A stretch of DNA of 64,000 nucleotides from Mesodorylaimus sp. YZB2_4. Its lineage: Eukaryota; Nematoda; Enoplea; Dorylaimida; Dorylaimidae. The notes beneath the pieces are model-generated. The model searched no databases, was not told the origin of the DNA, and was given only the letters and a program-made list of their open reading frames with translations. This document shows, piece by piece, positions 1 through 64,000 of this stretch (position 1 is its first letter; every line of letters begins with the position of its first letter). Location of the stretch: NCBI GenBank assembly GCA_030248295.1, contig JASANH010001213.1, positions 372,001-436,000 on the forward strand, in the 5' to 3' direction. Made by a program: the position numbers and the translations under genes.

Positions 1-798
1 TATTGGTGGGAATTCAGGCAAATGTTCGCATAGTAGAAAGGTGGTCTTGAACATGGCAGACCAGTCCAGGACAGAGGCACATTTGAGGGATAATGGTAGT
101 TTCCAGTGCGTAGACAATCAAATACATAAGATGTGAGTGGGGATCGAACCTGGTGGGTACGGGGCCTTGGATGTAGATATGGAACAGTGATGGCCGACTT
201 ACCTGCATTGGCCATGCTGACCCAACCAGCGCCATAATGAGAGAACTTGAAGTTCTCGTCAGGGAACCGGTCTCCGTAGACGCTACGACCGCCAGTGCCA
301 TCGCCACTTGTGAAATCACCTCCTAAATCAGAGTTGAGTGGTCAAAAACAATCTACAGTGGAATGCAAGCAAGGAGTCACACTGACACTGTCTTAAAGTG
401 TTTTATGGCAGGGAATTCAATATGCCCTAGTATGTGAAGATGGGACTGACCTTGAATCATAAAATTTTTGATGACGCGATGGAACTTTGAGCCTTCATAC
501 GAGTCTTTCTTGGGGTTGTCGCCAGTGCACAGATCCTTGAAGTTCCTCGCAGTGTTTGGCACAGTCTTGCCAAACAAGCCGATCACAATGCGTCCTGCAT
601 CTGCACCACCAATCTGGATATCGAAGGCCACCTTGTCGGTGACGATGGCGTCCAGATCTTCGGCTGCCTGTGCAAGGGAACTTAGTCTGGTCCTGGTGCA
701 TCTCACGATCTAGGGGGGGGGGGAACTCTCAAATAGTCATTACTTACTGTAATGCCAGCAATGGCAACGGCCACACCGAGGAGCAGTGCAGAGTGCAT
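1..798 (-). CDS. PPIB: ER-type cyclophilin B (peptidyl-prolyl isomerase), copy A, 3' end outside window
   Basis: Secretory-pathway cyclophilin that isomerises proline peptide bonds during folding in the ER. Visible exons are 798-748, 667-451 and 322-203 (joined in frame); the last two exons would lie left of base 1. Exon 1 is a 17-residue hydrophobic signal peptide starting [17 protein letters not shown]. The cyclophilin domain then shows [21 protein letters not shown], including the catalytic Arg of FHRV, and [11 protein letters not shown]. Each intron is GT-AG. The copy at 14623-15752 is nearly identical and complete. Exon 3 differs at its end (MANA here, MAND there). Nothing visible is broken, so this copy could be functional; its 3' half cannot be judged here. 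Confidence in the family is very high. Confidence 0.9.
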
Positions 799-1296
799 TC
801 TTCCAAGCAAAAACGACGACCTTCTCTGGCGATGCAAAACTGGCGACTGGCCTCAGACGCTCGAGCAAACAGAGATAGGCCAACGAAAGTTCCCGACATG
901 ACGACGTGTCCTTGTCTACAGCCAAAACTAGTTCTGTACTTTTCAATAGTTGGTGTATGGTCGGCGACTCGGCCTCCCAGACAACTGCACTGTGCGAGTA
1001 TCCATTGCTAACTGTAAGACAGAGTCGAGCATGCCAAGGTCAACAAGGTTACGGGATCGGCTGGAGGCCGAGGAAGACGACCTGTGCTCGAGTTCACGCC
1101 TTCAAGGTGAATAGATATTTGAATTCGCGCTATATCCGGTAAGGTGTTTTGTACCTAAACATAATGTGCGCGCGAAGGGCTACTGTACTTGCCACATTTC
1201 TCTTTCGTTGAGCCTTGATGAGCCAAAATTAGTCTTGCCGTAAATTCCTGCCTGACCACTTCATTCGTGAAATTCTGCTATAAATATATTTCAAAA
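799..1296. promoter_or_regulatory. Duplicated intergenic region between cyclophilin copy A and the clpX fragment
   Basis: This is the non-coding spacer between the divergent cyclophilin start (798, minus) and clpX start (1297, plus). It is closely similar to 15753-16447 but lacks the SINE insertion found there; the empty site is at 961-975. A TATAAATATA stretch lies just before the clpX ATG. It is inferred to be a copy of a shared bidirectional promoter. Confidence 0.5.
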
Positions 1297-1734
1297 TGAT
1301 GGCATCATCGATTAGGCTGCCGATTAGGCGAGCTTCTATTCTGAGCGATTCTTCTCCGGTCATTTCTCGTTTTCTGCCTCAACTTGCCACCGACAAGCAT
1401 TTGCCGTTTGGTCCCCAAGCGAAGGCTGGCTGGAGGCTAATATCAGCCTAAGCTTAATTCTTATACCAGACTAAGCCTAAGCCTTGTATGAGTTTGAGCC
1501 CAAGTCATATGCCAGCCTAAGCCTAAGCCTAAGTCTAATACCAGCCTAAGCTAACCCATGTTGGGGACCAAACAGCAAAAGTGCCTTCCAGTCAATAGGT
1601 TCGGTACTTGCGTGGTCGCGGTCGGTATTATGGGCGAGATGGAGTCGGCGATGATGGCCATACGTGGGCTTCGGCTTGGTCGGAGGGCGGTAGCGGAGGA
1701 AGTTCGGACGGCTCGAAGTACGGCAGTGGCAAAC
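1297..1734 (+). pseudogene. CLPX: clpX first-exon fragment, interrupted and truncated by repeat insertions
   Basis: 1297-1400 and 1587-1734 match the first exon of the intact clpX gene at 16448-16683. They encode the mitochondrial presequence region, beginning MMASSIR. The fragment carries a 9-bp in-frame internal duplication near its start. A 186-bp TIR element splits it at 1401-1586. Homology stops at 1734, where an inverted relative of the same element begins. No later clpX exon (zinc domain, AAA+ domain) follows. The piece cannot encode ClpX. It could still be transcribed from the duplicated promoter. Confidence 0.9.
1401..1586 (+). mobile_element. MITE-1, non-autonomous TIR element (complete copy)
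   Basis: 186-bp insertion that is absent from the paralogous site in the intact clpX copy (between 16538 and 16541). Its ends are inverted repeats: TTGCCGTTTGGTCCCCAA at the left and TTGGGGACCAAACAGCAA at the right. The interior is full of TAAGCCTAAG-like short repeats. There is no coding capacity. Related copies lie at 1735-1857 (inverted) and 61463-61672. Confidence 0.8.
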
Positions 1735-1857
1735 TAGAGACCAAAAATCAGTCTTAGGCTAAGGCTTAGTCTGGTATAAGAATTAAGCTTAGGTTGATAT
1801 TAGGCTCCAGCCAGCCTTATACCAGCCTTCGCCTGGGGACCGAACGGCAAATGCGCC
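1735..1857 (-). mobile_element. MITE-1, partial inverted copy
   Basis: Read on the minus strand, it starts TTTGCCGTTCGGTCCCCAGG and continues with the same GCGAAGGCTGG and TAAGCTTAATTC blocks as the copy at 1401-1586. The second terminal repeat is missing. It abuts the end of the clpX fragment, so the fragment is bracketed by two oppositely oriented relatives. Confidence 0.7.
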
Positions 1858-2079
1858 CAAAAAAGGAGCTAAGTCTGGTGCTACGTCTAGCGCGATGCCG
1901 CGCATTGATCAGGGTGTCGCGACCGAAAAATTACTCCGTGTATCTAGTCCCCCAGGGGGTAGAACTGTTTATACCAAAGTGTCACCGGACAGTCACGGAT
2001 GAACGAAGCTGTCTGTGCGCTGAATTTTCTTGTCGCCTCGTGTTAAAGCTGGCGTTGTTTTTTAGAGAAATGCAAACAT

Positions 2080-2859
2080 CATTTCCAAAAAAGTCTCTTA
2101 TGACAGACTCAAAACTTTTGGACCAGCCAATGCACACAGTGAAACCAGGGTTGGGATGGCTGGTCTATTCGGCCACTACTAAGCGCAACAATCGCTTAGG
2201 AAATACGAGTATGTCTGAGCAGAAGCTGCTTTTTCTGCATGAATACCAACAGAACGACTGATCCTGGCAACGAGCAGAGGATCATGCAATCCTGTGCTCG
2301 TGGTCCACAAAGTGAGCTGGGAGTGTCTAATTCGAGGGCTATGCGCAGTAGCGCTTGCTCTTATTGTTAGTAGGAGTGTTCGACTAGCGGCAAAGGTAAA
2401 TCATTTTGTGTCATGTGTCCCTTCATCCTCGAGCGGTTCATTACTGATATGATGAACCATTAGCATGAACATAAAGTAGGAAGAAGGGGCAGGGGGAGAT
2501 TTTCCAGTGTCCCTTGAGGCAAGGCATGCAACGATAAGCCATATCACTTCACTCGCAGCGCTGCAGCTTTGGCGTATTTAGGTTGCTCGTGTGAAACAGC
2601 ACAGCTGCCTTTTGGGAGTCTGTCTGAAGAGCAGCAGTGCACAGAACACAAGCTTTTTGCATTTGACGCTGACATCCCAATGCATACATACGGTATATAT
2701 GTGCGAGCGATTACGCGCTGTGCACAGCGCCTACCATGTTGGGACACTTCCCTTTTTTCTTGTGGCCGAATAGACCAGCCATCCCAAGCCCTGCTTCCAC
2801 TGTGTGCATTGGCTGGTCTAAAAGTTTTGAGTCTGTGATAACAGACTTTTTTGGAAATG
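2080..2859. repeat. Foldback element with ~97-bp inverted arms
   Basis: 2080-2176 and 2762-2859 are inverted copies with about 90% identity by eye, sharing GACTCAAAACTTTTGGACC and GGGATGGCTGGTCTATTCGG. About 585 bp lie between the arms, with no recognisable gene, and that spacer carries a SINE-A fragment. The short open frames here are not convincing as genes. Confidence 0.7.
2368..2475 (+). mobile_element. SINE-A, degenerate partial copy
   Basis: Matches SINE-A from the B-box (GTGTTCGACT) through AAATCATTTTGTGT, the TGTGTCCCTTCA block and the CATGAACAT-type tail. The tRNA-like 5' part is missing. It sits inside the foldback element at 2080-2859. Confidence 0.6.
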
Positions 2860-3585
2860 ATAAAACCGTTTTTCGTTTTTTGCTAGAAACTAGTTTGGTT
2901 AAAAACACTTGTTGGAACAACTGATAGAATTGAGTGACCACCAAACACCTTCTTCCAAACCTCTTAAAGAGAGAAACATAAAACGGAACGTGAACCCCCG
3001 CCCATGAAATTACTCGTAAAGACCGCCTACAGATCGACCATTTCATAGTCTGAAACTCTCACCCGCCCTACCGTGCCTGCTCATGAAATGCACAGATTTT
3101 TCGAATATGTACTTTAAGATATACAGGCGGCAGGAAAAACAACAAAAGCTCATTCGTAAGGATTCGTAATTCGCGAGGCTCATTCGTGCGTAATTCGTAC
3201 GGAGAACTATCTCATGCTCGAGTGGTCTTAACTTCTTTATCCTCAGAGCATTCCATCAGAAGCTAACAGAACGCTCAGGATCCGCAAGTTTTATCAAGTT
3301 ATTATTAGCTTTAATTTTTCTTAACAATATTACCTCCACATCTAATAGAACATGTCCTGACCATGGAAATTCTTTCCACATCATTTATTTCCGTTCACAT
3401 ACGCTCAATTTATTATCGGCAAATTTATTGGTGTCCACCAAACACATCTTCGTGAGAGCGCGCTAATCGTAAGCCTAGCCACTCAATGGCGCTGCGCCTC
3501 AACCTGTTCAGTTGATGTTTCTAAACACCGCGCCGAAAAGTAAACCACGAACACCAGCGCCAGCAACTTTCGATAGTCGATAACT
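2860..3585. other. No gene recognised
   Basis: AT-rich sequence between the foldback element and the hAT derivative. I saw no conserved protein, RNA gene or clear repeat here. Confidence 0.5.
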
Positions 3586-4090
3586 CAGTGGCGTAGCCAG
3601 GATTTTTTTTCAGGGGGTGCCAGAAGGAAAAAGTTGAAGTCCAGTGAAGTAGCGTATTGGCGCTTCCCCGAGGGCGCGAAGCGCCCGAGAGGGGGTGGGG
3701 TGCGGGGCGGGGGATGTGCCCCCGCCCCGCCGGAGGCGAAAATTTCGAAAAATTAGGTCAGAATAGCTCTATCTAGTGTCAGTTGCAATCATTTTTTGAT
3801 GGTTCTGAGGTTTTTTAATTCAGACTCTGCTGATCTCAATAATAAATCAAAACACTATGCACTACGCGAAAACTAATGTATCATTTTAACTTGAGCCTCC
3901 GGTTATGTTTCGCGAAATTCGTAATAACCGTATCGACTTTAACTTCGATATTCCGATGAATATGCAACATTGCGAGACCATTTAACCGCTCGTCACCCAT
4001 CGTATTGCGCAAATAAGATTTCAATCTCCTCAGTGCTGAAAATCCAGGGGTTGCCTGGCAACCCCGCAACCCCTGCTGGCTACGCCCCTG
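3586..4090 (-). mobile_element. Internally deleted hAT-type DNA transposon
   Basis: Terminal inverted repeats CAGTGGCGTAGCCAG (left) and, read inward from the right, CAGGGGCGTAGCCAG. The sequence TAACT flanks both ends (3581-3585 and 4091-4095), consistent with a target duplication, although hAT elements usually duplicate 8 bp. The inside carries a transposase C-terminus and a GC-rich hairpin-like stretch near 3665-3735. At 505 bp it lacks the catalytic part and would depend on a full-length relative. Confidence 0.75.
3881..4060 (-). pseudogene. hAT transposase C-terminal dimerisation domain fragment
   Basis: The minus strand reads FSALRRLKSYLRNTMGDERL followed by NGLAMLHIHRNIEV and a stop. 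This is the pattern of the hAT-family C-terminal dimerisation region found in TTF-type zinc-finger transposases and their domesticated relatives. Only this end survives. It is joined almost directly to the transposon's terminal repeat, so zinc-finger and catalytic regions are deleted. Recognition rests on motif memory, without a search. Confidence 0.65.
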
Positions 4091-4095
4091 TAACT

Positions 4096-5328
4096 CAAGA
4101 ATGATTGAACTGGAAAAGTTGATTTTTCGCAAGCTTTGCAAGATAGGTCAGATCCGCTGCCATGTCAACTTTTATCGAAATCCGTCCAGTACCTGACGAG
4201 CGACGGATAAAAAAAGTTAAAACAGTGACTTTTTTCAGGAATAACTTTTCGGAAATGGAAGCTTCAAAAAAATGACCGTCAAAAGGTAGAGTCCGAAAGT
4301 TTCAGCTTTCAGAAAACCTAACATTCACAACTGTACGACCTCTGGTTGTTGATCTAGGCACATGTTGTTCCTCCTCCTCGTCTTCTCCCCCGTGAACAAG
4401 AAATCGCGTATTCTGGAACTCGACAATGGCCGGACGGATTTTGATAAAAATTGGCACGATTCTAGACTCGGCCGATTCTGCTACGTGTGCAAAAAATCAA
4501 AAATTTTTGTCGCCCCGTTCTCGAGTTATTAGCCGGCGAAAATCGTCCTTTAGCATTGGGCGTCTGGTTGGCTGGTCTAATCGTATGCTGATATCGGTGG
4601 AGGGACAATATTGAATCTAAATTGTTATCACATTATCGTTCGATATTTCGACGGAAAATAACCCGAAGAACTTACGAAAAACCAGAAAAATTCTTTGAAA
4701 TGGAATTAGAAGAAGTGGAATATGCATTTCTGCGAGAATCATCTTCCCGAAGGTGAGATTCACCTTTCGTACAAAGTGCATGTCCCTGACATTTTAGTTC
4801 GGTGTGCATCATCAATTTATTACGATTCTATGCCCTCTTCAGCTCGATATAGCAATTTGGAAGAAACAAAAGATTGCTCCGTCGTGCTCTTTGGCGGCAT
4901 AGTGCATATACCACCTTCGACACTACTTTATCGAATGCGTAGGCCTAGTTCTTTGAAGTAAGGTTATTGACTGGCCTTTTCATGCGAATCTTTTGAACCC
5001 TGCTTTTTCAGCGTATGAAAACGTTCATCATGCGGCTTTCTGGCCTTACTGAAGTGACTTACTTTAGTTTTAAAATATCGGGGCTTATTCAATTTTTGCC
5101 ACTTTTGCAGGAGCGCGTTGGCCACGATTCTGACATTATCGAACTAGAACCAGGCTCCAGGCTCCAGCCAGCTGGCCGAGCAAGGTAAGCGCTGCCGTAA
5201 CTGCTGTTTATGATAAAAAAGTCAAGTGGGCATAAATTTGCTTGTGTTGTGCTGCAGGAGCTTAAATGGAAATCAAAAACGCCGAACTCATTGTCGAACA
5301 CAGTCAGGGTCCTGCACGGGTATGAAAA
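4096..5328. other. Unassigned stretch with one 79-codon open frame (4722-4961, +)
   Basis: The open frame 4722-4961 contains CASSIYYDSMPSS and CSVVLFGGIVHIPP. I recognise no family. It is flanked by possible splice sites, so it could be one exon of an unknown gene or chance. No other coding signal was found. Confidence 0.25.
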
Positions 5329-5402
5329 TCTTACCCTAACCCGGCGGACCTTACCCATACCCATACCCGTTATTTTTCAAAAAATCTACCCATACCCGCA
5401 CC
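5329..5402 (+). repeat. TACCCR hexamer microsatellite
   Basis: Imperfect tandem TACCCA and TACCCG units, split by an AT-rich gap. The unit is not the TTAGGC telomere repeat typical of nematodes. A larger relative lies at 6845-6955. Confidence 0.7.
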
Positions 5403-5567
5403 CGGTTTTTCGATAAATGTTCGAATGGAGTATCAAAACAGAAAACTAATTAATTCATGAAAATAATTATAGAAAACCAGAGTTTTCAACAAAACTGGTT
5501 CAATTTTTATTCAAAAGTTTATTCACTATCGCAAGACAGAAGACTTTCTTGAAGGAGTAATCTGACA

Positions 5568-5700
5568 GTGGAACATCGCCAACCGTTCAGTCGAACTTTG
5601 AGCAACCAAAAATTGTAATGTTTTCCCAGGTGTAAAGGAAAGCTACTGTATCTGCAAAATATTAGAGGCGTCTGGCCAACTGTTCAGTTATGTTCGAAGT
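5568..5700 (+). mobile_element. MITE-3 half copy
   Basis: Begins GGAACATCGCCAACCG and runs through ATTAGAGGCGTCTGGCCAACTG, matching the left half of the full element at 47541-47999. The right half is absent. Confidence 0.65.
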
Positions 5701-6630
5701 CCTTGAGCCAAATGCTTTAGCGCTAAACGTCTGTTTTGCGTAATTTTGCGTATTTTGCGTAATTTATCGGGTTTCTTGTTCCCGTGGGAATAAAGGTCTC
5801 AATTTACAGTAACCTTAGAAGCCTGAAGCTGACAACAACATGGCAATCTAAAACTCTGAATGAAACTGCATTCATGTCAGAGTAACGGAGTTGAAATCGA
5901 CAAGGAGTGCCTTTAAAAATGTTTAGCTAAAGGCATTTTGGCAGTTAAGCCTGACCGATGACCCAAAGGTGACCATAAAGTCAAGCAGGAATGAGCAGCT
6001 GCTCTATGAAACCTATATTCGTGACACTGCTACCAAACGCGCTAGTACAGCTTACCTGGAGAGGTCGACAACAACTACTGTAGCTGTACTACTACAAAAC
6101 AAGCTAGTTTGTGTGCAGGAGCCAGTTTCACAATTATAGATGAGACGTGTCTGATCGTGAGTCGCAGGACATGCATACAAGAAAGTCCTATCCTACATCA
6201 AACTACACCTGTCATATCTAAGGACCCGCTGACCTAAGAGTGCAAGTGACTTGGATCCTGCAAAGGGTTTAGGTTGCTGCACTGGTGCATATCTGTCATA
6301 TACAAGTATGGACTCCTAGCGCCACACCCTCATTTTCCCTCAGCCCCCTCAGACAGGTAATCAAGAAGTCAGTCAGTCAGTCGTGTCGAGTCATGTGGCA
6401 CCCACCTCTAGGGGTCTTGACGTCCTTCACGGATGGCGCCTTGGCGGCTTTTCGATATAAACCAGGTTCATTTTTGCAGTAAACAACCATTTTCGAATCT
6501 CAAAAACGCTTGAATATCCATATCTTTTGATCAATATCTTGATTGTGAAAAGTTATAATATATTACCTGTTTTCTTTGAGAGTACACGCCCTTCACGTGC
6601 CGCGTGCACATTCCAAAAAAACAGATAGTA
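5701..6630. other. No gene recognised
   Basis: Open frames are short and have no family resemblance. No RNA gene was seen. Confidence 0.4.
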
Positions 6631-6735
6631 GATATGGATATCCCAGAAGATACGGATATGGATATGGATACGATTTCGATATCGATATGCCAAATGATAT
6701 CAATATCGATTACGTATAGATGTGGATATTGATAT
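6630..6735 (+). repeat. GATATG/GATATC simple-sequence tract
   Basis: Imperfect hexamer repeats of GATATG and CGATAT type over about 100 bp, partly self-complementary. Confidence 0.7.
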
Positions 6736-6844
6736 CAACAGTGGTCAAAACTAGCCTCAAAAAAGCAGACATCAGAACTGTTTCGCTAGAAACAGTCACA
6801 AACTGCATAAGATTCAAATTTGCAGCGCTGTTAAAAAAAACAAG

Positions 6845-6955
6845 AACGAATACCCGTACCCATACCCGTACCCGCCGACCCTTACCCAAACCCATACCCA
6901 TACCCGCCGGGTACGGGTGGGTGCGGGTATGGGTACGTGTATGGGTACCCATGCA
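6845..6955. repeat. Palindromic TACCCR/YGGGTA array
   Basis: TACCCG/TACCCA units run for about 65 bp, then switch to the complementary GGGTAC/GGGTGC units near 6908. The tract can therefore fold back on itself. The two arms may be a palindrome formed by inverted duplication of a simple array. Confidence 0.75.
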
Positions 6956-7139
6956 GGACTCTGACACAGATACAACGGCTACTCTCGCCAGCTCCCTCCT
7001 CCCCGGAGAGGGGCCCACCAAGAGGCGACCCAAAAACAAAGGGGGCAAAAAGAGGGACGACCGGAAAAAGGACAAGCAAGGAATCAGGACTTTGAACTTC
7101 GCTCTTTCACTTCTTCAGAAGCCGCATCTCTCAGAAACA

Positions 7140-7505
7140 AAAAACCCCCCCCTTTTGAACAAGAAAACAACAGGAAATTTTTCTTTTTCTTTTTTACCCA
7201 ATAAATTCCCCCTGGTAAAAACTTAACCCTATTTCCCAATTTCCCACCCACCCCCGTACCAATCATACCACAACAATCTTTTTCTTCAATTTAATTACCT
7301 TTGCATTTATATATATAGAATCTACATCGCAAAAAGAGCCAATAAAATTGACCCCCAACAAACCAAAAAAATTTTTTCCTCCACCAAAATAAGCCCCACA
7401 TATATCTCCCCTCCTGTGCCCCCCTCCCCCCGCTCGTACACTCTCCCCCCCCCCCCCCCCCCCCCCCCCCCAGACACACCCACCCCCCCCCCCCCCCCAA
7501 AAAGA
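7140..7505. repeat. C-rich homopolymer and low-complexity stretch
   Basis: Contains C9 near 7147 and nearly continuous C runs at 7443-7498, plus A- and T-rich homopolymers between. Long glycine runs in minus-strand frames here come only from poly-C. Sequence reliability is doubtful in this stretch. Confidence 0.8.
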
Positions 7506-8101
7506 AAAGAAGTGACAAAGTACAAGTTATAACTACATTTAGCACGCTTATCTGTGCAAGTGATGAATCGAAAGAGATTGTGGCTGCAGAGTATCCATTT
7601 TTTCCAGTGGCAATACGGGTACATCGAAAATGTGTATGAAAAGTCAGGCGATAAGAATTCAGAAGGGCAATAAAGGCTAAAGGCAGCATGGTATGAGGGT
7701 ATGATGGCTGCCATGATGGATGCACACATGGCTGCCGTATCTGTACAGAGTCAGACAACGAACCATACCTCCATCTACCAAGTCCATACCGTCGCCTTGA
7801 CCGACCCTTGGACCCACTGTGTTAGAGACGAGACAGCCAACAGACGATCCCACGCAGTCCACGCCACCCTCGTGTCTAGTATACTGGTCAGGCAAGCTCA
7901 AGGACCTTCAAATTCGGGGGCACCAGTTTACAAATTAGGCCGCGCATGTCCGCTGCGAGCGAGGCTCTGACTAGCCTAGGACTGGTCAGATTGTATTTCA
8001 CGCTGGAAGACTAGGTCAAAAGTGAAGTCCAGGCCTGTCGGTGTTGTGTTCCACTGTCTATTCTCTCCTGCTCAACAGAAACCAAGCAATAACTGCAAGT
8101 G
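7506..8101. other. No gene recognised
   Basis: Short open frames on both strands show no known domain. No RNA gene was seen. Confidence 0.4.
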
Positions 8102-8600
8102 CCGCCTGGGTGGTGTAGCGGTCAAGGGCGTGTGTCACAAATTGCTTGGCGGAGCTGGAAACCGGTCGGCCCTGAGTTCAACTCTGCCCGTCTGAGAACT
8201 TGGTGAAGTTCTCCTGCGCCTTGCACGCCTGGCAGTAGGTGATCTACCCTCCATCCCTCAGGGGTCGATAAACATGGACAGGCCTTATGGGGCGGGTGGC
8301 CCTTGAATCCAATCTTATTATAAGTTCTCTCTGCGCCTTGCACGCCTGGCGATGGGTGACTCACACTGCATACCCGGGGTCGATAAACGAGGAGAGGCCT
8401 TACGGGGCGGGAGCCTCTCGAATCCGAGTCCCGTCGCTGGGTGTGGTTGCTCCGGGGGGTAACCGCCAACATCGCGGGGTAGCGACTAACACGCGCCCTT
8501 GCCTGACATGCATCCCGGATTGACCCTAGTCGATAGCAAGTTAGGGTCATTTAACAAGCCCCCCCCAGCCCACGGGTAAAGGGCCAAAAATCGACCCTCC
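8102..8600 (+). mobile_element. SINE-C, tRNA-derived retroposon with internal duplication
   Basis: The head has an A-box-like TGGTGTAGCGG and a B-box-like GAGTTCAACTC about 50 bp later. The body shares long blocks with 58437-58835 (GTCGATAAACGAGGAGAGG, CGGGGTAGCGACTAAC, GCATCCCGGATTGACCC). The segment starting TGCGCCTTGCACGCCTGG occurs twice here (about 8215 and 8332), so this copy carries a ~115-bp internal duplication. It ends in a C-run and a GGGTAAAGGGCC region. Confidence 0.75.
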
Positions 8601-8814
8601 CTTGGACCCACCAGGATGGGTCCAAAAATACAAACAAACAACTGCAAGTGTACACAGTCTCACTCATTCCACACACTCCGAAGGGAAAGCCCTTCGGCTG
8701 TGTGCGTGGTCTTGTTATTTGCGGACATTCCTCACCCCACTTTGGTGCAATCTGCAGAAGCAGCAGTCGAAAGCTGCTAGCAAGAGTTGTCCTGGTGCCT
8801 TTACTAGCTTGCGT

Positions 8815-8940
8815 TGTGCATTTAGGATTACGCGTCTGCCTCTCAAGCTAGGTGAACACTCGGCGGCGCGAGCTCGATTCACGGCTGATCGCGATGATGC
8901 GTTTCTTCACCCTCGAGTGCCATTCCTGCGCGCATTGCTG
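8815..8940 (+). mobile_element. SINE-A-related tRNA-like sequence
   Basis: Contains GGATTACGCGTCTGCCTCTC, a diverged B-box (GAGCTCGATTCACG) and the TTCACCCTCGAGTGC block shared with SINE-A. It is diverged from the main family and may be a subfamily. Confidence 0.5.
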
Positions 8941-11900
8941 TGTTAAAATAGGGTGGTGTCCACCCTCTGTACGGGGTACCTACACCGGTCTTGCTGGTTC
9001 GAATGACCACTCACTGCGCTGTCCCTATAACGCCGTACAGCAGCAACGTACAGAGCTTATTTCTGTGCCCTTGTGGACAGCTCCACGACGAGTAGGTCGC
9101 AAAAAATACCCTTTTTATAAGACTTACTTTATATGAAAGGGGGAAGGTCGCTGAGGTTCTGGAGTCGGTACCGACCGCGCCACCCGATGTTCATCGACAA
9201 CTGACAGGAGAGGGCCAGGATTCGTTTGAGCTGCCAACAGCCGCGATTACCTTGGTTTTTCGCTCACGAGGGTAGGCCTGCTTGTTTTTGAGGTAACGCG
9301 CTTCTAAAGGCATATAATCGTTTTCTCGTCGCTCCCATGACCCACCCTTCTCCTAGGAACCCAATACTTCGTACACGGCAGCGATCAATACAAGCAATGA
9401 CACGCCATATATATGTTGCCACAATTAAGATCACTCTGAATGTCACACCGACGATCGCAACTCCGTCCAACCAAAATGCCTAATGGTCGACGGCAGAGTT
9501 GGAGCTCGATTTATCGTTTCGTTTGGCCATGTAGGTTCAGTCTTGTCTGTACGAGTATTCGCTGCTTGACTGCTCAGGTTCTCATCGTGACGCACCAATG
9601 AGTTGGGACTTGAGCTTCGATACCTGAAAAGCAAGCTACAAGTTAGGAGCGACAAGGGAGCGGAAGAGACCAAACTTACTTCACCGAGCCCTTGATTGTC
9701 GACCAGCACTTTGGAGATCAATCCAACAAGACCATCTTCATCCAGCTATGTGCCACTCGCATCGGAAGTCGGGCCTGAAAGTTAAGGCACGAGAAGTCAG
9801 TCTGCTGAGTAAACCATGCTTACCCTTGGTCTCATCCATCGCCCGTTGAATTCGACTTTCGATCCAATTGCCGCTTCGTCGATTCTTCTTTCTTGCGTGA
9901 CGTTGGCCTGATCGGGAGACCAGTTTCCAGCTGCACCACGGGGAGGTCGTCACATCGCAGCCATTCCGATACACAGACCCATCTGGCGTTGGTCGAGACC
10001 AACATTCGTGGGCGACTGCAACGAGACCAGCCGGCGTGGGCAACAAGACCCACATTCGCTGGCAACTGGCTCACTGGCGATGGCAACGGACTGACAGGCG
10101 TGGGCAACAAGACCCACATTTGTGCAGTCAAGACCATCATTCGTGAACGAGCAGTCAATCGGAATGACGAGGTACGGCCAGCAGCGCGATTATATGTATT
10201 GGCCGCGAGACAGTGTAAAGTGTCAAAAGTGCGGTGGACCAGCGAGGGCAGTGTGAAGTGGCGGGAACGTACCATACGTAGTAGGCTGCGAGGCCAGTGA
10301 GGAGTGGCGAGAATGCAGTATTCCCTGCCAGAAAAATATGATGGTGCCCAGCGATCAGTCCATCTGTGGCAGGACGCCTTCGAGGGCGATTCTCCCGCTA
10401 GGGGGAACGCTCGCTGCCCAGTTGGTCCCTCGTTGCCCAGGTGGTGGAATGAATGGAAACGGCGTTCGGTGATTGTCTGATCGGGTCCGATCGATGGGAA
10501 AGTGATCAGTGGAGGAGGCGGAGTCTAAATCCCTTATGACCCCTTCGCTGCTGCGAGAGCATTCTTAGCAAATGCTGACCGAAGTGAAGAATACATCACG
10601 AACCCTGAAGGCATCAAGCATCGAGTATCAGCAACGGTCTACAGAGAAAGCAGGAGCATACACCTGCTGTGTCTATTGGGATATCACAGAGAAGGGAAAG
10701 ACAGGACAAGACGTGGTTTTCATGGATCAGTTTCCGTTTGTTACGAACTGAAACGACACTGTCCGCCATTTTCGTGACGACTGAGAGAGGCCAACGCACA
10801 AATATTAGAAGAAATTTTATGAGAAAACACCCACCGTAAAACTGACAATGAGTTCGAAACAATAACAAAGTCATTGCAGCAGAGCACTGAGGTTATTTAT
10901 ACTCGTATGTTGGCCGGGGACGAAGTGGGTCAGGGGCGAAAAAGGCCGGGGACGAAATGGCCAGGGACGAAACGGCAGGGACGAAAAGGCGGGGACGAAA
11001 TGGCGGGGACGAAGTGTCCGAATGCCCTGTGTACGCTTGAGTCCAGCCGAAAACACTCACTCCGTTCACTTCGGCCCTATTCGACCTTTTGCCCTGGTCA
11101 AGCCGGGCGGACAGTTGGCGATCTCATTACACTTCTTCGTAATTCCCTATTGTTGGCAGTCTTCGTGCATCAGTTATGGACAAGCATGATCAGAACACCA
11201 GTTGGCAACAGTTCGATCAGTTCAGTTCCAGTCACGACAGTACCTATGCACTCAGGTACTACCAGAGCGCTGTGATATTTCTCCCCTTGCGAACACCTCT
11301 GTATTTTACAGAATCGTTACTAGTTAGAGCGAAGAGCACGTATAAGGAGAAGAAGCTACAGTAGGGGGGGGGGGGGGGAGACCAACTTTGCCAGTCGAAG
11401 ACAGGTCGACAGAGAGGAGACGGCTCTCTATGCCATCGTGCCTTGGCTAGCAACCTAGTCACTGAGCAGGGCCAGTCAGGGGGAGCCCGCTTTAGGTCTA
11501 CTAACGATAAGGAGCTACAGAACCGTGGCAGCGGGCACATACGCTGCGTGGGAATCTGACTGTGAATGGAGGACCCATATCAATGCGATGTTCTCCCTGA
11601 ATAAAGGCGTAGCCTCTCCTCTGTCGATATGTCGGCCATCTACAGTGCAGTGAAGCTTTAAAGCATAGCATGCTCGGGGTATACTGGCACCAGCCGTGCT
11701 AACATATTCGGAAGGTTATCATTTTGCTGATAGGTTTCTGTACATCGCTATCTGTGCAAGCCAGGCTACAAGTCAGCCTGTAGTTGTGTATCTGATACTT
11801 ATATGGTGGCTTTTTAAAATTTTTGAGTTGGGTCCCGCGACACATCAGTTCCCTTAGGGGCTTCCAACCGACCCGCATTGCCTATAGCCGGTGTAATCCG

Positions 11901-12159
11901 CACCTCTTCGTGCAAGTGATTCCTTCTCTGCCTGTCCGCACAGCACGTGTGTTTCCAGCACATGAATTACTTCCGCGTGTTCTTCCCTGCCCGGCAACGG
12001 ATCAGGTCTAGTCAAAATCGATCTCTATCTCCATACCAGTTCTGCGTCACTGGCCAACCCCACAGGCTGGCGTCCAAAAGTCCTCCCTGAGTTCACGTTG
12101 GCGATTCCGTCTAGTACGGCCGTGTCTGGCTACCAGTGTTCGACTCCCTCGCATATTCT
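8941..12159. other. Gene-poor stretch, no gene recognised
   Basis: Short open frames only. 10020-10130 repeats the phrase GGCAACAAGACCCACATT twice; its reverse complement recurs near 45236. 10915-11015 has imperfect GGGGACGAAA-type units. No tRNA or rRNA was seen. Confidence 0.4.
10915..11015 (+). repeat. Short GGGACGAAA-type tandem repeat
   Basis: About seven imperfect 9-12 bp units such as GGGGACGAAATGG and AGGGACGAAACGG. Confidence 0.65.
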
Positions 12160-12322
12160 ATATTCTGGTGGGTTAGGCGTCTACCTCTCACGCCAGATGC
12201 GCAGTCACGGGCGAGTGTTCCACTCGCGGGCCAGTAAATCATTTCGTGTAAAATGTGTCCCTTCACCCTCGAGTGCGCATAAGCGTTTGGTGATGTGGTA
12301 AAACATGAACATGACATGAACG
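12160..12322 (+). mobile_element. SINE-A, near-complete copy
   Basis: tRNA-like head CTGGTGGGTTAGGCG, B-box GAGTGTTCCACTCGC, then AAATCATTTCGTGT, the CCCTTCACCCTCGAGTGCG block, TAAGCGTTTGGTGATGTGG and an ACATGAACATGACATGAAC tail. Closely similar copies are at 15925-16094 (-) and 28996-29160 (+). Confidence 0.85.
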
Positions 12323-13354
12323 GGCTTACTAAACTGCCCTCCTCACCGTCAGCCGGAACAGAACTGTGGCCTCCCGGTCAGCGTTGCTGGCCCAAGCAAT
12401 GCGGACCAACGCATTAACCAAATAACCCAGCGCGGGTCTCAATCTTTGGTGCCTTCTTCCTCGCGTCCTTGCTACCTTTTGGGGGTCGTCAGGCAGGGCA
12501 CTAGCATCCTATACTACTATCGCCTAGTGCCTCTGTGACCACGTTATAAGTGGAATAATCGGCCCCAGCGCCCGTATTGTATTTCTTTTTGGCAGGGTGG
12601 CGAGTATCGGACCAGCTGACGGGCGACGAAACTGGCGACTTCCACCTGACCTTCACACCAGGCATTCCTCCTTGCATTGTGGAGTCCACTTGACCTTGTG
12701 GAGTCCGCCTCTTTGTCTTTTGTGTGGCTACAGTAAAAACACAAATTATGCCCTACTTGTCACAGAAAGAAGAGTCTACGGACAGACTGGTTCGACGGCA
12801 AAAAAACGAACGGAGATCATGGAAGAATCACACCAGTATTAGGATGAGAGTAAGAACGCAGATGTATTGAAAGAACAGCAGAGCGAACGATGAAGCCTTC
12901 CCAAGCAAGATGGGCAGTTTTTGGTGCTTTAATGACTTTACGAGTGTGATAAGGATGGACTATGCATGTACTATGTACGCCCTCTGGCCTATTAGCGCGC
13001 TGGCTCAGAGAATCGGTCCCTCTCTCTGGTTGCAGGCCTCGACAGAGAACTAGTCTTGACCTCCTGGTCTGCACCTGCTCTATGAGCACACGGCCCTTGT
13101 GGTGTGGTGGCTAATGAACTATAAAACGAGGTGTCCCTAGACTGCGTGGGACTGTTCCTGTGGCTCGAGCTTAGGTCTCTGGTTAGCTCTAGATAGCCCT
13201 AGGATTACACTGGCGTCACGAACAGGATATCTCCCGTGGCTGGGAGACGTCAACCTCTCGGGTTGATGTTTCACGTGTGACTTGCGTGCTCCAGCCGGAG
13301 TTTTTGTCCCGCTGACTTCGGTCAGCTACCACCCTCCTACGCCTGCCAGGCTTG
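12323..13354. other. Repeat-like sequence, no gene recognised
   Basis: 13230-13345 contains GTCAACCTCTCGGGTTGATG and a CCAGCCGGAG block similar to the interior of MITE-2 (48861-49026). Otherwise nothing was identified. Confidence 0.4.
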
Positions 13355-13443
13355 GTTACACGAGTACCCGGGATGAGTCCAGCACTCGCTCCCAAACAAT
13401 GTGGAGAGACGAATGCCGAACCACTGGACCATCGTGGCCGCTA
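13355..13443 (-). mobile_element. SINE-B 5' head fragment
   Basis: The minus strand reads GCGGCCACGATGGTCCAGTG, then TTGTTTGGGAGCGAGTGCTGG and a diverged B-box. It matches the head of the SINE-B copies at 26480-26882 and 62205-62585. Confidence 0.65.
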
Positions 13444-13662
13444 GCTGGTATCTGATGCAACCAGTATTAAATTGGGCGCCCACCAAGGCTCAGCGCTTTC
13501 CCCACTTCATATGTACTGTTACGTCTGATACACAACCAAAACAGCCATGGACCCTGCTCTTCGCCGACAATGCGATGGTGGCCCGTAGAACGCAGTTTCT
13601 GTGAAAGCGGCAAGGCTGCGACTTTGGGCGAAGGCCAGTTGACCAAATAATAGCATGAAGCG

Positions 13663-13689
13663 AAAAAAAAAAAAAAAAAAAAAAAAAAA
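13663..13689 (+). repeat. Poly-A run (27 A)
   Basis: Uninterrupted A tract after a non-coding sequence. It could be a retroposon tail, but no parent element is identifiable. Confidence 0.7.
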
Positions 13690-14108
13690 CACGACAACTG
13701 AATAGGCTATGCTGCGTTATCTACGATTAGAAAATATACGCGTCATCGGATAGTTAGGCAGGCCTCATTATTTTAAAAGCAAAACCTGATGATAGGCCAA
13801 CCTCGTTTCATAATAAACCTCGCCTTTGTCACCGACTGTGCGAGAAATTTTGCGAAAATTTGGCTGTTCAACTTATAGCACTTTTGAGAGAAAAACGGGC
13901 CAAAATTATGCATCTGTGCAGAATGCAGCCTAAATCTGATTGGATGAATAAAATATCTGCTTACGATTAGATAAGACATACATCTACAGTACTTGGACAT
14001 ATCCCACCCAGCTAGGAGGGAGAGAAGAGAAATTAGATTCCTAACTACAGTAATCGAAGCTTACTGTAACTTTACCATTACGGGAGGAAGACACGCGTGA
14101 CAACATGA

Positions 14109-14396
14109 CCATTCGCGTCGCGGACAGAATGGTCTAAATGTAGATGCCGAAGGGACAACACCCTGGCGGACATAATAATCCGTGACAAGGAGCAGAAACG
14201 GCGGCTCGACGTGGAGAACTGTTTTGGATTTGGCGACTCGGACGAGGCGGATCAACAAGCCAGCTCGAGTGTGGAGCGGGCTACTGGAGAAGCGCAGGCT
14301 CGTTCCGAGAGTGTGGACGCCTTGTTGGAGGCGGCTGCGTGTGGGGATGATTTTCCGCGGGAATGCACGAGACAGGGGGTGGGGGGCGAGATGTAG
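14109..14396 (+). CDS. Unrecognised acidic open frame (possible last exon)
   Basis: A frame open from the stop at about 14106 to TAG at 14394 reads DNTLADIIIRDKEQKRRLDV, then ENCFGFGDSDEADQQ and an acidic, Ala-rich tail. Composition and length look coding rather than random. There is no obvious start and I recognise no family. It could be the final exon of a gene whose earlier exons I did not find, or chance. Confidence 0.3.
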   Translation, partial: PFASRTEWSKCRCRRDNTLADIIIRDKEQKRRLDVENCFGFGDSDEADQQASSSVERATGEAQARSESVDALLEAAACGDDFPRECTRQGVGGEM

Positions 14397-14622
14397 TGTA
14401 TGCTAGAGGTAAGGTTCGAGGTGTCTTTTATAACGAAATGTGTAACAAATGCGTAAACCCAGGTTCAATATGTAATGTTGGTAATTATGGTTAGATCATG
14501 TAAGTTTTATTGTTTCAGTTCTTCGGCGTCTGTTTTCGCTGTGATAAATGGTTCATCGACTGGCAGTGCCGAGCTGAAATGGGAGGTGTGTCGGGATATG
14601 ATGTGGGGCATGACAGAGCAGA

Positions 14623-15752
14623 TTACCACTTCGCTATCACCACATCCTTGACTGGTCGATCGGATTTGGTCTCGACGTTCTCGATTTTGCGAACTATGTC
14701 CATGCCTTCGAGGACCTGGAAGAAGGAGGGGTGGAGGGATTGTAGAAGAGGGGGCATGAGTGTACTTTGCCGAATACGACGTGTTTCCCATCGAGCCAGG
14801 CAGTTCGCTTGGATGTGATGAAGAATTGGCTGCCGTTGGTGTCCTTGCCTGAAATGGTGGATCTGAGGTTGGAAAAAGTGAATGTGGCTGGGATATAAAA
14901 CAGAAACTGGCAAGAGCGAGTGACCTTGGAAGTACAAATAAAGTGCGGCTATTGGTGGGAATTCAGGCAAATGCTGTTCGCATAGTAGAAAGGTGGTCTG
15001 GAACATGGCAGACCAGTCCAGGACAGAGGCACATTTGAGGGATAATGGTAGTTTCCAGTGCGTAGACAATCAAATACATAAGATGTGAGAGGGGATCGAA
15101 CCTGGTGGGTACGGGGCCTTGGATGTAGATATCGAACAGTGATGGCCGACTTACCGTCATTGGCCATGCTGACCCAACCAGCGCCATAATGAGAGAGCTT
15201 GAAGTTCTCGTCAGGGAATCGGTCTCCGTAGACGCTACGACCGCCAGTGCCATCGCCACTTGTGAAATCACCTCCTAAATCAGAGTTGAGTGGTCAAAAA
15301 CAATCTACAGTGGAATGCAAGCAAGGAGTCACACTGACACTGTCTTAAAGTGTTTTATGGCAGGGAATTCTAATATGCCCTAGTATGTGAAGATGGGACT
15401 GACCTTGAATCATAAAATTCTTGATGACGCGATGGAACTTTGAGCCTTCATACGAGTCTTTCTTGGGGTTGTCGCCAGTGCACAGATACTTGAAGTTCCT
15501 CGCAGTGTTTGGCACAGTCTTGCCAAACAAGCCGATCACAATGCGTCCTGCATCTGCACCACCAATCTGGATATCGAAGGCCACCTTGTCGGTGACGATG
15601 GCGTCCAGATCTTCGGCTGCCTGTGCAAGGGAACTTAGTCTGGGCCTGGTGCATCTCACGATTTAGGGGGGGGGGGGAACTCTCAAATAGTCATTACTTA
15701 CTGTAATGCCAGCAATGGCAACGGCCACACCGAGGAGCAGTGCAGAGTGCAT
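14623..15752 (-). CDS. PPIB: ER-type cyclophilin B (peptidyl-prolyl isomerase), copy B, complete
   Basis: Five exons: 15752-15702, 15620-15404, 15274-15155, 14848-14766 and 14715-14623. They join in frame to 187 residues. A 17-residue signal peptide precedes one cyclophilin domain. Visible active-site motifs are [15 protein letters not shown], the [10 protein letters not shown] segment after GKDT, and [13 protein letters not shown]. The protein ends VKDVVIAKW with no ER-retention tail such as KDEL. It folds proline-containing secretory clients, which fits the collagen-rich secretory load of nematodes (inference). Its start faces clpX across about 700 bp. Copy A at 1-798 is a close paralogue. 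Confidence 0.95.
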
Positions 15753-16447
15753 TCTTCCAAGCAAAAACGACGACCTTCTCTGGCGATGCTAAACTGGCGA
15801 CTGGCCTCAGAAGCTCGAGCAAACAGAGATAGGCCAACGGAAGTCCCCGACATGACGACGTGTCCTTGTCTACAGCCAAAACTAGTTGTGTACTTTTCAA
15901 TAGTTGATGTATGGTCGGCGACTCATGTTCATGTTCATGTTTTACCTCATCACCAAACGCTTATGCGCACTCGAGGGTGAAGGGACACATTTTACACGAA
16001 ATGATTTACCGGCCCGCGAGTCGAACACTCGCCCGTAAGAGCGCACCTGGCGTGAGGGGCAGTAGCCTAACCCACCAGGACACGAGGCCGGTAAACTCGG
16101 CCTCCAAGACAACTGTACTGTGCGAGTATCCATTGCTAACTGTAAGACAGAGTCGAGCATGCCAAGGTCAACAAGGCTACGAATCGGCTGGAGAGTGGAG
16201 GCCGAGGAAGACGACTTGTGCTCGAGTTCACGCCTCAAAGGTAAATAAATATTTGAATTCGCGCTATATCTGCTGACGTATTTTGTACCTGAACATAATG
16301 TGCGCGTGGAGGGCTACTGTACTTGCCACACGAAAATAACAGGAATTTTTTTACACATTTCTCTTTCGTTTTGATCTGCTTGAATTAGTCTTGTCGTAAA
16401 TTCCTGCCTGACCACTTTATTCGGGAAATTCTGCTATAAACTCAGAA
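15753..16447. promoter_or_regulatory. Bidirectional promoter region of cyclophilin B and clpX
   Basis: Divergent starts at 15752 (-) and 16448 (+) with no gene between, so both genes probably use this region. A SINE-A copy occupies 15925-16094. CTATAAACTCAG sits a few bases before the clpX ATG; CTCAG could be a trans-splice acceptor. Shared promoter function is inferred. Confidence 0.55.
15925..16094 (-). mobile_element. SINE-A insertion with defined empty site in copy A
   Basis: Flanked by ACTC on both sides (15921-15924 and 16095-16098). The paralogous sequence at 961-975 has a single ACTC and no insert. On the minus strand it runs from GGCCTCGTGTCCTGGTGGG (tRNA-like head, B-box GAGTGTTCGACTCGC) to an (ACATGA)n tail. 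The insertion probably happened after the duplication. Confidence 0.9.
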
Positions 16448-19400
16448 ATGATGGCATCATCGATTAGGCGAGCTTCTATTCTGAGCGATTGTTCTTCGGT
16501 CATTTCTCGTTTTCTGCCTCAACTTGCCACCGACAAGCATTCCAGTCAACAGGTTCGGTACTTGCGTGGTCGCGGTCGGTATTATGGGCGAGATGGATTC
16601 GGCGATGATGGCCATACGTGGGCTTCGGCTTGGTCGGAGGGCGGTAGCGGAGGAAATTCGGACGGCTCGAAGTACGGCAGTGGCAAACCTCCGCAAGGCC
16701 TTCGTGGAAATCCCTCCAGCGGCATATTGAACGGACCTTCAGATTCAAAGGGCCGTGGAACCGGCTTCGGCGGTGGCCGTAGCGGTGGTGGTGGTGCGAT
16801 CGGCGGCAGTGGAAGCACGGATGATCCAACTGTGGTCAAGTGTCCGCGATGCAAGACTGAATGTGTCAACGAGACATTCGTGTGTGAGTGCTCCAGATAT
16901 TTTTACTTTATCCGCGCTTGGGGTTTTCTCCGTATTGCCTTCTGGATTCACCCCCCCCCCGATTGTTAGCTTTTTCCTCGCGTCATATTTTCAGCTAAAC
17001 TATATTCTGCTGGCTGGTAATCTTTCCCTTGAGCACACATCGCATCCGTCTGCCCATGCACTCGAACAGGTCGAGCTACGTTGCTCGAGGACGTATCTTC
17101 CTGTCTTTCACTTTCAGACAGAGCCCGAGTGTTTACGTCTATTTTTCAGCGTCTACTCGAATAGTGACGTGTTCTGGTTGTCGTAGTCTGTATTTGTACG
17201 TACCGCTGTCGGAAGCCGATGCTCGGAAGACGCGCGATGTTCAAAATCAACGCAAGCCGTTTCCTTCGCCAAAAGAAGTACCTTCTTATTTATCCTTTTG
17301 CTGCTCTTTTACTGTACAATCAGACTTTTTTAGATTTTCGAGTACTTGGAGAAACATGTTGTTGGTCAGGAGCGTGCCAAGAAATCGTTGTCGGTGGCTG
17401 TCTACAATCATTACAAGCGTATCAACTACTCGCCTCGTCCCACCCCATCTGGAGCTCAAGTTGTCAATGATCCATCTCGTTCCGGTGTGAACACTACTGG
17501 TATGCATTTCAAGCAGTTTGGACACACTTGCATCAAATTATGTCTGCTTTAGCTTTGCTGTTTCCTACGAGCGTTGGAACTAATTTGGGGGGTTTCGCTG
17601 CTCAGAATGCTGCCGACGGCTATTACGCGGAGGAAGAAACTCGCAAGTCGACTGCTGATATCATCAAGTCCAATTATCACGAGCTACGTTTGGAAAAGTC
17701 GAACATAATCTTGCTCGGGCCAACTGGTTCTGGTAAGAATGTCTTCTCGTGTTTGCTCATCCAAATTGGCGGTCAGCTGGCTCCTATGTGGGCATGTAAG
17801 GCGAATAGCAGGCGAGCAACGGTTTGTTAGAAGACTGCACAGGAGGGAGTCTGACGCATATAAACTGACTGACAACACAGCTGGTCAGAGTACAGTATTT
17901 GGGCAGCAGTGGTCGGCAGAGAATGGACAGAAACGATAGAAACCTCAGGTTAATTAATCGTTCGAAAACATAGGGCAGTGGAGCAGGAACTGAACCTGGG
18001 CACAGCGTAGGCGCGTGGATCTTGGTTTCATATAACTAATAAGGGAACATCGCCAACCGTCAAGTCGAACTTTACAAAACCAAAAATTGTAATTTGTTCC
18101 CTCCCCCAGGTGCAAAAGAAAGCTCGTATGACCAGCTGGCCAACAGTGGTCAGCGCTTAAAGTCTGGGGAATGGTTTAAGTTTTGAATTTTTTGGTTTAA
18201 AAAACCCAGAGCCCGGGTGTTGGAAGCATAAACTAGAAGCCCAAAACCTGAAAGCCTAATTTCAAAAGAGCCGTGCGTGTTCTTGTCAACGCTCGGGTTC
18301 CTTGCCATGCAGCAGTGTTCGACCAGGGCCCGACCCTCATCCTTGTGCCCGTCCCCGCCCCTGAAAAAATGTATCGGGGACTCGCCCCAGGAACCTCCCC
18401 GCCTTCGACAGTCGAAAAGATCCACGCACGAAAACATATCAGCGCAGCATTTAGCGCGATGTTGTGAGATGGTTACTTATAAAAAATACTGCGTGATGTG
18501 ACAACGCATTGTGCAAGCAATGCGCAAATGTTGGCCAGTGGGATCAGGTCAGTACTGGTAGTTAGGGCAGGCTAGCTAGCTGTCTGTCAACGCTGTACGT
18601 TTCTCTGAAATGTCGTAAGTGGTCCTATTTTGACAAAGTAGACTAGAAATTTTCAGTGTGAAAAATTTATAATAAAAACCCTGATGTCATTGCTAATATA
18701 ATTGTAAGGCGCAAGATGAGATCGACATGCAATAGCTTCACCAGGTTCCTTATTGATAGTGTTCTTGTCCCTGCTAATCCGTAATAGATTTACGGTATAT
18801 GTGAAGGCTTCGGATAAAAATGCAGGGTAAACTTCATGAAGTTTTGAGAACATGTGAAGAAATAAACATATAAGCCGACTCAAAAAGCTTTTTCTTATCC
18901 CCGACGCCACCGGGGTTATGTCCAGCACCCGAAAAACCCAGATGGCCATCCCCGAGCCCGAAACAAATTATTTTTTTTGGTTGAGTAATGTTCGACTCGA
19001 CGATTGCCGATGTTCCCTTGTGAGAAGGGGACCTGCTGCAATCACTGGTCTATATTTGACTCGACTTGCCCGTAGTATCTCCGCTATGGGCATGATGGTA
19101 GGCCTGGCCGGTGCTCTCCTCTCCACTACAGCAAAACCATTTCCGTCTCGGCTCACTCTTTAGTGGTCTGGAGTACCAGGAAGAAATACCATTGACCGCG
19201 GGAGGTTTCTTCTTGGTTGTTGGCTGGGTTTAACCGATGGTCATCAAAGTGCTCCTTTTCAGGTAAAACACTGTTGGCCCAAACCATAGCCCAGTGCTTG
19301 GACGTACCGTTCGTCATGTGCGATTGTACGACATTGACTCAGGCTGGTTACGTGGGCGAAGATGTGGAATCAGTGGTCAGTCGTCTGTTGCAGGAAGCCA

Positions 19401-20943
19401 AAGGAAACGTGGAGCGTGCCCAAATGGGGATCATATTTCTGGACGAAGTGGACAAAATTGGTGCTGTGCCCGGCGTCCATCAGTTGCGCGATGTTGGTGG
19501 TGAAGGCGTGCAGCAGGTTGATATACTTGATTTGTTATTCATCAGGCAGTAGTCGAAGGTTCTGTTCGTTTAGGCCTTATTGAAACTGTTGGAAGGCTCG
19601 ACGGTTAGCGTTCCGCAAAGTAGTTCGAGGAAGATGCGCAGCGAATCGGTGCTAGTGGACACTACGAATATTCTATTCGTGGCGTCCGGTGCATTCAATG
19701 GGCTCGACCGTGTTGTTGGAAGGCGGACGCAGGAGAAAGTGAGGAGAGCTGAGTTGAATCAGTGAAACCTGAAAAGTGTCCTTTTTAGTCTTTCGGCTTC
19801 GTTATGGGCAAAAATGGACTGTCGCAACGACGACATTTTGGGCAGCAATTGGACTTGTCTAATGTCCGTAAGTCGACCACTGCCGATACGATTGAGGAGA
19901 ATGTCGAACGGGACTCTCTCTTGACTCAAGTGGAAGCTCGAGATTTGATGGAATTCGGTATGATTCCAGAATTTGTCGGTAAGAGTAACTGTGCAGTAGG
20001 AGTAGCCTAGTTTTTATTATTTTCTTCGAATTTTAGGCCGTTTTCCCATCGTAGTACCATTCCAAACATTAGGCGTTGATTTGTTAGTGCGAATTTTGCA
20101 AGAACCTAGGAATTCGGTTTTAGCTCAATACAAAGGGCTGTTTAGCTTGGATGGGGTAAGTTTTAGTGCTCATTCGACATGGTTTTTTCATGTCATGGCC
20201 TACAAGTTCGTAGTTTTGGGAGTGTGAAGTGATCGATATTTCCATTATCGATTATTTGCCCCTTTTGGCGCAATAGTTTGACTAATCTGTCTAGAACGCC
20301 CTTTTGTTAGTTGACCGCCCGAAAATCGGTTCCTACCTGTTTGGAGTCCCGTAGATAAAAATATTAGGAGTGAAGGAGCAGAAAAAAATCCTAATTTTTT
20401 TGTTCAGCCATTTTCTAAAAGTTTTTGGACATTTTGGATTTCAGTCTCATTTTACAAGACCAGAAAAGTATCTGAACGGGGTGTCTGTTTTTTTGATGTA
20501 GCATGAAATATAGGGTATACTTGCCAATTTCGAAATGTAGACAATGGCAGGAAGCTTCTCCCAGCATCTGAAACTTGCCGAAAAATGAATCTAATGCCGA
20601 CTGAGCAGGAATGCACGTTCGATTTAGGTGGAGCTGATGGTGACTGAGGATGCGATGATTGCCTTGGCGAATCTGGCCCTGGAAAGGAAAACCGGGGCTC
20701 GTGGGCTGCGAGCCATTCTGGTAAGAGAATAGTCTTTATTGGTGTTCATGTTGGGGATGAGTGTGCTTTTTGCAGGAGGAAATCCTTCTCGAGGCCATGT
20801 ACGAAACCCCGCGCAGTGATATCACGACTGTCGTTGTGACTCCGCAGGCTGTGAAAAAAGAGAAACCAGTGGAATATATTCGTCGAGCAGAGAAACAAGA
20901 ATCGCAGAGGCACAAAGTTGGAGAAATTGCTTCTCAGGCTTGA
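16448..20943 (+). CDS. CLPX: Mitochondrial ClpX, AAA+ unfoldase of the ClpXP protease
   Basis: Unfolds substrates and feeds them to ClpP in the mitochondrial matrix. Ten exons: 16448-16883, 17150-17277, 17334-17499, 17553-17732, 19263-19516, 19574-19738, 19789-19978, 20037-20155, 20628-20720 and 20776-20943. They give 632 residues, close to the human length. An Arg/Ser-rich presequence and Gly-rich linker precede a zinc site (Cys132, 135, 153, 156). Then come Walker A GPTGSGKT (299-306), pore loop GYVG (332-335), Walker B FLDEVD (Asp364/Glu365), sensor 1 [14 protein letters not shown], the Arg finger in FVGRFP and sensor 2 GARGLR. All key residues are intact. Intron 4 is unusually long (1530 nt) and repeat-filled. 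A broken copy of exon 1 lies at 1297-1734. Confidence 0.96.
18041..19023 (+). mobile_element. MITE-3 copy inside clpX intron 4, itself interrupted
   Basis: Starts AAGGGAACATCGCCAACCGT and ends CGATTGCCGATGTTCCCTT, the two inverted ends of MITE-3. The expected ~460 bp is expanded to ~980 bp, and the sequence from about 18320 to 18980 does not match the intact copy at 47541-47999, suggesting a nested insertion. It lies wholly within the intron. Confidence 0.7.
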
Positions 20944-21287
20944 AAAGAGGGCACAATTTTCATGTACTAATTTAGATGTTCTAGATAGATGGTGTGTACA
21001 TTTTGTGAAGATGTAGGCATAAAAAGTTTATGCTGTGGGTTTGACTTGGTGGAATCACCTGCTGGGTCAGGTTTTAAAATATTTTGTCTTGGTGACTGCA
21101 TTTGAATTTGGGCATACTGTATGATTTTCAGGTACAGTTACATCAGGTGTCTGGTGTGCGCTGGCGAGAAGAAGGACATCGTTTTCGTTCCATTTCATTC
21201 TCGTGGGTTGCGATTTATCGATGCGTCACGTGTTTGGATATAACGGTATAAAGGTGAACGAAGGAAAGTTTTGACAAGGACATTAGA
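20944..21287. promoter_or_regulatory. Intergenic region between clpX and the RING gene
   Basis: 3' flank of clpX and 5' flank of the RING-H2 gene, both on the plus strand. CATTAG occurs just before the ATG at 21288. No other feature was identified. Confidence 0.4.
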
Positions 21288-22358
21288 ATGGATTCGATAG
21301 ACTCGGGCGCATCGATGGTTAGGGATGGAGAGGTTCAAGTGGCCCCGCCTATGACAGGTGTTTATAATCAACACTATGGTAACACGATACCGTCCGCTTA
21401 TCACCCTGTTCAAATTGGTCGTCGACAGATGGAACCGCAATTAGTGGCTCCGAATGGACCAGCGAGGGCCCCATTATCGCAACGTCGTTTATTGCAGCGT
21501 CAACACGCGCAAATGGCTCGACAACGGGAGGCGCAACAGAGGTGGTTGGCCGAGCAGCACCATCGTGCCTATCATCATCTTCAATCGCCAGTGGTCAACG
21601 GGAGTGAGAACATGGCGGCTGTTGCGGCAGCGGCCGCTTATCGGACTGCAGCAGCTGCGGCAGTGGCGGCCGCGGCGGCTACGGCGTCGGCTTTTTTGTA
21701 TCCGACAGTTTACGCTGCCATGCCTCCGCAGCCGTTGATTTTGGAACCGGCAGCAACGGCGACTGTGATCACTCAAAGGACGGTAGCTGGTCCGCCATTC
21801 CAGTTGGTACAACCTCAGGAAGTGGCCGTCGAACGTGTATTCGCTCCGGCGGCGGCGGCGGCTCAAGCCACATTGAACGGGGTAATATCGAGAAATGGTG
21901 GTGGGAGGACGGTGGTGTTTCGACCACAACCGTCCAGCGCGGCCGCCCCTTCGTTCGCCCCCTATTTATTGGTGGATAACGGGCACTATCATTATCATCG
22001 CCACCATCATCACCATTATCAGCACGCGTATCAGTGGCCCCCGGGCGCGATTTCGTTACGTCAGTTGGCCGAGTTTATGGACTTACCTCAAGGCGCTACG
22101 CGGGATATGATCGAGAAATGTTCGTTTATTCACGTTTATCAATTACCAAAAGAGGCAGTTCCGGTGGGCGAAGAAGACAAGTGCTCGGTTTGTCTATCCG
22201 AATTCGAGGCCAATGAGAATGTGCGCACGCTGCCCTGCTCGCATTTCTTTCACGTCGCATGCATCGATCGTTGGTTGGTCATCAACAAGAAATGTCCAGT
22301 TTGTCGTTTACATATCGATCGCGATTTGCAACAAACCACGAACATTGGAGTTCAATAG
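21288..22358 (+). CDS. RING-H2 E3 ubiquitin ligase, intronless
   Basis: 356 residues in one exon. The C-terminal ~60 residues form a RING-H2 finger, CSVC...LPCSHFFHVACIDRWL...CPVC, with the full C3-H2-C3 zinc-ligand set. The zinc site recruits ubiquitin-conjugating enzyme. The N-terminal two thirds is low complexity: Gln/Arg-rich, an alanine-rich tract around residues 110-140, a second Ala tract, and a His-rich block just before the RING. Layout and finger resemble the RNF38/RNF44 group, but orthology is not certain. The substrate is unknown. No transmembrane segment is apparent. The start is the first ATG of an open frame whose codon use continues to the RING. Confidence 0.85.
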   Translation: MDSIDSGASMVRDGEVQVAPPMTGVYNQHYGNTIPSAYHPVQIGRRQMEPQLVAPNGPARAPLSQRRLLQRQHAQMARQREAQQRWLAEQHHRAYHHLQSPVVNGSENMAAVAAAAAYRTAAAAAVAAAAATASAFLYPTVYAAMPPQPLILEPAATATVITQRTVAGPPFQLVQPQEVAVERVFAPAAAAAQATLNGVISRNGGGRTVVFRPQPSSAAAPSFAPYLLVDNGHYHYHRHHHHHYQHAYQWPPGAISLRQLAEFMDLPQGATRDMIEKCSFIHVYQLPKEAVPVGEEDKCSVCLSEFEANENVRTLPCSHFFHVACIDRWLVINKKCPVCRLHIDRDLQQTTNIGVQ

Positions 22359-22804
22359 GATTTTGTTTCGATGGTTTTATCTTACCGTTAGAATAGTTTT
22401 TTTGGGGGTCGTGTTTTTCTGTTTTTCTTGCGATGGATATTTTGTGTTTCGCTGTGACAGTTGCTTTGGTTTTTGGTTTTTTCTGGTTTTGCGTTTTTTT
22501 TCGAATGCCAAGTGTTGTGATTGAGTGGGGATCAGACAAAGCTTTGTGATTTTTGCGCTGTTTAGGTGATACGATTTGGTGGTTGAAGTGTTCACTATTT
22601 TGTATAGACGCAGACTGCCCGTTTTTTTGTCTTTTTGGTGGTTAACTTCGGACGTGCTCAGAGGCTGCCCCTTTTGTTTGCGTTTAGGTGTTAAACTGGA
22701 TTCGTGTATTTTTCGAATCTCCTTTGCTTCGTGACGTAAATGGGTTTCGGTTGAGATGCACCGAAACAGTTTTGAGGGTGTGGTTCTTAAAACCTAGTTT
22801 GAAT
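22359..22804. other. Region between RING gene and antizyme
   Basis: T-rich 3' flank of the RING gene, followed by the probable 5' leader of the antizyme gene. The antizyme frame is already open from about 22688, but its first ATG is at 22805. Confidence 0.4.
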
Positions 22805-23903
22805 ATGGCGCCAGTTGGTGTGCGCAAGTTTTGTCATAAGCAGCTACCAGCTGACAACTTGTGCGCCGTAACACGTTCGGGAGATTTCGATCGATCCGAC
22901 GACATGCGCTTTGGCAATTTTGCGTTGCGTAACCCTGGAGTGCGGCTGTGCATTTATGTTTCTTTTTCGCTGCGAAGATTTCGTAATTGGAAGAGAAATT
23001 TGTTCACGGTATTTGCTATAGCCATGGCTCAAACAATAAATGGGATTATGTAAGCCCAAAATTTTTTGATATATCTTATGAATTTGAACAGGCATCCTTT
23101 TTTAGGCATCCTAAACAGTACTCTATACACCTGGAGCCAGGATCCGCGTACTGCTCCTGATGTACCCCACGCCGCCAACGTTCTTTACACGCTCGTCGAA
23201 AAGTGCACAGAGGGCAGCGGTGTGGGGGATAAAGAGCCCCCTGTGGTTTTAAACGATGTTAGTATCGTAGATTTAACGGTAAGTGGGTGGATTTTGCGTG
23301 GCTAGGCAGTATGTTAGGGATAGATGTGGGCTTTTAGCTTTCTAAATGGGTTTGATGAAGAAATGTCCCGGCGAGCTTATCCGCGGCCAACGAAGTGTGT
23401 GGTTTTTACCAAATGTTTGCTGTCCATACGCTGTTTACATTTCGAAATTCACGTTCGCTTTTTAGAATCATGATTTGGCGTTGAGAGGCGAAGTCGGTCT
23501 CGAGTTCGTCTTTGATATCGGCGATGACGATTACGAGGTGCGCTGGCAAGCGACCATATATCCAGAAGGGCGCCTGATGATACACGTGCCTGAGTCAGCT
23601 CTGCCGGAAGGGTCGAAAGAAAGGTAACCGGATTTCCTTCCTTTCCGGCCATTACTGCTCGTTGTCACACAAGGATTATCGATAATCTTGAACCGTTGCA
23701 TTTTCAGTTTTGTTCGCTTACTGGAATTTGCCGAGGAGGACCTGCATTGTCGGGAAGTGTACCTGCAAATCAACAAGGATCGACCGGATCGGGCTCAACT
23801 GATTCGTGCATTCATGTACTTCGGCTTCTCTCTGCTACCGCCAGGTGTTTCAAATATTCGCTTGGATTCAGATTTGGTGACCATGTTGTACCGCATCGAG
23901 TAA
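22805..23903 (+). CDS. OAZ: Ornithine decarboxylase antizyme, requires +1 ribosomal frameshift
   Basis: Binds ornithine decarboxylase, sends it to the 26S proteasome without ubiquitin and restrains polyamine uptake. Exons are 22805-23049, 23106-23278, 23466-23623 and 23708-23903. Frame 0 runs 99 codons to TGA at 23158 (an in-frame second ATG with a good context is at 23024). Frame +1 resumes at GAT 23159, reading DVPHAANVLY as in vertebrate antizymes (DVPHP). The conserved C-terminal domain follows: YPEGRLMIHVPESALPEGSK, then LLEFAEEDLHCREVYL and DRPDRAQLIRAFMYFGF. The shifted product is about 256 residues. Expression should rise with polyamines through the frameshift. The frame-0 start is the least certain part; the exon 1 to 2 junction (AT|G) is supported by phase. 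Confidence 0.93.
23152..23160 (+). promoter_or_regulatory. Antizyme programmed +1 frameshift site (TGC TCC TGA)
   Basis: Frame 0 ends TAC TGC TCC TGA TGT. TGC-TCC-TGA is the classical antizyme shift site: the ribosome pauses at the stop, slips +1 on TCC and continues with GAT. No zero-frame continuation or splicing is needed to join the two open frames. Confidence 0.93.
23165..23235 (+). promoter_or_regulatory. Predicted 3' pseudoknot stimulating the antizyme frameshift
   Basis: Starting 4 nt after the TGA, CCCCACGCCGC (23165-23175) pairs with GCGGTGTGGGG (23217-23227): 11 bp with a single G-U. TCTTTA in the loop (23182-23187) pairs with TAAAGA (23230-23235) just past the stem, which would make an H-type pseudoknot. 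Pairing was seen by eye; no folding energy was computed. Confidence 0.7.
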
Positions 23904-26100
23904 GGGGCACAATAATAGCCGAGTCGACGAACGTGGATGTACAGTTCATATGTATACAGTACATAAAATATCGGGTCCTGCGTGAGAGTAGCTCATGGGA
24001 TGTTATTCTACATACTTTGCTTGGATGCCTAGATCAGATGGATGTTTCATACAACTGTCTTAATTACAAGCAGATCTGGTTTTCTTTAATTTTTAGAATC
24101 TTTGAGCGTGATGGTGAATATCGCAGATTTTGATGCACTTGACCTTACTTTAGAATCTTTTTTGTAATATTCTTGTCTGATTACATAATGAAGACCTGAT
24201 CCATTTAGCGCACGGAAAGGGCGGATGTTTACTCGCAGCTTTGACGTCATATGCTTTGGATTTCGGGCTTCCTTGTGCGTACGATTCTTTGCAAGGGGAA
24301 TCATATGCAAAGGATCAAGGACGGAATGGATAATTCCAGTTTTGGCAGTCAGAGCCGTTAAATTAGGGATAATGAGAGAATGGTTGCACTAACTTGGTCC
24401 AGTCCGATGTTGTGCACGTAATTGGCCGTGACGTCCTCGACTAGGCACTGCTGGCCCAGGTGCAGAGGGGCTTGCCAAAATACTCCGCCGTGCCTGGAGC
24501 GGGCTGTCTGCTATGGATTTTTTCGGTTTGTGTAGACGCAGTGTCACGTGACTGCTCTGGGAAAGGTTGATTTTTCGAATGCATTTCAAACAGTTACTGC
24601 ATTTGGGGGGGGGGGCACAGGAGTGCCTGGGATACAGGGCGGCTTGGGAGTGCGTAGAAACGAGGCCTTGTTGCGGGTGCCTTCGCACCAGTACAGTGGG
24701 AGTGGGGTCCACTCATGGTCAGGTATAACTGAATAGGTGAGGGCCGTTTGATCAGGCCTGGTTTCAAGCCCTGTGAGCCCTGTAGGAATTTCACTTGGGA
24801 GGTGGGCCATTCGAGCACACCGACTCTTCAGTATGTAGCAACGGAGCACGTTAGAGCTTACCAGTCGTACCCGTTCTCTAGACAAAGATAGAGATGCCCT
24901 GATCTGCCGCTGGGTCCACACCAAATCCGATGCCCGCGTGGACAGGACGATCCCAACTGACAAATGGAAAGGGATCACGAGAGGGAATACAAAAGCGACT
25001 GGCTGTAATTTTGAGCATCTAGCACTGGTAATTGAAAGATTCAATGCAGGCACCCATGGATTTCAGCAAAAGGTCAAGCACCTCGCTGAGACAATCCATT
25101 CTTTTCTATCGGACTCCTCACGAACGTTGTTGGTTATCTTCTTTGACCCGTGCGTAATGGGAGTCGCCTAATGCGTAGACTGACCATATGAGCTAATTTG
25201 GACCACCTACTCTTGTGTGCACTGTGGTGAATTAAAATTGGGGTGTTTTTAAAATTCCAGGTGAATTGCGGGAATGCAGTGAGAAATGTGAGCGTTGCAT
25301 CGCGACAGAGAAACTGAGCAGAATTGTACTGGGTTCTGAAAACTAAGCCAACCAACCTTATAGCCAATTATTTGCTGCCTTGAACTCTATGAACACCCTG
25401 TACAGTCGAACTTAGTCAGCTGCAACGTGTCTTGATTTCCTGACTTTAATGGCTATTATTTGGATAATGCCGGACAGCTGAAATTTTTTTTATCTGCAAC
25501 TTCTTTCGTCGTCTGGAGCGCTTGCTCCAGCGCGCTGGAGAGCTCGATAGATGGCACTCGGGCACCACTTACCACACCACTTTACAGTCCGCCTATCCCA
25601 AAATCAGAAAAGAATCATGACGTACCAGAGTCACAACGCGGGGTGTTATGAGGAGGGAAAGTTTACGGCAATACAAGCGTTCAGCGCCGAGCACACATCA
25701 AACACTGCAACGACTACACCCACAACCACTGGACACTAGCCTATCGGACACTCACACCCTCGGTCGGCCTAACAATAATATCTTTCCATCAGCTCTGTGA
25801 TTTTATCGTCCTTGTTTTCGTTCTTGTTCGAGCTAGGCTGGTAGTTGTGGCACTCAGTTCATTGGTGTTGACATGGTCGTGTCCCATTCACGGGTGTGAT
25901 GACATCTGTTCAGTCCCAGTCATTGGTGGTGTCCTCGCTCGCGCATGCGCCTAAATGCAGGACGTACTCGAACGTTTTTGCAAGCAATCCATCAATTTCA
26001 TTTATCCTGAAGTTTGTTTTGGTTTTTCCAATGACCTTGCTAAACACGCGTGGAAGCTATTAGTGTAATGTCGTGTGGGGTGAATTCGATATACATACTG
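23904..26100. other. Gene-poor stretch, no gene recognised
   Basis: Open frames are short and unlike any family. 24605-24612 is a poly-G run. I saw no RNA gene or clear mobile element. Confidence 0.4.
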
Positions 26101-26104
26101 TAAC

Positions 26105-26180
26105 TCGGCCTCCTGTAGTATGACGACCTGCATCATGACACCAGTCTCAGAGGTGCGGGTTCGATTCCCGCTGAATGCTC
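26105..26180 (+). repeat. tRNA-like sequence with perfect T-arm, probably SINE-derived
   Basis: GCGGGTTCGATTCCCGC forms a 5-bp T-stem with a canonical loop (B-box). The 5' and 3' ends do not pair as an acceptor stem and the anticodon arm is poor, so I do not call a functional tRNA gene. Confidence 0.45.
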
Positions 26181-26479
26181 AAGTTTTATATTGTATGTCG
26201 GGTAATAAAGGCCCACCAGGTACCTCAGTGGCCGTACAGATTTGAGCAACAACCTGTTAGTATGGCCATATACCTGAAGGGCAGTGTACGGAAACTGGCT
26301 TTTAGTATCGGGACTAACGTGAGATGATAATCAAGGAAGTGAACCATCGGTTTCGTCGACTGTGACTCTTTGACCACACCAGTATGCAATACACTTACTC
26401 GAATATTGACTGTTGTGTGGACCCCACCATCCCCAGTAGTGGGACCCTGTTGCTCAGCGAGGCAACCATTTCTGTGCAG

Positions 26480-26882
26480 ATTATCACTTCTTTTTACATT
26501 TTTCCGGCTGAAGCCTGGTTTGCCTCTGGCCAGCCAGCAGTCAAGTATAAGCTGGGCCGTGCGGGGACCGTCAGACACAACAGCGTCCCTCTGCGTGTCT
26601 CCACTTGGAGTACCTCCACGCGAGGGCATCCTGGGCAGGACACCGACTTCCTTGGACAATGGCGGGTGGGCTGTGAACCCTGTCAGTGTTCGACAACCAT
26701 GACAGTCCGGGTGAGTCCCCAGGTGACCTGGCCTGGCGTGCAAGGTCAGCGAGGGTTTATGGCTCGCAAACCGACCACCATCACTAGGGATCGAACTAGG
26801 GACGAGTCCAGCCACTCGCTCCCAAGCAATACAATGCTTGGAAGCGAGTGGTTGCCGAACCGCTGCACCACCGCGGCCACAA
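26480..26882 (-). mobile_element. SINE-B, full-length tRNA-derived retroposon
   Basis: On the minus strand the head is GTGGCCGCGGTGGTGCAGCG (A-box-like) with a B-box-like CTAGTTCGATCCCTAG. The body then has ACCCTCGCTGACCTTGCACG and CCAAGGAAGTCGGTG blocks and a 3' part ending near AATGTAAAAAGAAGTG. A second copy with the same body is at 62205-62585, and a head fragment is at 13355-13443. Long minus-strand open frames here are accidents of the SINE. Confidence 0.8.
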
Positions 26883-28114
26883 GCCGCCAGGCTGCACACT
26901 GTAAAGGCAAGGTCCACTGCACTGCATCAGGTGGCGTAAATCTTGTGATCTGCATGTGCAGGTAGCGCAGTCGAGGGTGAAGGAATGTGAAGGATTGTGC
27001 ACGAAATAGCCGCCATCGCACTATCCATCATCTCGCAGTCCTAGCATTTTTAATATTCTGCCAGGAGATTTTTTGTAATCTGGTAATTTTTGGTCCGATT
27101 GGCATTGCCAGTCTGAATTGAATGACCTTCACGCACCCCTTCATCGCTTGGATGCCCGAGTCAGCTGCACCTTCAAGCAGTTGAGTTATTACAGGGAAAA
27201 GTGCGAACTGGTGGGTGCTGTTCATCTGTCATGTCAAATCCAGGTCGGCGTGTTGAACGGATGCCAAAAGAGTCTAAAAACAACACTTGGCTGCGTCTGT
27301 CTGAAACTGGTCAAATGTTTGGAATTTGGACGGGGAACAGCGGGGAGGCCTAAGCTAGTGAAAGGGGGCGCGAGTGGGGATCGTATTATGGCAGTGCATA
27401 CCAGGTCAAAAAGGCAGCATCACTTTGGCCGAGATAAGGGCATTGTGCAGTGAAGTGGGTCTACGTCACCAAGTGGCGTAACATGGTTTGTTCGCTTGGC
27501 CAGCTGTGGGTCATCACTTTAGTGTGACTAGGATGCGCGTGGTCGGGGTGTCAAAGGGGGAGACTTATCACGCACTAGGAATGTATTGGTTACGCATGCC
27601 TGGTTCTAAGCCTCGTATGAAAAAGGCATCAAACACTTTTGTATAAAAAGTTGTTGTGACGAGGGAAGATGTGCTCTGGTCGAAATTGCTTTTCACTGGG
27701 CCAATGTTACCTACATTTGCGAGGATGTATTCTCACTTTCTGGCACTTTCAAAAAGTTCCCTTTCCTCGAAATGTCTTGTTCGGTGCTGGTGGTAGGAGG
27801 CTTAGGTTACAAGGTCGCGGTATGGTTGCGCGTCGCGGTTGATGGCCCCCATCGGCGTGCCGTGCATGGCCATTGGTATTTACGCGGATGGCGGTAAGAG
27901 GCTAGTGCACTGGCCCAAGTCACGGGTGAACGTGTTTTACACGTCCCAGGGCGCGCCTCTCAATGTATCACTTTCCATATTCGACGTTTTTGAATCCCTT
28001 TTTGGTTTTAGTCTCTCTTTCTCATTGACACCGAACAAGGATTGGGTGAAGTTTTTACTCGTTTCGTATTATTTAATTCGACAAGTCTGGGCGGTGAAAG
28101 GTGGTCGTGCCGTC
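26883..28114. other. Upstream region of the collagen gene
   Basis: 26950-27010 carries a reversed TCGAGGGTGAAGG block related to the SINE-A 3' part. No gene was recognised. The collagen reading frame is open upstream of its ATG to 27839, but the extra sequence has no collagen character and I take it as non-coding. The promoter is presumably here. Confidence 0.4.
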
Positions 28115-31100
28115 ATGGAACTGGACGAACTGAGGGAGAAGGCCTACAAAGTAGTGGCCTTCTCGTCCATAGGATTTAGCATGATTGCAGTCTTATCAGT
28201 TAGCATTACCCTCCCCATGGTCTATCACTACATCGAACGGATACAGTTGCAAATGGACGCCGATGTCGGCTTTTGCAGAGTGAGTGGGGCCAGTGTGCTC
28301 TTTTATTGTCGTGCAACCTGGAGGAGGCCGACACAAACCCCTTCCGGGTGGGATTCGAACCCTTTCCTGCTACCAGCGTGACTCCTCTGGTGCCTACTTC
28401 AACGGTACTTGTAGGAATCAGCAGCAGACATTTGGCACGGAGTGACGGAGCTTCAGACATTGAAACAAATGGAAACCAATCGAACGGTCAGGCAAGTTTA
28501 TCCTTCTCAGCCTGCCCCCGATCAGGGGTATGTCGGGCCTGCTACACAAGCACCGGGACAACAGTGCCAGCCGTGCTGTTCCCCAGGATCGCCCGGGCCA
28601 CCTGGAATACCTGGAAAGAACGGAGATAATGTAAGTGGCTGAGCGGGTACACAGGTCGGACTGGGAGTGTTTGGGTTGAACACTGCAAATCTGTGAGCCA
28701 GTCAGCGTAATAGGCGGAGTACCTGCCCTACATTGGAGAAGATACCATGGGCAACCCTCCAGGCAGGCCTCCTAGTCGTAGAAGCCAGAGTCATCAACCC
28801 AACGGGTTCTGCCTCGCCTGGAGGAGCGTATCGAGCGGCCATCGAAGGCAACTGATAGGCGGCGGCCAGTTAAGGCAACCACATACACGACCTTCTCCAC
28901 AGGCCAAACGCACCCACAGTACTACATTCCTCCTTCCGTTAGGGAAGCGATGCCCCATGAGCCAATGAGCTGGTCAGGAAAGCCCAGAGGCCTCATGGCC
29001 TGGTGGGTTAGGCGTCTGCCTCTCACGCCAGGTGCGCAGTTACGGGCGAGTGTTCGACTCGCGGGCCGGTAAATCATTTCGTGTGAAATGTGTCCTTTAA
29101 CCCTCGAGTGCGCATAAGCGTTTGGTGATGTGGTAAGACATGAACATGTACATGAACAGAGGTATCGTCGGTGTGTTCCTAACATAGGAAATGAGGTTGG
29201 AGGTTGAAGCTGACTGATTATCACGTCATCACGTGATGGTCCAGGATGCCCTTGTGCTGAGGATTTGCTGATACTCGCATGATAAATCAGGGCACAGTGC
29301 ACTGCGCTTGTCTGCGTTCCTCCAACACGGCTGCATCAAATCTGCCTTGTTGTATCTTTATGCTTAAGTTTGTGTAAGAAACAAGTGTGCTAGGCGTGTT
29401 TGCCCAATGGGGAAGGATGTGTATTTGGTTGCCCCGACTGGCCGCCTTATGGGACCACTGTATTGGCTTGCCTTCGTTGGCCGCTCGATAAGCTCCTGCA
29501 GGTGAGGCAGAAACGCTTCGGGTTGTGTCTCAGGCTCCTACGACTAGGTGGGCTGCCTGGAGTGTTTTTGAGCCCATCCACTCCCCGTGGTACCTGCTCC
29601 AACGTACGGCCGTTCAGCCTGTTGCACAAGTAAGTGGAGGGGCTTTGTGGAACAGGAGACGGTTATGCGCAATACCCATATCATCGTGAGAGATGCGGGG
29701 AATGGCTCACATAGCCAGTTCAGGGAGAAAACACCAGAATTCTGTCGAACTCCTTTTGTTCACTGCGTCTAACGTGCTCAAGAATCGGCCAACGAGTAGG
29801 TTGCAAATCAATAAGCACTACCAAAGGCCCCATGCATGCGCTCTGGAGCAGTCTTGTGTGAAGGTCGTGATGACGTCATTTATTGTTTTAGGGCAAACCA
29901 GGAGTACCAGGCGTGCCAGGAATGCCAGGTAAGAATTTCGATCTTCCTTGTGCTTCATACATTAAACATGTTCCTCCACTGTGGCATGGCTATACAGTAC
30001 ATACACATGGACTACTGTGTGGGTGTGGAACCACAAGTTGAAAATTGGCATGTTGACAAGTTAGATAAGACGATGGGGAAACCTTGCTTTACTTTGCAGG
30101 CATGGCACCGATGAGGCCATGCGTGGAGGTATGGTGTTTGAATTTTCAATAAAAGTGCAAGTAAAACTTATTGCCTTTTGATTTTAGGGAACACCAGCGC
30201 CGTGTAAGGTATGTTGCGGGCTACATTAGATCTCGGACCACCCATTTCAGCAGGTTTTCATCCAAGGAAACATTCTTTCTTTAGCCATGCCCTGCCGGGC
30301 CACCTGGTCCTGATGGTCTTGCTGGACCCGAAGGCGATGCAGGACCCCCTGGCCCGCCTGGAAAGAATGGAGAGAACGGAAGGAATGGTACGCATCATTT
30401 CCGAGTGTATTCTCGTCTTAGCTAACTGAACTTGAGTTGTAGGCGACCCCGGACCTCGCGGACCACCAGGTACGCGCACAGGCTCTGACAGTCGTGTCCC
30501 ACAATAGGCTAAAGCAAAAGCATTTTAGGTCTGTCTGGAGAGCCTGGACGTGACGGCTCAGTCGGTGATCCTGGTCTACCTGCTCAAGCGTCCCCCTTGG
30601 TACGCGTCTTGACCCATTTTTATTGCAAACTTACAACGTCCTATCTTCTTAGATCCCGGGCGACCCTGGTGATGAAGGCGATCCTGGACCTGCTGGTGAG
30701 AGTGCTTTTCGGTCAGACTGTTTTGAAGACATAAATTACGACGGCAAGAAATTCTGAGCCTTGATCACCGGAATATCCGCCCACCTGACCTGCGCCACTT
30801 TACAGTCACACACTTTACACTTTACACCAGTCATCTAGACACCGCGCAATGTCTAGATGACTGCAACGTCAGACTTTACATGTCCAAAACTTAGGACTGC
30901 CACAGCGCCGTGATGCAAGGCAAGGAATAAGATATGCTATCTAATGCTATCTTTGAATGAATATGAATATGCTATCTATATGCTCTTTTTGAAATGCTTA
31001 CGCTTCTGCAATAGGTTGTCACTACATTAAAATCAACATATGCTATCTAAGATTTAGGACATACGAATATCTTGAGTGACTGTAGTGTGGCCCCTCTTTC

Positions 31101-31850
31101 TGTTCGGTCTGATAGCCTAGACTAAAAACCAATAAATTTTTATAAGGTCATGAGCATGTGCATTGTACATGTGCGAGTATGTAGTAGGGGGGCTAGCTGT
31201 ACTGCACCCTGTCCTTTTGACATAACCCCTGTCGATCCGGTAGATCAAGCTCTAAAATTATTTAGTACGATAGCTTTGATGTGTTGACCCCTACAGCCCG
31301 GATATGCAGAACAAACTTCGGCCATCCGCCATATCTTGTTCACCTACCTCTCCAAAATTTGCTAATCACTAGTTTTCGCCCCAACATATTGTAATTTTTG
31401 ACAATGACAATACTGACAATATCTGTTGTTTTTAGGACCCCCTGGTACGGCGTGTGGGTAAGTTGAATATCAGGACTCACTTAATTTATTCCCATCTAAG
31501 GTCCACCCGGCAACCCTGGCGAGGATGGTCAACCTGGTCCGCCAGGGGCGAAAGGGCCCAAGGGCCAACCCGGACAGCCAGGAAGGAATGGTCAGCCAGG
31601 ACCCCTTGGTCAACCTGGTATGCACTGCTGTTCAAGTTGCCGATTTCTATGACCTGCCATCCGTCAATTTCAGGCCCTATTGGAAAACCTGGCGAGGCTG
31701 GAGTGTGTCCGACATATTGTGCAGGTGCGATACGAAAATTTTGATAAAATTCTAGGTTTTAATGACCACATTTGTGCAATTTCAGCTGACGGTGGCGTAT
31801 TCTTCTTGGACGGCACCGGGAAACGCCCTCCGGGAGTCAGGAGACATTAA
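28115..31850 (+). CDS. Nematode cuticle collagen
   Basis: Secreted structural protein of the cuticle. Coding exons: 28115-28279, 28415-28630, 29892-29928, 30100-30128, 30188-30208, 30285-30387, 30443-30469, 30529-30599, 30653-30695, 31436-31444, 31501-31617, 31674-31724 and 31786-31850. They give 317 residues. The N-terminal cuticle-collagen domain has a hydrophobic segment ([20 protein letters not shown]) and [14 protein letters not shown] furin-like RTVR site follows. Cys clusters (CQPCC; C..C around residues 140-155; CPTYC at the end) flank interrupted Gly-X-Y blocks. The tail reads [15 protein letters not shown], typical of the family. Thirteen exons is many for a cuticle collagen. Exon 10 is only 9 nt and is needed to hold phase. 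Intron 2 (1261 nt) contains mobile DNA. Confidence 0.93.
28749..29575. repeat. Foldback element in collagen intron 2
   Basis: 28749-28880 and about 29453-29575 are inverted copies (about 80% by eye), sharing CTAGTCGTAG and TATCGAGCGGCCA. A SINE-A copy lies between the arms, so the SINE is nested in the foldback element, which is nested in the intron. Confidence 0.7.
28996..29160 (+). mobile_element. SINE-A, complete copy nested in foldback element
   Basis: CCTGGTGGGTTAGGCGTCTG head, B-box GAGTGTTCGACTCGC, AAATCATTTCGTGT, CCCTCGAGTGCGCATAAGCG and an ACATGAACATGTACATGAAC tail. It lies within collagen intron 2. Confidence 0.85.
30696..31435. other. Collagen intron 9 (740 nt)
   Basis: Long relative to neighbouring 50-80 nt introns. 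Contains a short inverted pair CATCTAGAC/GTCTAGATG near 30830-30860 and repeated TATGCTATCT phrases. No gene inside. Confidence 0.6.
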
Positions 31851-32271
31851 TCTTTTCTTATCACTTCTTGCACGGACGCCAAAGATAATTTTATCGGCGC
31901 TTATTTCACTTGTATAAAATACCAATACCTGTCTTCTGCTAACACTTCCTCGTAGCTGCTAGTCTTTCAGACTAAAATCATGTTTCATACGAGATTCTGT
32001 AAGTACCACGCGTTTCCTGTGGCTTATCACTGACTATAAATATTGTCAGTTTCCTTCTCGAAATATCTTTTTTCACAAAAATTATATGCCAAAATATGTT
32101 TTTTTTTATATCTAGAATAAACAAAACAAGTGCAAATATGGAGAACTTTTTAGAGTTTGCATGGGTTCGCACAAATAATCAACGAAGGAACGCCTATCAG
32201 TCAGTTAACAAGCGAATAGAAAAATACACGACAGAGCAAATATTCGCAGGGACTCTTGGTACACGGGGAAG

Positions 32272-35200
32272 CTACAGAGACTCTGAAGCCTTGGCTTTGA
32301 TAGCGGCGATAACGGAATCCTGATCGACGTATTCGAACACATTGGGTGCACTGAGCAATATGCCCAGCGTGCCACCCGCAGTCACGCCAAAGAATACGTA
32401 GAGCAGTAATCGATCGATAACCATAGCTATGTACTTCCAATCGTCCCGCACCTGAAACGTCAAAATGGTACAGAGACTAAGTGAAAGGGAGGTTGCGATT
32501 GTGGGCTTTTCTGCAAGCGGGAAGTTCAAATTTTCAAAAAGTGGTTCACGTGATGAGCTTATACAGCGGTTGTGGTGAAATCCGAGCGGGATATTCAAAC
32601 TGTTAAGAAGGGATTTCAGTGATGAGATGGTTTGAGTGCGATTGTAAGTTTTTCTGCCAGCGGGAAATTCAAATATTCAAAAGGTTATTCTAGTGACAAG
32701 CTGATAAGGTAGTTTTGGTGCGACCAAAGGTAGGAATTCAAAATTTCGAGTACCTTTTTATGTTCATCATCCTGCCTGAGATGTTCGGTGATGTATTCGA
32801 TGGCTTCGATAGCTCGATAGGCCTCTGGTGATAAGAGCTGGGCCGTATCCAACTCATCGAATCGAGGCGGTGGTGGCGGCGGCTCGGCTCTCCGATGATT
32901 TGGTGATGATCGGGCGGGTCCGATCGGTGTTTCAACGAGTTCGTTCGATGTCTGCGGCGAGACAGTCCTTCGAGCCGCGGCTGCACTGCAATTCGGATGA
33001 TGTACTTTAGTCATTTCGATGAATTTACCCGGTGTGACTGGTGTGGGCGGGTAGAAGACGTGCGATTCCTTAGTGGAGCCCGGCCGCACCCGCTCCTCCT
33101 CCTCCTCCTCTTCCTCGTCCGTCCGTCCACCAGTCGACGACGATGGACGTTTCCGTCGCCCGTGTCCCAAAGACGCTTTCCAAGCAGCATTCGAATAAGT
33201 GGATGGTCTCTTGGGTCTTTGCATCATAAGAAATTTAGGCAAGATATCGAGGAAAATGTGTCGAATCCAAGGCGCCATGCGATGAGTGGTCGGTCCTCGG
33301 AAATAGATATTTATGATTATGACTGTCACCAAAATGGTGATTATGTTCATGACGAATGTCAGCAATAAATATTTGGCCATCAGGGGAATCGTTGATGATG
33401 TTGGCGGGAGTATTTTCGACACTAATAATAAGAACACCACCAAAGCCAGTAAAATTGAAATGGCTAACGTAATTTTTTCAGATGCATCGGCTGGTAAATA
33501 AAATACCATCATGCTTAAAAATGCCATTAATACGGTTGGAATGATGAGAATTACCTAAATTGCAAATTTATTGCATATGTGGGATTCATGTGGAAACTAG
33601 CATCGGGGAACCACAGTACCCTGGGAAAAAGTTTTATCGTGAAATTCTGCTCAGAGTCTAGCCATATCTCCAAAGTCGGTACAGGCAATTTCAAACAATC
33701 CAAAAATTTGAATTCGCGCGCCTAGATCCTTATGACGCAGGGTAATGGAAAGCACAGCTCCCATGGTTTGAGTGCGCGTGTGCGGAAATCAGGCAACGAC
33801 AAGAGGGTGCTGATTCTGCGCAGGTCTATGAAAGACAGCAATAAACCTACAGTATTTGTATATGGGCAAATAGCAGATGCACATTTCCCGCCATTTTTTG
33901 TATTTGATATCTTAGCCAAGAAACTGTAGTTCTACTGTTTTTGGCAAAAAATGCGATACATAGTAGAACCTTCTAGCAATATTTAACTTGTTTTTTCTAC
34001 ACACATCATCGAAGGGGAGGGTAAATACATTTATACGAGACGGACGAGTTGAGGTGATTTCCATGTGGGAGAATCCTAGATTGTTCTGTTCCTGAGCGTG
34101 CCCCCCCCCGCTTCTGGTCATACCGTATAGAACAAGGTTTTTCTCCTGATCCTTATAAGGAACTTGATTTGTGCTTTTTCAGGGAGCAAATCAGCGGGCA
34201 CGTCCATAATGTCCCAAATGCCACTCGGCGAGTAATCGTTTAGTTCTACGCGGGTTTTGCCCTCCAAATAATCAATCTGCACCTCATCCTTGTTGAATGT
34301 CCAGCTACCAAAGATCCTGGAATTGGAAAGTAGATTGTAGGGAACTGATACGAGAGACAGGACGGCCTTACATAGAGCACTCCTGTTCGTCGAACGGAAA
34401 ATATTCCACATCGATTGTACACGAACTTTTGTAAATTGCTGAAACATGGAAAAGGTGGTGATACGAAAGTGATAGGGTATCACTGAAATTATGAGTGAAG
34501 CTTTTATCGATTATGACTAAACTCAAATCTTAGTAACTCTCTTCTCACCTGCCTGTGATAAGCACACAGCACAAGAATTTTGGTATGAAATACATCAGTG
34601 TTTGAAGCTTAGAACATGCAGAGGCACACCAAAACCAACACTTCTCAGCATACAGTACCTGGTGGCACCCAAAGCATAGTACCAGTTGACTCGATCACAA
34701 CGTTCGAATAGAAAGACACTTCATAACGGCCGTCAGCGCTAAAACGTATCTCATGCAGCCTAGCTCAACACTGATTATCAGTTCCGGCTCACTTATTGAA
34801 AAGAACCACATCAGGAAGCCTAAAACAAAATCAGTGACTCATTTATAACATCAGTTTGGTTATCAAAATTAACCCTTACCAAACCTTATCAGGAGGCACG
34901 CGTATTGTCTTTATTTTGCCATAGTTTTCCGGATCCCAAGTCAGCTGATAGTCCATCCATTTCTGAAATGGAAGGCCATCCTGTGGCTGTGGTGACAGTC
35001 TTGTCATGGGCTTCGATTTCCGATCATTCGTCGTGAAATGTGTGAAATTTTTTGCAGCAAACCCTGCTCGAAACCTTTCTCTACGACCTCAGACAGCTGT
35101 CACCTCCACAAGATCAAGGCACACTCAAATAAGGCTTACCAATGTTAGCCATACATTCTGAAAAAACAACACTTCATGTGACTCAATATTGCAAAAATGA

Positions 35201-36154
35201 GGAAATTATTTTACCGTTTGCATGATTTGATTTTTTTCGTCCTAGAACATTTGATCACAATCAATGACGGAATGGCACGCAGGTCGAGTCCTTTTCGTAC
35301 TTACCACGTTTATGAGCAAGATCATAGCCAAACTGAAGGAAACCACTAAAGCACTCGCGTTGACGCTGGGGACTGGTCTTATCAGCGAGTTGTAACTGCG
35401 AAATAAATCCGTAATTAATCGATCTTCATCGTCGGAACACGTGGCTACAAGCAAAAGATGGTGATAAGACAAAGTAATAATGGCACGAGTACGGGATATG
35501 GATGAGAGCAAGTGATAAAGCAGTTTGATAGTGGCCAGGGGACAGACTGCATAAAAATGATACAGTAGGAGCATATTTTTACAATTTGTTTTTTACGGTC
35601 TCGTTATTCTTCAGAGTTATAAGATAATGATATATTTAAAAAGTGGTGATAAGATAATGCTACCCTGAGTGAATGGTAAATGAGAATGTGGCTAAAAGCA
35701 CCATAAGTCTGGACAATCTGTTATCAGTGATAAGGATAGCCCACAAGTAAGTGATAGGTATCGCGAAGGATTAGTGAAGGCGACACGAGTCGATACAGAG
35801 CCCGAACCCAGCATAATAATGTCTCGCTAGCTCCGAGACAAGTCATGATGCGGCGGTGTTCAATAGACCCCTTCTTCCCTCCCCGTCTCCTGGAGCTAGT
35901 ACCTACTCCATAAGAGTGACACTAGTCAAGAGTCAAAGCAAGCGTAGAGTGCCTTATGCTCTGCGAACTCCTCGCAATCTACATAATTATGGCCACACGT
36001 AGCTGAGTTTTGTTTTGTGCAGCACATCACGATAGCATGCTGACACATGGTGCTTGCAAAAATGCGTCCTCGACTTACCTTTAAAAACTAATTGAATCAA
36101 AAAAAGAACGGCGAAAAATGCCGAAAGCATAAAATTGTTGATCATTCTGCTCAT
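32272..36154 (-). CDS. Nicotinic acetylcholine receptor subunit, non-alpha, levamisole-receptor type
   Basis: Subunit of a pentameric cation channel gated by acetylcholine at muscle or neuronal membranes. Eleven exons: 36154-36079, 35444-35305, 35241-35215, 35157-35140, 34962-34880, 34819-34793, 34738-34659, 34438-34372, 34316-34124, 33554-32754 and 32451-32272. They give 563 residues. A signal peptide precedes DEDRLITDLFRSYNSLIRPV, WDPENYGKI and the Cys loop (Cys157, Cys171; CTIDVEYFPFDEQEC). Loop C lacks the vicinal Cys pair, so it is a non-alpha subunit. M1 is 238-257, M2 264-286 with Glu263 at the cytoplasmic ring, then M3. The M3-M4 loop holds an 8-Glu run and a Pro run. M4 ends the protein. 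Closest by eye to the ACR-2/ACR-3/UNC-29/LEV-1 group. Transcribed convergently with the collagen gene. Confidence 0.93.
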
Positions 36155-36164
36155 TTTGTCTGCA

Positions 36165-36166
36165 CT
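36165..36166 (-). promoter_or_regulatory. Candidate trans-splice or 5'-UTR acceptor of the receptor gene
   Basis: The minus strand reads CCTTTTCTCAG, 10 nt before the ATG at 36154. In nematodes such a site so close to the start suggests spliced-leader addition; a 5'-UTR intron is the alternative. Confidence 0.45.
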
Positions 36167-38033
36167 GAGAAAAGGAATCGACGATATGAGCGCAACCAAG
36201 CTCGTTGCCAGTTTCGCCTTCACTCGGCCTACTGTATTCGCGGAATGACCAAAAATGGAATAAGCTTAGATTCTTCACTGGAATGTAGAAGCTACTGAAT
36301 TTGTCAAGGACAAATTGAAGAATAATTTCCACATCGGCCAAACACGTCGCGAACAATGTGGGCATAATGTATTCGAAGTGAAATAGTGGTCAGACCAAGG
36401 AGCCAAGCGACGAAGACTCTTTTAAGTCTTATCCATCACAGTTATCATGGCCAATTGACTTTTGTAGTTGACGGGTTCAAGTGTCAGTAGAGGGCGAAGG
36501 GGGCTCCTCAGCTATCAGCTTATCAGTCTGAGTGTCAATGGGGTGGAATGCAATCGAGGGCACCTAGATTTGTCGGTGCGGCCGACAATATCAGCAAGTC
36601 TTTGCGAGGCGTCAAATGAATGGGCAACTGGCGGGTCTGCAGCCGAGCTGTGCTGCCATTCGACGGGGGATATGGAATCAGATTTATGCTAGTAAATTTA
36701 AATGAAATAAAGGAGAGAATGCGGAATCAATGCTGGCAATTGGTGCGTGCATGGTGGCCGGTTGGTCTCAGTTTTTCGAGCCGAGATGGTTTCGGCTTGA
36801 GAAAGCCTTAATCCAGTGCTGTGGCGGGGGCGGACGAGGAGCAGCTGGCGTTGGTTTCCTATTCGATGAGGCTTAAAATGAGGAATATGGGGCGATTAGT
36901 CTAAAAAGGCTTCCTCGAGTCGTCCCTAAACGGCGCGCAGGGAGTTGGAATACAGTGGCTGGCAGTCGAGACTGGTCCGAGCGCGGGCCTGGTATCGTCC
37001 GGGCAACAGGCTTCTATCGATGAGGATTAGTAGGAAGCGGGGGAGCAGTCTAAGGTGCCGGGCTTCCAGTGCCAGCGCATTTTATTAATGCCCGCGGAAT
37101 GGATATGGATGAGATGGCGGCATTGGACAAGAGGCCCATAGTCCTCCTTCACTCACTATTTTCGTTTCCGTCTTCAAGATAGTATGACTGCCAGTAATAA
37201 GAAGAACCGCTCCAACCAACGCCACTGTCCGCACAGCCGGTCGAAGCGGCTCGCCTTCGATTGCACCACTCGGCCTCCAGCAGCGCCAGAAGCAAAAAAC
37301 GAAACGTCCCGGCTGACGCCAATCCGAATCCGTCCATCTTCTAAATTGCCTTAATCGTCCACCTTCCTCCCAAATCAATACCCCACATACGTCTACTTCC
37401 TACACGCATAAGCTGCCTCTCCAAGGCTAAAGGGGCATGCGAGCCGAGGGACTGCTCGCCTATAATTAGTTTCCATTAGACTCGCTACTTTCCCTCCGTG
37501 CACACCACACAAACCATGCCACACACACTCTCATCCAAGTGTCAGACCCACGTGCCCTCCCCCACTGTCTGGCAAAGAAATGAATTTGAACAAATTCCCC
37601 TAACTTGGACTGCACTCGGAACCCTAAGTAATTGACCCATTGTGAAATAGCATACTCCCGACACTTTCTATAGTCGTCAGTAGGCTACTCTATCACCTCC
37701 CATAAAAGGACCCAAACCGTGGGAATGCGCGCCACTAGTGCCGATGATACGCGAGACGTAATGCCTATTTACTTTGCAAGGATCCAATTGCAAAACTGTA
37801 CGTGCAGGCGCATGAATGAACAAGCCCAAATGAACGAACGCAAAGCTGCGCAGACCTCAACAATTTGAAATTGGCGCTTTTTACGATAAACCTCGCGTAG
37901 CATGTTCAGACTGTGCTCTCCAGCGCACGAGTTTAGGGTTTAGGGTGGGATTCGATTCGGTTTTAAAATCCGTGGATTTGGGTTCGGCTTATAAATTTTG
38001 TTGCGGTGAAACCCTGTTAGTCTATCGCTCAAG
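36167..38033. other. No gene recognised
   Basis: Region between divergent receptor and bZIP genes. Open frames at 36468-36811 and 37085-37378 have no family resemblance and no splice partners that I could find. It probably includes both promoters. Confidence 0.4.
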
Positions 38034-38477
38034 ATGGGAAAACGAAAAACTGGTGGCGGACAAAGCGGGGACAGCGAAGATGAGTCCTATCGAGCCAAAC
38101 GAGCCAGGAATAATGAAGCGGTGAAAAAATCTCGTGAGAAAAGCCGTCAAAAGGAATCGCAAAATAGTGAACGCGTTCAAGAATTGAGAAATGAGAATAC
38201 GGAATTGGAAAGGCAGGTAGACACATTGAAACGGGAATTGAACTTATTGAAAGAACTGTTCGTCGAGTGCGCGGCTGGGGGTACTTCGAGAACAACCGAT
38301 CCAAGTACGAGCACTGCTGGCGCTTCATCTTCTACATCTGGTGCAAATGGAGAGACTACTAGCCACTTAGATTTCTCTTCGGTTTCCTCGTCCTCGTTAT
38401 CATTTCCCGAACAGATCGTCACGACTTCATCCACGTCAGCCAAGAGGGAATCAACGGGCAGAAAGAAGCGGAAATAG
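38034..38477 (+). CDS. C/EBP-type bZIP transcription factor (C/EBP-gamma-like), intronless
   Basis: 147 residues. The basic region, about residues 20-41, reads RAKRARNNEAVKKSREKSRQ, with the Asn and Ala of the RNNxAVxKSR signature of C/EBP proteins. The leucine zipper has Leu at 51, 58, 65 and 72. The body is short, and the C-terminus is a Ser/Thr-rich tail ending in a basic RKKRK that could help nuclear import. There is no N-terminal activation domain, as in C/EBP-gamma and nematode CEBP-2, which act as heterodimer partners. It probably binds C/EBP sites as a dimer; its targets are unknown. The ATG follows GCTCAAG directly. Confidence 0.9.
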   Translation: MGKRKTGGGQSGDSEDESYRAKRARNNEAVKKSREKSRQKESQNSERVQELRNENTELERQVDTLKRELNLLKELFVECAAGGTSRTTDPSTSTAGASSSTSGANGETTSHLDFSSVSSSSLSFPEQIVTTSSTSAKRESTGRKKRK

Positions 38478-39069
38478 CGGGATAGCGATCAGTTGATTTT
38501 AGTTAGCATGCACTGCGCTATATGAGTTTGTTTTTATGCCCTCTGTACATACATATGTCAATTCTAGGCACTGTTGATCAGTAATTGACAATCATACACT
38601 TGTGAACGCCCTGTGAGCAAAGAAATCGAACTGATGCTGTATTCACTGAAGGACGTCTGATCAAAGCTAACTCACGGCCGTTGAAGCACAGTTGTCGCTC
38701 ATTACCATGACTCATCGACAATGAGGACTGTTGTGTAACCTTGCATCACTCCTTTGCATTGCCTGCTGCGCGCTCAAAAACCTTCGTGCATCCTTCGTAG
38801 CTTATTCTTCACTTGTTAAAGCAATTTTCTAGGGAGATTTTATCGAACATCAGTTTTAATTGGTCGCTTTTTTCTTTGTTCTTTAATTATTATCTGTTTG
38901 AAAAACGTTCACTGTAGTTACTTTCTGTTTCCAGCCTTTTTGCTGTAGTTTCAGTTTTTCTTAACGAGTGAGAATTAGGTGGCATCATCCCTCTATAACT
39001 TTTTCGTATTTTGCTACTGAATTTTGATGGATCAGTCGTACCCAACCAGGCATTTGAAGTTTACCAGTT
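38478..39069. other. Region between bZIP and stomatin-like genes
   Basis: AT-rich 3' flank of the bZIP gene and 5' leader of the STOML2 gene. No other gene was seen. Confidence 0.5.
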
Positions 39070-41321
39070 ATGGTAAGTTGCCATGCACCAGTATAATTTT
39101 TGGGTAGGCTAAATATTTGGTTTTTCATGACTTATATTTTTGCAGGCTTTTGCATTAGGTCGACGGCCGATAGGACTTTTAAAATTAGCGACAGATTTTG
39201 GTCGAGTGAGCTCGAATGCAGTTCGATATCGCCATCGCTTGCCCATGAATACGGCCATTCTTTTCGTTCCACAGCAGGAGGCCTGGGTTGTTGAGCGAAT
39301 GGGAAGGTTCAACTGCATTTTGGATCCAGTAGGTGGTGAATTTGTTTGTAGGAAAAGTGAAAAACAGGGAAACGGAGAATAGGAGGCTTAAAAACAGTGA
39401 ACTCGTATTTTTTGTTTCGTTATCACAACTTGAATCTGTGATGTCTTTCCAAAGTGCTCATACCCGCAGTATGCATTGTCGGTTTAGGAGGTCTGGGCTG
39501 GGTGGTCACACGAATTCGAGATTTCGTATTGGTTCAGGTCCCTGGACGGGTCCAAGCAGTCTTGCTTTGTGTAGTTCTGTTTATGCTCTGATTATGGGTC
39601 ATTCGGTTTCGAAATGGATTTTTTCTCACTCGTCAGATCTCGTCTCCCTGAACTACAGTACATAAGTGCTCCTCATTTCAGGGAATCAATTTTTTAATAC
39701 CGATTGTCGATCAAATCAAATATGTGCAAAGTTTGAAAGAACTGGCTATCGAAATACCTCAGCAGTCGGCAATTACAGTAGGTAAGTGCCTGTCTTGTGA
39801 GTACTATGCTTTGAGCCAAGAGTCGCTTTACCTTTTTCCTCTTTGAGACAATGTGGCTCTTCAAATCGATGGTGTTCTATACTTACGAGTGGTCGATCCC
39901 TATAAGGTATGCCAGTTTTATATATCACGTAATGTGCCCATCATCGCATGGCAAACCAGCCTCACTTCAGGCTTCATACGGTGTCGAGGATCCTCAATAC
40001 GCTATAACTCAATTGGCCCAGACCACCATGCGATCAGAAGTAGGCAAGATTACTTTGGATACTGTATTTCGTGAGCGAGAGTCATTGAACGTCAACATCG
40101 TTGGTAAGGCTGTTGGTATTTGATATTGTATAAATTTCACATGTTTCGGTTAATTTACGTTTCAGAGGCGTTGAACAAAGCTGCTGATCCGTGGGGCCTG
40201 ACTTGCATGCGTTACGAGATTAGTAAGTCTTTTTCCTCTGTTTGAATATCAATGTCGAATCGGTTCCGATTTAGGGGATATGAAAATGCCATCTAGGATA
40301 GAAGAGGGTAAGTAGTGGAGTGATTGTACATTCTTTTTGTTTAGCTACTCACGGCCGCCAGCCTCTGACGATCCGTGATTCTAGCAATGCACTTACAAGT
40401 GGAAGCGGAAAGGAAGAAACGAGCTGCTGTTTTGGAGTCCGAGGGTAAGGGCTGCTGGGCGTGGGGGGGGGGCGGTCATTGAGACATGCTAAAGCGAGCT
40501 GTTTTGTGTTTCAGGTGTAAAAGCGGCCAAAATCAATGTTGCCGAGGGTAGCAAAATGGAAACGATTTTGGCCTCTGAGGCAAAGAAACAGGAGCAGATT
40601 AATCGAGCTGAAGGTAAGAAAGTTAAAGGGTCAGAAACAAGGCTGGACCAAATAGGGGTGGCTGAGATTGGTTTTAACGGTTCAACTTTTTGTAATTTTA
40701 GGTGAAGCCAATGCCATTAGAATAACTGCTGAAGCTCGAGCTAGAGCCATATCGACAGTAGCGTCTGGCGAGGCGAGCGCAGTTACGTTGAAGGCTGGTG
40801 CACAGGCGAAAGCCATCAATCTCGTCTCGGAGGCTTTGCAAGCTCAGGTGAGTGAATGAGATTTTGAGAAATTTAGATTTATTCTGCACTCTATGGTTGC
40901 TTTTAGAATGGACGTAACGCGGCTGCCTTGTCCGTGGCTGAACAGTATGTCGGCGCTTTTGGTAACTTGGCCAAATCTTCCAATACTGTCATTGTGCCTG
41001 CGAATGCTGGCGATGCGGCTGGAATGGTTGCACAGGTAAACTCACGGCGGCTTGGGTATGGGCTCCCATTACCATACTTTTGGGTGATATTCCTGCTAGT
41101 TGAGTTTTTGACCTTAGTTAGGACGCTCGATGAAAATACTTTTTTATTTGCCGTTTCAGGCACTGGGCATCTACTCTTCGCTTTCTTCGACGGCTCAGCA
41201 GTCATCGCCAAATGTGGATAGACTCCCAAAAGGCTATTTCAGTAGTGAGTCGGAGGAATCCTCGGAGAGCTCTCCCAGGGGTCGTAAGGGCGGCAGTGAT
41301 TTTGAAGTCGACAAACCATGA
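39070..41321 (+). CDS. STOML2: Stomatin-like protein 2, mitochondrial SPFH-domain protein
   Basis: Inner-membrane scaffold that organises cardiolipin-rich domains and respiratory complexes. Exons: 39070-39072, 39146-39328, 39682-39781, 39848-39906, 39971-40103, 40166-40222, 40275-40307, 40385-40444, 40515-40613, 40702-40847, 40907-41035 and 41160-41321. They give 387 residues (human 356). An Arg-containing, acid-free N-terminus fits a mitochondrial presequence. The SPFH core shows [58 protein letters not shown] and FRERESLN. A long Ala/Glu coiled coil follows ([18 protein letters not shown]). In my model the first coding exon is only the ATG, directly followed by a strong GTAAGT donor. The acidic Ser-rich tail is longer than usual. 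Confidence 0.93.
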
Positions 41322-41540
41322 ATGTGATAAATTAGTTTATCATTGTTAAGCGATTATGGTTGATGCTGTTACTTGGTTTTCAGTTTGGAGTGAGAACATG
41401 ACAGGAGGGTAATATTGTGCTAATAGGTGGGTTCTGTGTGGGGATATGCGGGTTATACGGATGGGTGAAAATTCAATGAAAGAACAGCGGCCTGGAAGCA
41501 GTTGACACATTTTCATACAACATCGATGCTCATCTTGGAA

Positions 41541-43552
41541 TCATATACGGACGTGAAAGGTCCTGGCGAAATCGGGCGATCTAGAAACGACGTGTTCGAA
41601 TTCGGCATAGCTCAAGTGCTCGTCGGTGTCTAAATCTGATTCTTCCATGATCTAAAATCGAAACAACTATACAGTCTCGCCTGCTGGCGTGACAGGGGCT
41701 TACCCTGTCGATGATGAATTGGATCTCGTCGTCGCTCAGTTCCTCGCGGGTGAGACAACGTAAAACTTTGTCCAGATCAGTCCGCCCAATCAGATCGTCT
41801 TGATCGTGGTCTAAAATAGAAGGGCCAATGGCCGAGTCAGTGTGAGCACTGCGGATTGTACATGGCACTGATATGGTGCCAAGCTGGCACTGACTAAGGT
41901 GTCACATGTTCGCTCCATGGATGGAATCTCCTCATGCCCATTACTTTCAAGCATCATATCCTCCTGATAAGGGCGCCATGTCAGAATGCACAGTCCTTGC
42001 CAGCCCACTGCCGCAAGGGCTGTGTGTTCAAACTTCAGCAGCAGTATGGTATGCTGGTGAGAAATGTGTTGCGTCAGGGAAACCTTTACAATACAATGCT
42101 TAATTCATAATTTTGGATTTCACTAAAATTCCGTCAAGATCTTTTCGTCTGTGGCAGGCCTTTTCGGGCGATACAGAGTTTTGTACATTTTGGCCCCGAA
42201 ACATTAAAGCTGCTCTTCCCGAAAGCCGAAACAGACCAGATTCCAGGGAACCCCGTCATAAGTGCCATACCATAAATACGGAAGGCGTATTTCAGTTTCA
42301 GCTCCAATGGTGCACTTTCGGAGAGAACAGAGAACATGTCCAAGAAGTCGTCGAATGTTAGATTGCCGCATCCATCTTCAGAAAAAACCTCGCAAATGCG
42401 TCTTCGAAATGGGTTCTCCTAAAATGGGCAGCAGTGCTTCACTCGGTTTTAGCTCCTCTCAACTCCTCTCGTGCTAGATTGCCTCTCGGATAGTAACCGC
42501 TGAATGCACAGTGGGCGAGGTGCAGTGTTGCATACGTCTGGGTCCGTGTTACTGAAAGGAGTGACCAAAGGAGACCCCTGACCCGTCCAGCCGTGGCTGA
42601 AACATCAGCCAAGCGGGTGGCGTTCCCAGCTGTCTGATCGTGCATAGGTTCGATTGCCAGAGGAGCCTCTACATCGTGCATTAGATGCGTCTACAATAAG
42701 AGCAGCAGAGCAGCAGCAATCACATGTGCACTATACCCGTAACTACTTTTTGTCGCATAGGTGTGAGTACCCGGATCACAAAGCACCTTCTGATCGTAAG
42801 TCTCCCATTATCATTTTCCATTGAGTGCCCCTAATGGGCCTACTACTGTACATACTGTACGACTGCAGTGTCCAAGTAAGAGCTTTTGTATGGGAACATG
42901 CAGTATGTGCTGGACTTGTTTCAGATCCTATCCCCTAGGGCAACAAGTGATGATTTACCAACTCACAGGTCCTTAGGATGCTTGAAATGGCACCTGGGAT
43001 AACCTTTTGAGTTTGATCATTATTGACCAGTTTTGGTGGGCGGGCTCCCTCTAACTTCGAGTATGTTGGTTGTGTGAAGCCCACCCCATCTGCTTGCGCC
43101 TGCTGATGGAGCTTGTGCACAACACGGAAAGTCTACGACCTGGGCTGTGAGCAGAGGGCCGGTTGTTTGACGAGCAATGACATGGCCATCAGACCACTCA
43201 CCCGAAGTTCTGGCATTTTCTCAATCTCCTCGAACGATAGTGTCACAATACCAGTCCGATTGCCTTGCATATTTGTGGGCACTTTGTTCGGATTCAGTGC
43301 GTAAAACCTTTTGTAGATCCTAAAACATGGATAAGACAGTTGGTGGTACTGACGTTGTCTCGCTGTAGGCTAAACAGATGCTACAAACATTTGTGCACAA
43401 TCTGGCCTGGTATGCATTACTCACCGCATAATATCCTTCTTGGTAAAAAATGTACAATCTTGATATTCGTCCAGTTGCTCCTTGGTGAATACGCCGGCAT
43501 TGCTGAATAAATTCAAATCTCCTAAGCTACTCTTTTTGAAAGCGTTTCCCAT
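41541..43552 (-). CDS. CIB2: Calcium- and integrin-binding protein 2 (EF-hand)
   Basis: Five exons: 43552-43425, 43319-43202, 42418-42271, 41810-41704 and 41651-41541, giving 203 residues. N-terminal MGNAFKK fits N-myristoylation, so membrane anchoring is likely. CIB-specific features are [60 protein letters not shown] and a C-terminus [12 protein letters not shown], the tail that packs on the protein. EF-hand 3 ([12 protein letters not shown]) and EF-hand 4 ([12 protein letters not shown]) keep acidic ligands, so Ca/Mg binding is likely. In vertebrates and flies CIB2 supports mechanotransduction and calcium regulation; the role here is inferred. Introns 2 and 3 hold unrelated sequence, including repeat-like stretches. 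Confidence 0.93.
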
Positions 43553-46066
43553 GTCGACCACAAAGATGCCGTTTCGACTGCTGTCGACTGAAGAGCCTCT
43601 CCTCCGAGGCGCTGCTTTTGAGAGTCAAAAGAGACATCTTCCTCGTGCACTCGACTTGAGCGAGAAGAGCTGGAGCAAAAATCAATGGCAATGCAATGCA
43701 ATGCGAGAAACAGCGGCGTGATCAATTTCAAATGTCCTCTGTCAAAAGTTGCTCTGCGAAGAAGGGCGTCCTCAGAATGTGACGAAAGTCTTGCGAACTT
43801 TAATGAGGGACTTATTTGATTCGAATAAACTGCATGCTCAACACCTACGCGCAACCCTCACAAGAGCATACGCGTGTACCAGTATGTACTTGGAGTAAAC
43901 ATGACTTTCAAATTCGATCTTAACTATCACACATGGCATGGGCTCATTTGTCTCTGTATGACTTTATGACCAACCACAGATAGCCAGTCAACTGACAATT
44001 AGTGCGTATGTGACCTCGACAACATGGACCACACACATTTTTAAGGATGCCCTTGCCGAGGTTGACGTGCAGAAGACAGGGTAGAAGTAAGTGCAAAGTT
44101 GCTGACCAGCCGCTCAGGTCGGAAGCGAGAGAGAGAATGAACTATACTACAACGTGGGACCGCCCTCATTTGGCAGGAAAACGAAGACGCGGGTTCAAAA
44201 CGCCGCTGTGGTTGATGGCAGGAACGCACAGTGCAGATGGACAGTGCTCAGAAGGCGTAGAAGAGCCGATTGCCACCCACAGTAAACCCAATCGTGCTGA
44301 AGCCCGTTCGTTCGTTTGCAGATAGAACAGTACTGCAGATAGGTCGAGGCGACAACTGCCAGCTCGCGCCCATGTGCACCAACCACACGCTCGAATGTGA
44401 AGGGACACTTATCGAGACACCTGCCTGACTTTCACTGTTCCCCGTTTTTATTACATACCGTAACGCGGCAGGCGAGACTGTAGTGCAGCTGCTCAAGTCA
44501 CTTATCGAGCCGATGACCAGTCAACTACACAAGACGCGGAGAATCGAAAACGAACAAGCTGAAATGCACGATAAAGAGAGGCCGCTGATCACACAGCGGT
44601 CACTAATCAATTCGGGTTTGGTCTCATACTACTGTACAAAGTGTTCCAATGACCTGGGTTTTTCACTGTCTGACCTGCCCATGACCTTGACCGACACCTC
44701 AAAAAATTGTCTGACCTGACCCTGACTTTCACCAAGGGTCGTCCGATCAGGGTTTTGACAGAATTCTGACCTTGACTTTGAGGTCATTTCTAACACTATG
44801 TATCTCAGACATTGTGTGCCACTTTGAGGTAGGGACGGCGGGTCATGTCGCTGGCGTTGAACCTGGTGTCATTGAACTCGTTGACGACGTATGGAACCTT
44901 GGCCCACTCGATGGATGAGGCGATCCTCGATCTTCTATTCCGGGGCCCACGTGAACCTTCGGTAGAAGACGCGCGCCTCGTCTTCTCCCAGATTCAGCAG
45001 GCCCTTCTCAGGCTTGGCACGCAAGCGTATCGTGTCCTCGCACTTGATAGGTAGCCAACTTGGTGGACCCTGTCGTTGGTCAGTACTGGTCGGCGATGAA
45101 GGGGGCATTGAATATCCTTCGGCACCAACAGCAGATCAGCCATAGACATGCTTCCAATCGAGACCAACCAAATTCGAAAGCTACCGAACGACGCATGTTA
45201 GTCTTTTGACAAGCAAGATGGGACCCTGGCTGCGAATGTGGGTCTTGTTGGCCGCCCCTGCTGGTCTGTTCGGCATCACCTGGCTGTCATACGATCTCGT
45301 TGTGGTGCAGCTACACACTGCAGACCAACATCACACAGGAAAGAAGGGTGATGAGTGGCGAACAAGACAAGAAGCTACGGCTCACTCGTTGCCAGACTGA
45401 CCATATTTCAGACATGAGCCGTTGGGGCGATAAACCAGCGGCAACTACGTCGAATTAATTCGTCAGACATCAGGCGAGCAATCCTGTTCGCAGCCCCTTC
45501 CGCATTGGCTTTCATAAACGAGCTTGACAAGGATGAACCACGATCTCCATATTTCGCCGTTGACGCGTCATCTATGTAGAAGAAACCGAGCAGTCGACAC
45601 GTGCACTGTAGATCGATGAATGCGTTCAGTCCAATCCCGCACCAACTCAAATATGATCAAGTGCAACGCTGTTGGGATCAGTGAAAAACAGTAACGATGA
45701 TGTCTTCTCCGTCGTGATATCCAGTTTGCCTTGGTCTGTTTGCGTCCATGAGCTTCCTCATGGACACTGCTGTTCATCATACAGTCTGAACTATGAAGAC
45801 ACTGCGATTCCTACTGGTCATGTGTGGAATGTGCTGGTTATCTTGAATGTGTTTGCACGAAAAGACCATAGAATACTGTAGAAGATGACCAAAGTAAATC
45901 ATGTGCTGATATCGGGCTTGGTGGCTTCGTAAAACATGAACACGAGTCAACCCGAGCAGTCAAAAGTACTCATAAGACATACCTCACATAAACATAAGCC
46001 CCCAAAACATCATGAAAAATAATTTATATGAAACCCCAAACTAATTATACAATTGCATGCCATACC
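43553..46066. other. Gene-poor stretch, no gene recognised
   Basis: No family recognised in any frame. 44385-44415 holds a block resembling the SINE-A 3' part (reversed TCGAATGTGAAGGGACAC). Near 45236 is the reverse complement of the CAACAAGACCCACATTCG phrase seen at 10045. Includes the 5' flank of CIB2 and 3' flank of IMPACT. Confidence 0.4.
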
Positions 46067-46921
46067 CTACTTCCTCTTATCGCCTTTTTTCCCGTCAGCT
46101 GCACTCTGCTTGCCATGCCCGCCCTTCTCCAACAAGTCCCTGGCCACGTTGCTGATGTGCTTGAACCTGTCAGGCCCGAGGTGTATGCCCCCGTACCAGC
46201 GGGTCACCACGATCAGCACATTCCTAGCGTCCATCATCTCGAGCAGGTGCATGAGCCTGGACCCCGCCTGGTGCTCCCCGTCGTCATCGCAGTCCTGAAT
46301 GCACGTCCGACCTCCATCGTAAATCCTGAACGCGTAGATGTTGTGCGTTGCCCGAGCCACTTTCGGATTAGTCTTTAGATGGGCCAGCACATTCCGCACG
46401 TCATCTTTGGTTAAAACGGGGGCCACGTGAGCTTGAAACGTGCTTTTGCGATCAGTCAACGGGTCCCCCGATTGGATCGAGTTCGGATCGACTTGGCAGG
46501 CGGGCACACTGGCATGTATGTGCTCAGAGGAATCCACCTCGTCGTACGATGCCACCTCGCCCCCACCTTCCCCCATGTCATTCCTATCCAAGAACTGCCT
46601 AGCTGCTTCGAACCAGTGAAAGAGAATCGGCTGGCCAAGATTTTCCACATAAATCTCTTGCAATCGTTCGGACAAAGCATTCTTGGCTTTTCCATCCAAA
46701 TATGGCGAGCTGATTTCGAAAGTGGGAGGTGCTGTGGTCGGATAGCCGGGAGGCAACTTGACGAACAGTTTCAGTTCGATACTATTCGACTCATTACGTA
46801 TGGTCATGGAATAAAATTGGGCATCGTCTGAACTCGAGTCTTCTCTGATCAAATCATCACCATAAATCGATGACAAGGCTTCGATTTCATCAGCTTGCAG
46901 AGCCGCATCAGTCGCTTCCAT
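46067..46921 (-). CDS. IMPACT: IMPACT homologue (RWD domain, GCN1-binding inhibitor of GCN2 signalling)
   Basis: 284 residues in one exon. The N-terminal RWD domain (about 8-115) carries LQADEIEALSSIYGDDL and the RWD hallmark PPGYPTTAPP. The C-terminal Impact/UPF0029 domain (about 150-262) carries KSTFQAHVAPVL, DDDGEHQAGSRLMHLLEMM and VVTRWYGGIHLGPDRFKHI. IMPACT and yeast Yih1 bind GCN1 and dampen GCN2 activation when amino acids run short; this is inferred for the present protein. The tail is Lys-rich. I chose the ATG at 46921 because homology begins there; the frame is open further upstream, but TCTATGTAG, an acceptor-like site, lies 16 nt before this ATG. Confidence 0.93.
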   Translation of the reverse strand: MEATDAALQADEIEALSSIYGDDLIREDSSSDDAQFYSMTIRNESNSIELKLFVKLPPGYPTTAPPTFEISSPYLDGKAKNALSERLQEIYVENLGQPILFHWFEAARQFLDRNDMGEGGGEVASYDEVDSSEHIHASVPACQVDPNSIQSGDPLTDRKSTFQAHVAPVLTKDDVRNVLAHLKTNPKVARATHNIYAFRIYDGGRTCIQDCDDDGEHQAGSRLMHLLEMMDARNVLIVVTRWYGGIHLGPDRFKHISNVARDLLEKGGHGKQSAADGKKGDKRK

Positions 46922-47540
46922 ACGTCCTAGCCGACCACTACATAGAAATATATTTTCACATAAAAATTCAACTGAATATCGATTAAAGTAGTCACAGCCG
47001 AGAAAAGGCCTCCAGCAACCAATAGACACACACAAACCGTAATCACATTTTACTGTTTCCATCACGTAATCGACTCATCAAATTGTCCCAAGCTTTCTTC
47101 ACCTGAAAAGACGGATTATGCAGTTCGTGAAAGAATAAAGAGATCGACCAGATTCCGGTCATACGGCCAGACGCCACACAGCCAAAAACTGGACAGTGCT
47201 GTACTGAATAATAACGCAAAACGTTTATTATTCAACAACAGCCAGTAATATCATAACGGACCATTTTCCAAGTAGTGCATACTTACATAGTCTAGGTCAC
47301 ACGTTTTCAGGGATTCCGCTAAGTATACTCTGTGCTATTTTAACCTAATTTTCAGTCAAGTCACGCTAATCTTGGCTCTTGCGTATTTTACAGTAAAATA
47401 AGTAATTTCGAATAAGTTTACATGTTCCAATGCGGAAGAAGCTACATCCTTGATGACCAAACATAAGAAATCCCCAGCGCATATTAGAAAGATAAAATAA
47501 CTTATATCCGCCATTGGAATGTCTGATCTGGTCCCGTCTT
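46922..47540. other. 5' flank of IMPACT
   Basis: AT-rich, with no gene recognised. Probably contains the IMPACT promoter or leader. Confidence 0.4.
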
Positions 47541-47999
47541 ACAAGGGAACATCGCCAGCCGTCAAGTCGAACTTTGGAAAGCGAAAAATTGTAACATGTC
47601 CCTAGATGCAAAAGGAAGCTTTGTGCGAAGTATTAGAGGCGTCTGGCCAACTGGTCAGCAGTGGTCAGTGCGTAGAGTACAATAAAATTTTCAAATTCTG
47701 CTGCATTTTTCGGGGTTTTTCAGGAGAAAACCCCAAACCCGAGTGCTGGAATCTTTAACTCGAAACGCCGAGTACCGAAAAACCGCTCGAAAACCTAGTT
47801 TGGAAAGAACTCTGCGTGTTTTTCTTAACGCTCTGCTTCCTTACCACACAAAACTTCGGGACTTTGTACGCTGACCACTTCTGACCAGGTTGACAGACGC
47901 CTCTAATATTTTGCACAGAGCTTTCGTTTGCACCTAGGAACATATTACAATTTTTCTTTTTCTAAAGTTCTACTTCACGATTGGCGATGTTCCCTTGTT
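47541..47999 (+). mobile_element. MITE-3, complete foldback element
   Basis: Ends are long inverted repeats: CAAGGGAACATCGCC at the left, GGCGATGTTCCCTTG at the right, with pairing continuing for about 100 bp (ATTAGAGGCGTCTG against CAGACGCCTCTAAT). TTA flanks both ends, a 3-bp duplication of the kind made by PIF/Harbinger-type elements (inference). No coding capacity. Relatives lie at 5568-5700 and 18041-19023. Confidence 0.8.
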
Positions 48000-48734
48000 A
48001 GTTACTTAGTAAAGTATAGTAAAGTATAATTTAGATAAGCTTTTTTGGATGTGCTTGATTAACAAAGCATTGGGATCCAACAAATTCAAAATCCTTCCAC
48101 CCCATCTCTTGAGGAAATCCAACACCCGCACTTCAACACTTCTGTCAGGGGCAGTGGTTCACGATCCACCCGAAGTGATATAAGTCATAGCCCCGCCTGT
48201 GTAATATTTCTGACAGCTGATATTTTAAATCTCAAGAATTCAGTGTGAGCACAGTCAAACGAGACAAGACCAGAAAAGCGCAAGGCCCGATGGAGTATAA
48301 GACCCGCCCCAAGGTACTAGCTTCATGCCTCCTCAATTTTCTTTTTGGCGCTAGTTAACTTCAAACCATTATGCTCGACTTGTTTGGAAAATCTGACTAA
48401 AAAATGAAATATTTTCTCTCTTGCAGCGTAAAAAACCTTCAACATAAAAATTGGCCAGTTTTATAAAAACTTCCTATGAAATTACAGTACAAATTTCCAG
48501 CAGCCTGATAATTTTAACCTGATAACCGGATATTGACCACCTGGTCGATCTCTGCCCAGAATCGAAGTGCCTCGGAGAAGGGTTCGTTTGGAATCAGGAC
48601 TGGGATTGAGATGTCGTCAATCCTGGTCGAGATCGAGACTAAGAAGTGCCGTAGATACAAGGGTCTTTGGCAGTTATGACAACGATCGGTAATGAGGAAG
48701 ACCTCATCCAGGCCAAGCGCTTAATTGCAGAGCG
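48000..48734. other. No gene recognised
   Basis: Gene-free sequence between MITE-3 and the SINE-A copy. Nothing was identified. Confidence 0.4.
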
Positions 48735-49080
48735 ACCCTGGCTTAGGGATGAGCGTGGATTAGGCGTCTAAAACCCCTACTCACGTTCAGTGCGAACTTG
48801 TCAGCGAATGTTCGACTGGCGAGTGAGAAAGTCATTTCTTAAGTTATTTTGTGTGTGTGTGTAACCAGCACGCCCAGGCGGTGGGAGATGGTCGAGACCG
48901 AAGTCTCTCGGGCAAAATCCCAACCTGGAGCAGGCAAGCCATACGGCTGAAACATCAACCCTGAGGGGTTGACGTGTCCAAGCCAGGGAGAGTATCCATC
49001 TCCCGACCGCCTAGGAATGCTGTTACATGTGTCCCTTCAACCTCGAACTCGCTGAACCGTCAGGTAATGAGGCGAAACAG
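48735..49080 (+). mobile_element. SINE-A copy split by MITE-2
   Basis: The left part has GTGGATTAGGCGTCT and B-box GAATGTTCGACTGGC. The right part has ATGTGTCCCTTCAACCTCG and a GTAATGAGGCGAAACAGGA region. The two are separated by the insertion at 48861-49026, which falls inside the segment that is GTGTGAAATGTGTCC in intact copies. Confidence 0.7.
48861..49026. mobile_element. MITE-2, 166-bp TIR element nested in SINE-A
   Basis: Imperfect ~31-bp terminal inverted repeats: GTAACCAGCACGCCCAGGCG at the left; the right end reversed reads GTAACAGCATTCCTAGGCGG, and both continue into GGGAGATGG. The interior has ATCAACCCTGAGGGGTTGACG, a small hairpin also seen at 13245-13275. Confidence 0.7.
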
Positions 49081-49349
49081 GAAAAGGGCCCTCTACATCC
49101 AGAATAAGTGGGGCAAGAAATCTATAGCTTCTATTGGGCTCGCATACAGTCATTGTTGAAGAATAAATCAACTTCACACCGCCCAGATGCCGATGTCATT
49201 CGCGAAATCCTTGACCTCCCGCATACATCTGAATTGACCTATTCATCCATTTACACTTGAAACGACCCATTTATGCTTCAGTACTTTTCCCGCCCATATG
49301 CTAGATGGCATTAATCAAAACACGTCTTATTTGAGAATATCGATCCATC

Positions 49350-51642
49350 TTAATCGGGGTCGGAATCCCGAACGAACGCTGCCCCAGATATTCTATATCC
49401 AACCTGCCGTGCACTTACTTGCGACCGAGTCACTGGATAATCCCAAAGTGAACAAAACACCACATTCGACCTAGAAACACGCTCCTTATTCGAAATTTGT
49501 GCTTGGAGGCGTCGCTTGGCTTGCTCTTCCGTAAGCTTGTTTCGTGATTGCATGCGTTTCACAGCCTGAAATACCAACACTAATCGTAAGCTCATTCAGC
49601 GGCCGCAGCCTGTAGACGGCAACAATCCACCAACAGTAAGCCCTCCACTTTCATAAGCAGCCCTTACCTCATCCGGAGGAATAATAGCCAACCACACTTC
49701 GTGGACATCCTTGTCCCATCCAGCTTCGAATAAAATAGCGGCATCAAGCACGACCACCTTGTATCCTTCATTATCCGCTTTTTTGATCGATTCCTTCGCC
49801 AACCGAATTATTTCAGGCCATACGATTTCGTTCAATTTCCGAAGTTCATTCTGCAAAAAACAAATTTTCAATCCAGGCAGGTAGGCCTGAATTTGTAATC
49901 TAACTCACTGGGTCAGCGAACACTTTCTCTCCCAGAACCTTTCGATTGATAACACCTCCGTTCGACTGGTCAACAGTCTCCTTCCCGAATGTTTCGATCA
50001 CCCTGCAATAACGTCTATGTCATTCTACTGTGAAAATTATCCAACTGTAAAAACAAGAGGGAAGGAGGGGAACCCCCTGGGCTTGGTCGGCTAACCCACC
50101 ACCCCCAACTCCTACAGAAACACATATTTCCCCGCCCCTACGATAAGAATCCGAATCAATTAGCCCAAGCAGGAGCGGTTTTTGTAAGACAGGGCCTTCA
50201 CCAAAAAATTTAAATTAGATGTGGCGGGAAAATTAATGAAAATGCCTATAATCTAGACCTTGCCCATGCATGGTCCCACTCAATGGCGATCCAGCCTTAC
50301 TTGTGATACGTCTGAGTCCCGGGCGTATAAGCCGCATGGCCCAGCTGATCGCAATCGATCAAATAAGCCCCCAATGATTCAAGATACTTGGCCATATGCG
50401 TCTTGCCACTAGCCACTCCGCCCGTTAGTCCGATCACGTACGGATGAGATTCGATTCGTTTATTCGGCTATAAATAAATTAAAATTTGCCAGAAACTTTT
50501 AAAAATAATGCCGGAAACAAGACATACCTCTGGGGCGCGAAGAACTTCTCCAAGTAACCGTTGACGCATCTTAGACGAGCTGACTTTCTTCTCATCTTCA
50601 GCACACATATCGGCTATTTCATCGTTCACTAAATCGCAAATAAGTGCATCTAATTTTGGAAGACCCTGAAATTGATCACGCTTGTATAAGCAGGCGGGCA
50701 CAGCACCCTATGGGGCTTACCCTCTTTACACGTTCGTCGTTGACTTTCATGGCGCCTCGCAGTGTTTCTCGACTAGCCACTATGCACTGTAGGTCGGTAT
50801 CGACAATGGACGGACCAAAGGGATCCGTAATTGGCACGATTTTCTGTTTGAGGGTTGAATCGACGTCTTGAAGAAACTTGGATACGTTTTGAATCCTTTC
50901 TTCCACGGGAGCAATCAGTTCATGAAGCACCTTCCCTAAAAAGACCTTGCTCCTTGAAAACTTGGTCCCTGCAAATAAAAGGACTGCAAATAAAAGCCTT
51001 ACTTTGCAGCATAGGTCCATCAGTCACACCACACGTAACGAGATCCTTGGCTAGCAATGCGGCCGTGGAAAATAGGATTTTATGACCGTTATGGATTCGA
51101 TCGAACGTACCCCCGAGCACCACACCTGAATACTTGCATACAGCCCCCGACGATTCGCATCCCTCTTCATTGACGAAAGTAGGTCGCATGTTCTTAACTG
51201 GGCATTCGGGAATCTTGATTTCGACAATTCGTGGCGTCGACGCGATTCCCGCCGTACGAATATCGTCCAAAATCTCAGATACGCATCCATTTGTCTCCTC
51301 ACTATTATCAACAAAAATACAATCAACTTCTCGATAAATACGATGAAATAAAGATTTGTTCGCTGGTTTTGATGCCATCAAGTCATCTTTCAAATTTTCT
51401 AGTAAAACACGAACGTCTAATGTCGGCTGACATATGACTGACGCAGCGCGATAAACATCGGCGATAAAATCGAAGGCCATGCCATTATTCTTTCCAACTT
51501 TCGTCGCCAAATTTCTATGAAAGGCCACGTACAATTTACTTTCGACCTGAGGGCTGACTGACTTGATCAAAACCTCCACGCAGTTGGTCAAAATCGTTCG
51601 CATCTGGGTGATCAATAAAAGCCCTGTTGGTGCAGATGCCAT
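49350..51642 (-). CDS. COASY: Bifunctional CoA synthase (phosphopantetheine adenylyltransferase / dephospho-CoA kinase)
   Basis: Catalyses the last two steps of CoA synthesis, 4'-phosphopantetheine to dephospho-CoA to CoA; usually mitochondrial. Exons: 51642-51003, 50935-50721, 50665-50528, 50467-50301, 50002-49909, 49850-49668 and 49565 onward. The adenylyltransferase motif GGTFDRIHNGHK is at 177-188, with the nucleotide-binding HxGH (184-187), plus DPFGPSIVD and VASRETLRGAMKVN. KVSSSKMRQRLLGEVLR links the domains. The kinase P-loop is GLTGGVASGKT (344-354), followed by DCDQLGHAAY, GVINRKVLGEKVF, DAAILFEAGWD and HEVWLAIIPPDE. The end is uncertain: either splicing at 49419 to a last exon I could not find, or read-through to the stop at 49350, giving an atypical C-terminus. 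Lies 222 bp downstream of GPATCH1. Confidence 0.92.
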
Positions 51643-51864
51643 GATTGAAACTAATGGCCGAAATGACCGCAACGAAATTATTCAGAACATGTCCTTCGGG
51701 TTGTAACCGGAAAAGGAGGGACGGGGTCAAAGTCCGGAAGTCCGGCAACACATTTCGGCGCCGGCAGCAGACGTCATTGACGCTCAGGTAAATTTCAGCG
51801 CGAAATTTAAATCAATCTTAGTACGAAAAGTACATATTTATTACCCGGAACGAACACGAAATCA

Positions 51865-54800
51865 TCAGCTATCATCGCTATCAGATTCCACTTCTGTCGT
51901 TTCACTGTCACTTTCAGAACGATGTCTCGATTTCTTTTTCTTCTTCTTTCGATCTTTTCGCTTTTTCTTGTCCTTCTTTTTATGGCTCCTCTCTTTGCGT
52001 CGACTCCGTTTTTTCTCTCGTTTTTGCCGCCGAATGACCGAAGTCGGTGGAAGGCCTAGAACAGGCGCAGGTACTGGCATGATGATTGCCTCCCACTGGG
52101 ACACCACTCACTCATTTCCAACGTCCCTGGTGGCAATGCGGGTCCGTACAAACCAAGTTCAACTTGATCTCGACCCGAGCTGACATCCGTTTCCTTCGTT
52201 CCCAATTCCAACTCTACAATTTCATCCCTAATCGGTCTGTGGAATCGAATACGGCACTCGTCTGCTCTCTCGACTTTCTTGTCTTCAGTTGTCGTTTCTG
52301 ACCGAACCATCTCCTCTGTGCTTATCGTCGACGGCATCGCAGGTTCCTTTTCTTCTTCACTTTCTGACGACGAAGACGACGTTTGAGCAAAAACGGCTTT
52401 GAACAAGGACATCGGTGCTTTTTCATCCTTTTCTTCCTCAAAGTGAGTAGCTTCGTCTGTGCTCGTTTCTCCGGTGCCTGATGGCTCACTGTGGTCGTCC
52501 TTCTTTGAAGTAGATATGCGAGACTGAATTGATGGCTCTAAAATACCAGAACGCAATCACGTATGGGCATGGGGCAGGTGCAAAACCCCTGCGTAGGTTC
52601 AATCCTCCCCCAGGTCCCACGAAAAGACTCCAACCCGTAGAATCTGATGAAAAAGCAAGTTTATCCCAACATTAGAGAACCCGACTATCCGCTCTTCACC
52701 CAACCTCACATTCCACGCATGAGCACACACCTCCTGGTACAGGCATTTCGGACGTCCTCCTCGATGCTGCCGGTTCATCGTCAGGCTGAGCAGAGCTTGT
52801 GATTGTGTCAAAGTTCAAAGCGAAAAATCCCTGCTTTGATTCTTTCTTCAAATAAGGAACGCCAACAACTTTTGATCTAAACAAAATAAACAGGCGATGT
52901 TCACTCTGCTCTTTCACTCTGACCTTTTCCCACCCCACAGTCCCAACAGGCACTTCCTGCTTGCTGTTATCAGGTTATTGTTCAGCTGTTGACCAACCTA
53001 ACTGGACTGAGCAACTCTCCCTGATCCCTCGCTAATACACCCAAGGCTGCACTGTATCCAAAGAGAAGGTCCTACAATGACTCTTCTAATAATGGAGCCT
53101 AAACAAGAATCAAGTCAGACTTACTCCGGATACGGATTCGGCAAGTTGAATCTCTTGCACAGATTCTTGTCCGGATGCCACTCGTGCTTCTCCCGTGTCA
53201 TGGGGCCGAACATTTTCATTTGCACAGCTTTAACCTTATCCTCGTCTTCACAGTTCTAAAAAACCAAGTCATGAGGTAATCCCAACATCCATGACCTTCT
53301 TTACCTTGCCACTCTCCGTCGTATCATCATCTCCGTACGCGCTCTTGGTAAACTTCGACTTGAACCCGCTGCTGAACGCTGCAGCGAGTCTTAGATCAGC
53401 CAACGGCTTCTGCCGAGATCTGGCATCGTCCTCGGCGGCGATCAGGTCGGAAGGCAACAATTTCCGGAATTCGATCTGCTCCACTTCCCAATCCCATTCA
53501 GTCAGATCAACGGGTTGAGGTGGGCATAGACCTAAAATTATACATTGGTTGAACCAAGAATGATCTTGTTAAGAAATAAAATCGCTAACCCCACCTCTTT
53601 TCAAATAGTTCACATAATCTTGGAATCGAGCCCGTTTTTTCGGATCATCAGTAAATGGCATTGGAATTTTTTCAACCTTTATAACTTTGGGATCAGCGGG
53701 TCTTTTCTCTTCTTTCTTTTTCTCTTCACGTTCGGCTGGAGCTGGAGCGCGACCAGAAGATGCCTTTATGGCTTCGATCCGCTGACGATCCCTCGGTGAC
53801 ACCAACGACCATACACTGTGCGATTCATCCAAGGCATTGGCTCTTTGCACTGCGTTTCGTGACTGATCTTCATGTCTCGTTCCCGTATCGGACTTGGCAT
53901 CTTTTGATGGTGCTGACGAAGACGGGGGATTCTGTGCGTAGTCTCGCGGCAGCTTAGGCGGCTGAAAAAACTGTCGCGGGGGTTGCACCTTGGACGCTGG
54001 AACGAAGTCGCCATGGCTCGTTGCTGAAACTGTTATCTATGTAGTTATGCGCCGGAAAACCTCCTAATTTAGTTGGTACCTTCTTTCTGTCGCCCTTCGA
54101 TTCCTCCCAGTGTAAAATCGTAATTGGACAGATCTTCAGTTGCAAACAAGTCATCGTCGTCATCCTCGAAGGCGCCCACACCAAAAGCCTGATAGCACCA
54201 CTGGTTGCGATTTTGTCTCCAGCCAAGAAACTTATCTCGTCATACCTGACCACGTATTCCTTTCTTCTGACCGCTCGTTCTCAACGATGTTTCTTTTTGC
54301 AAATTTTTCGCCGACTTCAAATGACGCTCTACATCCAGTCCCTTATACCCCAAACCATGGAGATTGCTTTTGGGTTCAAATCGAACAAAGTCCACGTCAC
54401 TCGGTGCGAACTGAAATCCTGGGGCCATGGACTCGAGTTCCTGGAAGAAGGTAACTATAACCAGATAAGAGTCGCCGGGTCACACACTTACCACAGCAGC
54501 CAACTCGCTGACATTCTCGTCATCTCCAGGTGGCAACTCGCAACCATACGATTTGACGGCGCCTAAATATCTCAACCCTGACGACCGCAAAAACAGAAAA
54601 AACAGGTACCGTACCTTTTGCCCGCTCCCTGATCAAAGCAGTCTGCTCAGAACCGACTCCTTTTCCGGGTCTCCACCCCATCGATCGCATAAGTTTGACG
54701 CCAATGGAATCACTGAAACAAAGCAGTCAGTCCAGCCAAAGACGCTTTACTCTAGATGTCAGTACCTGACAGGTCGAACCAGATCCGACAACCGGTCAGC

Positions 54801-55426
54801 TATTGCTTCCACATCGGTCGATGCTTCGCCCGCGAACCGTCTTTTCTCATGCGAGGCCGATTGCCCAACATCCTCCGTGAATGCTTTGGTGGTACGGATC
54901 TGTCGTGGTGCTATACCATATTCACTGAAGTCCTGAAAAAGAGCCCCAGATATGATCAGTGACCAATCAGCAACAAACCCTTTTACTTCAGAATCCATAA
55001 AATCTTCTGGCCGTCTAGCTTGTTGATCCTCCCTCTTCGATCGCGTAGATTTGAACGTGGATGGTGCCCAGCCTAAAATACAGGTCAGGGCATGTTGATC
55101 ACTTTCGTCCAAGTGAAGACACCTGTTCACACAAGAACGAGGTGTGAACTTTAAGACCAGCCCCCACTCACCTTCTTTGGTGCCAACCGTATTGAAATAG
55201 CCAGCAGAGAATCCACCAGTGAATGCGCCATGGAATCGTCGTCTGCCCTTCTCATCAGTGACGATCTGATTTTCCACTGATAACGGCTTTTTGGAGGCTC
55301 CTTCACCTGAAACAGAATTCATCAGAAAAGGTCTTACCTTTTTGTCATCTTACCTTCGTCCACTTCTTCAAACGGCGTGCCAAACATTGCGAAAAATTCT
55401 CGACTCCTTTCACTCTTTGACCCCAT
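51865..55426 (-). CDS. GPATCH1: G-patch domain-containing protein 1, spliceosome-associated
   Basis: Nuclear protein of late spliceosomes. Fourteen exons: 55426-55354, 55306-55172, 55072-54987, 54932-54766, 54712-54615, 54562-54492, 54440-54246, 54188-54080, 54023-53595, 53531-53305, 53255-53125, 52876-52731, 52537-52112 and 52055-51865. They give 827 residues (human about 930). N-terminal GRRRFHGAFTGGFSAGYFNT is the family signature. The G-patch LMRSMGWRPGKGVG activates a DEAH/DEAD helicase partner. Further conserved blocks: FEPKSNLHGLGYKGLD, AFGVGAFEDDDDD, QPPKLPRDY, MKMFGPMTREKHEWHPDKN and LCKRFNLPNPYP. The C-terminus is an extreme Lys/Arg run (KKKDKKKRKDRKKKKKKS) and an acidic Ser tail. 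Between RBM8A (244 bp upstream) and COASY. Exon 14 depends on a 56-nt intron; the alternative acceptor CCCAG nearby loses frame. Confidence 0.94.
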
Positions 55427-55436
55427 TCTTATCTGG

Positions 55437-55438
55437 CT
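55437..55438 (-). promoter_or_regulatory. Acceptor-like TTTTCAG just before the GPATCH1 start
   Basis: The minus strand reads GCTTTTCAG, ten bases before the ATG at 55426. In a downstream operon gene this is where a spliced leader would be added. A short 5'-UTR intron is the alternative. Confidence 0.5.
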
Positions 55439-55670
55439 GAAAAGCACTGCTTAGCGCACATTAACAGCTTCAAATCGAAGTAGCACGTCAAGAAATATTG
55501 ATCGGCTGGCAAAAATCCGCAGTCACGATGGTCTAAGTTTATTATTGAGAGCCAATAACCGCACACACATTGAAAAACGGATGGGTGAATAACAGAATTC
55601 AAAGGGAACCAAGAAACGCGCACAGATGTACTCGCTTTGTCACGCCTGCCTTCCACAAATGGTTATTTGA

Positions 55671-57218
55671 TCAACGTCTTTGACGCTCGCGAGACTGGCT
55701 TCGAGTGCGTCGGCGACTCCTGAAGTACAAATGGTCAACTATGCGTGGAAGACGGGCACAAAAACACATACTTCTTCTTGACTGGTCCTTTGACGAAACA
55801 CCAGTTCACACTGATCTTATGGTCAAGAAGATCCGAGCCGTTCAAAGTGTCCAAAGCTGACTGGGCTTCCTTGAAAGTTTCGTACTCGATCAAAGCGTAG
55901 CCCTAAAACAGTGAAGGGTTACTGGGAGGAAAATGACCGGTTGATAAGGATCAGGGAGTTTTCCCTTGGGCTGGCTAGCCCAAAGTCCCTGTGTGACTAC
56001 ATACCTTCAAGAAGCCCGTGCGACGATCAAGATTCAAATGCATATTTTTGATTTCTCCATGTTCGGCAAACTTCTCGTAAACGTCTTCTTCCTGCGCTTC
56101 TTCGTGAATACCAGTAACGAATAAGATCCAGCCTTCGACGGCTAAAATAGCACCAGCAAACGCACCGCTCAGAGTTCAATAGCCACACTTGAGGAATACT
56201 TACATCGTTCCGGACCAGGACCTTCGTCTTTACCAGTACCAGTATCCAAACCCTCGTATTCCATAGTTTCATCCCTTGTGCTACGATCTACAAACGAGTC
56301 ATTAAGATGTCCACGGACAGCTTGTATGAAAAGCAAGGTATACCTTCATCGAATCCGCGTCCTTTACGTTTCGTCGCCTTTTCCTTCAAGATTTTGATAC
56401 CGCCTAAAAGAAGAGAGAGTTCAAAGTTCAGAGAGCTTCCGTCAACATAGGCATGCAAAACAGAGTACAGTATACTGCAATCGTAGGCTGACCTTACAGT
56501 TAGCCCAGCCAAGGAAGCAAAGAGGCCTGAATATGGAGACACACATAAGTGCATGACACAAAAGATGATTTCTTGAAAATCATGGAGACCTTACACAGTA
56601 GTCAGTAGTCAGTGCAGGCAGCGAAGGGGCGTGAGGCCAGACAGAGCCCATTAAAATCCTGAACGTAGCAGGGGACGCATGCTGTATTGTCGACAATCTG
56701 TTTCACTGGGTGGCCATGTAGGGTAAAAGACCTAAGCTAGAACACCTCGATTCCCACATCTAATCCTCCTTCCGGATGTTTTGAGCTAGGCCATAACTGA
56801 CGACGAGCCTAACACGCGCCGTTTTTCAAAATACTACCGGCAATCGTGAGTTGCGGCTCAACCAAAATTTAGGGCTGCTTTCGCCATCTGGGGTTGAATG
56901 TTAGATAAAACTGGAAAATAGATCCTCTCTTGTTGATCATAGGACCATACGAAGACTTGGAGCATATGAGTTCAGGATTGGGCATTTTACCCTATGTACA
57001 GTAAATGAGGGGGAACCAGCTGACTGGCCCACCAGATCTGCCATTAATAGTCTTATTTCGAACAAATACAGCAGGTAAGCCTACTTAGAAACCTTTTTCA
57101 GTTCATACCGTACTTATGTATATATGTACAGTGACAGGTACTTACGATCGCCTTCCTCGTCTGATTCAAATTCTTCTTCATCCTTCAATATGATGTCCGC
57201 GTCGCCAGCGTCCGCCAT
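55671..57218 (-). CDS. RBM8A: RNA-binding protein 8A (Y14), exon junction complex core
   Basis: Partner of Magoh in the exon junction complex; acts in mRNA export, localisation and nonsense-mediated decay. Six exons: 57218-57146, 56403-56344, 56287-56204, 56141-56005, 55902-55772 and 55719-55671. They give 177 residues (human 174). An acidic N-terminus ([12 protein letters not shown]) and [10 protein letters not shown] basic patch precede one RRM: RNP2 [39 protein letters not shown]1 [10 protein letters not shown], and [28 protein letters not shown]. The C-terminus is an Arg/Ser tail ([15 protein letters not shown]) whose serines are phosphorylated in homologues. Intron 1 (742 nt) is long for this locus. 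Confidence 0.95.
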
Positions 57219-57485
57219 GATAACAGTTCCGATCAAGGTAACAGGATTCAAGGATAGAAATAACTTGTTTTGTCTTTATTTACTAGTAAAACAATAGAAA
57301 TTGCATGCATGCATTAAAACAACAAGTTCGTCGCTCGCCCCATTCTTGCGCTTCTGGGCGCACAGCTTTGCTTCTTATGACAAAATGATGCGCAGGTACA
57401 TTTTTGTCTGCTAGAAGCGGTCGATAATATGCTTATCAAGAATCCTACTCATCGAAAAATCAGTCAGGGCTAAAAATTTTTAAAA
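57219..57485. promoter_or_regulatory. Bidirectional promoter region of RBM8A and EXOSC3
   Basis: Only 267 bp separate the divergent starts at 57218 (-) and 57486 (+), so the two RNA-processing genes very likely share regulatory DNA (inference). No TATA box stands out. It contains a GCATGCATGCAT motif near 57304-57315. Confidence 0.6.
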
Positions 57486-58199
57486 ATGGCGAAATCAGTC
57501 GTTTTGCCAGGTGACAAAATTTTACTAGATTCAAAATGTGCAGTAATTGGCCCTGGTCTCGTGGCCCACGATAAACCAGGAGTGGTTCGTGCCGTCAACT
57601 GCGGTCTCATTCGACAACGAACGGAAGATGTGGACGGCGAAGAAGGAAATTCGGCTCTTTGGATCGATTGCGACAATCATCGTTACGTTCCTGTATTGGG
57701 CGATCGCGTGATTGGGCAGGTGGTTCAAAAGATGGGTGCCGAGGGATGGAAACTGGAGATTGGATGCGCCGAGTTGGCCAATTTATCGAATCTGTCATTC
57801 GAAGGAGCAACTAAACGTAATCGACCAGATGTGAAGATTGGAGATCTTGTGTACGGGCATATTACTCAAACCATCGAACCCGAAATAGTGTGCATCAGCG
57901 AGGATCGACGTGCTCGCAGTTACGGCGTGTTACCAAGTTCGGGCGGATGGTTAGTTCGTTCTACTCCGAGCCGCATTCGCAAGTTATTATCGAGCCAATG
58001 CCAACTGTTCACTTTGCTCGGAAAAAAGGCACCTTTCGAAGTTACATGCGGGGTAAATGGATGGATTTGGGTCAAAGCGCATACACTGCGACAAACCATG
58101 TTTGTAACCAAAGCAATTGAAATGAGTCGACATTTGACAAGCGATCATATGCAGGAATTAGTGGAGCGCTTAGATAAAGAGCAATTAAAATCCTTTTGA
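57486..58199 (+). CDS. EXOSC3: Exosome component 3 (RRP40), intronless
   Basis: S1/KH cap subunit of the RNA exosome, guiding RNA into the 3'-5' degradation channel. 237 residues in one exon (human 275). VLPGDKILLDSK starts the N-terminal domain. The S1 domain follows with HRYVPVLGDRVIGQVVQKMG and NLSFEGATKRNRPDVKIGDL. The KH-like domain ends with GVNGWIWVKAHT and HLTSDHMQELVERL. FEGATKRNRPDV is diagnostic for RRP40. Head-to-head with RBM8A. No defect visible. Confidence 0.95.
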   Translation: MAKSVVLPGDKILLDSKCAVIGPGLVAHDKPGVVRAVNCGLIRQRTEDVDGEEGNSALWIDCDNHRYVPVLGDRVIGQVVQKMGAEGWKLEIGCAELANLSNLSFEGATKRNRPDVKIGDLVYGHITQTIEPEIVCISEDRRARSYGVLPSSGGWLVRSTPSRIRKLLSSQCQLFTLLGKKAPFEVTCGVNGWIWVKAHTLRQTMFVTKAIEMSRHLTSDHMQELVERLDKEQLKSF

Positions 58200-58436
58200 C
58201 TTGGACCCGCTTAAATTGTTGTTTCACTTTTCCGAGCGAAGAAACAACCCACTAAAAGTAACACCTGGTGTGACAACCGCTTCTGTGTTTAGTTGAATGA
58301 TCAAAATACAGTACCATGCGGGATCTTTTTTGTACGAACCTGGCATCTGACGTTGTTTTTACTGGCTTGAACAGCTTTATCACCAGACTGAACAAGATCT
58401 CGGTATCGTGAAGTATTGATGTCCCAACTCAATCGC

Positions 58437-58835
58437 ACCAGCCGCCTCGACGGTGCAACGGTCAAAGACATCTGCCTCAGTTTGCTTGGCAGAGGTGGAA
58501 ATTGGTCGCCCTGAATTCATATCTGGTTTTCTGACCGTCTCAGAACTTGGTGAAGTTTTTCGTGTGCCTTGCACGGTGGTGGGCGACTCACCCTTTATTT
58601 CTTTTAGGCCGATAAACGAGAAGACTTGTGGGGTGGGAGCTGCTCGAATCGGGGTCCCCTCACGGGACACGGGCTGGGTATGGTTGACCCATGGGATAAC
58701 TACCGACATCGCGGAGTAACGACCAACTCGCGCTCTTGCCCGGCGTGCATCCCGGATTGCCCCCAGTCGATGGCAAGATGGGGTCAACAGGCCCCCCTAG
58801 CCCGCGGGAAAAAGGCCGAGAATAGACCTTCCCCT
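58437..58835 (+). mobile_element. SINE-C, second copy
   Basis: Head GCCGCCTCGACGGTGCAACG, then TTGCTTGGCAGAGG, GAACTTGGTGAAGTT, CCTTGCACGGTGGTGGGCGA and a long shared 3' half (GATAAACGAG, CATCGCGGAGTAACGACC, GCATCCCGGATTG, AAAAAGGCCGAGAATAGACC). It lacks the internal duplication of the copy at 8102. Confidence 0.75.
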
Positions 58836-58982
58836 GGAACGAATGCGAGACGTTTCTCCCAACCATCCGTGTGGGAAATTGAGGCTATTCAAATTTTGAG
58901 ATTTGCAGAAGTAGTCCTCGTCTAGGAAAAAATACACGTGCACAAATCGTCACAAAAGATCTGGAATGCCTCTAATAACGTA

Positions 58983-59511
58983 CAACCGAGTCCACTTATA
59001 GTCACACCGGATAATGTCACAGTCCAGTCATTATCACAGGTTTTCGAAGCCCCGAATTTTTCCCTATACTTTGTATGTACTTTGAGTTCGCTTCTTATCA
59101 CACTAAAATTTGGCTTAGTCCGCTTATTGCCACATAAATTTCTTGGCCAGGCTGGATAAGTATTAAAAAAGCGTCACATTTTCACTCTTGGCAGTCTGAA
59201 ACAAGTGCAAAATCGTCAAAAACTAGGATTTCTCGCAAGAAAACGCTTGCATGAAGGCGCGTGGCACCTTTATGCGTTAGCTTTGATCTGACTGATCCTC
59301 ATAATTTTGATTGGAGTCTTTGATTACAAAAACTTTTGAAAAAGTGATCGTCTTTGAAAAAGCTAGGAATATATGAAAATGATGCAAAATGGCGATAAAA
59401 CGCGCAGAAGTAAAGTTTTGGCCATTTCAGAGTGCACTCCGGTTTTAGTCACAGTCCGGATATTGTCGCATTTTCTTCCCGTCCGGAGCTGGTCCTAAGC
59501 GGGTTCGACTG
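58983..59511. mobile_element. Tc1/mariner-superfamily (pogo-like) MITE
   Basis: Flanked by TA on both sides (58981-58982 and 59512-59513). The left end reads CAACCGAGTCCACTTATAGTC. The right end reversed reads CAGTCGAACCCGCTTAGGAC. Both continue with related GATAATGTCAC / GACAATATCCGG-type sequence. There is no transposase frame, so it is non-autonomous. Confidence 0.65.
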
Positions 59512-59513
59512 TA

Positions 59514-60257
59514 CTTTACTCTTTCTTGAATCATCTTTCGATTGCCATGCTGCAACGCCAGTGCTCAACCCGAACCTACGGGACGATTGTGCGCTCATTC
59601 TACACATTTCACGTGGGAAAGATACGTGTGGCATGATGAGTCCTATGCAGCTGCAGCCAGTGTAAGAAGGAGGAGAGTGCTGAACGCGAATGTCCAATAT
59701 CATGGTTGTCTCTCGATAAGTAGGCCATGAGTGTTCAGGCTGGTTTTTCCTGCGCACTGTATCTTTATCGCAATTAAATCAATACACAGAAATATATTTT
59801 TAGATCGATCTTAAGCGTATTTTTAAGAATTATAGCACAGCGATATGTAAAGGACTCATGAAACGAGCTTGCGTAGATACCTTCTCATAGAACGGACCAA
59901 TATGGTGACGACCGATATTTGCGGCGACTTACAAAGCGTGACATCATTGAACTAACAATAATGTCTTACAACAACACACTGGCACGCATACGCAACACGC
60001 CTTTTATAAAGTCTGATTGTGAGCACTCTATGAAAATGACACAACTAGTTAGGAGCACACACAATAACCGGCCAAGACCACCCACCCAAGTAGAACTAGT
60101 CAGAGTGCAGCATGATTGGTTCGCCCAAAATGCTGCGGGTGAACCAACGAGACCTAGAGTAAAGGAAAAAAGTCTCGAGAGTTATTCATCTCGATAACCG
60201 ATGCTTCTATCCTGGCCTCTGTAACTCGAGCTGCAACAGTGTGCGTCACAGATTCCT
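59514..60257. other. No gene recognised
   Basis: Short open frames without family resemblance. Confidence 0.4.
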
Positions 60258-60754
60258 GCTGTCACAGGTCTAACGTATATATCGTTACAAGAAAACGATA
60301 TCGTTATCGTTCGTCAACGATATCTCAAAAGATATCGTTATCGTTAATCGTTAACGGTTAGCCCGTTAGATATCGTTATTTTTCGCGGAAAAGACGCAAT
60401 GCTGCCGCTTAGTAAGCTGGGAGTCTGGCGGGAGTATTGTCGAGTTCCCTCTGACAATGAGCACTGGAGGGAAACAGCGGAGAAGGAGCAGAGGAAGAAG
60501 AAACTGGCCGCCTCCAAGGAGGTCTGTCAGTCGACTGTATCTATTTGGGGGGGGCACCTCTGTTGGTGCCACTTGGTCAGCCACCGCCTTTTCCAGATGA
60601 TGCTCCCCTCTTCAGCCTCTTGAGATTGTAGCCGCACAAACTGGGTCCTGCTTCCTGGACCAAATCGCGGCCAGGATCCCCATTGATAGAATCTGGCTTG
60701 CTGGCTAATTTGCCCTAATGGCCTATCACCTTGCATTATTGTCCACCATTGCAC

Positions 60755-60810
60755 CAGCAACAAAGCGGCCGCGGTGGTGCAGGCAGTTCTGCCTTCGTCT
60801 CTCACGTAGG
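60755..60810 (+). mobile_element. SINE-B head fragment
   Basis: GCGGCCGCGGTGGTGCAGGC matches the A-box head of SINE-B. The body does not follow. Confidence 0.45.
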
Positions 60811-61462
60811 TTTAGCGCGCTATCTCGGTAATGCAACTTGGCCCCGCCTCCTCGCGCCGTTGCCGCCAGAAGCAGACAGCATTTTGATGATGTTTTACGT
60901 TTAAATCAAGCGCGAACTGCGACTGCTTATTGCAAACAGTCTGCTCGCGTCTGTAGCAACGCGTTGCTAAAGGAGGGAAAAAAGGGAGGAGTTGGAAAAA
61001 AGAGGGGGGCACCTCGCGAGGGCAGTTTAAAGCAAAGAGGCGAACTACAGTTTGTGGGCGGGTCGTCGCCTAGCAACTTGTAGTTCGCCGTTTGGCGATT
61101 GACCAAGAAATGCGATTGCCCCGACGTTTAGAAAATGAGTCACCAGCTGTGTCAACATTTTAGGCCTACGTTTTATCAGGGGGTGGGGCCTTGATGTATA
61201 TAATTGACGAATCTTGTGTGATCATACGATCAGCAATCATCGAAACATATCATTCCTAATTTCATCGGCTGATTGATGGACCAAAAAAAATACTCTATCA
61301 GTGCACCTACTGCAAGAATAGTTAGCAATTATGCTTGACAATGGAATTAAAAAGTTCTTTTTAATCGCTTTCGATTTCAAAGACAGCGCTTTTCCAAAAG
61401 AAGGATATTGTGGAGCTATTGGACTCCTGACTGGTTCATTTGCAATGATACCATCTGCTTTC

Positions 61463-61672
61463 AGCGCTTTTGCCGTTTGATCCCCAGGCGAAGGCTGGTA
61501 TAAGGCCGGCTGAAGCCGAATGTCACCTCAAGCTTAAGTCTTGTATCTACCAGACTAAGCCTAAGCCTGGTGTCACATGCCAGCCTAAGCTTTAGCCAAA
61601 GCCTAGTACCAGCCTGAGCTAATCGGGCCAGCTAACCTATTGTATGTTGCGGATCAAACAGCAAAAGTGCCT
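61463..61672 (+). mobile_element. MITE-1, complete copy with 7-bp target duplication
   Basis: 210 bp. The left end is AGCGCTTTTGCCGTTTGATCC; the right end reversed is AGGCACTTTTGCTGTTTGAT. TGCTTTC flanks both ends (61456-61462 and 61673-61679). The interior has GCGAAGGCTGGTATAAGGC and TAAGCCTAAGCC blocks as in the copy that interrupts the clpX fragment. Confidence 0.8.
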
Positions 61673-62204
61673 TGCTTTCTAGTGTCGGGCCATTAGTACC
61701 TCGTGCGGTCAGCTTTCCAGCAATCACACTTTTCGATTTTTGAGGAGATTCAAGATCTTGCTTGTAATTTGAGTAGGTTTTTAGGATTTTGAGCGGCACC
61801 TTGAAATTTGAGGAGTTTTCTGAGGTTTTTGAGGGTGCTGGGAACCATGTGTAATTTTGTAGTTGCGTGTTTGCAGCAGGGTATCCTATTGTTTTCGCCG
61901 CCTACCCAATTCTTTTCAAATAGAATTTTCAGCGACGCATGCGTTTTCTAGAAATTTCAGCAAAAACTTTTTGTTGCAAGCGCCATTTATCATTTCTTAA
62001 AAATTTCAATCAACAAACCAACGAAAACTTGAAAATTCAGACGAGAAATCGGATGGTTTTCCAGAATTTTCTGGCGTGCGCACAGGTACATCCATGTCGC
62101 ACAGCATGTGATGCTCAGGTACATCGTGGAGGCGGCCATTGTTGTGGAAAATTTGCATACGCGCTAGCCCTGTGCTTTACGTTAGTGCGCACCCAAAATC
62201 TACG

Positions 62205-62585
62205 TGCTCTCCGTATTGCTTGGGAGCGAGCGGCTAGTCTCGTCCCGGGCTCGATCCCCAGTGACGGAGGTCGGCTTGCGAACAATAAACCCTCGCTGAC
62301 CTTGCACGCCAGGCCGTGGGTGATTCATCCGGTAACCCAGAGGTGCTTCGAGTGGAGAGACTGAAGCAAAACGAGTATACAGTCTCAGCCGTCGGACACC
62401 AAGTGGGTTCAACGCCCGCCCGCCATCGTCCAAGGAAGTCGGTTTCTGGCCCAGGATGCTTTCGCGCGCAGGTGCTTCTAGTGGAGATACGCAGAAGGAC
62501 GCTGCTATGTATGCTGGTTTCCGCACAGCTTTGCTTACAAGGCAGCCGGCTTCAGGAAAAAACAAAAATTGAAAAAAATTGCACC
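62205..62585 (+). mobile_element. SINE-B, 5'-truncated copy
   Basis: Begins near TTGCTTGGGAGCGAG, with B-box-like GGGCTCGATCCCC, ACCCTCGCTGACCTTGCACG, CCAAGGAAGTCGGT and an A-rich 3' end (AAAAAACAAAAATTGAAAAAA). The A-box head is missing. Confidence 0.75.
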
Positions 62586-63413
62586 AGCAACAGCGACACC
62601 AAGGAGAATTACTACGACAGTCATGGCGCTCTAAGCTTCCTCTAATCTTTTTGGAGTACTGATTGATTGAGGATGTGATCTGTTTCTGGTATTTATAGGA
62701 TACTTTCGTTAATTTTACAATTACGCGCGCAAAATCGGACTTCTGCTGTCCAAACACAAGTCTCATCAAAATAATGTCAACATTCCCCTTCTAATTACCG
62801 CCAGTTTTTTAACTTCCTGCTTGTCAATTCTTCAATCTTGCTTGACATCTTGGAGAGCACAGTTAACATTCTAGACACTTCAGTAGTGCAGGTGCTTTCT
62901 GTCGACGCATCTGGTACAATTTTTAGGTTGGGAAAAATGTAAGGTTTATAGGAAACTGATGCAGCGTTCATTTACCTACCGTTGCATCCTGTGATCGCGG
63001 TCAATACCATCCCTAAAAAAGCGTGAACTTGCAACTTTGCAACTAAGAGCTAACGGTATAATTCACGACATCACATCGTTTTTTGGACGAATATCGTTAT
63101 CGTTACCGTTATTTAAAAAAATATCGCTATCGTTTCGTTAACGACATTGAAAAGATGTCTTTAACGACATGACATCGTTATCGTTATCGTTAACGCTATA
63201 TACGCTGCACAGGTCTAATCGACAGTCGTGAGCACAAATACTTTTCATCAAGTACACCAAGCAGTGAATGATGCTAACGATAAACGCCACATACCTACAG
63301 CAAAAAGGTGTTCATCGTAATAACGTGGGTGCCAATTATGTCACTGTCTTTAGCACTTATGAAACATTTGCAGCGACTACTTACTGTATGGCCTCACTGC
63401 GGTCGTAGTACCA

Positions 63414-63900
63414 CTACGTACTCGGAATAACCAAACCTGTTCCTTTACGCGAGCATAACATGAATCTTATGCTGCTTCTAAAATCGCTAGACATGAAAAG
63501 CAAAATAAAAAAGTCTGTCACTGTGCCCACGGCTTTTGTGCAACCTGTATACAATGCTGCACGTGGCAAGTATCTATCATTTTCCAAATTGGTGAATATT
63601 AGCGACGCCATGTCTGCGAAACAACCGAACGCGATATTTAATGCGATCATGGTCCTTATTGTGGGCATCAAGGACAGCTGCTTACGTAATATCTTACTTG
63701 TATCACCAGACTGTGACGAATTCGCAGCATATTCCCGAATTTCATTTGCTTCCGGCGATAAATAATGGACATTGTAATTATGTAAATGGGAATCAAAACA
63801 GAATTAAAAAAGAACGCAACGATTTTGTAATAAGTGCCATATGCTGGGTGCAAAGGGGTGCAAAGCTGCGACGTATGTCGTGCAAGAAATTATTGTACTG
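63414..63900 (-). pseudogene. 7-transmembrane receptor fragment with a frameshift; 5' part outside window
   Basis: The minus strand encodes the C-terminal half of a G-protein-coupled receptor: LHPAYGTYYKIVAFFFNSVL (TM5), loop, LMPTIRTMIALNIAFGCFAD (TM6), then AVGTVTDFFILLFMSSDFRS (TM7 and helix 8), and stop TAG at 63414. Between IYRRK (one frame) and ANEIREYAANSSQS (the next frame), near 63757, one base is missing; no intron fits there. This is either a decaying gene or a sequence error. The style resembles nematode rhodopsin-like or chemosensory receptors; ligand and subfamily are unknown. Upstream exons were not resolved before the window end. Confidence 0.6.
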
Positions 63901-64000
63901 AATGGGCGGGGCATTGTGGACATGGTTACTGTAATGTAAGCAGAACCGAGAAAAATTGCACCTAATATTCCTGAAAGAGCAATCGTGCGGCCGACAGATT

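Follow-up and report, generated by a model that had tools for sequence, protein, structure and literature searches.

Antizyme acts as a brake on polyamine production, and its message is read by way of a one-base slip. A locus in a 64,000-nt stretch of DNA from Mesodorylaimus sp. YZB2_4 (referred to here as the window) raised the question of whether it is a working gene of this kind, where its first open reading frame (ORF1) begins, and whether its second (ORF2) could be reached without the slip. The evidence set out below makes it very probable that this is a working nematode antizyme gene that is read by +1 frameshifting and regulated by polyamines.

Judged by its sequence, the interval from 22805 to 23903 is an ornithine decarboxylase (ODC) antizyme gene with four exons; coordinates are those of the window unless a contig is named, and all features of the gene lie on the plus strand. 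The coding region runs from 23024 to 23903 (its start moves to 22805 should translation begin at the first ATG) and is interrupted by introns of 56, 187, and 84 nt. Read without splicing, frame 0 from 22805 runs for 82 codons and then meets an in-frame TAA at 23051. Removal of intron 1 (23050 to 23105; 56 nt, phase 2, GTAAGC..TTTTTTAG) leaves a frame 0 of 99 codons that ends in TGC TCC TGA, with the TGA at 23158 to 23160, and both the overall coordinates and the 23049/23106 junction given in the preliminary description hold. Counted from the likely ORF1 start, exon 1 spans 23024 to 23049. Exon 2 (23106 to 23278) carries the end of ORF1, the TCC TGA shift site (23155 to 23160), a candidate pseudoknot, and the start of ORF2. 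The +1 frame, which begins DVPHAANVLYTL..., continues to 23278 and then through exon 3 (23466 to 23623) and exon 4 (23708 to 23903), which encode the first and second parts of the antizyme domain, respectively, and it ends in TAA. The passage from TGC TCC TGA in frame 0 to DVPHAAN in the +1 frame and on into the ODC_AZ domain is therefore present as originally claimed, and the product of frameshifting would carry the junction peptide CS-DVPHAAN.

We compared the ORF2 product with known families and structures by using a hand-spliced 157-amino-acid version in which one junction residue is R for S; the same query served for the genome search described below. It matched the Pfam family ODC_AZ (PF02100) at 1e-16 with 61.3 bits (cut-off, 24.2 bits) and solved mammalian antizyme 1 at 2.3e-17. 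The domain is shared with mammalian antizyme 1 (OAZ1; PDB 4zgz, 4zgy, 5bwa, and 1zo0) over 93 to 94 query residues, with E values of 2e-17 to 1e-16. It lies in the +1-frame ORF2, downstream of a short ORF1 that ends in UCC-UGA.

A search of the 145-Mb, 1,067-contig assembly that contains the window found one further ODC_AZ locus, a paralogue (L007) on contig C179, in which the domain likewise sits in a +1-frame ORF2 behind a short ORF1 ending in UCC-UGA. The two genes have three introns at the same positions (intron 1 of the paralogue is 54 nt long), an identical TCC TGA site, and the same ORF1 end, KQYSIHLEPG..YCS. Because the paralogue shares the intron positions, the shift site, and the ORF1 end, the antizyme organization of the window gene is more than chance. 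Over the 48 nt from AAACAG through the TGA, the genes differ at five positions. Scored as synonymous or nonsynonymous, these differences divide 3 to 2 in frame 0, 2 to 3 in the +1 frame, and 0 to 5 in the third frame, a thin hint, from five substitutions only, of synonymous constraint favoring frame 0 before the TGA.

The presence of two copies in the genome raises the possibility that the window gene is a pseudogene or a decayed duplicate of the gene on C179. This is almost certainly not so, given that its ORF2 has no stop or frame damage and its splice sites are intact. In the rest of ORF2, away from the stem-overlapping codons considered below, only 39 of 78 same-residue degenerate codons are identical between the two genes, and the genes have therefore diverged silently while the antizyme domain was kept. 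Codon usage in ORF2 is also coding-like, its score being reached by 1.1% of 2,000 random windows for the window gene and by 0.3% for the paralogue. It is unlikely that the second copy stems from a mixed assembly, since RRP40 gave a single match and C179 has cuticle collagens; an IMPACT-like protein, examined for the same reason, gave one strong and 10 weak matches in the genome. The assembly as a whole is that of a nematode, with 133 matches to the cuticle-collagen N-domain (PF01484), a family that marks nematodes, and its COX1 can be read without interruption under the invertebrate mitochondrial code. The NemF primer was set aside as a marker, since its table lists matches in other metazoans as well.

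Several side observations arose from these searches. One of the 133 collagen matches lies in the window at 28160 to 28285 (plus strand), overlapping a 180-amino-acid ORF at 27839 to 28381. COX1-like sequence occurs on several contigs (C73, 251445 to 254668; C273; C741; C47; and others), in some cases with in-frame TAA or TAG codons, and these are nuclear mitochondrial copies or misassembly. The IMPACT-like protein is encoded at 46067 to 47065 (minus strand); its C-terminal part, from about residue 231 to 320, has nine weak matches elsewhere in the genome (28 to 36% identity), several of which fall within long open frames. Another weak match extends over residues 57 to 156. A search of viral contigs for relatives gave 10 pattern matches, none of which was a relative.

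Where does ORF1 begin? The preliminary description had drawn attention to an unusually long frame 0 of 99 codons and to a second in-frame ATG at 23024. That ATG is present, in the context GCCATGG, and its position matches the start of the paralogue; the unusual length of ORF1 is probably wrong. In the paralogue, ORF1 is 27 codons long and its ATG is preceded, at a distance of three codons, by an in-frame stop, and the stretch from 22805 to 23023, which contains in-frame ATGs at 22805 and 22904, has random-like codon usage, its score being reached by 42% of 2,000 random 219-nt windows. For these two reasons, the 99-codon frame is probably not ORF1, and a start at 23024, giving 26 codons, appears more likely than one at 22805. 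The longer frame would then probably have arisen by chance, from a 5' region that happens to be open and is more likely untranslated than coding. The two ORF1s (paralogue, MMDSTTNDMTLSKQYSIHLEPGPTYCS; window, MAQTINGIMHPKQYSIHLEPGSAYCS) also score low, at levels reached by 23% (window, 78 nt) and 39% (paralogue, 81 nt) of random windows; they fail to stand out because they are too short. An apparent homology of the two genes in their 5' regions (TTGTCATAAGCAG, at 22831 in the window and 3046 in L007) was rejected, as 6 of 200 shuffles scored equally high. A search for the SL1 spliced leader gave no match, but its control likewise matched nowhere. Immediately upstream on the same strand, a 356-amino-acid RING-H2 protein is encoded in a single open frame at 21288 to 22358, ending 665 nt before the ATG at 23024.

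Frameshift sites of this kind may be accompanied by a downstream structure, and just 3' of the shift site the sequence can be folded into a long-stem H-type pseudoknot that is conserved between the two genes and is a strong candidate for such a signal. It begins 4 nt past the UGA. The predicted stem 1 pairs CCCCACGCCGC (23165 to 23175) with GCGGTGTGGGG (23217 to 23227) in 11 bp, including one G-U pair. Stem 2, recognized by inspection, would pair CACAGAGGGC (23206 to 23215) with GCCCCCTGTG (23236 to 23245) in 9 bp plus one A.C mismatch. All four stem arms are identical in the window gene and the paralogue, as is the single A between the 5' arm of stem 2 and the 3' arm of stem 1, whereas the loops differ in both sequence and length (30 versus 24 nt for loop 1 and 8 versus 11 nt for loop 3). 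Since the arms are identical, there are zero compensatory changes, and the support comes from conservation, not covariation.

The best combined pseudoknot score was reached by none of 500 synonymous recodings of the window gene and by 1 of 500 of the paralogue, and the score of stem 1 alone was reached by none of 500 in either gene. Against dinucleotide shuffles, the pseudoknot score was reached in 1 of 500 cases (window) and 0 of 500 (paralogue). The automatic scan behind these scores disallowed mismatches and for that reason picked a stem 2 different from the one described here, support for which rests on inspection together with conservation between the genes. Codons overlapping the stems are identical in 14 of 14 cases, and in 11 of 11 fourfold-degenerate cases, compared with the rest of ORF2 (Fisher p of about 2e-4, a value that is only indicative because the codons were hand-picked as overlapping the stem arms and one cell is off by one, 38 for 39). 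Around the shift site, a putative stimulatory signal is thus present as sequence and predicted structure. Rfam has a family for the antizyme frameshift element, and no covariance-model match to it was found at either locus. At E values up to 1, no Rfam family matched between 22700 and 24000, the only match near the paralogue was mir-205 (21.9 bits; cut-off, 55), which overlies stem 1, and scanning the entire window with gathering thresholds gave nothing useful. The pseudoknot presumably differs in sequence from the mammalian one. Together, homology, a paralogue of the same organization, and the conserved 3' pseudoknot bear out the original reading of the locus as an antizyme gene whose UCC-UGA +1 site is intact.

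The window copy also has, on paper, two potential routes around the frameshift that are new here, a proximal acceptor and an AUG in the +1 frame. Both are absent from the paralogue, and both are within chance expectation. The first is an AG at 23090 to 23091, 14 nt upstream of the acceptor of intron 1. The preliminary description had named a splice form joining the two frames without the TGA as the finding that would speak against it, and the sequence permits just such a form: if intron 1 were cut at this AG, in some tissue at least, exon 2 would be longer by 14 nt, ORF1 would be fused to ORF2 in one continuous frame (MAQTINGIMHPFLGILNSTLYTWSQDPRTAPDVPHAAN...), and antizyme would be made with neither a frameshift nor polyamine sensing at this stage. 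The product would carry the peptide WSQDPRTAPDVPH, as would one started at the AUG at 23040. It is plausible that automatic annotation would truncate or mis-splice the window gene, and a seamless gene model through the 23090-23091 acceptor is another likely mistake.

We consider it improbable that this acceptor is used. Its geometry, two AGs within 18 nt with the upstream one off consensus, fits the paired 3' splice sites reported in PMC4889670 and PMC12709185, which, citing Ragle 2015, describe C. elegans acceptors paired within 18 nt as having a poor upstream site used mainly in the germ line. According to PMC12709185, however, the spacing in 88.1% of the C. elegans pairs is a multiple of 3; a spacing of 14 is not. 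The 9-nt sequence AGGCATCCT occurs twice, 14 nt apart, within 23090 to 23112, at both acceptors of intron 1 (23090 and 23104), which suggests a local duplication. Moreover, both introns 1 contain TATGAAT and, 6 nt beyond it, an AG; this AG is the acceptor in the paralogue and the proximal AG in the window gene. Against these points, the proximal site, GAACAG, lacks the U at -5 that is found in 19 of 19 other acceptors (14 from two ODC genes and 5 from the antizymes, with window intron 1 left out; the ODC intron boundaries were placed by eye, which favors U-rich choices). The paired arrangement is also common, because 6 of the 19 acceptors have an AG 4 to 18 nt upstream, and, given an AG at 14 nt, the frame is open in 53% of 5,000 simulated cases. 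Finally, intron 1 of the paralogue has no such AG, and the +1 frame of the paralogue has a TAA at 3312 of L007, at the start of exon 2. The broader proposal, in which one of two nematode antizyme genes switches, possibly in the germ line, from frameshift-dependent synthesis that senses polyamines to constitutive synthesis by a choice between acceptors with a spacing of 14 nt, so that splicing overrides frameshifting, is highly improbable. No title describing a splicing bypass of antizyme frameshifting was among the literature matches listed.

The second route would require ribosomes to pass the AUG at 23024 by leaky scanning and to start at the AUG at 23040 to 23042, whose frame on the canonical mRNA stays open across ORF2, a run of 178 codons up to the stop at 23901 to 23903. 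The result would be a 178-amino-acid antizyme made without a frameshift. The context of the upstream AUG (GCC AUG G) and the U at -3 of the downstream one argue against it; a +1 AUG is present by chance in 36% of 5,000 synonymous recodings of ORF1, and the paralogue has none. We regard this as an improbable means of expression, and +1 frameshifting as the preferred reading.

In the frameshifting model, ribosomes would translate the short ORF1, most likely from the AUG at 23024, and pause at UCC-UGA with UGA in the A site, where a fraction would shift +1 to yield full antizyme, helped by the sequence at the end of ORF1 and by the pseudoknot 4 nt past the UGA. A rise in polyamines would increase shifting and hence antizyme, which would lower ODC and uptake. 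Antizymes bind ODC and direct it to the proteasome; we infer the frameshifting itself, its polyamine drive, and the binding of ODC by the product from the behavior of the family. The genome has two ODC genes (on C142 and C185) with the conserved motifs PYYAVKCNN and WGPTCDS, and because both are present, the usual antizyme circuit would be possible. Two further matches to the ODC/Arg-decarboxylase N-domain (C108, 43569 to 44246, and C431, 2424 to 3137) lie in open frames of 1,103 and 955 codons, respectively, whereas the ODC genes are rich in introns; these matches may be bacterial sequence or have another function.

According to a review (PMC5009743), mammalian antizyme 1 also has a UCC-UGA +1 site with a pseudoknot just 3' of it. 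ORF1 of the window gene, if it starts at 23024, is much shorter than that of OAZ1. The 3' pseudoknots of oyster and aphid antizymes keep their stems and vary in their loops, as in the window-paralogue pair, a likeness drawn from a figure legend and from citations of Ivanov 2004 in the same review. The C. elegans antizyme is known and is listed there among frameshift-expressed antizymes. Ahead of the stop, codons -8 to -5 read E P G S in the window gene and E P G P in the paralogue; for C. elegans, the review table prints P G D V G, which puts five letters into four columns. The review gives one antizyme per species for C. elegans, compared with two loci here, and lower eukaryotes have single antizyme genes according to the OAF paper (PMC2375905). 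On the strength of these statements, two antizyme genes in a nematode are mildly unusual, and a weak literature search returned no paper on nematode antizyme duplicates among the matches listed.

For work that traces the evolution of frameshift signals, this locus is useful as a well-supported antizyme from a nematode that has both a strong candidate pseudoknot and another gene copy. It also carries a warning, in that annotation through the wrong acceptor or from the AUG at 23040 would give a seamless ORF that hides the frameshift. Should the bypass isoform exist, it would show splicing taking the place of recoding in nature.
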